This document shows, piece by piece, positions 1-46,958 of a stretch of DNA of 46,958 nucleotides. Source of the stretch: Methanosuratincolales archaeon (GTDB taxonomy: Archaea > Thermoproteota > Methanomethylicia > Methanomethylicales > Methanomethylicaceae); NCBI GenBank assembly GCA_014361445.1, contig JACIVQ010000007.1:1-46958 (forward strand), read 5' to 3'. Within the stretch, counting starts at the first letter, position 1. Every line of letters starts with the position of its first letter. Under the pieces are notes generated by a model. The model was not told where the DNA came from and did not search any database. It saw only the letters and a list, made by a program, of their open reading frames with translations. Made by a program: the position numbers and the translations under genes.

Positions 1-77
1 AGTTCTAGCTTCTGAGATGGCATAAGGCGGAGTTTAAAAGGGTAATAGACAAACAACTAATGAACACTCCAAAGCAA

Positions 78-104
78 GAATCTCCCGACCTTAGTCGTGG
101 ATAG
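78..104 (+). repeat. Possible remnant of an IS200/IS605-type right end
   Basis: A short stretch contains CTCCCGAC, a small CGAC/GTCG hairpin and GTGGATAG. It resembles the hairpin that closes TnpB-type elements, where a GAATC(C/T)CCCGAC...GTCGGGGGAG pattern is common. No tnpB gene lies upstream in the 77 bases available, and the 3' arm is imperfect. This is inference from pattern memory only. The rest of 1-240 shows no gene or RNA that I can support. Confidence 0.25.
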
Positions 105-240
105 AGCTAAATCGATATTAAAATTATAAGTGGTGAAAAGAATAGATGCAAGTCTAAGGGCAGCTCATCCAATAATGGAAATGGCGGGCTATCTAACCAA
201 GGTGGTAATTTTATTAGCAACCTTTTGAATTGATCAGATT

Positions 241-561
241 GGTGCGACAGGTAGGGTCGGAGGGCTCGGCCTCCTCTCCTCTACAAACGGTCGTAATGGT
301 AGGACCAGTAACCTTTGGGGGCGGTGGTTCCACCCTCAGGGCTTAGGGGCGTCGACGTAGAAGTCTCGCCCCGCGGGGGCGTTGGCGCGGCAAGGGTCCG
401 CCCGGAGGGGCGGGCTCCCCGCATGCTGGGCGAACCGGGTTAGGCCCGGAAGGGAGCGGCCCTAAGTCCAGACACCGCCGTTCGCGGGATAACGGGATGG
501 ATGTCGACCACCCGAAAGTTCTGAGGGAATGGGCCATCCACCCCAAGGGGGCTGTCGCACC
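241..561 (+). ncRNA. ffs: SRP RNA (archaeal 7S RNA)
   Basis: This is the RNA scaffold of the signal recognition particle, which binds SRP54 and SRP19 and targets membrane and secreted proteins. The ends pair perfectly: GGTGCGACAG at 241-250 with CTGTCGCACC at 552-561. The conserved helix 8 motif lies at about 428-462, with GGGCGAACCGGGT, GGCCCGGAAGGGAGC and closing GGCCC. The block is much richer in G and C than its surroundings, as expected for a structured RNA in an AT-rich thermophile-like genome. A TATA-like TTTATTAG lies about 30 nt upstream, at 205-215. Length of about 320 nt fits archaeal 7S RNA. ORFs that can be read through it are spurious. Confidence 0.95.
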
Positions 562-622
562 ACTTAAGCAAAAGCGAACCGCTGAACTAAAATATATGCC
601 GTTGCTTATTCCTTCTGTTGGA

Positions 623-711
623 GCCGGGATACCCTAGCCTGGTAGGGGGCTGGCTTGCTAAGCCCGTGTCCAGCAATGGACTCGGGGGTTCAAATCCCCC
701 TCCCGGCGCCA
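623..711 (+). tRNA. tRNA-Ser (GCT)
   Basis: Class II tRNA. Acceptor arms are GCCGGGA (623-629) and TCCCGGC (701-707), then discriminator G and an encoded CCA (709-711). The anticodon loop TTGCTAA (655-661) gives anticodon GCT. The long variable arm is GTCCA-GCAA-TGGAC (668-681), and the T arm is GGGGG-TTCAAAT-CCCCC. One anticodon-stem pair (T651/C665) is mismatched. No intron is apparent. Confidence 0.93.
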
Positions 712-1209
712 TGCACTCCTTGGAGTTTATGATAAGAATTCGTCTTCCGGAATATGGAAATACTCCCCATTTTGCTCTATGAGGGCTCACTTATACTCTA
801 CTAGAAAAGTTAACAAAATCAATCTCTGTGGCGTCCCTATCGTCAAGCTTCCAGATTTTTCTTCCCCTTTTGGCTTAATCCAATTCAATACCAGACATTT
901 TTGTTGGAGGCATTGGCACATGCTACGGTTTTCAAGGGCAAGCTTGAGGGCTTTATGCCCCAGAACTTTGTTCATCTTGGGAAAAATGTTCCCCATCCCC
1001 ATACCCTTCGTTGGGGCATACATTACTTTTAATTAAGCGTAGTACCTTTTCATGGTCCCGAAGATCTAATTTGATCTACAGGAAAAAGTTAAGCATTTCA
1101 ACATCCATCTTTCTTACTCATAATTGGTGCAGATTTTCTGGTGAGAGTTTGATAGCAACAATTGCCATTGCAAGTATGAGGCTCGATATCGAAAGAGAGG
1201 GCGGTCGTA
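712..1209. other. Gene-free stretch with one doubtful ORF
   Basis: About 500 bases without a recognisable gene. A minus-strand reading frame at 787-1023 (78 codons, lysine-rich, with a CQC motif) has no family that I recognise and no clear ribosome-binding site. Overlapping frames on the other strand are equally open. It could be the decayed end of a gene or chance. Nothing else can be supported. Confidence 0.3.
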
Positions 1210-2073
1210 ATGAACGCTAGGGCAGCTTCGTTACCACCTATTTTTCTGATATTTTTGATAGTTTGCTTTGTTGGTATCAATGCTGCTACTAATGCTACTA
1301 CTATAGTATTTAGCCTCAGCCCAGATAATGTGTGCTGCGAGGTCTGGGGAGGTTTTAACGGTGATGCCGCAGGAAGGTCCTACTATGACCTTCTAAATGA
1401 AAAGTTCGTGATGTGGATAAACGATACTTCAGGCTCATGGGGACTATCCAAGCTCTCCCGCGGCCTTATGCCTCACTACTGGGGGTTGCGGCATGGTCTG
1501 TTGGATAACGAATTTGAGATTAAGAGAGGGCTGCCCACTCAAGACTTGATTCTGGAGATTGACCTAAAGCTTGTAGGTTACCAAAATTACACCACTAGCA
1601 ATTCCAGTTCAAATGTTGCAATCGTATTTTTCTTTGAAAGTTTAAATCCGGAAGTTAATTATCAAGTGAAGTGCTATCAAACCGAACTACAGTTCTTCAG
1701 CTACTACGGTGATAAGGTCCAAAAGAATCAAGTGTGGTTCTTTGAGTGGAGGAACGACTCAGTAGCGCAGTTCAAGCTTGAGGACAATCTCCAGCCTGGC
1801 GTTTATAGACACTATTCCTTAAAGTTAAACAAATACATCTACCAGATGATGGAGCACTACAATTTGGAGCATGTGAAACTGAGGCATATTGAGATCTTTA
1901 CTGAAGCCTACAAGGGTTACTGTGAATTCGAGGTCTATAGCGCAAAGATCTATACTGAAGAAAGTTTAGATTTTCTGAATCTAATGCCACTGTTAATAAT
2001 GATCGCGATCATACTTTTGCTATGTTTGCTTATATTTTTGATAATTTATCGCAAGAAGAAAAAGAACAACTAA
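1210..2073 (+). CDS. Secreted protein with C-terminal membrane anchor, unknown function
   Basis: A 287-residue protein that I do not recognise. The N-terminus is a signal peptide or signal anchor: a hydrophobic run at about residues 10-25 (PPIFLIFLIVCFVGINA). The middle ~220 residues look extracellular, with several potential N-glycosylation sequons (NAT, NDT, NYT, NSS, NDS), many aromatic residues and a CC pair near residue 42. The C-terminus has a strong hydrophobic helix at about 257-281, followed by the basic tail YRKKKKNN, so the chain is probably tethered to the cytoplasmic membrane with its bulk outside. The ATG lies after GGCGGTCG, a weak ribosome-binding site. No co-oriented neighbour suggests a role. 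Beta-rich carbohydrate-binding or S-layer-associated function is possible but not shown. Confidence 0.7.
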   Translation: MNARAASLPPIFLIFLIVCFVGINAATNATTIVFSLSPDNVCCEVWGGFNGDAAGRSYYDLLNEKFVMWINDTSGSWGLSKLSRGLMPHYWGLRHGLLDNEFEIKRGLPTQDLILEIDLKLVGYQNYTTSNSSSNVAIVFFFESLNPEVNYQVKCYQTELQFFSYYGDKVQKNQVWFFEWRNDSVAQFKLEDNLQPGVYRHYSLKLNKYIYQMMEHYNLEHVKLRHIEIFTEAYKGYCEFEVYSAKIYTEESLDFLNLMPLLIMIAIILLLCLLIFLIIYRKKKKNN

Positions 2074-2178
2074 GGATGAGTTCGCTTTGTGTAGGAGATT
2101 ATCTGCTTCACTATTATGTGGAGCTGTTGATTATTATATGCCGAACCGGTACCAATTATTGATTTTGAGAACGATATC

Positions 2179-2200
2179 TATAAAAAGCCGCAAATGCGGC
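2179..2200 (+). promoter_or_regulatory. TATA box and small hairpin before tRNA-Pro
   Basis: TATAAAAA at 2179-2186 lies about 30 nt upstream of the tRNA-Pro 5' end, the right distance for archaeal TBP-driven initiation. A perfect hairpin GCCGC-AAAT-GCGGC (2187-2200) sits between the box and the tRNA. It may be incidental, or it may terminate transcription from upstream. Confidence 0.6.
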
Positions 2201-2213
2201 ATTTTCAGTGATT

Positions 2214-2288
2214 GGGGCTGTAGGCTAGCTTGGTCTAGACTGCCAGGCTTGGGCCCTGGTGACCCCGGTTCAAATCCGGGCAGCCCCA
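2214..2288 (+). tRNA. tRNA-Pro (TGG)
   Basis: Acceptor arms GGGGCTG (2214-2220) and CAGCCCC (2281-2287), discriminator A. The anticodon arm is CCAGG-CTTGGGC-CCTGG, giving TGG. The T arm is CCCGG-TTCAAAT-CCGGG. CCA is not encoded (ACT follows). No intron. Confidence 0.95.
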
Positions 2289-2349
2289 CTTTGCGAATTA
2301 AAATATAAATAGAAAATTTACAAAATTTTTGTATTTTAAAAAATTAATT

Positions 2350-2775
2350 TTAAAGCGAAATAGTTTTAAGTTTTGATATTCGTCCTTCTCTATCTTTTCC
2401 TAGCTTATCCAAGATCCTCTTTACTTCAGGTAAGAAGCTGAGCTTGCTGGACGCGTCCATGTAGAACTGAGCAGATTTTTCTTCTAGATTGATTGCTTTG
2501 TTTAAGCAGTCCCTGAGATTGTTTGATACCTGAAGATCGACGACATACTTGTCAGAGTCGAAGCCCGTGATCGTCTCTAGGATCATCTCTGCAACGTTCA
2601 TCCTCCTAGTCCTCTCTATGAGTTGTTGATTCTTCTTTGATGCATCCATAAAAGAAGAGAGGAGGTTCTTTAGCTCGCCTTGGGCGTTTTCTGAGACTTT
2701 TTTGTAGAAATTTATAGAATCAGACTCAAGTTCGAAGGCAAATTTCAGGATCGCGCCGAAAGTCCCAAGCTCCAC
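2350..2775 (-). CDS. Ferritin-like / rubrerythrin-type four-helix protein
   Basis: A 141-residue all-helical protein of the ferritin-like superfamily type. The helices are amphipathic, with Glu-rich positions ELESDSINFY near residues 16-25 and LEEKSAQFYMDASSKL near residues 97-112. The repeated E..S..FY(K/M) pattern is typical of rubrerythrin-like diiron or degenerate ferritin folds. There is no rubredoxin-type CxxC domain, and the full EExxH set is not evident, so metal binding is uncertain. The GTG start at 2775 follows GGTGG (spacing 7). It begins 1 bp after the mmsA stop, so it is almost certainly the distal gene of an mmsA operon. Whether it acts with the dehydrogenase or in redox protection cannot be told. 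Confidence 0.75.
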   Translation of the reverse strand: MELGTFGAILKFAFELESDSINFYKKVSENAQGELKNLLSSFMDASKKNQQLIERTRRMNVAEMILETITGFDSDKYVVDLQVSNNLRDCLNKAINLEEKSAQFYMDASSKLSFLPEVKRILDKLGKDREGRISKLKTISL

Positions 2776-2776
2776 T

Positions 2777-4228
2777 CTAGAACCACCTTGTAATGACGAC
2801 TTTCTTCTGGGTGAAGAACTCTATGCAGTCCATGCCCTGTGCATGCAGGTCACCAAAGAACGAGTCCTTCCATCCTGAGAACGGGAAGAACGCTACTGGA
2901 GCAGCGATTCCAAGGTTAATACCGATATTTCCGGCCTCAACTCTGTAGGTGAACTCTCTAGCCCACTTCCCGTTTTTAGTAAATATCGAGGATGCGTTGC
3001 CGTAAGGTAGCTTATTAATAAGCTCAATTGCCTCGTCTAGTGAGTTTGCCCTCATTATTCCCATTACTGGACCGAAGATCTCCTCCTTAGCAATTGTCAT
3101 ATCAGGTGTGACTTCATCAAAAATCGTTGGTCCAATAAAGTACCCGTTTGGATACTTCAGAACCTTGATGTTCCTGCCATCGAGTAATAACTTTGCGCCC
3201 TCTTCGACGCCCTTATTAATGTAGTATAGAACTTTTTCGTATTGCTCTTTGAATGACAATGGACCCATTTGGACGCCTTCATCGAGCCCGTATCCGACTT
3301 TTATCTTAGACGCGGCTTCTACTAATGCCTTCTTCAGCGGCTCGTAGATCTCCCCTACCGCAACAAATATCGATCCCGCGAGGCACCTCTGACCAGTGCA
3401 ACCACAGGCAGATGTTATCAAAGCGGGAATTGTTCCTTTTAAGTCTGCGTCGGGCATTATGACGAGGTAATTCTTTGCCCCTCCTTGGCACTGGGCTCTT
3501 TTTCCTGTCTCTGCAGCCTTCTTGTAAACATGAAGCGCCACAGGTGTTGATCCAACAAATGAGACGGCCTTGACGTCTCTGTTCTCTAATAAGGCATTTG
3601 AGACGTCCCTACTACCATTGACGAGGTTTACTACGCCAGGCGGAAAACCTACTTCATCGATTAACTCCATTATCCTTTTCATGGTTAGAGGGACTTGGCT
3701 TGAGGGCTTGACCACTACAGTGTTTCCACAGGCCACGGCGTAAGGCAGGAACCATAAGGGAACCATTGCCGGAAAGTTATAAGGTGCGAGAATGCAACAT
3801 ACCCCAAGCGGTTGCCTTATACAAATCTCATCTATCCCCGGTGCCACATCCTCAGAGTTATAGCCCATCATTAGTGAAGGTATACCAGCCGCAACCTCCA
3901 CATTTTCTATTGCGCGCCTTACTTCTCCTCTTGCCTCATCAAGGACTTTTCCATGCTCTTTCACAACAATCTCGGAGATCTCCTCAAAATGGGCTTCAAG
4001 TAAGTTCCTCAACTCAAAAAGATATCTAGCCCTTGTTAATGGAGGTGTAGATCTCCATTCCCAAAATGCCTCCTTGGCAGCCTTCACCGCCTCATCTACA
4101 TCCTCTTTTGTAGAAAGTGGCACCTTGGCAAGAACTTCTAATGTTGCTGGATTCACCACGTCGAGTGTTTTGGTGCCCCTTGACTCGACCCACTCGCCGT
4201 TAATATAGTTCTTTAGTACCTCTACCAT
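2777..4228 (-). CDS. mmsA: Methylmalonate-semialdehyde dehydrogenase (CoA-acylating)
   Basis: An aldehyde dehydrogenase that oxidises (methyl)malonate semialdehyde to propionyl- or acetyl-CoA with NAD+ and CoA. Family hallmarks: APYNFPAMVPLWF in the N-terminal third, the cofactor-domain motif VSFVGSTPVA, the nucleophile region GCTGQRCLAGS near residue 280 with the catalytic Cys, the motif KEEIFGPV, and the C-terminal SGWKDSFFGDLHAQG. The length of about 483 residues is normal. An upstream GTG is also in frame, but ATG at 4228 lies 5 nt after GGTGG and starts right before the conserved YINGEW, so I prefer it. The ferritin-like gene follows directly. A spaced palindrome upstream suggests repressor control. 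The physiological substrate (valine, beta-alanine or other semialdehyde) is inference. Confidence 0.9.
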   Translation of the reverse strand: MVEVLKNYINGEWVESRGTKTLDVVNPATLEVLAKVPLSTKEDVDEAVKAAKEAFWEWRSTPPLTRARYLFELRNLLEAHFEEISEIVVKEHGKVLDEARGEVRRAIENVEVAAGIPSLMMGYNSEDVAPGIDEICIRQPLGVCCILAPYNFPAMVPLWFLPYAVACGNTVVVKPSSQVPLTMKRIMELIDEVGFPPGVVNLVNGSRDVSNALLENRDVKAVSFVGSTPVALHVYKKAAETGKRAQCQGGAKNYLVIMPDADLKGTIPALITSACGCTGQRCLAGSIFVAVGEIYEPLKKALVEAASKIKVGYGLDEGVQMGPLSFKEQYEKVLYYINKGVEEGAKLLLDGRNIKVLKYPNGYFIGPTIFDEVTPDMTIAKEEIFGPVMGIMRANSLDEAIELINKLPYGNASSIFTKNGKWAREFTYRVEAGNIGINLGIAAPVAFFPFSGWKDSFFGDLHAQGMDCIEFFTQKKVVITRWF

Positions 4229-4298
4229 TTCAACCACCAAATTTATCGATTGTGAGCCTCGGTAACTTTTCTTTTTGAATGGGTTTTAGTATTTAAAG

Positions 4299-4333
4299 TT
4301 TTGTCACAATATATATACATTATAATGACAAAA
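4299..4333. promoter_or_regulatory. Spaced palindrome in the mmsA / PPC divergent promoter region
   Basis: TTTTGTCA (4299-4306) and TGACAAAA (4326-4333) are perfect 8-bp inverted half-sites, with 19 bp of AT-rich spacer containing TATATATA. Centre-to-centre distance is about 27 bp. A TATA-like TTTAAA lies next to it at about 4292-4297. The position between divergent genes suggests an operator that covers one or both core promoters. The regulator is unknown. Confidence 0.6.
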
Positions 4334-4411
4334 CCACTTAATAATTTTTGATAAACGAATGAGGCAAAAAATTAAGAAGCTTTGAATAAAATATCTTATG
4401 GAGGCCCGGGT

Positions 4412-4834
4412 TTGAAAGTAAAAAAATCTGGCCGAGAGCTAGCCATATTGCTTGAAGAGGACGAGGAAGTAATATCTTCATTGGTAAAGGCATGTTCGTC
4501 TGAAGGGATCACCAGTGGAACCATCCTATCTTGTGTGGGTGCTCTAAAACGCTCCCGACTTATTCTCCGGAAGGGTTTGGAAAAAACGATAACCCAACAT
4601 TTAGAAGTAGTTGGGAATGGGAATATCTCCCAGCACAATGGCAAACCTTTTGTGCACCTTCATTTGGCAGCAGGTAGTGAGACTGGCAGTTGGGTCGGGC
4701 ATTTAATTGAAGGGGTTGTTGATGTCTTCTGCGAGGTGATAATTATGGAGAATGATATTTCCATGGTTCGAGAGTACGATGAGATATTATTGGAGAGGGG
4801 CGTTACTGTCCCGTATAAACTTAAATTTGGGTGA
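4412..4834 (+). CDS. PPC-domain (DUF296) protein
   Basis: A protein of about 140 residues built of a single PPC/DUF296 domain (plants-and-prokaryotes conserved), a trimeric fold found in plant AT-hook proteins and in stand-alone archaeal and bacterial proteins of unknown biochemical role. Landmarks: GREL.ILLEEDEEV near the start, SEGITSGTILSCVGAL, the core GNISQHNGKPFVHLHLAAG with its clustered histidines, then GHLIEGVVDVFCEVII. No ATG is available. A TTG at 4412 sits 7 nt after GGAGGC and fits the family start, whereas a TTG at 4382 lacks such a site. It is followed 6 bp later by dcd and probably forms an operon with it. The histidine cluster could bind metal. Confidence 0.8.
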   Translation: MKVKKSGRELAILLEEDEEVISSLVKACSSEGITSGTILSCVGALKRSRLILRKGLEKTITQHLEVVGNGNISQHNGKPFVHLHLAAGSETGSWVGHLIEGVVDVFCEVIIMENDISMVREYDEILLERGVTVPYKLKFG

Positions 4835-4840
4835 GAAAAA

Positions 4841-5281
4841 TTGAGCGTCCTTTCAGATGGAGACATAATAGACTACGTAGAAAAAGGGCTGCTCAAGATT
4901 GAGCCTTTTGCTTTGGATTCTATTTCTCCCTCTGGCTACGACCTAAGGTCTGCAATTTCAGTGGATATCAAACCAAAATCTGCAATCTTGATCCATACTG
5001 TAGAGACTGTTGAATTATCCCCTTACATATGCGGGCAGATATTCATCAGATCCTCATTTGCGAGGGAGGGTGTTTTTGGGAGCTTTGCATTTGTCGATCC
5101 CGGGTTTAAGGGACAATTGACGCTTTCCATCTCTAACTTTGGGGATGGAACTATCAGGATAAATGCAGGCGAGAAAGTGGCGCAGATAGTTTTCATGAGA
5201 CTTATCAACCCCTCTGTTCGCCCTTATGAGGGCAAATACCAAAACAGCAGTGGTGTGGTCAAAAGTAGGAGAAGTTTTTAA
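4841..5281 (+). CDS. dcd: dCTP deaminase / dUTPase-family protein
   Basis: A 146-residue protein of the trimeric dUTPase/dCTP deaminase fold, acting in pyrimidine deoxynucleotide supply (dCTP to dUTP, possibly also dUTP hydrolysis). Landmarks: an N-terminal MSVLSDGDI block typical of dCTP deaminase, SGYDLRSA, the IRSSFAREGVF motif with the phosphate-binding RSS and downstream residues, the central GFKGQLTLSISNFG, and GEKVAQIVF near residue 107. It is shorter than bacterial Dcd (about 190), as in several archaea. The TTG start is 6 nt after GGTGA. It lies in the same operon as the PPC protein. Which of deaminase, diphosphatase or the bifunctional form applies is not decided here. Confidence 0.85.
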   Translation: MSVLSDGDIIDYVEKGLLKIEPFALDSISPSGYDLRSAISVDIKPKSAILIHTVETVELSPYICGQIFIRSSFAREGVFGSFAFVDPGFKGQLTLSISNFGDGTIRINAGEKVAQIVFMRLINPSVRPYEGKYQNSSGVVKSRRSF

Positions 5282-5354
5282 TCAAATATATAAAAATTAA
5301 AATAGTTCCTTGAGTGAAAAGTGATATAAGTGATAGAGAAAGGGATGTTGCTGA

Positions 5355-6092
5355 TTGAGTTCTGAGAGCAGATATGATTCAATAAAGTTACAGATAAGAT
5401 CTGTAGAGTTCTTGAGACTTGCCAAGGAGGTATACAGTTATCAAGAACTCATGAAGCTTACTGGAATACCAATAACTGTTTTGAATAGGTATGTTAAGGG
5501 GCACATTCTTCCCAGCCCCGAGAGGGCGGCATCCATTTTATCAAAGCTAGAGAAGGGTTATGATGTGACCCGACACATTAAAGAGAAGCTTGGCTTTGAC
5601 AAGGGAGGGTTTCTGGATAATACAAAGATAGTAGGAGACACATTATTACTCAGGTTTATAGCAAATCATGTAGTGCAGATGCTCGCAGGAAGAAGGGTTA
5701 GCAAAGTCCTTACAGTGGCAGTGGACGGGATCCCATTGGCGGTCCACATAGCCGACGCCTTTGGTGTGCCATTCATGTATGCTAAGAAAGACAAGGAGAT
5801 CGGGGTCACGAGTTTCATCGAGGAAACCTATACAGTCTCGAGGGCAGGTATACAAGTGTCCCTATATTTGCCCAAGGGCAGTATAGAGAAAAGAGACAGT
5901 ATATTGATTACTGACGACGTTGTGAGATCGGGTGAGCAACTAAAGGCGCTCGTGAATATGGTCAAAAAAAGTGGTGCCGAAATCGCTGGGATATTCGTGC
6001 TGATTGCCGTAGGTGAGAGGTGGAAGAAAGAAGTGGACGAGTCTTCTGAATATGCGATTCACTCTCTAGTTACGTTGCCTGAGCAGGAGTGA
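5355..6092 (+). CDS. HTH-phosphoribosyltransferase regulator (GfcR/PyrE-like)
   Basis: A 245-residue protein with an N-terminal helix-turn-helix (about residues 23-55, SYQELMKLTGIPITVLNRYV) fused to a type I phosphoribosyltransferase domain. The PRPP-binding motif is ILITDDVVRSGEQLKAL at about residues 183-199. The arrangement matches archaeal proteins annotated as orotate phosphoribosyltransferase-like regulators, such as haloarchaeal GfcR, in which the PRT domain is thought to sense a ligand. It may therefore be a transcription factor rather than an enzyme. The TTG start at 5355 is used because no ATG precedes the HTH. Its 3' end overlaps the convergent mtnA by 27 bp. Confidence 0.75.
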   Translation: MSSESRYDSIKLQIRSVEFLRLAKEVYSYQELMKLTGIPITVLNRYVKGHILPSPERAASILSKLEKGYDVTRHIKEKLGFDKGGFLDNTKIVGDTLLLRFIANHVVQMLAGRRVSKVLTVAVDGIPLAVHIADAFGVPFMYAKKDKEIGVTSFIEETYTVSRAGIQVSLYLPKGSIEKRDSILITDDVVRSGEQLKALVNMVKKSGAEIAGIFVLIAVGERWKKEVDESSEYAIHSLVTLPEQE

Positions 6093-7094
6093 AAGGTCGT
6101 AGGGCGGATACGCCACTCCTTTATCGGTGATAATCGCACTTACTAGTTCTCCTGGCGTCATGTCGAATGCGGGGTTTAGGGCTTTTGTACCTTCAGGGGC
6201 TATTCGAACGTTATTGATGTATAAGACTTCATTTGGATCCCTTTCCTCGATTATAACACGGTCAGGAGTTATGTCGAGATCGATTGTTGAAACGGGAGCA
6301 GCCACATAAAATGGCAGCCCATGCGCCTTCGCCAAGAGGGCAAGTCCATAGGTGCCAATTTTATTAAAGACGTACCCATCCCTAGTGATCCTATCCGCCC
6401 CAACTAGCACTTTGTCTATTAGGCGTCTTTGCATCAAGTGTGCCGCCATATTATCTGTTATCAACTTAAACGGGATCCCTTCCGTCTTGAGCTCAAAAGC
6501 CGTCAGCCTGGCACCTTGGAGTAAAGGCCTAGTCTCTGATGCGTATACGAAAATTTTCTTCCCTGATTCGTGTGCAGCCCTTATAACGCCAAGCGCGGTC
6601 CCATACTCAACACACGCTAGACCTCCAGCATTGCAATGTGTTAGGATCCTATCACCGTCCGAGATCAATTCTGCCCCAAATTTACCTATGGCTCTGCATG
6701 CCGCCACGTCCTCCTCTGATATTTTAATAGCTTCGTCAACAACCTTCTTGACAATTTGCGAAGGAGAATCGGCACTGCTCCAAGCCGATTTCATGCGCTC
6801 CAATGCCCAAAACAAGTTTCTAGCAGTAGGCCTTGTTCTCTGTAGGCGCCGCCATGCTTTATCGAGTTCCTTTTTTATCTCTTCGAGAGACCCACAATTG
6901 GCTACCTTCTTTGCTGCCAGGGCAATCCCCATCGCTGCTGCAACACCTATTGCAGGGGCCCCTCTAATTTCCATCCTTTCTATTGCGATTGCGATCCTTT
7001 CATAGTCCTCGCATTTTATTAGGACCAATTGGTGAGGTAGTTTGGTCTGATCAATTATGTATACACCATCCTCTCTCCACTCAATAGTTTTCAT
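6066..7094 (-). CDS. mtnA: S-methyl-5-thioribose-1-phosphate isomerase
   Basis: Converts 5-methylthioribose-1-phosphate to 5-methylthioribulose-1-phosphate in methionine salvage. The family is homologous to eIF2B and to archaeal ribose-1,5-bisphosphate isomerase. Landmarks: MEIRGAPAIGVAAAMG near residues 41-56, THCNAGGLA with the catalytic Cys near residue 154, the MtnA-defining ETRPLLQGARLTAFEL, and VGADRI with the catalytic Asp near residue 237, then N.IGTYGLA. At 342 residues it is full length. The ATG overlaps the hycI stop in an ATGA junction, so translation is probably coupled. The 3' end runs 27 bp into the convergent PRT regulator gene. Confidence 0.92.
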   Translation of the reverse strand: MKTIEWREDGVYIIDQTKLPHQLVLIKCEDYERIAIAIERMEIRGAPAIGVAAAMGIALAAKKVANCGSLEEIKKELDKAWRRLQRTRPTARNLFWALERMKSAWSSADSPSQIVKKVVDEAIKISEEDVAACRAIGKFGAELISDGDRILTHCNAGGLACVEYGTALGVIRAAHESGKKIFVYASETRPLLQGARLTAFELKTEGIPFKLITDNMAAHLMQRRLIDKVLVGADRITRDGYVFNKIGTYGLALLAKAHGLPFYVAAPVSTIDLDITPDRVIIEERDPNEVLYINNVRIAPEGTKALNPAFDMTPGELVSAIITDKGVAYPPYDLSLLLRQRN

Positions 7095-7579
7095 AATTCG
7101 TACCCCAACACCTTTGCAATAGCATCCACCAGTGAATTCACACCTCTATCCACGGGGCGGGACAATTTTTTCCCAAACTCAAGAGATTTGGGCTGAATTC
7201 CTATAAGCATAATCTTAACATTAGGGATTCCTTCCCTCAGGATGCGGAAGAGAATTCGTAAGGATTGTCGGTGGGTAGAGATCGACCCTGCACACATCTC
7301 GTCTTCATTTATTGTGGCGTATGTGCCAGGATCTTTACCCATTTCCACAGCGTCGAAGAAGATAATATGTGTTGGTTTTAATTTCTTAATTTCGCCCGTG
7401 AAGTTCTCAGGAACTGTCCCGCAGTCCATAAGGATTGCATTTTTCACTTTTTTACTTTTTAGTCTTGATATAACCGCTACTCCCGCAGCGTCATCACCTC
7501 TCAGCCTGTTGCCGATTCCCACTAGCAAGAGCTTCTCTGCACCATTCAGAAATGCTAATAAGAGGTTTTCAAATGTCAT
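7091..7579 (-). CDS. hycI: Hydrogenase maturation protease (HycI/HyaD family)
   Basis: An endopeptidase that trims the C-terminus of the large subunit of a NiFe hydrogenase after metal insertion. Landmarks: LLVGIGNRLRGDDAAGV (residues about 17-33) with the nickel-probing Asp, DCGTVPENFTGEI near residue 52, and the FFDAVEMG block, then STHRQSL with the conserved His. At 162 residues it is typical. It implies that a NiFe hydrogenase is encoded elsewhere in the genome, because no hydrogenase subunit is present here. It is the first gene of a two-gene unit with mtnA (ATGA overlap) and diverges from endA across only about 40 bp. Confidence 0.88.
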   Translation of the reverse strand: MTFENLLLAFLNGAEKLLLVGIGNRLRGDDAAGVAVISRLKSKKVKNAILMDCGTVPENFTGEIKKLKPTHIIFFDAVEMGKDPGTYATINEDEMCAGSISTHRQSLRILFRILREGIPNVKIMLIGIQPKSLEFGKKLSRPVDRGVNSLVDAIAKVLGYEL

Positions 7580-7621
7580 ATAGTTAACACATTTTTTTAA
7601 TATGATTTAAAGGTGTTCATA

Positions 7622-8146
7622 TTGTCAACCCTTCCAAAATTGACGCTAGTTCAGGACAAAGCCATAATATCAGGATCAGAAGCGGAATCTATTCATCAAC
7701 AAGGTTTTTTTGGCGAACTAGAAGGAGGGCGTTTGACTTTATTGGATGTGGAGGCGTTGTTTCTTGTTGAGAGGGAGAAGGTCGTGGTATCGGATTCGAC
7801 TGGAAAGGTTATGACTTTTCCTGAGCTAGTTGAGTATTTCTCCAAGAAGGATCCCGATTTTTGGCTACGTTACCTGCTTTACTCTGATTTACGTCGCAGA
7901 GGGTATATAGTTAAGCCGGGTTATGGACCTAAGTTAGAGTTTAGAGTTTATAGGCGTGGAGCCGTTGTTGGAAAAGAGCCAGCCAAATATTTGGTGTATG
8001 GCTTAGTTGAAGGTAAAACAATCAGTTTAACAGAGTTGAAAGCGATTTCCAATACCGCAAAGCTGTCTAAGAAGGATTTAGTGTTAGCCGTAATAGATCG
8101 GCAGGGAGAGATAACATACTATGATGCCGCAGAGATTACTTTCTGA
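7622..8146 (+). CDS. endA: tRNA-splicing endonuclease subunit (EndA family), catalytic His absent
   Basis: A subunit of the archaeal tRNA-intron endonuclease, which cuts bulge-helix-bulge motifs. The C-terminal domain is recognisable: YSDLRRRGYIVKPGYGPKLEFRVYRRG with the conserved Tyr, then AKYLVYGLVEG, and SKKDLVLAVIDRQGEITYY carrying the conserved Lys. In active subunits a His precedes the (S/A)(K/E)YLV stretch. Here that position reads GKEPAKYLV, with Pro instead of His. This looks like the non-catalytic (structural) type that pairs with a separate catalytic subunit in heterotetrameric enzymes. Start: TTG 6 nt after GGTG, with an upstream GTG at 7613 as alternative. It overlaps ubiA by 26 bp. 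Confidence 0.85.
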   Translation: MSTLPKLTLVQDKAIISGSEAESIHQQGFFGELEGGRLTLLDVEALFLVEREKVVVSDSTGKVMTFPELVEYFSKKDPDFWLRYLLYSDLRRRGYIVKPGYGPKLEFRVYRRGAVVGKEPAKYLVYGLVEGKTISLTELKAISNTAKLSKKDLVLAVIDRQGEITYYDAAEITF

Positions 8147-9098
8147 TGTAATTGGAAGTAGCCATAACTCAGGTGTTTGTGTAGGCGTAGGCACAGTTAA
8201 CGGTAGAGAGGCGGATATAGCAAATACAATCAATGCAAGGAAGATCAAAAATGGTAAAATTAAATCGTATTTTAAGCTGATTAGACCAGTAAATGCTTTG
8301 ATGATGGGGCTTGCAGTGGTTGTGGGCGAGGTTGCAATTTTAGGGGGCGTTCCAGATGCGATTAAGATCCTTTCTGGATTTTTGGTCTCCTTCTTTTTGA
8401 CTTCGGCTGCGATGGTAATAAATGACATAGTAGATATAGATATAGACCGAATAAATACACCAGATCGCCCAATACCCTCAGGCAGCGTGTCTATAAAATC
8501 TGCTAAATTATACGCTGCGATATTAGCGATTGCAGGCATAATGTCCGCGTTCCCTCTCTCAGCATATGGTGTCCCTTTGGCGGTCATAACTTTCTTGATA
8601 TCTTTGGCGTATAACCTGAGGGGCAAGAAAGCAGGTTTCGTGGGGAATATGATGGTAGCTTATTGTGTTGCGGTCCCATTTCTCTTTGGCGGATTAGCTG
8701 TTGCAGAGACTATAGACATCAAAATCTCAGTCTTCTTCCTACTGGCATTCCTTGCTACGACAGGAAGAGAGGTTGTCAAAGGGATAGCAGACATGGAGGG
8801 AGATCAAATAAAGGGCATCGCCACTTTGGCATTATCTAGCGGACCAAAGAAGGCAGCCCTTGTTGCAGCTGCACTTTATCTTAGCGCGGTGGCTTTGACG
8901 CCTATACCTGCGATGTTTGGAATATTGGGAGTCTGGTACTCCATAATAGTGGCAGTTGTCGATATCGGTTTTCTCTATTCATCAATAACCATTCTGAGAA
9001 GGCAAGACAAGAAAACTGCTCTTAGAGTTAAGAAGGAGACAATGATTTGGATGCTTCTTGCGCTGTTAGCCTTCTTATTTGGTGGGCTATTTTCCTAG
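8121..9098 (+). CDS. UbiA prenyltransferase, likely digeranylgeranylglyceryl phosphate synthase
   Basis: Membrane enzyme that adds the second geranylgeranyl chain to geranylgeranylglyceryl phosphate in archaeal ether-lipid synthesis. About eight to nine hydrophobic helices. Two Asp-rich prenyl-diphosphate/Mg motifs are present: NDIVDIDIDRINTPDRP (residues about 97-113) and KGIADMEGDQIKG (about 220-232). The core SYFKLIRPVNALMMG matches the family start. About 48 residues precede it with no alternative start codon between, so either the protein has a cytosolic N-terminal tail or an unusual start is used. The gene overlaps endA by 26 bp at the start and the convergent hisS by 12 bp at the end. 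Confidence 0.87.
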   Translation: MMPQRLLSDVIGSSHNSGVCVGVGTVNGREADIANTINARKIKNGKIKSYFKLIRPVNALMMGLAVVVGEVAILGGVPDAIKILSGFLVSFFLTSAAMVINDIVDIDIDRINTPDRPIPSGSVSIKSAKLYAAILAIAGIMSAFPLSAYGVPLAVITFLISLAYNLRGKKAGFVGNMMVAYCVAVPFLFGGLAVAETIDIKISVFFLLAFLATTGREVVKGIADMEGDQIKGIATLALSSGPKKAALVAAALYLSAVALTPIPAMFGILGVWYSIIVAVVDIGFLYSSITILRRQDKKTALRVKKETMIWMLLALLAFLFGGLFS

Positions 9099-10373
9099 AA
9101 TTTTTGTTACTTCTTCAAGGGTCACCGAGAATTCCTTCTTGTTAGTCATATCTCTGAGTTTGAATATGCCTGTCCTCAGCTCCTCAGGTCCAACTATCAG
9201 GACGTAAGGGATCTTTTTCACATCAGCATATTCCAATTGTCGTCCAAGCTTTCGCCCCATCAGGTCGGTCTCTGCAACTATCCCAAGTTTAAGGAGGCGT
9301 TCACGTAGCCTTATAGCCTCTGGCAAAACCTCAGCACTAGTGTTAGCTATGAATACAGTTGTTTTTGATGGACTAATGACACTTCTGATGCGCTCGTTTA
9401 GAACCTCATATAGCCGCTCAATGCCAAGCGAGATACCTGTTGCGGGAGTTGGACCTCCACCAAACTTCTCTATGAGAGAGTCATAGCGACCTCCACCTGC
9501 AACGCTTCCAATTTGTGCTTCTTTCACTTTAATCTCAAATACTGGACCTGTGTAGTAATCGAGTCCCCTGACTAGGCTGAAATCCACCATTAACAAGTTT
9601 TCTAGTCCATAAGGCCCAGAGAGCTCAATCATGCGCCGGAGTTCTTCTATTCCTTCCTTTATCGATTTGGATGATCCAAATCTCCGTTCTGCATATTCTA
9701 ATGCTTCTGACCCTTGATAGTGAGTAAATTCTAAGATTTTTCCTATCAATTCAGTCTTTAGACCGATCTTTTCGAGCTCCTTCGAAACATTTTCCTCGCC
9801 TATCTTCTCTATTTTATCGAGGGCGCGGAAGACACAAATTGAGACTTCGGGGGAGATGGATAAAGAGTCCATCATGCCTTCAAGGATCTTTCGGTTGTTA
9901 ATCCTGACTTCAAATTCTTCAAGTCCAAGAGATTTTAGGGCGTCTACTGCTGTAGAGATACACTCCATGTCTGCCTCCATCCTAGCAGAGCCCACTATAT
10001 CTATGTCAGCTTGAAGAAATTCCCTTAACCTGCCGCTTTGGGGCTCTTCATAACGCCAAACCTTGGATATGCAGTATCTCTTGAAAGGTTTAACTAAGTT
10101 TGGATTGCTGGCCACGACCCTAGCCAAAGGCACAGTGAGGTCAAAACGCAGACCTATCCACCTTCCGCCCTTGTCCTGGAATTTGTATATCTGGCGCTCA
10201 ACCTCCTCGCCTCCCTTAGCTGAGAGTACCTCCCATAGCTCAATTGCAGGCGTGTCCATTTCCTCAAAACCATGTAACTCAAAAGCTTCCCTGATCTTTC
10301 TTAGTATGTGCTGTCTTACTCGCATCTCATCAGGGAGAAAGTCCTTTGTGCCACGAGGCCTGCCAAACTTCAT
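9087..10373 (-). CDS. hisS: Histidyl-tRNA synthetase
   Basis: Class II synthetase that charges tRNA-His. Landmarks: GRPRGTKDFLPDEM at the N-terminus, motif 2 (KRYCISKVWRYEEPQSGRLREFLQADIDIVG), the histidine-specific LVRGLDYYTGPVFE, motif 3 (GGRYDSLIEKFGG...ATGISLGIERL), and a C-terminal anticodon-binding domain (TVFIANTSAEVLPEAIRLRERL). A length of about 428 residues is normal. ATG at 10373 is preferred because GAGGTA lies about 8 nt upstream, whereas the longer frame begins with a TTG that overlaps this site. Convergent with ubiA (12-bp overlap). Confidence 0.96.
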   Translation of the reverse strand: MKFGRPRGTKDFLPDEMRVRQHILRKIREAFELHGFEEMDTPAIELWEVLSAKGGEEVERQIYKFQDKGGRWIGLRFDLTVPLARVVASNPNLVKPFKRYCISKVWRYEEPQSGRLREFLQADIDIVGSARMEADMECISTAVDALKSLGLEEFEVRINNRKILEGMMDSLSISPEVSICVFRALDKIEKIGEENVSKELEKIGLKTELIGKILEFTHYQGSEALEYAERRFGSSKSIKEGIEELRRMIELSGPYGLENLLMVDFSLVRGLDYYTGPVFEIKVKEAQIGSVAGGGRYDSLIEKFGGGPTPATGISLGIERLYEVLNERIRSVISPSKTTVFIANTSAEVLPEAIRLRERLLKLGIVAETDLMGRKLGRQLEYADVKKIPYVLIVGPEELRTGIFKLRDMTNKKEFSVTLEEVTKILGK

Positions 10374-10504
10374 CTTAAAGTACCTCAAGCCAATTTTTAA
10401 CTAATCTATTAATATGGTTTTGGAAAGTTTTGTATGTTTAATACCCCTTTTATAAAAAACTTCTGCCGATAGTGTTAAAAGGCAGTCCCTAATCCCCTTT
10501 AATG

Positions 10505-10596
10505 GGGCCCGTAGCTCAGTACGGTAGAGCAGCGGGCTTTTAAATAAAAATGAAGAGACCCGTTGGTCTCGGGTTCAAATCCCGACGGGCCCGCCA
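10505..10596 (+). tRNA. tRNA-Lys (TTT) with 15-nt intron
   Basis: Acceptor arms GGGCCCG (10505-10511) and CGGGCCC (10586-10592), discriminator G and encoded CCA. Anticodon stem GCGGG / CCCGT with loop CTTTTA|A gives anticodon TTT. An intron lies at the canonical 37/38 position. T arm TCGGG-TTCAAAT-CCCGA. An upstream TTTATAAAA at about 10447-10455 is a candidate TATA box. Confidence 0.94.
10543..10557 (+). other. Archaeal tRNA intron (tRNA-Lys, position 37/38)
   Basis: A 15-nt intron with a bulge-helix-bulge. The central helix CTTT (10537-10540) pairs with GAAG (10552-10555). The bulges are TAA (10541-10543) and AGA (10556-10558), with cuts between their second and third bases. The anticodon stem acts as the outer helix. 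The inner helix is only two A-T pairs. Confidence 0.88.
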
Positions 10597-10712
10597 TTAA
10601 TTTCGTAAAAGTATTGTTCGAGTAAACTGCATAGTTTGACGTGATACATGGCTTATGGTGCTTTCAATTGAAATCATTTAGATTTAGTTATGGCAATAGA
10701 AGAGTTCGAAAA

Positions 10713-11771
10713 CTACTGGCGGCGGATGACTTTTTCCTTCCCATTGAGGTTTATTAAGAGGCCTACATCACCTTCTCTGAGATCGCTTGAAATTTTTTCA
10801 GAGGGTAACTCTAAGAACCTCTTTTCTTCCAAGTCAAGAATTGTAACCGTGCCTCCACTTCTGATGCCAATGCCCACCCTTTTAATGTCAGCCTTGTCTA
10901 TTTTTGTAACATCAGTCATAGCCTTTTGCGAAAGGGATCTTCTTTTGTGATCTTCCACATCTTCAAGAATCAATTTGCCACGGTGGTGGCCTAATACCTT
11001 GAATATTCTTTCTTTAAAAGAGACGAGATCGCCAGGTTCTAGTGCTGGTAATTTAACGGATATTGTTGTTCGGTAATGTTTTTTCCCTGTCATTCTATCT
11101 GTGCCCATCATCTTTGCGCTCTCTTTTAGATCAGCGCCCGTGATTTCTGATAGTTTTTTTGCGAATAGTCGGGCCTTACTGCTTGTGAGAAATTTTATGT
11201 CTATGCCTCCATCTTTTTCTTTAATTTCTGTTATATCGGATCTGTCTTTGAGAACATTTCTGTAAAATCTATCGATACTTGATTCGATGGTTTTTCTGCT
11301 CTCCTCACTGAGTTGCCCACCTTCTCCCCTGATCTGTACTAGAGCCTCATACTTCCCGCTTGCAACACTCTGGCAAAAATCACAGGTAAGGTATTCCACT
11401 GTTGCATCTCTTTTCAGAGAACTCGAGGCTCCTTCGGAAGCCAAGGTTACGTCCAAAACAACTTTTTTCGGTAATCCACTTTTGTTCCATTCTGTTACGC
11501 TGCCTTCTATATTCAAGATCTTTGTATCTTTGGGAATCTTTATGTTCCGTTGCAATTCTATTATGGTCCCTTCAAGTGCAACCGAATTAGGATCTTTTTT
11601 CCTTATCCTAATCCACTTTTTCCCCTGTAAATAGGATAAGCAGGATCTGCAAAGTTTGACAATTAAATTGTTCGGGATATGCCTAATCCTTTCGTCCCAA
11701 AAACATGTCTCGCAGAGATTTTTAATTAAGGTCTTTCCCTTTGAGCCACATTTCGGACAGAACCTGTCCAT
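10713..11771 (-). CDS. NMD3 family protein
   Basis: Archaeal homologue of NMD3, the large-ribosomal-subunit export and assembly adaptor in eukaryotes. In archaea it is presumed to act in 50S maturation. The N-terminus has the paired zinc fingers MDRFCPKCGS...NLCETCFW...LCRSCLSYL and a later CDFCQS (about residue 129). These are followed by an RNA-binding-like alpha/beta domain (KDRSDITEIKEKDGGIDIKFLTSSKA) and the OB-like segment LEPGDLVSFKERIFKVLGHHRGKLILED. At 352 residues it is typical of archaeal forms. It begins 9 bp after DUF424, in the widely conserved archaeal gene order aIF2-beta, DUF424, NMD3. Confidence 0.9.
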   Translation of the reverse strand: MDRFCPKCGSKGKTLIKNLCETCFWDERIRHIPNNLIVKLCRSCLSYLQGKKWIRIRKKDPNSVALEGTIIELQRNIKIPKDTKILNIEGSVTEWNKSGLPKKVVLDVTLASEGASSSLKRDATVEYLTCDFCQSVASGKYEALVQIRGEGGQLSEESRKTIESSIDRFYRNVLKDRSDITEIKEKDGGIDIKFLTSSKARLFAKKLSEITGADLKESAKMMGTDRMTGKKHYRTTISVKLPALEPGDLVSFKERIFKVLGHHRGKLILEDVEDHKRRSLSQKAMTDVTKIDKADIKRVGIGIRSGGTVTILDLEEKRFLELPSEKISSDLREGDVGLLINLNGKEKVIRRQ

Positions 11772-11780
11772 GTTCGCCCC

Positions 11781-12092
11781 TCATAGCATCATTACGAATT
11801 GCGCGTGTGGGATTCCTCCTATGGTGATAATCGCATCTTTGTGAACTAACCCAGCCTCAATCCCACATTTTACAGCAACCTCTCCCACAAAATTGGCTAT
11901 GGTTGCTGACTTGATCAGGTCGATGGCAGCTTCCTTGGACATCTTCTCTCCACCGAAAAATTCCCTAGAGACATCCAATATGAGGCTCCCATCTTGTATC
12001 CTTTTACCTAATATCTCGCAGTCGCATATCGCCATTATTACCTCGCCGTCTTTTGCCTTCCAAACCTTTACAAAAACATTTTCCTTGTCCAT
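11781..12092 (-). CDS. DUF424 family protein
   Basis: A small conserved archaeal protein of about 103 residues. It is recognised by VFVKVWKAKDGEVIMAICDCEILGK, then FFGGEKMSKEAAIDLIKSATIANFVGEVAVKCGIEAGLV, and IGGIPHAQFV. Its function is not established. Constant linkage to aIF2-beta and NMD3 suggests a translation- or ribosome-related role. Possible starts are ATG 12101 and ATG 12092. The latter lies just before the conserved VFVKV block, so I use it. It starts next to the aIF2-beta stop, and the unit reads as one operon. Confidence 0.85.
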   Translation of the reverse strand: MDKENVFVKVWKAKDGEVIMAICDCEILGKRIQDGSLILDVSREFFGGEKMSKEAAIDLIKSATIANFVGEVAVKCGIEAGLVHKDAIITIGGIPHAQFVMML

Positions 12093-12102
12093 GGTAACCA
12101 TC

Positions 12103-12510
12103 TCACACAAGCGTCTTTGCCGGGTTTTTGGCACCACACACCTCACAAAGTATAAATGTTAAGCGATCTTCTTTAACGAGTTTTGTATCTGGCTTGTTGC
12201 AGGAAGCACATAAAACGTAAGATTTGACGTATCTTTGGATGAGTTCATCTAATTGCGGCTTAGCGAATTTGCCGTGCAGGGTTGCTCTCGTCTCTTCTAT
12301 TGTTCCTGAAGTGGCAAGCTCCCTCACTATGAATTTCAGCAAATGATTCGGATCTCTATTAAGCTTCTCAGCGACCTCTTTGAAGTTGTATATTATGGTC
12401 TTAGATCCAATTATATTGCTGTCTGCTTGTGGCAATTCGTACTTTGAAGACTTTATCGCCTTCTCAGGGATCTTTGAAAATCCTCTCTCTAACAATGTCT
12501 CGTAGTCCAA
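12103..12510 (-). CDS. Translation initiation factor aIF2 subunit beta
   Basis: Beta subunit of the heterotrimeric aIF2 that delivers initiator Met-tRNA to the small subunit. The N-terminal helix YETLLERGFSKIP is followed by the alpha/beta core with GSKTIIYNFKEVAEKLNRDPNHLLKFIVRELATSGTI. The C-terminal zinc ribbon is CASCNKPDTKL...LCEVCGAKNP (four Cys). At 135 residues it is full length for archaea. The TTG start at 12510 directly precedes the conserved D-Y-E start. It is the first gene of the aIF2-beta/DUF424/NMD3 operon and diverges from metG. Confidence 0.95.
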   Translation of the reverse strand: MDYETLLERGFSKIPEKAIKSSKYELPQADSNIIGSKTIIYNFKEVAEKLNRDPNHLLKFIVRELATSGTIEETRATLHGKFAKPQLDELIQRYVKSYVLCASCNKPDTKLVKEDRLTFILCEVCGAKNPAKTLV

Positions 12511-12612
12511 TTTGATCCCACAATATGAGAAAATGGAAACACCTTAATAAAGCTTGAAGAAAAAAATTAAGCCACCGAGTCATTTAATTATACCAATTTC
12601 GGGGTAATCAAT

Positions 12613-14613
12613 ATGGCTCCGATTGTAGTCACCTCTGCCTTACCTTATAGCAATGACAGGCTTCATTTAGGTCACCTCAGGTCAACCTACCTCCCGGCAG
12701 ACATCTATGCGAGATTCCTCAGAAGGGTCGGCGAGGATGTGATATATGTTTGCGCTACAGATGAGCATGGTACTCCTATTGCGCTGAGGGCTGAGAAGGA
12801 AAGGGTTAAGCCAAAAGACATTGCCGACCGATATCACCCACTCATAAAAGATGACTTGACTAGGATGGGCTGTAGCTTTGATGTTTTCTCAAGAACGACC
12901 GAAGGCATACATTATGAGACAACTAAGCAGTTTTTCCTAGAATTGTTTAAAAAAGGTTACATTTATGAACAAGAGATCGAACAGCTAAGGTGTCCTAAGT
13001 GCAGTAAATTTTTGCCGGACAGATATGTGGAGGGGACATGCCCATTTTGTGGGTTTGAGGGAGCAAGAGGGGACTCGTGCGATTCTTGCGGGAGGTACCT
13101 GCGCCCGACTGATTTGAAAACTCCAAAGTGCGCGATATGTGGGGCGGTTCCAGAGATTGCAAGTACTAAACATTGGTTCTTCAAGCTCACAGCTTTTGAG
13201 GGAAAGTTGAAGGAGTGGTTGGAGAGTAATGAGAACATCCCTCAGAATGTGAGGAATTATGCACTGAATTGGGTGAAAGAGGGTTTAAAGGACTGGTGTA
13301 TAACGAGGGATATGGGTTGGGGCGTGCCCGTTCCTATCGAGGGTGCAGAAGGGAAGGTTATATACGTATGGTTTGATGCCCCAATAGGTTACATATCAGC
13401 AACCCGGGATCTATTCATGAGAAAGAAAGATCCTGAAGGCTGGCGACGCTATTGGCAAGGCGAGGGGAAGATAGTCCACTTCATAGGCAAAGATATAATA
13501 TATCATCATGCGATTTTTTGGCCAGCCATGCTTATGGGTGTAGATGGGTTCCATCCACCAGATTCTGTTGTAGCAGGGGAGTATTTGACATTAGAAAATA
13601 AGAAGATGTCAAAGAGCAGAGGTTGGTTTATTGGAATTGATGAGTATTTGAAGAATTTCGATCCTGATCCGATGCGGTACTATCTGACTTCTGTTGCCCC
13701 CCTAGAGAGGGATGCAGATTTTTCAACGGACGAGTTCATAAAGAAGTATAATGACGAGTTAGCAGATGTTTTAGGAAACTTCATACACAGGACCCTGACC
13801 TTCTTGGAAAGGTTTTTTGAATCTAAGGTGCCTGAGGCCAGTTTATCTGATGAAGATAAAAGCCTGATCTCCAAAATCAAGGAAACCCAAGACCGGGTCG
13901 CAAAATTGCTCAGTGAGTTCCACATGAGAGACGCCCTTATGTCTATAATGGCTTTAGCCCATGAAGGTAACAAGTACCTTAATAATTCTGCTCCATGGAA
14001 CACGATAAAGACCGAGCCAAAGAGGGCTGCAGCAACGCTTTATGTTTCAGTGCAAGTCGTCAAGGCTATCGGGAGCATGCTATCCCCCTTCTTGCCATTT
14101 ACAGCTGAGAAGATATGGAGTATGTTGAACCTTAGCACTTCGGTTCATATGGAAAGCTGGGACGCGGCGTCTCAGCCTTTACCAGTTGGGCATACCATCG
14201 GCAAGCCATATCCCCTATTCAAAAAGATTAAACAGGAAGACATTAAGAAAGTGAAGGAAAACCTCATACCATTCAAAGATGTTGGACCTAGAGTAAAGAT
14301 AGAAGAATTTGCCAAGGTAAAGATAGCAATTGGTGAGATTTTGAGGGCGGAGCCAGTAAAAGGATCAAAGGATCTTATGTTCTTGGAAGTGGATCTGGGG
14401 GAATACGGCACGCGCCCATGCGTTGCAGGAATAGCCAAGTACTACGCACCACAGGATCTTATCAGGAAGAAGGCTGCTTTTTTAATAAATGTGGAGCCCA
14501 TCACGTTGTTCGGGATAAAATCAGATGTTATGCTACTAGCTGCTGATGGAGGGGATAAAATATCAATACTTACTCCAGATAAAGTAGTCCCCCCAGGTTC
14601 CGGAGTAAGATAG
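12613..14613 (+). CDS. metG: Methionyl-tRNA synthetase with fused C-terminal tRNA-binding domain
   Basis: Class I synthetase that charges tRNA-Met. The HIGH-type motif is in ALPYSNDRLHLGHLRS (residues about 9-24). A zinc-binding insertion has LRCPKCSKFLPDRYVEGTCPFCG, a second set CDSCGRYL...TPKCAICGA, and the KMSKSRG signature at about residue 332. An anticodon-binding helical domain follows. Residues about 555-666 form an EMAP/Trbp111-type OB-fold (VKIAIGEILRAEPVKGSKDLMFLEVDLG) that boosts tRNA binding and is often a separate gene in archaea, but is fused here. ATG at 12613 starts on MAPIVVTSALPYSN. A PHP gene follows 15 bp later, probably co-transcribed. Confidence 0.96.
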   Translation: MAPIVVTSALPYSNDRLHLGHLRSTYLPADIYARFLRRVGEDVIYVCATDEHGTPIALRAEKERVKPKDIADRYHPLIKDDLTRMGCSFDVFSRTTEGIHYETTKQFFLELFKKGYIYEQEIEQLRCPKCSKFLPDRYVEGTCPFCGFEGARGDSCDSCGRYLRPTDLKTPKCAICGAVPEIASTKHWFFKLTAFEGKLKEWLESNENIPQNVRNYALNWVKEGLKDWCITRDMGWGVPVPIEGAEGKVIYVWFDAPIGYISATRDLFMRKKDPEGWRRYWQGEGKIVHFIGKDIIYHHAIFWPAMLMGVDGFHPPDSVVAGEYLTLENKKMSKSRGWFIGIDEYLKNFDPDPMRYYLTSVAPLERDADFSTDEFIKKYNDELADVLGNFIHRTLTFLERFFESKVPEASLSDEDKSLISKIKETQDRVAKLLSEFHMRDALMSIMALAHEGNKYLNNSAPWNTIKTEPKRAAATLYVSVQVVKAIGSMLSPFLPFTAEKIWSMLNLSTSVHMESWDAASQPLPVGHTIGKPYPLFKKIKQEDIKKVKENLIPFKDVGPRVKIEEFAKVKIAIGEILRAEPVKGSKDLMFLEVDLGEYGTRPCVAGIAKYYAPQDLIRKKAAFLINVEPITLFGIKSDVMLLAADGGDKISILTPDKVVPPGSGVR

Positions 14614-14628
14614 GTCAAGGGATTTTAG

Positions 14629-15279
14629 GTGAAGCTTAAGATAGACTTTCACGTTCATACAAATGCCTCCAAAGATGGAGTCTCATCTATTCAGGAAATT
14701 GTTACTGTAGCTAAGAGAAAAGGACTAGATGGGTTCGCGATCACTGATCATGATGTCGTCCTCGGCGCGGAGAAGGCAGAAGGGATTTCTAAGGAGAGTG
14801 GAATGGTAGTTCTGCCAGGAGTGGAAATCTCTACAAAAGCAGGGCATTTGATACTAATAGATCCTGAAAAAGCTGTACCAAAAGACCTTACAATATATGA
14901 GGTCATAGATCTTGTTAAGAGCTGGAATTCGCCACTTATAATTCCTCACCCAGCTGATCCTTTCAGCCATGGTTTAGGAGAAGAAGTCGTCAGGTCCATC
15001 CGGCACTTAAATCCAGCCATAGAAGTCTTTAACGCCTCAACCCTCTTTATTTATAATAACCGAGCAAGGAGAATTGCTAAGGAATTGGGATTATATGAAG
15101 TGGGAGGGAGTGATGCCCATGTTGCCTCAGCAGTGGGTTGTGCATATACAATTGTTGACGTTGAAGATAGAACGTGTGATGACGTCATAAAGAGTCTTCG
15201 GGGCGGTAAGACGCAAGCTTTTGGCAAAAGAACGCCAATTTTCTCATTATTAGAGCTTTCGATGAGGCGGTTCCTTTAG
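14629..15279 (+). CDS. PHP-domain metal-dependent phosphoesterase
   Basis: A 216-residue single PHP domain. Metal-binding motifs: DFHVHTNASKDG (residues about 5-16), AITDHD at about 39-44, PGVEIST, IPHPADPFSHG with HPADP at about 104-108, and GGSDAHVASAVG at about 163-174. Family members include RNase AM/TrpH-like 5'-3' exonucleases acting on phosphoesters, but the substrate here is not known. The GTG start is four codons before the conserved DFHVH. Its position behind metG is compatible with an RNA- or nucleotide-related role, but this is weak evidence. Confidence 0.85.
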   Translation: MKLKIDFHVHTNASKDGVSSIQEIVTVAKRKGLDGFAITDHDVVLGAEKAEGISKESGMVVLPGVEISTKAGHLILIDPEKAVPKDLTIYEVIDLVKSWNSPLIIPHPADPFSHGLGEEVVRSIRHLNPAIEVFNASTLFIYNNRARRIAKELGLYEVGGSDAHVASAVGCAYTIVDVEDRTCDDVIKSLRGGKTQAFGKRTPIFSLLELSMRRFL

Positions 15280-15370
15280 CAATCAGGAGCAATTGTTCGC
15301 AATTGAGACATGAAGAGTATTAGGAGCAGGCTTAAGAAGGAGCAGACATTCAATTTTCTTTGAAGGCAAG

Positions 15371-16633
15371 ATGCGAGTTTATATAAAGACCTTTGGATGC
15401 GCGTCCAACAAAGCAGAGAGCGGCTTGATCAGGAAGTTGCTCATTAAAGATGGCTTTGAGCTGGTCCCTTCAGTAGATGAGGCAGACGCCCTTGTCGTAA
15501 ATACATGTACTGTGAGAAAAGAAACTGACCTCAAGGTTATGAAGTTTCTATCCAAAATTAAGGATAAAAGAGTGGTGGTTACTGGTTGCATGGCGGCAGC
15601 TCAGCCTGCTCTCATTTCAAAGCATTATCCGATGTTCTCAATAGTCGGCCCAGACTGCCCATCCATGATATCAACTGCGTTGAGAAAGGATGGCAGGTCG
15701 GTCTTTCTGGTAAAAGATAGTTTAGTGATGGGACCTGTTCCTTTTAGGCATGGAGTGAAAAGTACAGTTGTAGTTTCAAGGGGGTGCTTGGGCGAATGTT
15801 CTTATTGTATAGTGCGGGTAGCGAAAGGGAGGCTCAGAAGCATAAGCCCTGATGTGATAGAGAGAAATGTTGTTAAGGCGGTCAAATCTGGGGCGCGCGA
15901 GATTAGACTTTCTGCCCAAGATATTGGCGTATATGGTATCGATATTGGTAGTAATCTTCCCTCACTACTTTATTCTCTAGTGAGTGTTGATGGTTATTTT
16001 AAATTGAGGGTAGGGATGTTTAAGCCATCCTCAGTAATAGGATTTCTTTCGAGACTCGTAGAAGTTTACAAATCTGAAAAAATTTACAAGTTCATACATG
16101 TTCCGGTCCAGAGCGGCAGCAATACTGTTTTGGAGAGGATGAAGAGAGGGTATGATGTGAATACTTTCAAGGAGGTTATAGGAGAATTTAGAAAGTGCTT
16201 CCCGAACATTACCATATTTACAGACGTAATTGTCGGCTTTCCAAGGGAGGATGATTTTGAGTTCAATGAGACTTGTAGGCTTTTAAAAGAGATTAAGCCA
16301 GATAAGACTCATGTGGCTAGATATTCTCCTAGACCGCACACCATAGCAGCGTCTATGCCACAGGTACCAGATCCCATAAAGAAGAGAAGGAGCGAAGTTT
16401 TGCATCGTCTCGTACGCGAGATCCAGATGCAAAAAAATGAGGCATGGGTTGGAAAGACTGTCGAGGCAACTGTTGTGGATCTTTATTTAAGGGGGGGGAT
16501 GATAGCTAGGACAGATGAGTATAAGACAGTCGCAATTCCAGGTGCCAACCGCTCCCTGCTTGGGCAGAGGGTTGAGTTGTTAGTGGAAGGGGCAACACCT
16601 TTTTACCTGATAGGCAGGATCAACCGCCGCTAA
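15371..16633 (+). CDS. tRNA t6A37 methylthiotransferase (CDKAL1/MtaB type)
   Basis: Radical SAM enzyme that converts t6A37 to ms2t6A in ANN-decoding tRNAs. It has the UPF0004 domain (YIKTFGCASNKAESGL, VNTCTV, VTGCMA; three Cys for an auxiliary FeS cluster), the radical SAM core with SRGCLGECSYCIV (CxxxCxxC, residues about 138-150), and a C-terminal TRAM domain (VGKTVEATVVDLYL...GQRVELLVEGATPFYLIG). At 420 residues it matches archaeal/eukaryal CDKAL1-type enzymes. ATG at 15371 follows AAGGCAAG. The last 14 bp overlap the convergent moaD-like gene. Confidence 0.92.
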   Translation: MRVYIKTFGCASNKAESGLIRKLLIKDGFELVPSVDEADALVVNTCTVRKETDLKVMKFLSKIKDKRVVVTGCMAAAQPALISKHYPMFSIVGPDCPSMISTALRKDGRSVFLVKDSLVMGPVPFRHGVKSTVVVSRGCLGECSYCIVRVAKGRLRSISPDVIERNVVKAVKSGAREIRLSAQDIGVYGIDIGSNLPSLLYSLVSVDGYFKLRVGMFKPSSVIGFLSRLVEVYKSEKIYKFIHVPVQSGSNTVLERMKRGYDVNTFKEVIGEFRKCFPNITIFTDVIVGFPREDDFEFNETCRLLKEIKPDKTHVARYSPRPHTIAASMPQVPDPIKKRRSEVLHRLVREIQMQKNEAWVGKTVEATVVDLYLRGGMIARTDEYKTVAIPGANRSLLGQRVELLVEGATPFYLIGRINRR

Positions 16634-16895
16634 CCGGCGGGAGTATGGAGATTTCCTTTGAATGAATCGGTTCCGTAAATTTATCTCTAGGAATCTCTTC
16701 GGCGTCTTTTAAGATCCTATAACGTTCGTTAAATTCACCGTGCTTTAAGAGATATTTTTCCAGCCCAGGAGCTTTTGAAATAAGGTCTTTGATGATCTCG
16801 TAGGGGGTGGGGGGGTGCTCAAACACCAAAGTGAGAGTAGACCTCCCGACGGCTTCTTTTAGATTTGCGAATAGTCTTACTCTGATCTCAAACAT
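16620..16895 (-). CDS. MoaD/ThiS-like ubiquitin-fold sulfur carrier
   Basis: A 91-residue beta-grasp protein ending in PPVSGG. The terminal Gly-Gly is the site of adenylation and thiocarboxylation by an E1-like enzyme. The N-terminus EIRVRLFANLKEAVGRSTLTL is the MoaD signature. It could serve molybdopterin synthesis, tRNA 2-thiolation with the Ncs6/TtuA protein at 26479-27414, or SAMPylation. Nothing here decides between these. The insertion RYRILKDAEEIPRDKF is longer than in minimal MoaD. It is downstream of the MIP18-like gene (6 bp gap) and convergent with the methylthiotransferase gene. Confidence 0.85.
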   Translation of the reverse strand: MFEIRVRLFANLKEAVGRSTLTLVFEHPPTPYEIIKDLISKAPGLEKYLLKHGEFNERYRILKDAEEIPRDKFTEPIHSKEISILPPVSGG

Positions 16896-16901
16896 CCCAG
16901 C

Positions 16902-17189
16902 TTATTCCTCGTTAACCGATTTGTTTATCTCGTCTTCCATGATATGACCCTTACAGGTCACTTTGACTTTTTTTACGCCTTCAACTTTCAAAGCCGCTTT
17001 TTTAATCTCTGAGGCAAGATAAAAGGCAATGGGGCACATTGGACTCGAAGGAACAAACTCTATATTGACTTGCCCATCACTCTCTTCGACTTTGTTTATG
17101 AGTTGCATATCAACCATACTCATCCCAGTTTCTGGGTCCATAACGCCTCTTAATGCTTCCAACACTCTGCTTTCAATCTCTTTGTTCAT
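16902..17189 (-). CDS. MIP18/DUF59 family iron-sulfur assembly protein
   Basis: About 95 residues, single DUF59 domain: RVLEALRGVMDPETGMSMVDMQLI near the N-terminus (the DPE motif), then VNIEFVPSSPMCPIAFYLASEIK with the conserved Cys, and VKKVKVTCKGH. Members (SufT, MIP18/FAM96) help to insert iron-sulfur clusters into target proteins. ATG at 17189 has GAGG about 8 nt upstream. The longer upstream frame looks untranslated. The neighbouring MoaD-like gene suggests a sulfur or cofactor operon. Confidence 0.88.
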   Translation of the reverse strand: MNKEIESRVLEALRGVMDPETGMSMVDMQLINKVEESDGQVNIEFVPSSPMCPIAFYLASEIKKAALKVEGVKKVKVTCKGHIMEDEINKSVNEE

Positions 17190-17306
17190 AACTATTTCCT
17201 CGAATTTTATTTTGCAGTGGATTATAAAAACATAAGTGTTGGTAGATTTTTGAAGATCCAAGTATCTACAAAAACTTTCAAAAATTTTTTGTAAAGTGTT
17301 TGGGTT

Positions 17307-18791
17307 TTATTTTCCGGACGCGTGAGATTTCTTTAACATCCTATAGCTTAGGCACATGGTTTTTGGATGGTTTGCAAATACCTCATCGAGTCTACCGATA
17401 GAAGTGTTCTTTGGCGCCTCCTTGAGTTGCGATGGGTTGGAGTAGGCAATGTCAGAGATCTCTTTTAAAGCTGAAATGTAAAGGTCTATATTTTCTTTCG
17501 TCTCTGTATCAGTGAATTCAAACATTAGAGCCTCTTTGACTATTAGTGGGAAGTAAATGGTGGGAGGGTGAAGCCCCCTATCCAATAGAGCTTTTGCCAC
17601 ATCGAGCGCTGTGACCCCAGTTTCCTTTGCCAAGTTCTCGGCACTTATAACTACTTCGTGTTTCCGATAGACCTCTCCAAAGGGCAGGCTGAAGCCACGG
17701 ATTGTTGAGACTTTTTTGGCGAAGTAGTTTGTATTTAAAACGGCAATTTTGCAAGAGAGTCTTAAGCCTTCGATTCCCATGGAAAGGAGATATGTGTAGG
17801 CTTTTACTAGTACTGGAAAGCTGCCATACCATCCCCTAACTTTGCCGATGCTTTTAGGTCTATCCCATTCCAGTTCGTAACCTTTGCCGTTAAATTTCAC
17901 TAGCGGGATTGGTAGATACTCCTCGAGATGCTCTTTCACTCCAACAGGTCCGGATCCAGGTCCGCCACCACCATGGGGAGTGGAGAAGGTCTTATGTAAA
18001 TTGAGATGAACTATATCAAACCCAAGATCACCGGGTCTTGCAATGCCCAATATTCCTTGAAGATTTGCACCGTCATAATACATTAAGGCTCCAGCATCAT
18101 GAATGATCTCTGCGATCTCGAGTGCGTTTTTTTCAAAGATGCCCAATGTATTAGGGTTTGTCATCATCAGACCTGCAGTTCTGCTGCTCACCGCCTCTTT
18201 TAGGATCTCTAAGTCAATCAGTCCGTCTCTTCCTGTTGGGATTTCCACGACCTTGAACCCTGCCATGGCGGCGCTTGCAGGATTTGTGCCATGAGCCGAG
18301 TCAGGGACAATTATCTCATCCCTTTCCTGATTGTTATCTTTGTGGTACTTCCTCATAATGAGACACCCAGTAAACTCACCGTTAGCTCCAGCAGCCGGTT
18401 GCAATGTAAATCTCTTCATACCTGTTAATGAGGAGAGGGCGATGTCGAGCTTATACATGATCTCCAAGGCGCCCTCCATCTCTTGCAAAGGGTGTATGAG
18501 TTGGACCTCATCAAGCCACGCAAGTTCCTCATTTAGGCGTGGATTGTACTTCATGGTACAAGAGCCTAGCGGGTATGGACCTAGGTCAACCCCCCAGTTC
18601 ATTTGCGATAATCTAGTGAAGTGTCTGACGACCTCTACTTCGGAGACTTCTGGCAGGTTTAGGTCACTCCTGAGCAGCTCTCTCGGGATTCCATTGATAT
18701 CGAGTTCGCATTCTTCAATGTTAGAACCTATCCTCCCATTCTGCCCCATCTCTAATATCAGTGGTTCATTGAAGCGAGCTTGTCTAAACAC
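17307..18791 (-). CDS. gcvPB: Glycine dehydrogenase (decarboxylating) subunit 2
   Basis: PLP-dependent P-protein subunit 2 of the glycine cleavage system. Landmarks: YPLGSCTMKYNPR near residues 73-85, QPAAGANGEFTGCLIMR, DSAHGTNPASAAMAGF, and the PLP-lysine motif DIVHLNLHKTFSTPHGGGGPGSGPVG around residues 260-285 with the Schiff-base Lys after LNLH. At 494 residues it is typical. The start is a GTG that overlaps the gcvPA stop by 8 bp, so the two subunits are translationally coupled. The H, T and L proteins are not in this window. The reaction may run in either direction (glycine catabolism or C1 assimilation). Confidence 0.96.
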   Translation of the reverse strand: MFRQARFNEPLILEMGQNGRIGSNIEECELDINGIPRELLRSDLNLPEVSEVEVVRHFTRLSQMNWGVDLGPYPLGSCTMKYNPRLNEELAWLDEVQLIHPLQEMEGALEIMYKLDIALSSLTGMKRFTLQPAAGANGEFTGCLIMRKYHKDNNQERDEIIVPDSAHGTNPASAAMAGFKVVEIPTGRDGLIDLEILKEAVSSRTAGLMMTNPNTLGIFEKNALEIAEIIHDAGALMYYDGANLQGILGIARPGDLGFDIVHLNLHKTFSTPHGGGGPGSGPVGVKEHLEEYLPIPLVKFNGKGYELEWDRPKSIGKVRGWYGSFPVLVKAYTYLLSMGIEGLRLSCKIAVLNTNYFAKKVSTIRGFSLPFGEVYRKHEVVISAENLAKETGVTALDVAKALLDRGLHPPTIYFPLIVKEALMFEFTDTETKENIDLYISALKEISDIAYSNPSQLKEAPKNTSIGRLDEVFANHPKTMCLSYRMLKKSHASGK

Positions 18792-20148
18792 CCTTAGTCC
18801 TCCCCTCAGTCGCCAAAATTTTTGCGAATAGATCTATGTCTTCTTTGGTGTGTAGTTCGGTAACCGCGAATAGGGAAACACCAGCCATTCCAAATTCCTT
18901 CTCCAAATCCCTTCCGCCCATAATTTCATTTTGAATTAAAGCTCTGTTGACCCGCTCTATGTCTCCAACATTTATTGCGAAATCCCTGAAATGTAGGCAT
19001 TTAAACAAGGGAGAAATTCCAAACTCTCTCAATCTATCTAGCACATATTGAGTATTATACATGATTTTTTTTGCCACTCGGGCAATTCCTTTCCGACCCA
19101 TTGTTGCAATGTAAATGGCAGCCGATATGGCAAGAAGGGCTTCGTTTGTGCAAATGTTTGATGTTGCTTTCTCTCTTCGTATGTGTTGCTCTCTAGTCGA
19201 CAGAGCAAGAACGTAGCCTCTTCTCCCTTCGTCTTTGCTCCTTGTGAGACCGACTATTCTGCCTGGTAGCTGCCGAATAATCCTGGGATCATCTCGGCAT
19301 ACCATTAATCCTAGGGTATTTCCCCCGGCACCAGGAGGGATTCCCAAAGGCTGTCCATCTCCTACAGCAATATCAGCGTCATACTCTCCTGGAGGCCTGA
19401 ATAAACCTAAAGACAAAGGATCAGCGCCCACTATTGCCAGAGCTCCTGCGTCGTGTGCGACCTCAACAAAAGCTTTGATGTTTGCATTGATTGTGCCAAA
19501 AAAAGTGGGTGTTTCAATGTATATTCCAGAGGTCTCACTATCTACAACGGTTTTCAAGTATTCAAGGTCAGGGCATCCATCATCCTTTGATAATGGAACT
19601 TCTACTAATCTGATGTCCATAGGATATGTGTAGTTGAGTATCACATTTTTTCTGTCGTTTGGAAGATAAGCGGGGATGACAAACTTACGCCTACCGGTAA
19701 CTCTTGCGGACAATAAAGCAGCCTCTCCAATAGCCGTTGGAAGGTCATAAAGGGAGGCGTTTGCCACATCCATTTTGTAAAGTTCACATATCATGCTTTG
19801 AAATTCAAAAAGTGCCTGCAGGACTCCTTGGCTTATCTCGGGTTGATAAGGGGTGTAAGAAGTTAGAAATTCTCCTCTGCTAATCAGGTACTTTATTATG
19901 CTTGGAACATAATGATACCAGGGTCCGCCCCCTGTGAATGACTTTGCATATACTTTATTCTTTGAAAGGATCCTCTTAACTTCATTGATAACTGAGGGTT
20001 CATCAAGAGGTTTTGTTGGTATCCCACAAAGTTCAAAGCTTTGATTTGGCAAGTCTCTAAAGAATTCGTCGGTGCTTTCTACACCAACCTCCATCAACAT
20101 CTCTTTAAAAACTGAAGAGGCATTTGGTAAATATGGGTGACCTTCCAC
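18784..20148 (-). CDS. gcvPA: Glycine dehydrogenase (decarboxylating) subunit 1
   Basis: Subunit 1 of the split glycine cleavage P-protein. Landmarks: HPYLPNASSVFKEMLMEVGV (start region), GGGPWYHYVPSIIKYL, TSYTPYQPEISQGVLQALFEFQS near residues 92-114, IVGADPLSLGLFRPPGEYDADIAVGDGQPLGIPPGAGG, and STREQHIRREKATSNICTNEALL. A longer frame reaches 20286, but the extra ~46 residues look untranslated. A GTG at 20148 begins MEGHPYLPN, where the family normally starts and gives 454 residues. A TATA-like TTTTATTAAAAA lies upstream at about 20243-20255. Confidence 0.94.
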   Translation of the reverse strand: MEGHPYLPNASSVFKEMLMEVGVESTDEFFRDLPNQSFELCGIPTKPLDEPSVINEVKRILSKNKVYAKSFTGGGPWYHYVPSIIKYLISRGEFLTSYTPYQPEISQGVLQALFEFQSMICELYKMDVANASLYDLPTAIGEAALLSARVTGRRKFVIPAYLPNDRKNVILNYTYPMDIRLVEVPLSKDDGCPDLEYLKTVVDSETSGIYIETPTFFGTINANIKAFVEVAHDAGALAIVGADPLSLGLFRPPGEYDADIAVGDGQPLGIPPGAGGNTLGLMVCRDDPRIIRQLPGRIVGLTRSKDEGRRGYVLALSTREQHIRREKATSNICTNEALLAISAAIYIATMGRKGIARVAKKIMYNTQYVLDRLREFGISPLFKCLHFRDFAINVGDIERVNRALIQNEIMGGRDLEKEFGMAGVSLFAVTELHTKEDIDLFAKILATEGRTKGV

Positions 20149-20431
20149 CAACAAATGTGCCCCCGCCAAATAATTTATGATTTTGGAATAAATAAGTTCT
20201 CTATTAAGGGATCCGTTGTTAATATTTATGGATTTTGTAAAACTTGTTTTTAATAAAAAAATAAAAAGTTGAAGACTTCCTAACATAGAGTGAGTAGATT
20301 TTTAGCAACCATCCCAAAAGAGTTTTTCGCTATTTATTTTATAAAAAATAAAGATGGTTAAGAAAAGTAAAACTCCCATGGCTGAAGCAAGTGGGCTTTC
20401 CTGCCGAATTCTGGTAAAATTTCAATAGGAG

Positions 20432-20507
20432 TGGTAGCCCGGAGGAGATTCGAACTCCTGTCGGCGGGGCCAAAGCCCGCCATGCTTGGCCGCTACACCA
20501 CCGGGCT
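20432..20507 (-). tRNA. tRNA-Gln (TTG)
   Basis: On the minus strand the acceptor arms are AGCCCGG and CCGGGCT, with discriminator A and encoded CCA (plus-strand TGG at 20432-20434). Anticodon arm GCGGG-CTTTGGC-CCCGC gives TTG. T arm AGGAG-TTCGAAT-CTCCT. No intron. Confidence 0.95.
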
Positions 20508-20701
20508 ATGTTTATCCACCCTTGGGAATTTTTTAAAGCTTTCCATTTTCTCTTAAAAGCGATTTATCGCTGTAATTCGTTAATTTTCCTCGGAACATCC
20601 TAAGGTACTTATTCATCGAAAGAGTGCTAGGCACTTTGTTTTGAACGCCTAGTTTTATAAATAAGGACTTCAAAAAGGGATTGTCATAAAAGGTGACTTT
20701 G

Positions 20702-21388
20702 ATGTCTTTGGGCTTCCATTATGAAAGTTTCATGCATGCTAACCCTTTACTTGAAGGTATTATAGGCATAATTTTGTTTTTCTACATATTTGCAATCGTA
20801 TTTGGTACAAAATACACTTACAAAATCTTCAGGGCACATGACTTACCGCATAACGTCGCTGCTTATTATAATCGGAAAATAATTCACATATTTGGGGGAG
20901 GTGTTGCGACGCTTTTATTCCCAATTTTTTTTACTGGAGTCACTATACCCCTAATTCTTGTTTCAATAATAGCATTTGCAGTATATCTTCCTCACAAAAT
21001 GGGCAGACTTCTTAGCTGGTTCCAAGTCGAGGAGAACATGTATGAGGTCAACTTCGCAATTGCATGGGGGGCAGCGATTGGAATATCTTGGGTATTCTTT
21101 GGTGACCCTATCTACGGAGTCATACCTGCTGCTTTCATATCATTTGGGGATGCGATTACAGGAATTGTTAGAAATGCAGTATTCAAAAGACGTACTAAAC
21201 ATTGGCTAGGCAATTTGGCAATGGTAATGGTTTGTGCACCTATAGGATATTATTATGCGGGCATAGCCGGCTTGGTTGCAGCATTTGTCTCGTCGGTGGT
21301 AGAGCACTTTGAGTTCAACCCACTCGATGACAATGTTCTGATAACACTTTCTGCCCTCATTGTTTTGGCAATTTTTAGGGGATTATGA
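20702..21388 (+). CDS. Dolichol/phytol kinase-like membrane protein
   Basis: A 228-residue integral membrane protein with about seven hydrophobic helices, of the SEC59/VTE5/cytidylyltransferase-like family. Landmarks: NRKIIHIFGGGVATLLFP near residue 60 (RK.xHI..G motif) and VIPAAFISFGDAITGIVRN near residues 140-158 (the GDA..G motif used to bind nucleotide), then HWLGNLAMVMVCAPIGYYYAGIAGL. Family members phosphorylate polyprenols or activate lipids with CTP. The substrate here (dolichol-like, geranylgeraniol or archaeol-related) is not resolved. ATG at 20702 is 5 nt after GGTGA. A GTG at 20693 inside the GGTG is less likely. A TATA-like TTTTATAAATA is at about 20653-20663. Confidence 0.75.
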   Translation: MSLGFHYESFMHANPLLEGIIGIILFFYIFAIVFGTKYTYKIFRAHDLPHNVAAYYNRKIIHIFGGGVATLLFPIFFTGVTIPLILVSIIAFAVYLPHKMGRLLSWFQVEENMYEVNFAIAWGAAIGISWVFFGDPIYGVIPAAFISFGDAITGIVRNAVFKRRTKHWLGNLAMVMVCAPIGYYYAGIAGLVAAFVSSVVEHFEFNPLDDNVLITLSALIVLAIFRGL

Positions 21389-21713
21389 TCAAGGGATGCC
21401 GATTTTTAATAGTTAATACCTTTATCATAAATATGAATATTCTGTAATATGCTTCATTAAACTCGGAAATAGATATAACAAAATGCCCCTCCATGGTTAT
21501 GGAAATCTCTGCAATAGGGTTTTCCGTTTACCATCCAGTTATCTGCATCCTTTTTCCTTATTAGCGCATTTCGGTTTGCTCTAATGAACCAAATCCTCAG
21601 CCTTATCCGAACTTTTAGAAGTGAATTACGTCCGAAGAAATAAGGGTAAGAGCAAACATAATAGGTATAATTATAGCGGAGCACCAAATAACCCTGTTGA
21701 TGGTCGAGCTAAA
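21389..21713. other. Intergenic stretch, no supported gene
   Basis: About 325 AT-rich bases. A minus-strand frame at 21457-21687 ends in a Cys/His-containing segment (PYCRDFHNHGGAFC), but it lacks a good ribosome-binding site, and its 5' half overlaps the pelota upstream region. I do not call it. TATAATTATA at about 21663-21672 may be the pelota promoter. Confidence 0.4.
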
Positions 21714-22787
21714 ATGAAAGTTCTCGAGAAAGATTTGGAGCGTAGAACTTTTGAGGTAGAGGTGGAGGACAAAGAGGACCTCTGGCACCTTTACAATATA
21801 ATAGACATTGGGGATACTATATGCGGGCAGACTTTCAGGGAGGTGAGGGTTTCGAGAGCAGACGGAAGCGAGGAGCGAGTAGGGAGGAGGAAAATTTACA
21901 TATGTATTGAGGTCGAAGATCTTTATTTCCAGAGTTTTACAGAGAGTTTGAGAATAAGAGGAAAAGTGGTTTCTGGACCAGAGGATGTTCATGTTCAGGG
22001 GCAATATCACACTTTTTCAGTGAAGGAAAGGGACAAGATAAAGATCTCGAAGAAGGAGTGGTTGTCCTTCCACGAAGAACGACTGAATGTTGCACAAAAA
22101 AAGGAGCGCCCCAAGGTCATCTTAGTAACAATCGACGACCAGGAGGCAGACATATTTCTCGTTAGAGAGTATTCCATGGAATATCTTTTCGATATTCAGT
22201 CTCACATTTCGGGAAAGTATTTGGAGTCGGGCGGGCGCTCGGCTGAAAAATTGAGATACCTATCTAAGGTCGCAGAAGAGATAGGGCGGCTTGCCGAAAA
22301 GGAAAAGGCTTTTGTTATCGTAGGAGGGCCTGGTTTCACAAAGAGCGAATTGCTCTCATTACTTAAGGATAAGTTCAAACACATCAATGTTATAGAGGAA
22401 AGCGCATCATCAATAGGACCATCTGGTGCTAGAGAGATCTTAAGAAGAGGAGCCCTAGGCAAGATTCTGCAGAATTCCATATTGATTCGTGATTCCGAGC
22501 TTGTAGACGAGTTGTTTTTCCGTTTGTCGAACAAGCCTTCCCTAGTGACATACGGAATTGAAGAAGTCAAGAATGCAGTTGAGCGCGGAGCCGTGGACTC
22601 TCTATTGGTATCAGGGCGTCTTTTAAAGAATTTAAGCCTTGAGGAGAGGAGCAAGATAGAGGAATTGTGTAAAAAAACAGAAGATTATGGGGGCAAGGTT
22701 TACTTTATAGGCGCAGAGCATGAGAAGGGACTTCAGTTTTTTAACCTTGGGGGGATAGCCGCGCTCCTTAGGTTTTCAGTATCTTAG
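21714..22787 (+). CDS. pelA: mRNA surveillance protein pelota (Dom34)
   Basis: A ribosome-rescue factor that works with aEF1A/aRF3-like GTPase and ABCE1 to split stalled ribosomes. The start region MKVLEKDLERRTFEVEVED and DLWHLYNIIDIGDTI form the N-terminal Sm-like domain. VILVTIDDQEADIFLVREY opens the eRF1-type central domain, FVIVGGPGFTKSELLSLL follows, and the C-terminal domain ends with GGIAALLRF. No GGQ motif is present, as expected for pelota as opposed to aRF1. ATG at 21714 is chosen because it starts on the family N-terminus. It overlaps the convergent radical SAM gene by 12 bp. Confidence 0.95.
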   Translation: MKVLEKDLERRTFEVEVEDKEDLWHLYNIIDIGDTICGQTFREVRVSRADGSEERVGRRKIYICIEVEDLYFQSFTESLRIRGKVVSGPEDVHVQGQYHTFSVKERDKIKISKKEWLSFHEERLNVAQKKERPKVILVTIDDQEADIFLVREYSMEYLFDIQSHISGKYLESGGRSAEKLRYLSKVAEEIGRLAEKEKAFVIVGGPGFTKSELLSLLKDKFKHINVIEESASSIGPSGAREILRRGALGKILQNSILIRDSELVDELFFRLSNKPSLVTYGIEEVKNAVERGAVDSLLVSGRLLKNLSLEERSKIEELCKKTEDYGGKVYFIGAEHEKGLQFFNLGGIAALLRFSVS

Positions 22788-23810
22788 TGGAGTTTTGGCG
22801 ATTCTCTCCCTGGTCCCGGTAGGATATTCCTTTACATAGAATACACGAGAATTTGGGGAAAATTTAAGAGCACTTTCCAAGAACTTCCGGTGGATGATTA
22901 ATCCTTGCCCGTCGTCGGAAACCCTAGACATATGTGGAGGGATGCCAAGCTCCAGCATCAATAAGCTTCTTAATTCGTTTGGAGTAAATCTCTCCGGGAT
23001 AACCAATAAATTTCCGACAAGTCCATCGTCCGTGACCTCTTCGTAGGGGCGGATCACATTTTTAAGTCTCCTAATTAGCCTCATTCTTAATTGCAGGTTA
23101 TCCTTTGTACTTGAAGAACAGTAGTGTATTGGTAGTTCGATTCCCTCAGACTTGGCCCATTGAATCACTCTATGGGCAGTCTCTTCACTGCCCCTTACAG
23201 CGGCAGAACCTTCCAGATCGAAACCCCTCTCCTTTAATTGGTAAGCATTTTGGGGGGTGAACTCAAGTTGGTTAATGTTCAAAAAGTCTGCACCCACACT
23301 TTGTAGATACAAAATCAAATCTTTAAGCTGGGACTCTTCTCCAGGGATAGCGGGGACCTCGGCGCCTGCACAAAGTCCCAAGATTTTGGCATCCCGGATT
23401 TTTTCTCTGTTGGATATTGTGGTGTGTAATCTGATCTCGTCTAATCCCGCCTCCTTAAGTCTCAGGAGGGCATCTTTGCTAGCATACATGCCGTTGGTGT
23501 ATAAATGGATGTGGTGTCCTTCCCCGAAAAAATCCTTGAGGATGCGGATGTATCTCAGAGTCCTATTCAATCGAATTAGCGGGTCTCCTCCTGTTATCCC
23601 TGTGCCTTCAGCGTCTATAGCCCTGCCTTCAAGGAGTATATCAAGAGTGTTTTCTACCAAGATTTCATCTGCGTAAACAACATCTCTCCCCTTTCGATTC
23701 TCGCCTAATGGGCAGTAGTAACACCACCGGTCGCAAAGACCAGTAACAAACAAGACGAGCTTGGCACCCTTCAGGCAGAGCTCGCACCCTTTGGGGATTC
23801 GGTCGGTCAT
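22776..23810 (-). CDS. Radical SAM protein (COG2108-like)
   Basis: A 344-residue radical SAM enzyme of the archaeal group related to pyruvate-formate-lyase-activating enzymes. The cluster motif is TGLCDRWCYYCPLGENRKG (CxxxCxxC, residues about 23-41), preceded by GCELCLKGAKLVLF with two extra Cys. GTGITGGDPLIRL is the GGE-like SAM-binding strand, and a TNG motif (HLYTNGMY) follows. The C-terminal ~130 residues match no domain I recognise. Substrate is unknown. It stands alone, convergent with pelota, and no partner gene suggests a pathway. Confidence 0.82.
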   Translation of the reverse strand: MTDRIPKGCELCLKGAKLVLFVTGLCDRWCYYCPLGENRKGRDVVYADEILVENTLDILLEGRAIDAEGTGITGGDPLIRLNRTLRYIRILKDFFGEGHHIHLYTNGMYASKDALLRLKEAGLDEIRLHTTISNREKIRDAKILGLCAGAEVPAIPGEESQLKDLILYLQSVGADFLNINQLEFTPQNAYQLKERGFDLEGSAAVRGSEETAHRVIQWAKSEGIELPIHYCSSSTKDNLQLRMRLIRRLKNVIRPYEEVTDDGLVGNLLVIPERFTPNELRSLLMLELGIPPHMSRVSDDGQGLIIHRKFLESALKFSPNSRVFYVKEYPTGTRERIAKTPLRY

Positions 23811-23848
23811 AAGATGATTTTTGGGAAAATAGCTAATAAGTCTGCTTT

Positions 23849-24190
23849 TTAAAGGAGGATTTCAACAACGAGAGCCATTATCAGAGCGCCGATCATTAAC
23901 CTTCTCCCCGTATATTTTGAAAAGCCAGAAGCCCATAGTATAAATCCCGCAAGACCTATAGTAAAGTATGTGATCTTCATGACCCTCTTTAGGAACTCAT
24001 TTAAAGTGAGCGAAAACCATTCTAGGTTAGTCTCAAAAAACTGCATCCAGCTGTTTATTGTATTTTGGAACTTCTCTTGAACGCTCTCTGCACTAACAGA
24101 GGATACAAATACACATAAGAATAAGAACAAGATTGGAACGACCAATATAATTGGATGGTGTCTCAAGCGAGTCTCCAAAATAAGTCTCAA
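23849..24190 (-). CDS. Small membrane protein with signal sequence, unknown
   Basis: A 113-residue protein that I do not recognise. Hydrophobic signal or anchor at about residues 14-34 (ILVVPILFLFLCVFVSSVSA), a ~40-residue extracellular amphipathic helix-prone segment with aromatic residues (NSWMQFFETNLEWFSLTLNEF), then two closely spaced transmembrane helices (ITYFTIGLAGFILWASGF and LMIGALIMALVVEILL). Its ATG overlaps the stop of the upstream nucleotidyltransferase gene (ATGA), so it is translationally coupled to it. Function is unknown. Confidence 0.7.
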   Translation of the reverse strand: MRLILETRLRHHPIILVVPILFLFLCVFVSSVSAESVQEKFQNTINSWMQFFETNLEWFSLTLNEFLKRVMKITYFTIGLAGFILWASGFSKYTGRRLMIGALIMALVVEILL

Positions 24191-24912
24191 TATATAAATC
24201 TCATACCACGTTGTGATAGAAGTCTCCTAAGGCTGGGATCCTTTGATGCCCGCTCTCTCAGCTTTTCCTCAAAGTTTTCATCGTCACGAAGCTCTGTTTT
24301 GAAATATATTCCAGTTCTCCCGATCTCATCCCTCCTCGTTAGAACCCTTATGCGCTCATTAATAAGTTCCAAACTCACTCCTACTATCTTTGAGACCTCC
24401 ACGCTGTTATAGATAATCGAATACTCATAGTGACCATAGTCGGTTGGAAATATTAGCATCAGTCTCTTATCAACGCCCGGAACTCTTCTTCCCTCCTCTA
24501 AGTCGCGTAGACCAATCTCGCCCCCAAATCTGTAAAACTCTCGCTCTCTTTGCCTTAAAGGTAGAAGTGGGAAAGTGACTTTGACGTTCTCTTCTAGGTA
24601 TATTATAGCCTTGACCACGTGGTTTGGCGTGGCTTGAGTAAGCTCTCTCTTTAGTATTTGGAAACCGGAATCTTGTAATAGACCCTCCACTATGTATGAA
24701 GGAACGACTTCTGGGATAAATACGTCTACATCACTTTTTTCGTTTACGTCTCCACGGGCAAGACTCCCATGGGCTATCCCCTCGATCCCCCTCACTTTAA
24801 GTGCCTTTAGTATGTTAATTGCAACCTCCCTAAGTTTTTTGAGTAGTAGCCAACGATCTTGGGTGTAAACAACCTCTCTTATTTCGTAAATGGGAGAGAC
24901 TTTCTTTGCCAC
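24187..24912 (-). CDS. Archaeal minimal-type nucleotidyltransferase (COG1665-like)
   Basis: A 241-residue protein with a nucleotidyltransferase-fold motif GIAHGSLARGDVNEKSDVDVFIPE (residues about 45-68). The pattern GS.aRGD..(E)KSDvDvF carries the paired acidic metal ligands. The C-terminal part contains an HTH-like segment (VEVSKIVGVSLELINERIRVLTRR) and ends with repeated Arg, which might contact nucleic acid. It resembles a conserved archaeal family of predicted nucleotidyltransferases with unknown substrate. The GTG start at 24912 lies 6 bp after the cutA stop, and the stop overlaps the small membrane-protein gene. Confidence 0.78.
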   Translation of the reverse strand: MAKKVSPIYEIREVVYTQDRWLLLKKLREVAINILKALKVRGIEGIAHGSLARGDVNEKSDVDVFIPEVVPSYIVEGLLQDSGFQILKRELTQATPNHVVKAIIYLEENVKVTFPLLPLRQREREFYRFGGEIGLRDLEEGRRVPGVDKRLMLIFPTDYGHYEYSIIYNSVEVSKIVGVSLELINERIRVLTRRDEIGRTGIYFKTELRDDENFEEKLRERASKDPSLRRLLSQRGMRFIY

Positions 24913-24918
24913 CAGCCC

Positions 24919-25236
24919 TCACGCCCTTTCGGTACTGTTCTTAATCCAGTCCAGATATTCCTTTAGACCTCCTTCTAAAGTAAACCAGATTATTTCTGGA
25001 ACGGAATAGGTGTGAAGTTCCTTGGTTCTTTTTACTAAGAGATCTAGTCGGTCCTTTGTTGTCTTAACGATTAGGAGGTGTTCCGGAGCGGTTTCGATCT
25101 TGCCTTGCCAATAAAATACCGATTCAACCCCACCTATAATATTAATACATGCTGCAAGGCCTTTATTTACAAGCTCATGCGCAATTCTGTGAGCCTCATC
25201 TTTACTTCCGACAGTTATAAAAACCACAGCATACAT
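24919..25236 (-). CDS. cutA: Divalent-cation tolerance protein CutA1
   Basis: A small trimeric ferredoxin-like fold protein. Landmarks: YAVVFITVGSKDEAHRIAHELVNKGLAACIN, VESVFYWQGKIETAPEHLLIVKTT, and HTYSVPEIIWFTLEGG.KEYLDWI, all diagnostic for CutA1. Length of about 105 residues is usual. ATG at 25236 is preferred over the GTG four codons upstream because it follows GGTGG by 8 nt and starts on the family N-terminus. It heads a probable three-gene unit with the nucleotidyltransferase and small membrane protein. Confidence 0.93.
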   Translation of the reverse strand: MYAVVFITVGSKDEAHRIAHELVNKGLAACINIIGGVESVFYWQGKIETAPEHLLIVKTTKDRLDLLVKRTKELHTYSVPEIIWFTLEGGLKEYLDWIKNSTERA

Positions 25237-25296
25237 CCCATGTACCACCAGATAATATACTCGTCAAAAATATAATTATGGTTTGAGGCTGAAAGA

Positions 25297-26466
25297 ATGG
25301 ACCAATGGGTGGTATTCCTCGCAATCGTCTTAGCATTCTGGTCAATTCTGCTCATGGCAAGGCATTTTTTGCCAAAGAGTGTTGAAGTCCGCCCCTTTTA
25401 TTTGATATGGAGAACTACAAAGTTTAACGCACTCATTGAGAGAGCAGGAGCAAAGCTAAGACCTTTTTGGAAGGTTATTTGGACTATTGGAATTGCGGTG
25501 TCTATAGGCGGTTCAATATATATAACATACATACTCGCCAGAAACCTTTTCTTCTTGTTCTTCAAGACTGAAGGGGCCTCTCCTGTTTCGTTACTAATTC
25601 CTGGTATAACGCTGAGTCCAACGTTTAATACATTATTTTTCTTCGGTATTTCAATAGTGGTAATTCTAGTATCACATGAGTTTTCCCATGGTGTTGCAGC
25701 GAGAGCAGAGGGAATAAAAGTAAAGAGCACAGGTCTGTTACTACTTGCTATAATACCTGGGGCATTTGTCGAGCCTGATGAGGAAGATCTCAAAAAGGCT
25801 AAGAAGTCTTCCCAAGCTCGGGTCTACGCCGCAGGCTCAACGGCAAATATAATAATCGCCTTAATCGCGCTCGCATTACTAACAAATGGAACGCTGGTAA
25901 TCTCGCCATTATACAACACTACACCATCTGGAGTTCAGATAACAGAGGTTGTGCCAAACTCTCCAGCCGAGGGAGTGTTGAGAACTTGGGACGTGATAAT
26001 TAGCATAAACGATTCACCAATAAAAAATGCTATTGATTTGGAGCGAGTATTAAAAGAAATACCACCAAATTCCTCGGTGTCCATCACTATAATAAGAGGG
26101 GGGGAGACTTTCCCTGTTGACTTCAAACTTGGACAGTCGCCCACATCTAATTCTTCTTACATCGGAATTTACACTTATCCTTACTATCAACCTAAATACA
26201 GTTTTGCCCCTTCGTTTCTCCCATTTTATATCTTAGGAGCGCTTTCATGGATATACATTCTATCATTAAATATTGGTTTGATAAATATTATGCCTGTGAC
26301 GGCTTTGGATGGAGATAAACTCGCAGAGGTTATGATAAATTTTGTCTTTAAAAAGAAGAACCTTTCGGAAAAAATGGGGCAAGTTTTGAGGTGGTCATGC
26401 CTTTTAATGTTGGTTTTGAATATATCTATGAGTTTCATAGTATTTCCGTCTTTCAGGTTTGGATAG
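25297..26466 (+). CDS. Site-2 protease family (M50) membrane metalloprotease with PDZ domain
   Basis: A 389-residue intramembrane zinc protease. N-terminal helices lead to VSHEFSHGVAARAEG with the HExxH zinc motif at about residues 127-131. A PDZ domain follows at about 208-285 (VQITEVVPNSPAEG.LRTWDVIISINDSPI). The second active-site motif is INIMPVTALDGDKL (NxxPxxxLDG type) at about residue 330. Members of the family cleave membrane-bound regulators or clear signal peptides. The client here is not known. The start ATG follows a GCTGAAAG stretch. Twelve bp after its stop begins the Ncs6-like gene. Confidence 0.9.
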   Translation: MDQWVVFLAIVLAFWSILLMARHFLPKSVEVRPFYLIWRTTKFNALIERAGAKLRPFWKVIWTIGIAVSIGGSIYITYILARNLFFLFFKTEGASPVSLLIPGITLSPTFNTLFFFGISIVVILVSHEFSHGVAARAEGIKVKSTGLLLLAIIPGAFVEPDEEDLKKAKKSSQARVYAAGSTANIIIALIALALLTNGTLVISPLYNTTPSGVQITEVVPNSPAEGVLRTWDVIISINDSPIKNAIDLERVLKEIPPNSSVSITIIRGGETFPVDFKLGQSPTSNSSYIGIYTYPYYQPKYSFAPSFLPFYILGALSWIYILSLNIGLINIMPVTALDGDKLAEVMINFVFKKKNLSEKMGQVLRWSCLLMLVLNISMSFIVFPSFRFG

Positions 26467-26478
26467 AGGCGCTGAAAG

Positions 26479-27414
26479 TTGACAGTCATGCAATGTAATT
26501 GTGGAAGAGAGGCGTTTTATTGGAGGAGGCACTCTGGAGAGGTCCTATGTAAAAAGTGTTTCATGAAGAGTGTGGAGAGAACTGTCCTAAGAACTATAAA
26601 AAGGGAGGGGCTATTTGGGCCGAAAGACCGGATAATGGTTGCCTTATCGGGAGGTAAAGACAGTTTAGCTCTTCTGAGTATTTTGTCTAAGATTGAAAGA
26701 AAGTATGACACGGAGATTTTTGCTGTGACCATAGATGAAGGAGTAAGGGGATACAGGGAGGAGGGTCTTAACATAGCTAAAAGAGTTGCAGGAGAGCTCG
26801 GCATAGAGCACCGTATTGTCAGTTTTAAAGAGGCATACGGTAATTCATTGGAAGAGATCTATAATTTGGCCAGCTCTAAAGGCATCAAGCTTCTTGGATG
26901 TACATTCTGTGGAGTTTTGAGAAGAAGGCTGATCAACGAGGCAGCAATAAAGTTTGGTGCTACGAAAGTAGCTACTGGACACAATCTTGACGATGAGGCG
27001 CAGACAGTATTCATAAATCTCATGCGTGGCGACGTAGCTAGGATGATTAGACTTGGCACAAAGCCGTTGAAAGTTAGAGAAGGTTTCGTTCCAAGGGTAA
27101 AGCCATTGAGGTATATACCTGAAAAGGAAATTGCAATATATGTGTATTTGAAGGGCTATCCACTCTATGAGAGGGAGTGCCCATATGTCAGGGCGTCTCT
27201 GAGAGACGAAGTTAGGGACATATTAAATAGGATAGAACAGAGACACCCTGGAACAAAATTCTCTATGGTAAGGTCGGTTGATAAGCTTAGCAAGTTGCTG
27301 AAAGGGGAGGTTGGAGAGATAAAATATTGTAAAAGATGCGGCTCGCCCTCAGGAAGGGAAGTTTGCAGAATGTGTGAACTTTTATCGATACTAGGACTTA
27401 GTTCAGAGAGATAG
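26479..27414 (+). CDS. tRNA 2-thiolation enzyme (Ncs6/TtuA family)
   Basis: ATP-dependent thiolase that makes 2-thiouridine at position 34 (Ncs6 type) or 54 (TtuA type) of tRNAs, with sulfur from a ubiquitin-like carrier. N-terminal zinc finger CNCGREAFYWRRHSGEVLCKKC, PP-loop MVALSGGKDSLALL at about residues 52-65, central GCTFCGVLRRR with two Cys that can hold a 4Fe-4S cluster, ATGHNLDDEAQTV, and a C-terminal zinc finger YCKRCGSPSGREVCRMCEL. Start: TTG 26479 has GAGG 9 nt upstream, while ATG 26488 is a close alternative. The MoaD-like protein at 16620-16895 is a candidate sulfur donor. Confidence 0.9.
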   Translation: MTVMQCNCGREAFYWRRHSGEVLCKKCFMKSVERTVLRTIKREGLFGPKDRIMVALSGGKDSLALLSILSKIERKYDTEIFAVTIDEGVRGYREEGLNIAKRVAGELGIEHRIVSFKEAYGNSLEEIYNLASSKGIKLLGCTFCGVLRRRLINEAAIKFGATKVATGHNLDDEAQTVFINLMRGDVARMIRLGTKPLKVREGFVPRVKPLRYIPEKEIAIYVYLKGYPLYERECPYVRASLRDEVRDILNRIEQRHPGTKFSMVRSVDKLSKLLKGEVGEIKYCKRCGSPSGREVCRMCELLSILGLSSER

Positions 27415-27426
27415 AAGGCAAGTTTC

Positions 27427-27597
27427 CTACAATTTTAACCAACTGTTGACGCTCTCCTCGACTAAATTCGGAATGTTCTTGCCTCTGAGGTATTCGTCGG
27501 TTGATCTTTCATTGTAAAATCTGGCGCAGTTCTCAGCGAATTTCCATAGGGCAGGGCAGTCTCCAACTCACTTAACATGATCATTCTTTCCACACTT
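27427..27597 (-). pseudogene. Decayed coding fragment (unidentified)
   Basis: Within the 27415-27831 gene gap, the minus strand reads a protein-like stretch (CPALWKFAENCARFYNE near its middle, then a frame to TAG at 27427), interrupted by an in-frame stop near its start. Upstream frames are broken. The segment vaguely resembles the N-terminal region of some TnpB-type transposases, but this is weak. Treat it as a probable gene relic of unknown family. The rest of the gap shows no RNA or gene. Confidence 0.3.
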
Positions 27598-27831
27598 CAA
27601 TCAGCCTCCTTATGATGCCTTGCTAGAAATTTCTCGAAAAACATTTAACCTCTTGAGAACGTCTGTGGAGTCTTTGTCCTCAGAGAGATTATTTGTTACA
27701 TCAGATTAATCGGCATTAAAAAAGCATAGTTAAAACGCTCCGTCCCCTAATCGAGAGTGCGGGATCCCATGCCAAACAGACAAGTAATTAAGCAAAACCA
27801 GTTGTAAATTAACTTTATACTAGGTGGTTTA

Positions 27832-28374
27832 ATGAGGGCAAATGTCGTTAAAGGATTCTATAGGGATCTAAAGCCGGCAACAGAATTGCTTAAGAAAAAA
27901 ATTGGCGAGGAAGAGTTGGTTGGAGCGACTGTAGGGTTTTTGTACTACCCTTACTGGCTGATCAATTTTGAAGTTAAGGCGAGCATGGCTCTAGGTGTGA
28001 GCAAGACTTACGAGGGAGTTTATTTGATGGTTGATGGTATAACAGGTTTTGTGGGGTATACCTCAATTCCAGATCTAGTAACCGAAGAACTGGACGAGGA
28101 AAGAGTTCTAAGTTTGAAGGTTCTGGAAGATGTAGGGCTTTGTGAAGCCAAAGAATATGTGAAGAAGACTTTCCAGAGGCTCAAAAGATTGACTATGTTG
28201 AAAGATATGGAGATTAATGTGATCGACAAAATGGTGATTTATAAGCAGTTCTGGTTAGTTCAACTTCCTAGAAAAAAAGAGAGGAAAGTTTGGTTGCTCC
28301 TGGATAGTGTGTCAGGATCCGCTCACTTTGTAGTCCCGAGCGAAATTGGGATGGAAGTTAATTCAGCAAGATGA
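27832..28374 (+). CDS. Conserved-looking hypothetical protein
   Basis: A 180-residue soluble protein that I do not recognise. The N-terminal part has a basic helix (VVKGFYRDLKPATELLKKKI), then the aromatic motif FLYYPYWLINFEVKA, which resembles the central strand of small archaeal proteins of unknown function. The C-terminal part has a second similar motif (VIYKQFWLVQLPRKKERKVWLLLDSVSGSAHF), suggesting an internal duplication of a YPYW/KQFW-centred beta unit. ATG follows GGTGG by 4-5 nt, a strong site. Its last 52 bp overlap the 3' end of the convergent symporter gene, an unusually long overlap. Confidence 0.7.
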   Translation: MRANVVKGFYRDLKPATELLKKKIGEEELVGATVGFLYYPYWLINFEVKASMALGVSKTYEGVYLMVDGITGFVGYTSIPDLVTEELDEERVLSLKVLEDVGLCEAKEYVKKTFQRLKRLTMLKDMEINVIDKMVIYKQFWLVQLPRKKERKVWLLLDSVSGSAHFVVPSEIGMEVNSAR

Positions 28375-29939
28375 GATGCTGAGAAGATCTTGGAGATGTT
28401 AGAAGCTACTACCTTTGTTTCTATTGACGAGGACCTTTCGATCCTTTTATCCACAGATGCGGATATGAAGTGCTTCTTACTCATATCCACAAGACTCTGT
28501 ATTTCTGGTGGCAATGGTTTCGTAACGAGGCTTACTACTACCATTAGTACAACTGATACAATTAAACCCGCAAAGAATGGGTGCACTGCTGTCAAAGCTC
28601 TAAGTCCTGATGGGTCCCAAAGTGCCGCTGTTGCAGCTCCACCAATCATAGAGGCAAGCGCCCCAGCAGATGTCGCTCGCTTCCAATAGACAGCAGAGAG
28701 GTTCGTAGTAATAAATGCACATCCTAGAACCCCAAATGCAGAGACCACTGCAGTGAAGACGCTGCCTCCGGGGATCAAAGCAACGGCGATGGCTATAAGC
28801 CCTATAACGAATACCAAGATCCGAGTCCAGCGCATCCTGGTCCTGTCTTCCAACTTGGGGTTTATGTACTTAACATAAATATCGTTGATTATGGCTGATG
28901 CAGAGGTCAGTGACAAGGTATCGGCAGTACTCATAATGGCAGCATATACCGCCGCCAACAGAAATCCAGCGAGCCACGGATTGGTGAAAGTGTAGAAGAA
29001 CGTTGCCGCGGCAAGCTCGGGGTCAGGTAGCCCCGGAAGCAGTACTATTGCAAATAGCCCCAGAAAGACGCAGGCGTATGTGAATATAACGGCCCAAATG
29101 ACGTTCACGACTATTGAGTTTGTTATTGTCTTTACACTCCTTGCAGACATGTGGAAAATTACGATGTGCGGCAGACCTATGTAACCAATCATATATATCA
29201 ATAGAGAACCCAGAATCTCGCCGTACTGTCCATAGTACATGTTATTTGTGCCCCAGACTGAGAGTATGGTCGGGTTTATTGCCATGAGGTGATCTGTGAG
29301 ACCACCAAGTCCGCCCACCAGTGAGAAGCCAACAACAAGACCTACAACTGCTCCAATGAACATTATTAGTGCCTGCATTACGTTGGTCAGCATAACTGCA
29401 AGTAGACCGCCCAGAGCAACATAGATAAGCACAACTATGCCGCCGACTATAACTCCCCATTGGTATGGGACGCCTAACAATAGCTGGGCCATCTTCCCAG
29501 CAGCAATAATCTGCGCAAGAAGGTAAACCCAGCAGAATATTGCAGTTATAAGACCGCCAACAGCGGATGTAGCGCTTGATGGAAATCTCTTTGAGAGCAG
29601 ATCGACTGGTGTGACCGCTCCCAACCTCGCGGCGAGCGTCCTCATTCTTCTCCCTAAGAAAGTGAAATTCCAGAACCCGCCTCCCGCATCTCCAGCCTCG
29701 TACCAGAAGGCAAAAGCACCCTCTGTGTAGGCATAGCCAGGCAGCCCCACAAACATGAAGCCGCTCATCGAGCCGGCCCCATGGCTTAGACCTACAAGAA
29801 AGGCGCCGCTTCTCCTACCAGCAACGGTGAAGTCCTCTAGTTTCTTAATGAACTTCCCGGACCATATGCCTATAACGACCATTATAATTAGATAGACCGC
29901 CCAGCCAATAAGTGCCTCTATATGAAAGACTTCAGCCAC
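28323..29939 (-). CDS. Sodium:solute symporter family permease
   Basis: A 538-residue SSS-family transporter with about 13 transmembrane helices. Landmarks: YLIIMVVIGIWSGKFIKKLEDFTVAGRR near the start, GAGSMSGFMFVGLPGYAYTEG, GGLLAVMLTNVMQALIMFIGA (the classical SSS signature near residues 180-200), and AAIMSTADTLSLTSASAIINDIY. The substrate could be proline, pantothenate, acetate or another organic solute, and the sequence does not decide. GTG start with GGAGGGGT 7 nt upstream. A tiny membrane gene overlaps its start by 8 bp, as in two-component symporters. Confidence 0.9.
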   Translation of the reverse strand: MAEVFHIEALIGWAVYLIIMVVIGIWSGKFIKKLEDFTVAGRRSGAFLVGLSHGAGSMSGFMFVGLPGYAYTEGAFAFWYEAGDAGGGFWNFTFLGRRMRTLAARLGAVTPVDLLSKRFPSSATSAVGGLITAIFCWVYLLAQIIAAGKMAQLLLGVPYQWGVIVGGIVVLIYVALGGLLAVMLTNVMQALIMFIGAVVGLVVGFSLVGGLGGLTDHLMAINPTILSVWGTNNMYYGQYGEILGSLLIYMIGYIGLPHIVIFHMSARSVKTITNSIVVNVIWAVIFTYACVFLGLFAIVLLPGLPDPELAAATFFYTFTNPWLAGFLLAAVYAAIMSTADTLSLTSASAIINDIYVKYINPKLEDRTRMRWTRILVFVIGLIAIAVALIPGGSVFTAVVSAFGVLGCAFITTNLSAVYWKRATSAGALASMIGGAATAALWDPSGLRALTAVHPFFAGLIVSVVLMVVVSLVTKPLPPEIQSLVDMSKKHFISASVDKRIERSSSIETKVVASNISKIFSASHLAELTSIPISLGTTK

Positions 29940-30126
29940 GGCTCGACCCCTCCTGGGATTGAAGCTCCTCCTGTTTTTCCCGCCGTCTTAAAATGCCCCA
30001 CGCCACGAATGCCAAGACTAGCCAAAGCACAGGCCAGAAGAACATTATAGTCCAAGTCTGCCAAGGATCCACTGAAGTCGCTTTTGGTATCAAAGTGGCA
30101 AAGAGAAACGCCAATACAGGTATCAT
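29932..30126 (-). CDS. Small membrane partner of the symporter
   Basis: A 64-residue protein with two hydrophobic helices (MIPVLAFLFATLIP and IMFFWPVLWLVLAFVAWGIL) and a charged cytoplasmic tail (RRREKQEELQSQEG). Small two-helix proteins of this kind often precede SSS transporters (DUF3311/DUF997-like). ATG at 30126 lies 5 nt after GGTG, while an upstream TTG in the same frame is less likely. The gene overlaps the symporter start by 8 bp and is translationally coupled. It probably assembles with or stabilises the transporter (inference from context). Confidence 0.75.
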   Translation of the reverse strand: MIPVLAFLFATLIPKATSVDPWQTWTIMFFWPVLWLVLAFVAWGILRRREKQEELQSQEGSSRG

Positions 30127-30294
30127 TATAACACCCAAATCGGGGTTGAAAATAAGTCATATTTAAGATTTTTTAATTTTTTTACCTCATTAATTACAAC
30201 CAGATAGATCTAAAGCCAATTTTATCATTATTTGTCACTAAAGGTTGAAAAACTGTTAATAGAAGTCTATCTGTCAGTAGAAATCCAAGAGGGT

Positions 30295-31158
30295 CTAATT
30301 CTCATCCCCCTTTGGTTTATCTTTGCTAAGGATTGCCTCGTCATTGAATTTGATGTACCTTCTTGGATAGGCGAACTCTATACCGTTAGCCGCAAATTCC
30401 TTTTTGATGTCTCTTAGCAAGTCGCGTGCCATAGTAAAAGCGGTTGGTTGGTCTTTAGCTCTGCTGAGTAGCCTCACTCTGACACCATTCTCATGTATTT
30501 CCATCACCATAGCATTTGGAAGGTCGCCTATAGGGAGGCAGTCTGGATGTCTCTTTGCAACATCTACCATTATCTTCATAGCAAGGTCCAAATTGGCTTC
30601 ATGGGAAACGTCAACAAAAACAGGGACTAGTTTTGTGGGGTCCCTAGCTGAATAGTTCACTATAACTTCAGACTGTAGGACGGAATTGGGAACAATCAGT
30701 CGTCTGTTATCCCATGTTCGAAGGGTGGCATACATCAGGCTTAAATCCTCAACAAAGCAGAATTCATTTCTAAACAAAACGGCATCCTCCAATTTTATTG
30801 GTTGCGTGAGCGATAACATTATCCCAGCGATAACGTTGGAAAAGGTTGTTTGCGCTGCTAAGCCAATCACTATAGAGGCGAATCCTGCTGCAACAAAAAG
30901 GGAAGCTATCGCTGGACCGAGTTCAGGGAATGCTGTGAAGGTAACGAAGGACACGCCTAAAATTATGATCAAGGAGAGCAGAACCCTCCTCAGGAAAACA
31001 TAAGAGGTCTTCAATGAGGGGGATCTGGCAACTACTCTTTCAATCCATTTCTTGATTATTTTGTCCAACAATAGGACTGTAACTAGTGTTAGTCCGTAGC
31101 CAAACGATAAGATTATGATCTGCCAAAGATACTTGGTAAAGACTTCCATTTTGACCAC
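30295..31158 (-). CDS. MscS-type mechanosensitive channel
   Basis: A 287-residue small-conductance mechanosensitive channel that releases solutes on osmotic downshock. Three N-terminal transmembrane helices. The pore-lining third is LGPAIASLFVAAGFASIVIGLAAQTTFSNVIAGIMLSLTQP (about residues 85-125), Gly/Ala-rich as in MscS. The beta domain follows (EDAVLFRNEFCFVEDLSLMYATLRTWDNRRLIVPNS), then the C-terminal alpha/beta vestibule. An ATG three codons into the frame (31149) is an alternative start. It stands alone. Confidence 0.92.
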   Translation of the reverse strand: MVKMEVFTKYLWQIIILSFGYGLTLVTVLLLDKIIKKWIERVVARSPSLKTSYVFLRRVLLSLIIILGVSFVTFTAFPELGPAIASLFVAAGFASIVIGLAAQTTFSNVIAGIMLSLTQPIKLEDAVLFRNEFCFVEDLSLMYATLRTWDNRRLIVPNSVLQSEVIVNYSARDPTKLVPVFVDVSHEANLDLAMKIMVDVAKRHPDCLPIGDLPNAMVMEIHENGVRVRLLSRAKDQPTAFTMARDLLRDIKKEFAANGIEFAYPRRYIKFNDEAILSKDKPKGDEN

Positions 31159-31235
31159 TTATCGTATGAGAGCTTTTCTTAATATTATTTTTTTCTGAAT
31201 TTAAAAATGGACTTGTCAAAATTACTAAGAGACAA

Positions 31236-31937
31236 TCAGTAGGATTCCTTATGATATTTCCCAACAGTCCTTTTACCCATAAAAATCATCAAATCACCCT
31301 TAACCCACTCTTTTAATACCTTCAGGGCACCATATTTTTTGAGCCTTCGAGTAGACATCTTTACCACTATTTTTGGAGAGTAAATGACTTTCCCGATCTT
31401 TCTTAATCTTAAGCCCAACTCGCCATCGTCACAGAGGGGGTAATCAGTATAACCACCTACTTTCAAAAAAGCCTCTCTGAGGACCGCAGTATTAGTACCT
31501 CTAGTCCAGACAATCCCCAATTTGTAGACCAGTAGCGAAAACAAGTTGATTAAAGAATATAGGACTCTATACCTAGGATCTGGTTCTAAGGGTTCGTCCG
31601 GACCACATACCGCCACAACGTCCAAAGAAAAATGAGAGAGAATCTGTTGTAGCCAGTCATTCCTTACTATGACGTCGGCATCTGTGTGAACGACAACTTT
31701 GCCACGGGCTATTGCTGCACCGTCATTCCTTGCGCCGCCTACTCCCTTGCTTTTCTGCTGGACAACTATATCAGCGTACTTTGAGGCGATTTTGATAGTA
31801 TTATCAGTGCTTCCTCCGTCTACCACAATTATCTCGTAGTCACCCCTAGGTAGGGTCTGTGAGGAAATGCATCGAAGAGTTGCCTCTATCCACCTTTCTT
31901 CATTATACGTAGGAATTATGACAGAGATCTTTATCAA
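31236..31937 (-). CDS. Family 2 glycosyltransferase
   Basis: A 233-residue GT-A fold enzyme: SVIIPTYNEERWIEATL at the N-terminus, YEIIVVDGGSTDNT, and the metal-binding VVVHTDADVIV (DxD) near residue 90, followed by a conserved GTNTAVLREAF and a CDDGELGLRLRK acceptor region. It lacks transmembrane helices, so it is a cytosolic-face enzyme. The sugar donor and acceptor are unknown. It lies near a polysaccharide-type flippase gene (33740-35260), so a role in surface glycan or N-glycan synthesis is plausible. TTG start at 31937. Confidence 0.88.
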   Translation of the reverse strand: MIKISVIIPTYNEERWIEATLRCISSQTLPRGDYEIIVVDGGSTDNTIKIASKYADIVVQQKSKGVGGARNDGAAIARGKVVVHTDADVIVRNDWLQQILSHFSLDVVAVCGPDEPLEPDPRYRVLYSLINLFSLLVYKLGIVWTRGTNTAVLREAFLKVGGYTDYPLCDDGELGLRLRKIGKVIYSPKIVVKMSTRRLKKYGALKVLKEWVKGDLMIFMGKRTVGKYHKESY

Positions 31938-32025
31938 GGAGGTTCACATAAAAGAGCATATATTCCTTAAGTTTATTTCTTTATCTTTAATTTGAACGAA
32001 GAATTTAGACTTACCGGTGGTTACT

Positions 32026-33087
32026 TTGAAGATCTGCCTGCGACTCCACATGCCAGGAATATTTGACACAGGCTGGGCTGAGGTGATGATTTCGCTGATG
32101 AAAAAATATGGGGATTGCGTTGCCGTAGTGGGAGGCACAGTTGGTGCGGTGGCAATGATGGACGCCCGCCTCGAAAATAAAGTGAAGATTATCCAAGAAA
32201 AATTCAGCGAATGGATCAACAAGAATCGGTTTGAATTCGATGTAATAGTTAATTCTATGGGCGCAAGTGATGTTGAAAGGATGATGGCAGACAGCTGGCA
32301 CATATATAAAAGGACAGCAATGCCCATTGTTGGCGTGGATACAAACAATAGGGTTGTGGCTTTTTGGAGTGAAGGGGCAAGAGAATTTGCTCAAAGATTG
32401 TCTGAGGATTTGAAGTTTGATCTCAAGGATGGCAAAGACTTCGGGACAACATTTTGGAGGGAGGGAGAAAGGGAATTTAGGAGAATATTGGCAGTTTCAC
32501 CTGGAGATTGGATACTAATAAATAAGATAGTGGTTGGAAAAGCGGAAGCGAAAGATGTTGTCGTGGTCTGTGAAAAAGGGAACATTTTGGATATAATAGG
32601 GGCGGCAATTAAAAGACATGGAGTTGAAAAGCTGGGAAGAATAGAGCTGTCTGAGGCGAAAATAGACACCGTAAAGGTATTGAGGAATATTGTTAAGAGC
32701 AGGAGGACAGACCTAAAGGCTAAAATTAGTAAGAAGATAGCCTACATAGAGCATGTAGGGTACGATGTTTTAAAATTACTGGATGAAGGAATCTGCTCTG
32801 CTGTTACTGTTGGAGACGATACAACTTTAATTGTGGGAGACATACTTAGCAGATTTGGGATTCCAATCATTGGGATCACTGATGGAGATGCAGAGGGGCT
32901 TTTACAGGGGGGAGAATTAGCACCAGGATCCACAATTTTTAAGGTTAAAAGTGACGATGAGGCGGGCAGGAGGATCTTCCAACAGATCTTCGAAGCCAAG
33001 CCATTTTATGAGGGAGTCCTGGATAGTCTCAAAGGAAGGATAGCAGAGGTCATGAAAAGCGAAATAATTTCAGTTATTACTTTTTAG
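32026..33087 (+). CDS. DUF2117-like archaeal protein
   Basis: A 353-residue protein resembling the archaeal family DUF2117, frequent in methanogens: start pattern MKICLRLHMPGIFDTGWAEVMI, then AVVGGTVGAVAMMDARLENKV, and a C-terminal domain with the acidic, Gly-rich stretches TVGDDTTLIVGDILSRFGIPIIGITDGDAEGLL and APGSTIFKVKSDDEAG. The latter looks like a nucleotide- or metal-binding (Toprim-like) site, but no activity is established. TTG at 32026 is 6 nt after GGTGG and matches the family N-terminus (MKI). An in-frame GTG at 32017 is less likely. Isolated gene. Confidence 0.65.
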   Translation: MKICLRLHMPGIFDTGWAEVMISLMKKYGDCVAVVGGTVGAVAMMDARLENKVKIIQEKFSEWINKNRFEFDVIVNSMGASDVERMMADSWHIYKRTAMPIVGVDTNNRVVAFWSEGAREFAQRLSEDLKFDLKDGKDFGTTFWREGEREFRRILAVSPGDWILINKIVVGKAEAKDVVVVCEKGNILDIIGAAIKRHGVEKLGRIELSEAKIDTVKVLRNIVKSRRTDLKAKISKKIAYIEHVGYDVLKLLDEGICSAVTVGDDTTLIVGDILSRFGIPIIGITDGDAEGLLQGGELAPGSTIFKVKSDDEAGRRIFQQIFEAKPFYEGVLDSLKGRIAEVMKSEIISVITF

Positions 33088-33739
33088 TGATTACTTGGCA
33101 GTCTCCACAATTAAAGCTAGGGTTCTTACTCAGGGGATTCGTTGGTCGGTTTTCCATTAGTTTTTTGACTACTTTATCAAATTCCATCCCAGAAAAGAGG
33201 ATTGTTTAAGTGCTAGACCGTTATCCTTGCGATCTGGGCGCTTGCATGTTTATGTGTTTATCAGCACCTTATTCATAGACCTTGGTTCAAAATGGCAACT
33301 TTGCACCTTAAGCCGCTACAGCATGAAGATTGCAGTGGATTCCTAATCGATGTTATTGGAGTCAATTCCACTACATCATTCCAGTGATCCTATACAAAGG
33401 CACAGTTGGGCTGGAAATTGAGGCGGGTAATAGTTTTATTGATTATTAATAGATCATAGATTAGAGGGAGTTAGCTTCAACCCCTCAGGAGCATGATGGG
33501 TTACGTGAACAGATTCTCTTTGCATCCAAACACCTGAATGTGCTTTCACGCTCTTTGGTCACCAGTAGAACATACAATATATTAGAGTCTCCCTTGAACC
33601 TTTGCTTACTTTTTGAGCCCATATATTAGCTGGATTTGAAATTGCGACTCGGTATTACTATTAAAGCTACAAGCTTTCTTATCGAGTTCTATGCTGATAA
33701 CTTGAAAAATGAGAAGTAGATCAAAAATAAAATTCATTT
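33088..33739 (+). other. Gene-free 650-bp stretch with a possible transposase relic
   Basis: No intact gene is seen. At about 33270-33430 the plus strand reads broken, protein-like stretches (IDLG..., then YSMKIAVDS followed by a stop and further residues LHHSSDPIQ). These recall the central region of DDE (IS5-type) transposases, though too decayed to name. The remaining bases are AT-rich and carry no tRNA or repeats that I can identify. Confidence 0.3.
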
Positions 33740-35260
33740 TTAAGAGACCAAGAAATGACCAAACTTGGTGGCAAGACCCCTCAGTCGCTGAGGGAAAAGG
33801 GCAATTAACAATTCTAAATCGGCGTTATTCACAATTTTTAGAGTTTTTAACATTATTATGTAAACAATACCACCAATAACAATGTAGGCGGGCATCAAAT
33901 ATTTCGAATAATATGCCCGCACAAAAATGGAAACAAATATTGACATAATGGAAGAGATAATGAGCGAAGTGAAGAAACATTTCCAGTCTATCAAATCGCG
34001 TATCTCTGACTTTACATATAGGAGCATTGTGAAGAAGTTTGCCAATATCAAGGCGCTTCTGCCGATCGCTGCCCCAACCGCACCTAACTGGGGTACAAAA
34101 AAGATAGAAACAAAGGTGCATGCGATTATCGCGACAGCCTGAGAGATGAAGAAGACAAAAGTTTTCCCTATTGAGGCAATGTATGTATAGACTATATAAT
34201 GTAGAGACAAAACAACAGACGCAACAGCCATGATCGCCAATGCTGGCGACCCTTCAATATATCTCGATCCTGCAAAAAGGTCTACTGTGGGCAAGGCAGT
34301 CGCAGCAAGTCCAAGAGCCAGGGGGGAATAAATAATAGCGGAGTATCTTGATGCAACTTTTGTTGTTCTCAAAATGCCATGGATATCACCTTTGCCAAAA
34401 AGGCCCGAGACCCTGGGAAATATGGCAGATGCTAAGGACCCAGATAATGAGGAGACGTAAAGAACAGCAGTTGTAGCTGGAGAGTAAATCCCAAGCGTGT
34501 GGGCCCCAGCCAGCCCAAGAACAATATATCGGTCTATAGTTGATTGAAGATAACCCAGTATGTTTGACCCATAGATCGGAGCGGAGTATTTTAGCAGAGT
34601 AAAGAGCGGAAATGCCCCGCGCATTTTTCGTATGATATCACGACAGAATAAAAGAGATAGGAAAAGAAACAGAAAGTCAGCAATTATCCATCCAAGGATT
34701 ATCCCAGCAATTCCAAGACCCAGTAGTAGAAAAGATATCGCCGCGACAGCCCTGACCAAATTAGAGAGAATTGAAGTGATTGAAAGTTCCTTAAATCTCT
34801 GAGAGCCATAGAGCAATGAGAAAGAAAATTGGGAGAAGAATAAAGCCAAGATATCCAGAGCAAGCATTCTGAAAAAAATTGCTTCTGCTTCACTCCCGAA
34901 GAATATCAATGAAAGGGCAGGGGCGAACAATAAGCAAAAACCGCCACCGAAGACTGCTAGAATAGTGCCGATTTTAAATCCGGTGTAGGCAACGCTTATT
35001 GCGTCAGATGAGATTCCCTTTCCCAAGAATTCAGAGTAATATTTTGAGATTGCAGAAGGTAATGCGAATATTAGTACCGTGAGAAGTAAACTTGAAAACA
35101 TTGTTATAGCAGAGACTTTGCCCAGATCGGCGATGGTAGGGAGGAGTCTAGCGGCAAAGGCAAAATACACAATCCCAGTTATAATGGATACCACAGTCTG
35201 TGCCGCAATATAAGCGGCAGAACGAGCCAACCGGACTTTTTCATCGTTCAAAGGACACAC
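33740..35260 (-). CDS. Polysaccharide/lipid-linked oligosaccharide flippase (MOP superfamily)
   Basis: A 506-residue membrane protein with about 14 helices in the RfbX/MurJ-like pattern. Landmarks: ARSAAYIAAQTVVSIITGIVYFAFAARLLP at the N-terminus (conserved first helix of Wzx-type flippases), SKYYSEFLGKG after the second helix, and LGAVGAAIGRSALILANF near residue 400. Probably moves lipid-linked glycans across the membrane for S-layer glycosylation or exopolysaccharide. The start is a GTG just ahead of CPLNDEKVRLARS; a TTG slightly downstream is possible. With the GT2 gene about 2 kb away it hints at a glycan locus, but other glycan genes are absent. Confidence 0.87.
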   Translation of the reverse strand: MCPLNDEKVRLARSAAYIAAQTVVSIITGIVYFAFAARLLPTIADLGKVSAITMFSSLLLTVLIFALPSAISKYYSEFLGKGISSDAISVAYTGFKIGTILAVFGGGFCLLFAPALSLIFFGSEAEAIFFRMLALDILALFFSQFSFSLLYGSQRFKELSITSILSNLVRAVAAISFLLLGLGIAGIILGWIIADFLFLFLSLLFCRDIIRKMRGAFPLFTLLKYSAPIYGSNILGYLQSTIDRYIVLGLAGAHTLGIYSPATTAVLYVSSLSGSLASAIFPRVSGLFGKGDIHGILRTTKVASRYSAIIYSPLALGLAATALPTVDLFAGSRYIEGSPALAIMAVASVVLSLHYIVYTYIASIGKTFVFFISQAVAIIACTFVSIFFVPQLGAVGAAIGRSALILANFFTMLLYVKSEIRDLIDWKCFFTSLIISSIMSIFVSIFVRAYYSKYLMPAYIVIGGIVYIIMLKTLKIVNNADLELLIALFPQRLRGLATKFGHFLVS

Positions 35261-35347
35261 CAGTTTGATTATATGTCAAACGAACATGGCTAAAAATTTG
35301 TAGTGAGTTTAACTTCTATTTTTCTGTTTTCTAAAATTATATCGTAG

Positions 35348-35422
35348 CGGGCCCGGAGGGATTTGAACCCTCGACCATCGACTTAGAAGGCCGACGCGCT
35401 ATCCAGTCTGCGCCACGGGCCC
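35348..35422 (-). tRNA. tRNA-Arg (TCT)
   Basis: On the minus strand: acceptor arms GGGCCCG and CGGGCCC, discriminator G, no encoded CCA (CTA follows). Anticodon arm TCGGC-CTTCTAA-GTCGA gives TCT. T arm GAGGG-TTCAAAT-CCCTC. No intron. Confidence 0.94.
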
Positions 35423-35580
35423 CAATTGCACAGAAATCATTCTGCAATTAAACCTTTTTGTTGTCAAATTTAGCGGATTGGTTTATGCGGCTAAGCATAA
35501 GTCAAGAATAAATCTAAATAACCCCCCATTTTTTAGTGATCCTTAGTGCGGGGGTTCCCAAGTCAGGACAACGGGGCAGG

Positions 35581-35600
35581 GCGCCGATAAGGCGTGCCAA
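35581..35600 (+). other. Noncanonical tRNA-Leu intron 1 (anticodon stem, 30/31)
   Basis: A 20-nt intron. The central 4-bp helix GGCA (35575-35578) pairs with TGCC (35595-35598), the bulges are GGG (35579-35581) and AAA (35599-35601), and the inner hairpin is CGCC-GATAA-GGCG-type (35582-35594). The outer helix is very weak (about two pairs), so this is a relaxed bulge-helix-bulge. Its removal joins CAGG to A and restores the anticodon stem. Confidence 0.85.
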
Positions 35601-35607
35601 ACTTAAG

Positions 35608-35631
35608 ATCCATAGGCTTGGTGGATAGGGT
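35608..35631 (+). other. Canonical tRNA-Leu intron 2 (position 37/38)
   Basis: A 24-nt intron. Central helix CTTA (35602-35605) pairs with TAGG (35626-35629). Bulges are AGA (35606-35608) and GTA (35630-35632). Inner helix TCCA/TGGA. The outer helix is the anticodon stem, whose 5' strand is completed only once intron 1 is removed, which implies an order of splicing. Confidence 0.87.
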
Positions 35632-35722
35632 ATCCTGTGGCGTAGGCCTTCGAGGGTTCAAATCCCTCCCCCCGCATTGAGTTTTGTAAATGAACTTTAA
35701 CTCTGCTATGAACCTAAGGTTT

Positions 35723-36100
35723 TTAGATTTTGTAGACCTCCCATTTTTCATTAACCCATAAACCTATTATCTGAATATCGAATTTCCAACTTTTAACAAC
35801 TTCAATACTTTTTGCTATCTGCTCAATTTGGGTGTCCTTCTCCACAGGATTTCCTGCACAATCATAATGCCCGACAATGGCAACCAGTTTCGAATTGTGT
35901 TTTCTTACAGATATTTCCAGCCTCTTTTTTATGGAATCTATGAGCGCTTTATCCTTATTTTCTGATAGTATTTTAATCGGACCGGGCTCGGTGATCATGT
36001 CAACATATTCTGCGGAATATTTTTCCCTTAACCATTCAATAACGGGGATTTGAGTTCTCCCATCCATACAGTTAATAGCGGTAACGAAGACACCTTTCAT
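35723..36100 (-). CDS. Small beta-carbonic-anhydrase-like protein
   Basis: A 125-residue protein with the zinc-site pattern of beta-carbonic anhydrases: INCMDGR (CxDxR, residues about 9-15) and VGHYDCAGN (HxxC, residues about 77-85). It is much shorter than classical enzymes (about 200) and lacks the flanking helices, so it belongs to a truncated branch whose activity is uncertain. It could bind zinc and hydrate CO2, or have another role. ATG has GGAGGG upstream with good spacing. It lies between tRNA-Leu and the DNA glycosylase gene and is not in an evident operon. Confidence 0.78.
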   Translation of the reverse strand: MKGVFVTAINCMDGRTQIPVIEWLREKYSAEYVDMITEPGPIKILSENKDKALIDSIKKRLEISVRKHNSKLVAIVGHYDCAGNPVEKDTQIEQIAKSIEVVKSWKFDIQIIGLWVNEKWEVYKI

Positions 36101-36180
36101 CTATTTCCCTCCGACAATTCTAGTTTAATCACAGTACACAATTGATAGGCTTTTAATAATCCTGACCCTTAAAAACCCAC

Positions 36181-37047
36181 TCATTTAAGGATCTTTCCAG
36201 TCATCAAATACCAAATGTACAGATCCAGCTCAGCGACTGTAATCCTCAGCCTATAAGCGATTGCAGACAAAATACTTTCACATTCAAGATATCTTCTTTT
36301 GGTCAAAGTTTTTGGTTTTTCGATTAAACCTTTTATTTCTAAATAATTTATTATATGACGGTCTATTATAGCTAAGTCCTTGAAGCCAATATTCCTTAGA
36401 AAATGGCTCGCCTCCTTGTAGCCGAGCCCCTTTACATTTTCAATCAGCCACTCCCTCACAGAGCTGCTACACCTAAATCCTTTAATTGTCTCAAGTAAAT
36501 TTCCGTAAAGCCTCCTAGCATCCACAATATACTCTGCTCTACTATCAGGGAAGCGGTGTCCCAGCCTTCGAAGTTCATCAGAAAGTTCCTCTTTTGTAAG
36601 TGTAATAAAGCCGTCACCAACTGACCTTTGTATCTTAATGCCGCCTTCGGCCGAAAAATTCGCGGTCAGTATGCAAAAACAGAGTTCTTTAAATACTGAG
36701 CGTTCGTCTTTGCCATTTTCCTCAAACTCCTTCATCCTCAAATTCACGATCTTTTCACATTTTTCCATTACAGATCTTATCTCATCCAAAAAGTCGAGTC
36801 TTGCTATTTTTACAATATACTTTTCAAGCTCTTTTTGTGCCGAAAATACTGCGTGGGGTACCTTGAAGACTTCTTCCAGAACTAAACAAAAATCCTCAAA
36901 ATAGTCAACAGAACAACAACTTACTATAACATTTCCAACAAATTCAGCGACAATGACTTTCTCCTTACTATGGAGATCGACTATTTTACTTTCAGCCCCA
37001 AACCTTTGATTATAGAGTTCTTTTGCCCTTTCTAGGAGATTTTCCAT
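36181..37047 (-). CDS. 8-oxoguanine DNA glycosylase/AP lyase (Ogg2 family) with N-terminal extension
   Basis: Base-excision repair enzyme that removes 8-oxoguanine. The C-terminal ~200 residues are Ogg2: FCILTANFSAEGGIKIQRSVG, the helix-hairpin-helix VKGLGYKEASHFLRNIGFKDLAIIDRHI with the catalytic Lys (GYK) and Asp (IIDRH), and the typical C-terminus LDLYIWYLMTGKILK, whose terminal Lys is used for substrate recognition. Archaeal Ogg2 is usually about 205-210 residues, but this one is 288, with about 80 extra N-terminal residues (VIVSCCSVDYFEDFCLVLEEVFKVPHAVF) that match nothing I know. The domain is on the same reading frame with no gap, so it is a fusion or a lineage-specific extension. Confidence 0.87.
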   Translation of the reverse strand: MENLLERAKELYNQRFGAESKIVDLHSKEKVIVAEFVGNVIVSCCSVDYFEDFCLVLEEVFKVPHAVFSAQKELEKYIVKIARLDFLDEIRSVMEKCEKIVNLRMKEFEENGKDERSVFKELCFCILTANFSAEGGIKIQRSVGDGFITLTKEELSDELRRLGHRFPDSRAEYIVDARRLYGNLLETIKGFRCSSSVREWLIENVKGLGYKEASHFLRNIGFKDLAIIDRHIINYLEIKGLIEKPKTLTKRRYLECESILSAIAYRLRITVAELDLYIWYLMTGKILK

Positions 37048-37248
37048 GGTTTGTTTGCCTCTTTATGGTTCCTTTTTCTATGCAAATAAATTATTTCGAC
37101 GTTTGACTAATAATAACTGGAGCTTATATTAAAAATCAATATGTCGATTATAAAGTATTTGTTAACCCCCACTAAAGTCTATTGTTCCTTTTAGACCTGC
37201 CCAGAAAGGGCATTTTATAACACGATGCGCTGTTGTTTTTGTGGCGAG

Positions 37249-37260
37249 TCAATATATAAA
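37249..37260 (+). promoter_or_regulatory. TATA box of the superoxide reductase gene
   Basis: AATATATAAAAG lies about 26 nt before the first GTG of the superoxide reductase frame, so transcription would begin near that codon and leave no or almost no leader. Confidence 0.6.
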
Positions 37261-37278
37261 AGCTCATTATTATTTTAA

Positions 37279-37671
37279 GTGGTGATTCCTATTACCGAGA
37301 GGTTGCAAGTCTACAAATGTGAGATCTGCGGCAATATCGTTATGGTTCTTCACTCCGGAATCGGACAGTTGGTTTGCTGCGGCGAACCTATGAAACTTCT
37401 GGAAGAGAAAACCGTCGATGTAGGAAAAGAAAAGCACGTTCCAGTTGTTGAAAAGACCGATAGGGGCATCCTCGTAAAAGTTGGGTCGGTGCCACATCCA
37501 ATGGAGGAAAAACATTACATCGAATGGGTCCAGATAATTCAAAATGATGTAACAATGATTGGTTTTCTTAAGCCAGGAATGAAGCCCGAGGCATTATTTG
37601 AAATTAGTGGAGAGATCGCAAAAGCGAGGGAGTATTGTAACATCCACGGTCTTTGGTCAAACAAAAAGTGA
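37279..37671 (+). CDS. dfx: Desulfoferrodoxin / superoxide reductase
   Basis: Non-heme iron enzyme that reduces superoxide to peroxide without making oxygen, typical of anaerobes. The N-terminal desulforedoxin centre is [16 protein letters not shown]...LVCCGEPM (CxxC and CC, four Cys). The catalytic centre ligands are the spaced His residues in [23 protein letters not shown] and the C-terminal CNIHGLW (Cys and His). At 130 residues it is a two-centre form (2Fe-SOR). GTG start; a GGTGAT motif overlaps the start, and an ATT five codons in cannot be excluded. It is not in an operon with rubredoxin here. Confidence 0.93.
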
Positions 37672-37757
37672 TGTGCAAGCGCTTACCATAGATAAATAAA
37701 CAAAATATCTTTTTTTATTTCTTAATTTATAAAACGTTCATTTTAATGCGGGAAAGT

Positions 37758-37765
37758 TTTATATA
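37758..37765 (+). promoter_or_regulatory. TATA box of glnA
   Basis: TTTATATA preceded by the purine-rich GGAAAG (BRE-like) ends about 40 nt before the proposed TTG start of glnA and about 30 nt before its alternative GTG codons. This gives a short leader that carries a GGTGG motif. Confidence 0.6.
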
Positions 37766-37806
37766 CGCTTAAGGTCCAACTCTACGAAATATTAGTGGTG
37801 GAACAC

Positions 37807-39171
37807 TTGAAAAATTTCAAGGACGCAGTCTGGAAAGAGAAAGTAACCGAAGTCATCCAGAAGATTCAAGAGGAGCAGATAAAATTTGTCAGATTGCAAT
37901 TTACAGACATAAATGGGATATTGAAGAGTGTTGCTGTCACCTCTAAAAGAATAGAATCCATCTTTGACAGCGGGCAATCTTTTGACGGATCTTCAATCAC
38001 CGGATACCGCCCCATTGAGGAATCAGACATGGTGCTTTACCCTGACCCTTCCACCTTTGCAATATTGCCTTGGAGGCCGAAAGACAGAGCATCATGCAGG
38101 CTGATCTGCGATGTTTATACGCCCGACAACAAACGGTTTGAAGGAGACCCGCGGTATATCTTAGAAAGGGCACTTGCAAGGTTAAGAGATGCCGGCATGG
38201 CGTATATGTGCGCCCCAGAGCTGGAGTTCTTCATCCTTAAAGAAAACGGAGACGGAGGAGTTCCAAGCCCTATCGATATGGCTGGCTACTTTGACTACCA
38301 TCCTGGTGACCTTACCGACGAACTTAGGAGAGAGATTTCCGACTATGCCGAAGCTTTTGGCATAGAAATTGAGATCTCTCATCATGAAGTTGCAACTGGG
38401 CAGAACGAGATCGATTTCAAGTATGATGAAGGACTCATAACCGCTGACAGAGCGATAACGATGAAGATGGTCACAAAGGTTGTGGCGGCTAGGAATGGTT
38501 ACTTGGCAACATACATGCCAAAGCCCTTTTACGGAGTAAATGGGTCAGGGATGCATACCCACCAGAGCTTTTGGAGCACCGACCTTAAAACAAACTTATG
38601 TTATTCTGATGACCCTAGCCAAGGATACCTTTCAGACTTAGCAAAATATGCAATAGGAGGGCAACTAGCTCATGGAAGAGAGATGTGTGCTGTTTTAGCC
38701 TCCTGGCCAAACTCTTACAAAAGACTAGTTCCAGGTTATGAAGCACCTGTCTACATTGCTTGGGCGCACAAGAATCGCTCTCCCTTAATACGGGTTCCAA
38801 ACTTTGGGGGCAGGCGCAACGCTGCTAGGTTCGAGATCCGATGTCCAGATCCTGCAGGAAACCCGTATCTCCAATTTGCTGTACTCGCATTGTCCGCTCT
38901 TGATGGTATAAAGAAGAAAATCGACCCAGGACCTCCTACAGAGTTAAACGTCTATAAGATGAACTATGAAGAGCGAAAGGCGAGGAACATTATCGCTCTA
39001 CCCGAGTCGCTTAAGGAGGCGCTGGATGAGATGGAAAGGAGCGACTTCATGAAGGATGCACTGGGAGAAACGGCTTTTGAAAACTTCCTATCCGTCAAGC
39101 GAAAGGAGTGGGATCTTTACCGAATGCAAGTAACAGACTGGGAAGTAGACAGATACATCCGAAAGCTCTAA
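37807..39171 (+). CDS. glnA: Glutamine synthetase type I
   Basis: Makes glutamine from glutamate, ammonia and ATP. Landmarks: VRLQFTDINGILKSV, DGSSITGYRPIEESDMVLYPD (beta-grasp), APELEFFI with metal ligands, NEIDFKYDEGL, MPKPFYGVNGSGMHTHQS, the ATP-binding KRLVPGYEAPVYIAWAHKNRSPLIRVP, and the catalytic RFEIRCPDPAGNPYLQFAV. The adenylylation-site tyrosine motif of bacterial type I-beta enzymes is not seen, so this is the I-alpha form. Start: a TTG at 37807, 5 nt after GGTGG, gives MKNFKDAVW and 454 residues; GTG codons at 37795 and 37798 are alternatives. Confidence 0.96.
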   Translation: MKNFKDAVWKEKVTEVIQKIQEEQIKFVRLQFTDINGILKSVAVTSKRIESIFDSGQSFDGSSITGYRPIEESDMVLYPDPSTFAILPWRPKDRASCRLICDVYTPDNKRFEGDPRYILERALARLRDAGMAYMCAPELEFFILKENGDGGVPSPIDMAGYFDYHPGDLTDELRREISDYAEAFGIEIEISHHEVATGQNEIDFKYDEGLITADRAITMKMVTKVVAARNGYLATYMPKPFYGVNGSGMHTHQSFWSTDLKTNLCYSDDPSQGYLSDLAKYAIGGQLAHGREMCAVLASWPNSYKRLVPGYEAPVYIAWAHKNRSPLIRVPNFGGRRNAARFEIRCPDPAGNPYLQFAVLALSALDGIKKKIDPGPPTELNVYKMNYEERKARNIIALPESLKEALDEMERSDFMKDALGETAFENFLSVKRKEWDLYRMQVTDWEVDRYIRKL

Positions 39172-39250
39172 AGTTATTTACAAAAGCAACATAGCAGCAC
39201 TTTTTATATTTTTATATATTTATACAATCAATAACCTAGTGGTGACCATT

Positions 39251-39520
39251 GTGAAAAGAAGACTTTTAGATATATTGGCTTGTCCTATTTGTAAACATTT
39301 CCCACTAGAACTTTTGGTTTTTGAGGAAAGGGAGGAGATCGACGAGGGTCTTTTGACCTGCAAAAATTGTGGTAGATGGTACCCGATAATTGAGAGTATT
39401 CCACATATGCTACCAGACGAGTTGAGAGATGAGAAAGAAGATCTAGAGTTCCTCAAAAAATGGGAGAAAAAGATTCCAGAGCCAGTATTAAGGAACGGGA
39501 AACCTTTCAATTTGAAATAA
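39251..39520 (+). CDS. Trm112-family zinc protein
   Basis: Small activator subunit of Trm112-dependent methyltransferases (tRNA, rRNA and release factor). The two CxxC motifs are ILACPICKHFPLELLVF near residue 10 and LLTCKNCGRWYPIIESIPHMLPDELR near residue 46, with the characteristic GRWYPII.IPHMLP. The C-terminal helix is charged. GTG at 39251 is 5 nt after GGTGA and starts MKRRLLDILACPIC, the family N-terminus; a GTG at 39239 is an alternative. TATA-like TTTATATATTTATA lies at about 39210-39224. At about 90 residues it is typical of archaeal Trm112. Confidence 0.9.
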   Translation: MKRRLLDILACPICKHFPLELLVFEEREEIDEGLLTCKNCGRWYPIIESIPHMLPDELRDEKEDLEFLKKWEKKIPEPVLRNGKPFNLK

Positions 39521-39546
39521 AAATCCAAAAAAGTTTTGATGGATTT

Positions 39547-39690
39547 TTACTTCCTATGTGGGCACTTCTGGCACTGTATCTCTCCGTTTGGCAACATCGT
39601 CCCTTCCTCATTGAACGGGGGACGGTGGCATATATAGTAGGTATTTCCTGAAGGCGTCTTATACACTTCGAATAGTGAACATTGCGGCAT
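39547..39690 (-). CDS. Tiny four-cysteine zinc-ribbon-like protein
   Basis: A 47-residue reading frame starting at ATG 39690, with GGAGGTG 6 nt upstream, a near-perfect ribosome-binding site. It contains Cys at residues 4, 21, 40 and 43, with a CH pair at 21-22 and a terminal CQKCPHRK. The C-x16-C ... C-x2-C pattern is that of a small zinc ribbon or knuckle. Function is unknown. A TATA box for the minus strand (39734-39745) lies about 45 nt upstream and is shared with the nitrilase gene. Confidence 0.72.
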   Translation of the reverse strand: MPQCSLFEVYKTPSGNTYYICHRPPFNEEGTMLPNGEIQCQKCPHRK

Positions 39691-39733
39691 TCATTACACC
39701 TCCGTAATATGGACAAAACCAAGAATAAACTCC

Positions 39734-39745
39734 GATATATAAAGA
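39734..39745. promoter_or_regulatory. Shared TATA box between divergent genes
   Basis: GATATATAAAGA is TATA-like on both strands and lies between the tiny zinc-protein gene (start 39690, minus) and the nitrilase gene (start 39815, plus). It may serve both. Confidence 0.45.
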
Positions 39746-39814
39746 TTTTTTAATCCCACCTCTGTGGGAAAACCTATCTATCTCCTTTGGGGCAATATTA
39801 GTCAAGTGATCTCC

Positions 39815-40633
39815 ATGCGGATAGGTATTGTGCAGATGGGCAGTAATGAAAATAAAGAGGAAAATCTTAACAAAGCACTTCATTTCATTCAAAAGGCTGT
39901 TAATGAAGGTGCCGAACTAATCGTACTGCCTGAGCTTTTCAATTATCTTCCATCCAAAATGACAAAACAGGGACATCTTAAAAATGCCGAAGGCATAGAT
40001 GGACCCTCTATTAAGGCCCTTGAAAAAGTGGCAAAATCAAACAACGTGATAATAGTAGCAGGGAGCATAACTGAGCTAGATGGAGAAAAACTCTACAACA
40101 CATCTTTTGTAATCTCAAATAAGGGGATTTTGGGAAAGTATAGGAAGGTTCATCTGTTTAAGTTTGGCAACATCGATGAAACCTCTGTCTTCGAGGCAGG
40201 AAATAAGCCCGAGGTTATTGATCTCTACGGAGTTAAAATAGGCCTTACCATCTGTTTTGACCTTAGGTTTCCTGAATTTTTCAGAACTGAAACTTTGATG
40301 GGGGCTGACCTTATTTTTAACGTTGCAGCTTTTCTAGAGAAGACTGGAAAGATTCACTGGATGCCCCTATTAAGGGCAAGAGCGATAGAAAACCAAGTAT
40401 TTTTAGTAGCTACAAATCAGGCTAAGATAAAGGGGCACGGTTGCAAATATTATGGGCATAGCTGTATAATAGACCCTTGGGGCAAAATATTGGCAAAAGC
40501 AAAAAGTGATGAGTGTGTGATTACGTGCAACATAGATCTACAGAAAATAGAAGGGGTAAGAAAAAAGATGCCCCTATTAGATATGCGGCGTATTGACGTA
40601 TATGATATTATGAAAAGTGTCAAGCGTCCTTAA
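39815..40633 (+). CDS. Carbon-nitrogen hydrolase (nitrilase superfamily)
   Basis: A 272-residue C-N hydrolase that cleaves amide or nitrile bonds. The Glu-Lys-Cys triad is visible: IVLPELFNY (Glu, near residue 41), GKYRKVHLFKFGN (Lys, near residue 110) and GLTICFDLRFPEFFR (Cys, near residue 144). Closest in style to omega-amidase/NIT2-type enzymes that hydrolyse alpha-ketoglutaramate or similar, but substrate is not proven. ATG at 39815 starts MRIGIVQMGSN, the family N-terminus. An in-frame upstream start would add 17 residues. Confidence 0.87.
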   Translation: MRIGIVQMGSNENKEENLNKALHFIQKAVNEGAELIVLPELFNYLPSKMTKQGHLKNAEGIDGPSIKALEKVAKSNNVIIVAGSITELDGEKLYNTSFVISNKGILGKYRKVHLFKFGNIDETSVFEAGNKPEVIDLYGVKIGLTICFDLRFPEFFRTETLMGADLIFNVAAFLEKTGKIHWMPLLRARAIENQVFLVATNQAKIKGHGCKYYGHSCIIDPWGKILAKAKSDECVITCNIDLQKIEGVRKKMPLLDMRRIDVYDIMKSVKRP

Positions 40634-40699
40634 AGGAATGGTCTCAAGGAATTTAAAGAATGAGAAAATGAGAAAAAATAAAAAAGGGATCTTTTGTGG

Positions 40700-40843
40700 C
40701 TACTTAACCGCAGCCCTAAAGTAAGCTCCGCATCCTGGGCACTTGAAAAGACCAATTGTCAATGCTTTCTTTCCCTTGGGGGCAAGTTTCCAAGTCTTGG
40801 TTGGGCTAGCAACCTCTTTACCACATTTTGGACATTTTGCCAT
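40700..40843 (-). CDS. Small archaeal zinc-ribbon protein
   Basis: A 47-residue protein with two CxxC motifs: [10 protein letters not shown] at the N-terminus and [11 protein letters not shown] near the C-terminus, separated by a basic stretch ([16 protein letters not shown]). Similar short zinc-ribbon proteins are widespread in archaea. A nucleic-acid-binding or transcription/ribosome-associated role is likely but not shown. ATG at 40843 lies 7 nt after GGAGGG. It is transcribed opposite to the nitrilase gene. Confidence 0.8.
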
Positions 40844-41342
40844 TAAAAACCCTCCATTTTATGATGCCAATTAATCATGGCGTTCATGGTGCTAAAAAAG
40901 CTTATGGTGAAAATTTATCCTTAAAAGAGTATCCCATAAAGAAATTTTCTGCAATTATCGGATATTGCGCACATTCAATTTAATTAAAAAAAGCAAAAGT
41001 TGCAGGAAAAAATTTTATAAAATTATATAAACGTTGCAATTTTTTACAGAAAAAACTCGAAAGTTTACGGTTTTAACTATGGGATGAATTTTCAATGAGC
41101 TTAATTTTGGTGAAAAGTTGTGTAGGATTTTGGATCCAAAATAAAGGAGATTTTTATGTCAATTAAAGTCGAGCGGTCTCAAATGAGACTTAATGCCACT
41201 CTATATTGGCCTTGGTGTTGTAAACTTTGCTACTGTTTGGTTTAAAAGTTAAAACAACCTATAGCCTTTTCAAGTAGGATGCTCCATGGATGATCTTATG
41301 ATGGCTAAATAACACCTATTGCTTGTAAGGTGGAACGGAATA
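40844..41342. other. 500-bp AT-rich intergenic stretch
   Basis: No conventional gene. It contains TATA-like TTTATAAAATTATATAAA at about 41014-41031 flanked by two TTGCA repeats, and one short Cys-rich reading frame described separately. No tRNA, repeat array or clear RNA fold was found. Confidence 0.45.
41156..41245 (+). CDS. Possible 29-residue Cys-rich peptide
   Basis: An ATG at 41156, 6 nt after GGAGA, opens 29 codons and a TAA. The C-terminal half has WPWCCKLCYC, with four Cys in seven residues. The strong ribosome-binding site and the Cys cluster are suggestive. The ORF is very short and has no known family, so it may be chance. Confidence 0.3.
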   Translation: MSIKVERSQMRLNATLYWPWCCKLCYCLV

Positions 41343-41888
41343 ATGTGTAAGCCTAAAAATGGCAATGAAAAATCAACCGATGAGAAAACTAGAACCGAAA
41401 ATCCCTCGACTTCATCCGTGGAGGGCGCCAACAACTTCGCTGAACTAAGAGAAGCAACATTAAACGACCTAGATGAGATATATGCGATTGAGAAGGAATC
41501 ATTCCCAGATCCGTACCCTAAGCCCCTCCTAAAGGCTTTCTTATTTCATCCTGGCGCCTATATTGTTGCAGTGGTAGATAAGAAAGTAGTTGGTTATGCC
41601 ATCGGAATAATTAGATTTAGATCCTTGGGTCATGTAATATCTATAGCGGTCAGAAAAGACTTTCGTGGAAAAGGTATTGGCAAGAGGCTCCTCAACGAAC
41701 TGATAAATAGGCTTTTTGCAATGGGTGCCAAAAAAATAAGGATCGAGGTTAGAGAGTCAAACGAGATTGCTATTAATTTATACAAAAAGATGGGTTTTGT
41801 CACAAAAGAAAAAATATTTGGATACTATCCCGACGGTGAAACTGCACTTGTCATGTTTATTGCCTTGCCACAAGGTCATCGAATGTAA
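41343..41888 (+). CDS. rimI: RimI/Ard1-type N-terminal acetyltransferase
   Basis: GNAT-fold protein N-acetyltransferase, likely acting on nascent or ribosomal protein N-termini. Conserved core: LREATLNDLDEIYAIEKESFPDPYP (motif C/D, the FpdPy signature), VVGYAIGII, and the acetyl-CoA-binding IAVRKDFRGKGIGKRLLNELI (R-x-x-G-x-G near residue 105), then NEIAINLYKKMGF. A ~30-residue polar tail (KSTDEKTRTENPSTSSVE) precedes the domain and may be disordered. ATG at 41343 is preferred over TTG 41319, because GGTGG lies 8-9 nt upstream. Convergent overlap with dnaG is 32 bp. Confidence 0.86.
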   Translation: MCKPKNGNEKSTDEKTRTENPSTSSVEGANNFAELREATLNDLDEIYAIEKESFPDPYPKPLLKAFLFHPGAYIVAVVDKKVVGYAIGIIRFRSLGHVISIAVRKDFRGKGIGKRLLNELINRLFAMGAKKIRIEVRESNEIAINLYKKMGFVTKEKIFGYYPDGETALVMFIALPQGHRM

Positions 41889-43134
41889 GAATTGTTATGC
41901 CTTGGGGTCTCTTTGCAATATTGCCGATCCTGGCGCCTATCACGAAGCTAACACCTTTGTTGCTCGAGATATCGAGTAACCTCTGTGTCACCACGCCGTC
42001 AAAAACTACTCCATAGATCTTCTCATTTATGCTCTGCAAAACATCTGCTAGTTCTCTGACTGCCACTTTTTGCTTGATTTCCCAAGCCTCATCCACAAGG
42101 TTTGCCTCCAGACTTCCCTGCAACTGAGCGATCATCTCCTTCACTTTAATCAAGTTCAGTCCAGGGGGTACTGGGCGCTCTCTTTCTGCCTTAGCTGGTT
42201 CTCTCTCCACAGCCTCAATAATTCTTTCTTTTTCAGCTTCTCTTGTAGCTGCTTCTAGGTAGCTCTCCCTCTGCATTACCTCGTGTTTCGTAGTCTCCTT
42301 CCTCTCCGGCAATGTCAACTGGTACTGTTCTACTGGGATTTTGCTACGCAAACATTTGGCGATTTCTTTGCCTGTAAGTTCCTCTACCTCTTTACCTGGC
42401 GGTGCCCTAGCTATGTAATCTATGTCTGCAACCTGTAGCAACTCCCTTAGGATCAGCTCGCCTCCTCTGTCTCCATCAACAAAAGCTATTATCGTCTTCT
42501 TTTTGCTCAGCTCCTTAATCGTGTCTGGCACCGACGCCCCTTCCATTCCAATGACGTTCTTGTAACCGTGGCGAAGCATGTTTATTACGTCTGCACGACC
42601 CTCGGTCACAATTACAGTGTCTGATTTATCTACATCAGGTCCTGCTGGCAGATTTTCTGGTCCGTACTTGCTTATCTCATGGACCCTAACAGACTTCATA
42701 ATCTCTTCTGAAAGCTCCTTTATCTCAAATGTGCTCTCCGTCTCCCAATGAATTAAGATCTCCCTGGCGCGCTCGATAATTTTTCGTCTTTTCTCTTCAC
42801 GAACATCTTCTATCTTTTTGATATAAACTTTAGCCGAACAAGGTCCGACCTTGTCAATAGTTTCAATTGCTGCTGCTATAATGGCGGTCTCTACTCTATC
42901 AAGGCTTGAGGGGATTATCATTTCTCCGTAAGATCTGCCAGACTTGGACTCTAACTCTACTTGGATTCTTCCTATCCTTCCGCTCTTTTGGAGCTCCCTA
43001 AGATCCAGCTCTTCACCCAGCAGACCTTCTGTTTGACCGAAGATAGCACCTATGACGTCTGGTTTGTCTACAACACCATCAATCTCTATTCCAGCATATA
43101 TAGTATACTTTGCCGTAGTAGGCGTTCCACCCAT
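41857..43134 (-). CDS. dnaG: Archaeal DnaG-type primase
   Basis: Toprim-domain protein of the archaeal DnaG family, associated with the RNA exosome and possibly RNA or primer metabolism. N-terminal TTAKYTIYAGIEIDGVVDKPDVIGAIFGQTEGLLG, then the Toprim domain with VIVTEGRADVINMLRHGY (Glu, near residue 176) and TIIAFVDGDRGGELILREL (DxD, near residue 218), and a helical C-terminus with a long charged coiled-coil-like stretch. Length of about 425 is typical. ATG at 43134 lies 8 nt after GGAGGT and gives MGGTPTTAKY, and the upstream TTG is less likely. Convergent overlap with rimI (32 bp). Confidence 0.95.
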   Translation of the reverse strand: MGGTPTTAKYTIYAGIEIDGVVDKPDVIGAIFGQTEGLLGEELDLRELQKSGRIGRIQVELESKSGRSYGEMIIPSSLDRVETAIIAAAIETIDKVGPCSAKVYIKKIEDVREEKRRKIIERAREILIHWETESTFEIKELSEEIMKSVRVHEISKYGPENLPAGPDVDKSDTVIVTEGRADVINMLRHGYKNVIGMEGASVPDTIKELSKKKTIIAFVDGDRGGELILRELLQVADIDYIARAPPGKEVEELTGKEIAKCLRSKIPVEQYQLTLPERKETTKHEVMQRESYLEAATREAEKERIIEAVEREPAKAERERPVPPGLNLIKVKEMIAQLQGSLEANLVDEAWEIKQKVAVRELADVLQSINEKIYGVVFDGVVTQRLLDISSNKGVSFVIGARIGNIAKRPQGITILTFDDLVARQ

Positions 43135-43322
43135 AACCGCCAACCTCCAAAAACTTATTAGGCCCTCCTTCGGGCTATGGGTGTTGCCTTTAAAGTACTT
43201 ATTTTGCCTAGAATTTTAGTCAACATAGTAAGCGTGACACCTCATTCTGTTAATTAATTAAATTTGATTTAGTAGAAATAAAAACTTTGACTTAAAAACC
43301 TTCCTATTTCTGTTTCTTATCT

Positions 43323-44387
43323 TCATTTCAGTTGGCGTACTAGATCCTGTGCTTCCTTATTTTTACTGAAATAATCTCTAACTGGTGCAAGCAATGTTGA
43401 TAGCTCTTCCGAAACTGCATTCTTGAGATCCAATGGGTGTATCTTTCCTTGGGAATACATTGTCACTAATGCTTGAGCAGACTCGACTATCAAATCCCCC
43501 CCATACCTTGCGTCCCTCTTTATTACAAATTTATCATTTCTATTTAGTATTATGCGAGTGGCTATTTCCAGAATAGGGTTGCCTTCGACGACCATCGGTG
43601 GACAGTATGCTTTATTTATCTTCGACTTTATCTCCTCTGGAGAGTCATGGATAAAAATACAGGTCTCAGGCTTAGATTTACTCATTTTTTGTTCAATCAT
43701 TGCCTCTTCCTCGGTTAGAGTTCCTTCCATCCTACCTTTACCCTGCAAGCCTGGAAGGAGCGGGGTGTGTATGGCGACAGGTTTTTTATATGAATAAACT
43801 TCCGCTACCTCTCGAGCCAAAACATGTGCCCTTCTTTGATCCATGCCTCCTAGGCATATGTCAAGGTCTAAGAAGAAGATGTCTTCTACCTGCATGCATG
43901 GATATATGAGCTTTGAGAAATCAACAACAGATTCGTCCTCCTTTCTGCCCATTATTGTGACCGCTCTCTTTATCCTTGATAACGAGAGGGCTTTTGCGAT
44001 CTTTAATACCCCCTCCCAGTACACTTTATTGTCGACCATTTCGTCAGCTTTTAAAAAGTTCAGCCTACCAACATCTACCCCTAATGCCCTAAGGGAGTGT
44101 TCTATGTAACTCGCACAGGCATTTATCTTGGCTATATCTCCACCAAACTTGTCATTAATCCAAGCGTGCCAAGTCGCCTCCAAAAGAGTCATTTTGACGC
44201 CGACATCCATCAAATCCTTGAGCTTGTTGACCCATATTACCCATCCCAAATGGAACAGACCCGAAGGTTCCACTCCAATGTATCCTTTTGGGGAAGAGTT
44301 AGACTCGAATAACTCTTGGAGATCCTTCCTCGTTATCACTTCCTGTGTATCTTTTATAACCTTCTCCACTTTTGACACGACGTCCAT
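43323..44387 (-). CDS. tyrS: Tyrosyl-tRNA synthetase
   Basis: Class I synthetase for tyrosine, archaeal/eukaryal type. Landmarks: GYIGVEPSGLFHLGWVI (HIGH-like), LDLDICLGGMDQRRAHVLAREVAE, and the catalytic loop EQKMSKSKPET (KMSKS) at about residue 215. ATG at 44387 (MDVVSKVEKVI) matches the family N-terminus. The open frame extends upstream to 44465, but it passes through a strongly structured hairpin and has no support. GGAGATGTTGGATC precedes the ATG. The start sits 23 nt downstream of the hairpin RNA at 44410-44513, suggesting control at the leader. Confidence 0.95.
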   Translation of the reverse strand: MDVVSKVEKVIKDTQEVITRKDLQELFESNSSPKGYIGVEPSGLFHLGWVIWVNKLKDLMDVGVKMTLLEATWHAWINDKFGGDIAKINACASYIEHSLRALGVDVGRLNFLKADEMVDNKVYWEGVLKIAKALSLSRIKRAVTIMGRKEDESVVDFSKLIYPCMQVEDIFFLDLDICLGGMDQRRAHVLAREVAEVYSYKKPVAIHTPLLPGLQGKGRMEGTLTEEEAMIEQKMSKSKPETCIFIHDSPEEIKSKINKAYCPPMVVEGNPILEIATRIILNRNDKFVIKRDARYGGDLIVESAQALVTMYSQGKIHPLDLKNAVSEELSTLLAPVRDYFSKNKEAQDLVRQLK

Positions 44388-44409
44388 GATCCAACATCTC
44401 CTACTATTA

Positions 44410-44513
44410 GGCAAGCTGCCGTGTTGCCCGATGCTAACACCCAACCTCATCGAAGGACGTTTCATCCAGCTCAGGTGGGCTCTCTCTCATCGGGATCTAT
44501 CCGGCAGCTTGCC
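44410..44513 (-). ncRNA. Candidate structured RNA B, upstream of tyrS
   Basis: A 104-nt long hairpin. P1 is 12 perfect base pairs (plus-strand 44410-44421 with 44502-44513, GGCAAGCTGCCG/CGGCAGCTTGCC). P2 is 7 pairs (44427-44433 with 44488-44494). P3 is 7 pairs with one bulged base (44440-44447 with 44473-44479). The apical part is a ~25-nt loop region. A TATA-like box lies about 25 nt upstream on the minus strand. It matches no RNA class I recognise, and box C/D signatures are incomplete. It may be a tyrS leader or a free RNA. Confidence 0.6.
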
Positions 44514-44535
44514 CATGAATTTAATGAAAACTTCC

Positions 44536-44543
44536 TTATTTAA
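44536..44543 (-). promoter_or_regulatory. TATA-like box for structured RNA B
   Basis: Minus-strand TTAAATAA; its centre is about 25 nt upstream of the first base of the 12-bp terminal stem, the distance expected between a TATA box and an archaeal transcription start. Confidence 0.5.
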
Positions 44544-44551
44544 CTATTTGA

Positions 44552-44647
44552 ACCGTGGGGCTGTTGCGGGTGTGGGTTAGGTCATGATCATCGCTGAGCA
44601 ACGCTCGACTCACTTGACCCCTTCGACCCGCCATATCGCCCCACGGT
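44552..44647 (-). ncRNA. Candidate structured RNA A, between pheT and tyrS
   Basis: A 96-nt hairpin. P1 is 10 perfect pairs (44552-44561 with 44638-44647, ACCGTGGGGC/GCCCCACGGT). P2 is 6 pairs (44566-44571 with 44626-44631). P3 is 5 pairs (44580-44584 with 44615-44619). A terminal hairpin GAGC-AAC-GCTC lies at 44596-44606. It is GC-rich compared with its flanks, as expected for functional RNA in an AT-rich genome. No ACA box follows, so an H/ACA RNA is unlikely. It matches no RNA class I recognise. Confidence 0.6.
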
Positions 44648-44670
44648 GCTCGGCTCCCACCTCATCGCAC

Positions 44671-44680
44671 TCTTATATCT
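44671..44680 (-). promoter_or_regulatory. TATA-like box for structured RNA A
   Basis: Minus-strand AGATATAAGA; its centre is about 25 nt upstream of position 44650, next to the 5' end of the RNA A stem. It could also be the promoter of a longer tyrS transcript. Confidence 0.5.
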
Positions 44681-44764
44681 GTAATCACTTAAAGATAAAC
44701 TTTGCAAATTGAAAGTGGCGTCTATTCCCTCAATCCAAATCTAATTACGAGTTAAAAAGCTATA

Positions 44765-46411
44765 TTAATGCCCTAATAGTGGCGTGAGGTCACATTCTAA
44801 AGCCCCAACGGGAAATTCTAGACCAAAATTCACGAGCACCTGAGGTGAGATCTCTCCAACTACGCCGATCTCAGCACCATCGACTATAATCTTGGCAGCG
44901 CGCCCTTCTAGGAAGGGCTGTCCATGGTGCGGCTCAAATTTTATCGTCTTTGACAAGTTCAAAAACAGAGAGGCGGCCACCGCTTGTATGTCCTCGTAAC
45001 TCACCTTATGGTCCGCAATAACTGCTGCCAAGTGAGTTGAAACTTTTGGTAAACCTTTTTCAACGAAAACCACATCGCCACATTCGAAAATTCGCTGGGG
45101 ATATGCATGGTGTATGTTCTGACCCAAAAATTGTAAAAGTTTTGGCAAAATACAATCCCTAAGAGCTGCGAACTCTGATGATACTGGATTAATAAGTTCT
45201 ACAAGATCCCTTTTACCCATTAACGTCTTATCTTCTAAGACTGACTTGTTACTGAGTAGGTATGTAATCACTTCTTGAAAGCCCATACCAATCATTAGAT
45301 CTCTTACACGCTTCCTTATTCTACTCCCTGGAAGTGGTCTCCCTATAGTTGCAACTCGCGGTACCTCTGGCTGTATATTATTCAGACCGATAGCTATCAC
45401 GATGTCTTCCACCAAATCAACCTCATGAAGAATGTCTGCCCTATAAGGGGGCGACAACACAACAAATTTTTCATCCTCTTTTTCAACATCATGCCCCATC
45501 TTCCTTAGTAGACTTAAAATCTCTTCTGTTCCTAGGTCTAAGCCTGAAACTTTCTTTATCGTCAACGGACTTAAACAAGTGCGGATAAAGTCAAGTTTTG
45601 GTGTTAAAATCTCCCGCCCTTCATACGCTATTTCCACTTGTTGAAGAGCCCCTCCTCTTTCCATTAATGATGTTGCCAAAATATTTAAACAAAGGTTTAT
45701 TGTGCGCTCTTCGGTCCCCGTGACATCAATTATAAGGTTTTTTGTGTCTTCTGTAACCTTTGTATCTTCACTGTTTATTATGGGGGGCATGGAGAGGACT
45801 CTTCCTTTTGAGTCGCTTAACAAAGGATATTTCCTCTTCCCCTCTAATATCCAAGCATACTCTGACCCCTTGGGAGTTCTTTTCAGTATCTCGAAGCCGC
45901 TCATAACCTCATTGAAACCCAAAGGGACGAATCTTATATCATCAGGGGGGACTGCGGCATAAGTAAGCGGAGGGGAGACCTTATCCATATCATATATTCC
46001 AATGGACCCCTTCCTCCTATTAGAGCAGTAAGTGCTATGAAGCTTCTCTTGAAGTTGCATCATCTGGATCAAAGCCTCTTCGTCTAAACTCACATCACGG
46101 ACAACCGCTGATACTATATACGGGCGGACTTCTGCCGTAGAGGGATCTACCCTAATACTCACTGGTCTTGCGCCCTGGTAATATTTGACCTTCAGTCCTG
46201 ATCCACCATGGTAGAGCCTTACTCCCCGGGCGATCCCTTCGCTACTGAAAAAATCAGGCCTGTCCGAAGTGACCTCCAAAGTTATCTTGTCTCCAACTAT
46301 CTGCTCTGGCTCACATTTCAAGGCAGAGAGCGTTTCATAGATTATGTCATTTTCGAGATTGAGCCCAATGAGTCGTTTAAGGTCTCTCATGTCGATATTT
46401 ATTGTAGGCAT
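44765..46411 (-). CDS. pheT: Phenylalanyl-tRNA synthetase beta subunit
   Basis: Large subunit of the heterotetrameric PheRS. Landmarks: MPTINIDMRDLKRLIGL at the start, ITLEVTSDRPDFFSSEGIARGVR, the editing-site-like B3/B4 region (GSIGIYDMDKVSPPLTY...FVPLGFNEVMSGFEIL), the B5 domain with VDLVEDIVIAIGLNNIQPEVP, and a catalytic-like core ending with GRAAKIIVDGAEIGVVGEISPQVL. About 548 residues, the shorter archaeal/eukaryal form without the C-terminal anticodon domain of bacteria. ATG at 46411 is 8 nt after GGGGTGG. pheS lies directly upstream, so the two subunits are co-transcribed. Confidence 0.96.
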   Translation of the reverse strand: MPTINIDMRDLKRLIGLNLENDIIYETLSALKCEPEQIVGDKITLEVTSDRPDFFSSEGIARGVRLYHGGSGLKVKYYQGARPVSIRVDPSTAEVRPYIVSAVVRDVSLDEEALIQMMQLQEKLHSTYCSNRRKGSIGIYDMDKVSPPLTYAAVPPDDIRFVPLGFNEVMSGFEILKRTPKGSEYAWILEGKRKYPLLSDSKGRVLSMPPIINSEDTKVTEDTKNLIIDVTGTEERTINLCLNILATSLMERGGALQQVEIAYEGREILTPKLDFIRTCLSPLTIKKVSGLDLGTEEILSLLRKMGHDVEKEDEKFVVLSPPYRADILHEVDLVEDIVIAIGLNNIQPEVPRVATIGRPLPGSRIRKRVRDLMIGMGFQEVITYLLSNKSVLEDKTLMGKRDLVELINPVSSEFAALRDCILPKLLQFLGQNIHHAYPQRIFECGDVVFVEKGLPKVSTHLAAVIADHKVSYEDIQAVAASLFLNLSKTIKFEPHHGQPFLEGRAAKIIVDGAEIGVVGEISPQVLVNFGLEFPVGALECDLTPLLGH

Positions 46412-46413
46412 CT

Positions 46414-46958
46414 TCAAAACCACCCCTTCTCTCTTAACATGCCTAAGTTTGAAGTATGAAGTTCGCGGATGTCGTCAACCCCTAACCTAATCATCGCCAG
46501 GCGGTCTATACCGAATGCCCACGCTATCACGGGGAAGTCTATGCCTAGTGGTTTCGTCACCTCTGGTCTGAACAGTCCAGAACCCAAACACTCTATCCAG
46601 CCAAGGGCTGGGTGCTTCACATATGCTTCTATGCTAGGTTCTGTGAACGGGAAATAGCTCGGTTTGAACTTTATCTCTTTGAACCCAAGCTGCATCGCAA
46701 ACTCGTTGAGTATTCCTAATAGGTGCCTAACATTGATTCCATAATCCCCCATTATCCCATCAAGCTGGCAGAACTCCACCATGTGTTTCGAGTCGATTAC
46801 ATCTGGTCTGAATACCTTTGAAAGACAGAAAGCCTTGACTGGTGGGGTTTTGTGTTGGGACAGATACCTGACCGATACCGACGTGGTCTGGCTTCTCAGA
46901 ATTGGTCGGCTTGCTACCTCTCTGCTCCATTTGTAACCCCACCCCTTAGATCCGGTCT
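46414..46958 (-). CDS. pheS: Phenylalanyl-tRNA synthetase alpha subunit (partial)
   Basis: C-terminal part of the catalytic subunit of PheRS, with the 5' end beyond the right edge of the window. The reading frame is open to the edge: after SKGWGYKWSREVASRPIL come RSQTTSVSVRYLSQ and KTPPVKAFCLSKVFRPDVIDSKHMVEF (class II motif 2 region), then QLDGIMGDYGINVRHLLGIL, ALGWIECLGSGLFRPEV, and the motif 3 arginine in AWAFGIDRLAMIRLG. A Met at 46782 is internal, not the start. The visible part is about 181 residues. The stop lies 2 bp before the pheT ATG. Confidence 0.95.
   Translation of the reverse strand, partial: TGSKGWGYKWSREVASRPILRSQTTSVSVRYLSQHKTPPVKAFCLSKVFRPDVIDSKHMVEFCQLDGIMGDYGINVRHLLGILNEFAMQLGFKEIKFKPSYFPFTEPSIEAYVKHPALGWIECLGSGLFRPEVTKPLGIDFPVIAWAFGIDRLAMIRLGVDDIRELHTSNLGMLREKGWF

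Follow-up and report, generated by a model that had tools for sequence, protein, structure and literature searches.

Two clamped hairpins beside tyrS as predicted H/ACA guide RNAs for 23S rRNA in Thermoproteota

Introduction

H/ACA ribonucleoproteins are built on guide RNAs, with L7Ae bound at the kink-turn and Cbf5, Nop10 and Gar1 on the remainder. In productive archaeal guides the ACA must lie 14 nt beyond the upper stem (PMC4652768). Several guides of this class act on helix 69 of the large ribosomal RNA. For the third hairpin of HgcG/Pab40 (Pa40.3/Pf7.3), the target is P. abyssi L2016, the helix-69 counterpart of E. coli 1915 (PMC4652768, PMC2584109). In the haloarchaeal HP1-HP2 pair (Hvo1-Hvo2), the first hairpin is predicted for L2621, equivalent to E. 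coli 2586, and the second for 1915/1917 (PMC2584109, PMC4652768). Yeast snR191 and human U19 are H/ACA guides for helix-69 pseudouridines (PMC2584109).

Here, two tandem hairpins from an archaeal genome, H1 and H2, are described. Taken as a whole, the evidence makes it highly probable that they are new, widely distributed H/ACA guides. The third hairpin of HgcG/Pab40/Pf7 resembles H2 in being of H/ACA type with a helix-69 target (predicted in the case of H2), in its CUUCGAUGA kink-turn strand and in its GUGUUA 3′ guide strand. However, HgcG combines several hairpins in one RNA, whereas H1 and H2 each stand alone with a clamp of their own; furthermore, the HgcG hairpin addresses E. coli 1915 (GUAAC[U]), while the H2 guide best fits U1921. 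H1-H2 and haloarchaeal HP1-HP2 are both pairs of H/ACA hairpins, a likeness drawn from hairpin order and reported targets; unlike the haloarchaeal pair, that of Thermoproteota is linked to tyrS and clamped. Other single-hairpin H/ACA guides of the same phylum likewise carry a kink-turn but, judged by description, mostly lack the lower stem, which in H1 and H2 is complete and followed by an outer stem. snR191 and U19, also compared by description, have a two-hairpin hinge-ACA architecture unlike that of H1 and H2.

The predicted targets fall in the helix-69 bridge and the peptidyl-transferase centre, both of them functional centres of the ribosome. The pair suggests that paired guides for both centres, reported in euryarchaea, extend to Thermoproteota. 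Across this large archaeal phylum the guides are unannotated via Rfam release 15, as they give no match above threshold.

The locus

The window, meaning the whole analysed stretch of 46,958 nucleotides, comes from a genome of the Methanomethylicota (Verstraetearchaeota), family Methanomethyliaceae. H1 and H2 lie on its minus strand in the interval between pheT, encoding the phenylalanyl-tRNA synthetase beta subunit (44768..46423, minus strand; TIGR00471, 548.7 bits, above cut-off), and tyrS, encoding tyrosyl-tRNA synthetase (43323..44387, minus strand; PRK08560.1, 447.6 bits, above cut-off). The same-strand neighbours around the hairpins are pheS, pheT, tyrS and dnaG, and the tyrS start codon is 22 nt downstream of the end of H2. 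The region 44380-44680 is single-copy in its own genome. On the minus strand, the region folds at -105.9 kcal/mol against -80.1 kcal/mol for dinucleotide shuffles (z -5.5, 0/200). Two minus-strand hairpins had been described in a first-pass annotation, H1 of 96 nt with a perfect 10-bp terminal stem and H2 of 104 nt with a perfect 12-bp one, and this description holds.

That annotation also drew a link to translation from the two flanking synthetase genes. Genes other than pheT lie upstream of the hairpins in two relatives (G041 and G056), so tyrS is the constant partner. The link to translation survives in a different sense, since the predicted target is rRNA.

Each hairpin had been assigned a TATA-like box of its own. 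For H2 this assignment stands: a putative TATA box, AGTTAAATAAGG (44534..44545, minus strand), lies about 27 nt upstream and is conserved in genomes of the same family. The box first proposed for H1 (44670-44681), 25 nt before the hairpin, is not conserved in relatives. A putative promoter box, AAAGTTTATCTT (44692..44703, minus strand), lies 20 nt further upstream and is conserved in relatives that keep the leader, a 22-nt element, TGCGATGAGGTGGGAGCCGAGC (44648..44669, minus strand), directly upstream of H1. The leader is strongly conserved in most of the family and is absent from G008, G009, G012 and G013; a copy search recovered one occurrence per genome, at the H1 position only. The H1 transcript would thus probably begin with this conserved leader, expressed from the upstream box.

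Anatomy of the hairpins

H1 (44552..44647, minus strand, 96 nt) is defined by its fold, by covariation and by model R2. Its clamp, ACCGUGGGGC, is formed by a 5′ arm (44638..44647) paired with a 3′ arm (44552..44561), the latter placed by covariation and position; compensatory changes occur in 7 of the 9 tested pairs. Within the clamp, the lower stem joins GCGGGU (44626..44631) to ACCCGC (44566-44571), with 100% of cells paired. The alignments place the 5′ guide strand, CGAAG, at 44621..44625; it varies among relatives and outside the family mostly ends in ACGG. The 3′ guide strand, AACCCAC (44572..44578), has a core that is invariant in the family alignment. Above the pocket stands the upper stem, GGGUCAAGU/UCAUGACCU, with the conserved kink-turn strand GAUGA at 44588..44592 and its partner GA after GGGUCAAGU. 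Past the pocket follow the lower stem, A-ACA and then the closing clamp arm. The ACA box (44562..44564), invariant in the family alignment, lies inside the clamp at 14 or 15 nt from the upper stem, depending on how the closing G-U pair is counted. All of these elements are on the minus strand.

H2 (44410..44513, minus strand, 104 nt) is supported by its fold, by covariation, by a weak match to HgcG and by model R1. The clamp, GGCAAGCUGCCG, pairs a 5′ arm at 44502..44513 with a 3′ arm at 44410..44421, both strands being assigned by covariation (compensatory changes in 9/12 pairs in the family and 12/12 in the phylum), and a loop separates it from the lower stem. The latter, also seen in covariation, pairs CCCGAUG (44488..44494) with CAUCGGG (44427-44433). 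Target scans define the 5′ guide AGAGAGA (44481..44487), predicted to pair with UCUU at E. coli 23S 1923-1926, and the 3′ guide GUUAG (44434..44438), predicted to pair with CUGAC at 1916-1920. The upper stem is GCCCACCU/GGUUGGGU, and the kink-turn strand GAUGA at 44447..44451 has its partner GA after GCCCACCU; relatives carry NAUGA or GUGA-type variants of this strand. Beyond the pocket come the lower stem, CA-ACA and the closing clamp arm, again on the minus strand throughout. The ACA box (44422..44424) is enclosed by the clamp, with 14 nt separating it from the upper stem, and exactly this spacing is kept in most tyrS loci carrying H2.

Both hairpins therefore share the anatomy of the H/ACA class. 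In each, the fold and stem covariation reveal a lower stem, an internal guide pocket and an upper stem, and an ACA (ANA) box lies in the range of 14-16 nt from the upper-stem base. Each has a kink-turn above the pocket, of the type bound by L7Ae, with a 10-layer GA stem; counted from the sequence alone, this comprises 8 bp plus 2 G-A pairs in H2 and 8 or 9 bp plus 2 in H1. The order and spacing in H2 fit the productive '10/5/9' fold described for archaeal guides (PMC4652768). The genome itself encodes Cbf5 (452.6 bits) and Nop10 (83.2 bits), both above cut-off. With this combination of features, H1 and H2 very probably belong to the H/ACA guides.

The first-pass annotation had found that no ACA box follows the hairpins and that they match no archaeal RNA class it could name. 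Neither statement is upheld, as both hairpins have H/ACA anatomy, with ACA at 44562-44564 and 44422-44424, and H2 has a sub-threshold match to HgcG in Rfam. The class was overlooked because the ACA had been sought after the terminal stem, and it sits inside.

The Rfam search proposed at that stage gave a divided answer. At the gathering threshold of release 15, the window yields only SRP RNA and tRNAs, with no match at the hairpins. Below threshold, H2 44427-44494 aligns with positions 202-266 of HgcG (RF00064), a guide with experimental support, at 22.6 bits (E 6e-4 in a 1.2-kb scan). Relatives give per-genome E-values of 2.6e-8 (G013) and 1.2e-8 (G041). The best score among 61 genomes, 35.9 bits, is below the Rfam gathering threshold of 77 bits, and H2 is accordingly not filed as an RF00064 member.

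Other candidates were set aside. Rfam matches to mir-3151 and SNORD45 are chance matches, and ARAGORN reported no tRNA in the hairpin region. Inspection of either hairpin found no terminal-stem C and D boxes around internal C′ and D′ boxes, nor was there a C/D match in Rfam at the gathering threshold, and a box C/D sRNA was rejected.

Conservation and distribution

The H1-H2 pair is present in 17 of the 22 family genomes searched, its own genome counted. Family alignments contained 11 distinct H2 and 12 distinct H1 sequences. Changes on both sides of a pair were found in 18/32 pairs of H2 (9/12 in the terminal stem) and in 10/23 pairs of H1 (7/9 in the terminal stem), making the terminal stems the most strongly covarying helices of both hairpins. 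None of 500 shuffles reached the observed covariation score, and control structures slid along the alignment scored far lower. In a phylum-wide alignment of 36 H2 sequences, double changes occur in 31/32 pairs, including 12/12 in the terminal stem, counts that are biased towards the model to which the alignment was fitted.

Model R1, whose E-values are rough, recovers H2 in 86 of 299 Thermoproteota genomes, representing 49 of 131 genera, with one match per genome except in one of the 86, which has two. A comparison of eighty tyrS loci from named genomes with the H2 model found tyrS-linked H2 in records of Methanomethylicota, Bathyarchaeota, Nezhaarchaeota and Desulfurococcales. Model R2 recovers H1 in 17 genomes of the same family, including its own, as well as in more distant lineages. 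In the family H1 is directly upstream of H2; scores are weaker in Bathyarchaeota, Nezhaarchaeota and other lineages.

H2 is encoded on the strand opposite tyrS in four loci (L077, L078, L094 and L106), and its distance from the gene varies elsewhere, so it is not simply a tyrS leader. This arrangement and the covarying terminal stems agree with the earlier suggestion that the hairpins are separate structured RNA genes, and the comparison of relatives that had been proposed as a check returned strong compensatory change in both.

Predicted rRNA targets

The own assembly gave no rRNA match, and rRNA of relatives was therefore used as the target. The guide strands of H2, as 22 distinct guide pairs, were scored at each U of 16S and 23S rRNA, leaving the canonical two bases unpaired; among the added H2-type loci, some that were cut off-centre were left out of guide parsing. 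In three reference rRNA sets, containing 646-881 U sites, the top-ranking site is CUGAC-[U]C-UCUUAAG in helix 69. For the 22 guide pairs it scores 19.97, whereas the best of 200 column-permuted guide sets reaches 16.4. Scans with Methanomethyliaceae guides alone left the sites inseparable, because these guides are nearly identical and diverged ones are needed. Such diverged guides keep their complementarity: UUAAGA, AUAAGA, UUUAGGA and GAGAGA with UCUUAAG, and GUUAG and GUCAG with CUGAC. A manual alignment with helix 69 of E. coli, anchored on the known positions 1915 and 1917, places the U of the site at E. coli 1921. H2 and the third hairpin of HgcG thus share the helix-69 region, at positions six apart. 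From these complementarities it is probable that H2 targets helix 69, an intersubunit bridge, and the odds are about even that the exact nucleotide is U1921.

A somewhat unlikely but substantial alternative is that H2 guides U1915 and/or U1917 through a non-canonical pocket with more than two unpaired target bases. These are the positions targeted by the third hairpin of HgcG and by Hvo2. The window's own guide also has a non-canonical register with a stronger 3′ duplex, in which GAGAGAG could pair fully with CUCUCUU (1920-1926) and GUUA with UAAC, and some relatives of H2 carry GGUUAC, which suits the same flanks. Against this, no register other than the canonical one on U1921 was found to explain the Desulfurococcales-type guides UUAAGA, AUAAGA, UUUAGGA and GUCAG. 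A 1915-type guide like that of the HgcG third hairpin is not present in H2; among H2-type hairpins, it was found only at L105 (Thermoprotei), where, in favour of the alternative, the guides fit U1915 canonically (GUUAC with GUAAC, GGGUCA with UGACUC).

The tyrS-linked hairpin of L105, with U1915 guides like those of HgcG, is a case of natural retargeting. Elsewhere (L180, L186, L187, L190 and L191), GAGAGA is kept alongside other 3′ guides (GUAUUC, GAUAGG, GAUCG). With 3′ guide strands varied in this way, the target position or register of H2 may differ between lineages. In one relative (G009, locus L055), the 23S rRNA is interrupted by some 750 bases that include a homing-endonuclease-like reading frame, LAGLIDADG-type by eye, and split the predicted H2 target site as GUAACUCUGACUCUC ^ UUAAGG. 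As the insert lies within the target site, the H2 guide would be fully pairable with the spliced rRNA only.

For H1, UGGGUU, the complement of the invariant AACCCA, immediately precedes U2586 in 23S rRNA. Scans that left 2, 3 or 4 target bases unpaired gave U2586 as the best site, but 23 of 60 permuted guide sets scored as well and the match is not significant. The fit is confined to the 5′ side of the target: to accommodate the 5′ guide, two further target bases have to stay unpaired, and good pairing of the second half (GACGG with CCGUC) is restricted to lineages beyond the family. The assignment of H1 to U2586 in the peptidyl-transferase centre, drawn mainly by analogy with the haloarchaeal pair, is tentative and falls slightly short of an even chance.

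Mechanism and alternative explanations

In the proposed mechanism, H1 and H2 would be H/ACA guide RNAs of one hairpin each, arranged in tandem. The kink-turn would recruit L7Ae, while Cbf5-Nop10-Gar1 would occupy the upper stem, the lower stem and the ACA. The pocket strands would base-pair with the 23S rRNA flanking a uridine, and Cbf5 would convert this uridine to pseudouridine. H2 would direct the complex to helix 69, at U1921 by canonical two-nucleotide geometry or alternatively at U1915 or U1917, and H1 would direct it to U2586 in the peptidyl-transferase centre.

The constancy of tyrS as a neighbour invites another reading, in which the hairpins act in cis, as leader elements controlling the expression of tyrS or of a pheT-tyrS operon, for instance through L7Ae binding at the kink-turn. 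The 22 nt between the end of H2 and the tyrS start codon in the window are in keeping with such a role, and there is a precedent in archaea, where L7Ae regulates itself through a kink-turn in the leader of an mRNA (PMC6298567). This reading is nevertheless very improbable: H2 lies opposite tyrS in the four loci named above and its distance from the gene varies elsewhere, it is preceded by a conserved promoter-like box of its own, and a leader would need neither a 14-nt ACA ruler nor a pocket complementary to rRNA. The hairpins could also assemble into H/ACA particles that do not modify rRNA and serve instead as chaperones for the folding or processing of 23S rRNA, for which the orphan H/ACA RNAs of eukaryotes are the model. 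The variable 5′ guide of H1, whose predicted target lacks canonical geometry, is compatible with this. However, catalysis is suggested by the conservation of the spacing rules and by the 3′ guide of H1, which is invariant, and homologous Pyrococcus hairpins are active in vitro (PMC6138745, PMC4652768, PMC2584109), which leaves the chaperone role very improbable. Finally, both hairpins are strong intergenic inverted repeats, as would be expected of terminators, of a repeat element or of inverted repeats arisen by chance, with no function as RNA. Virtually no weight can be given to this explanation: covarying stems, the invariant pocket and conservation refute it, the region has no second copy in its own genome, and all but one of the 86 genomes have a single H2 match.

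The guide reading leaves the clamp as an unusual feature. By enclosing the ACA, it places this box in an internal loop with a second helix immediately after, and it poses the structural question of how Cbf5 binds an ACA directly followed by a helix. Our guess is that the outer clamp protects each RNA or helps to excise it. The clamp was also weighed as a bulge-helix-bulge splicing motif, which was rejected, as the internal loops are of another form. The literature searched contained no outer-clamped H/ACA RNA, no helix-69 guide from Crenarchaea and no tyrS-linked guide. In its boldest form, the proposal would make clamped H/ACA RNAs a class found throughout the phylum. A covarying outer helix would close the internal loop that holds the ACA, and the RNAs would be excised or protected as closed hairpins, guide a previously unreported pseudouridine at 1921 and be coupled to tyrS for joint control of ribosome modification and tyrosyl-tRNA synthetase. 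That this full combination applies is unlikely.

Other RNA genes of the window

An archaeal SRP RNA gene lies at 244-558 on the plus strand (Rfam, 146.9 bits). A tRNA at 10505-10593, also on the plus strand, is recognised by Rfam (62.6 bits) and absent from the ARAGORN list; it perhaps has an intron or a long variable arm.
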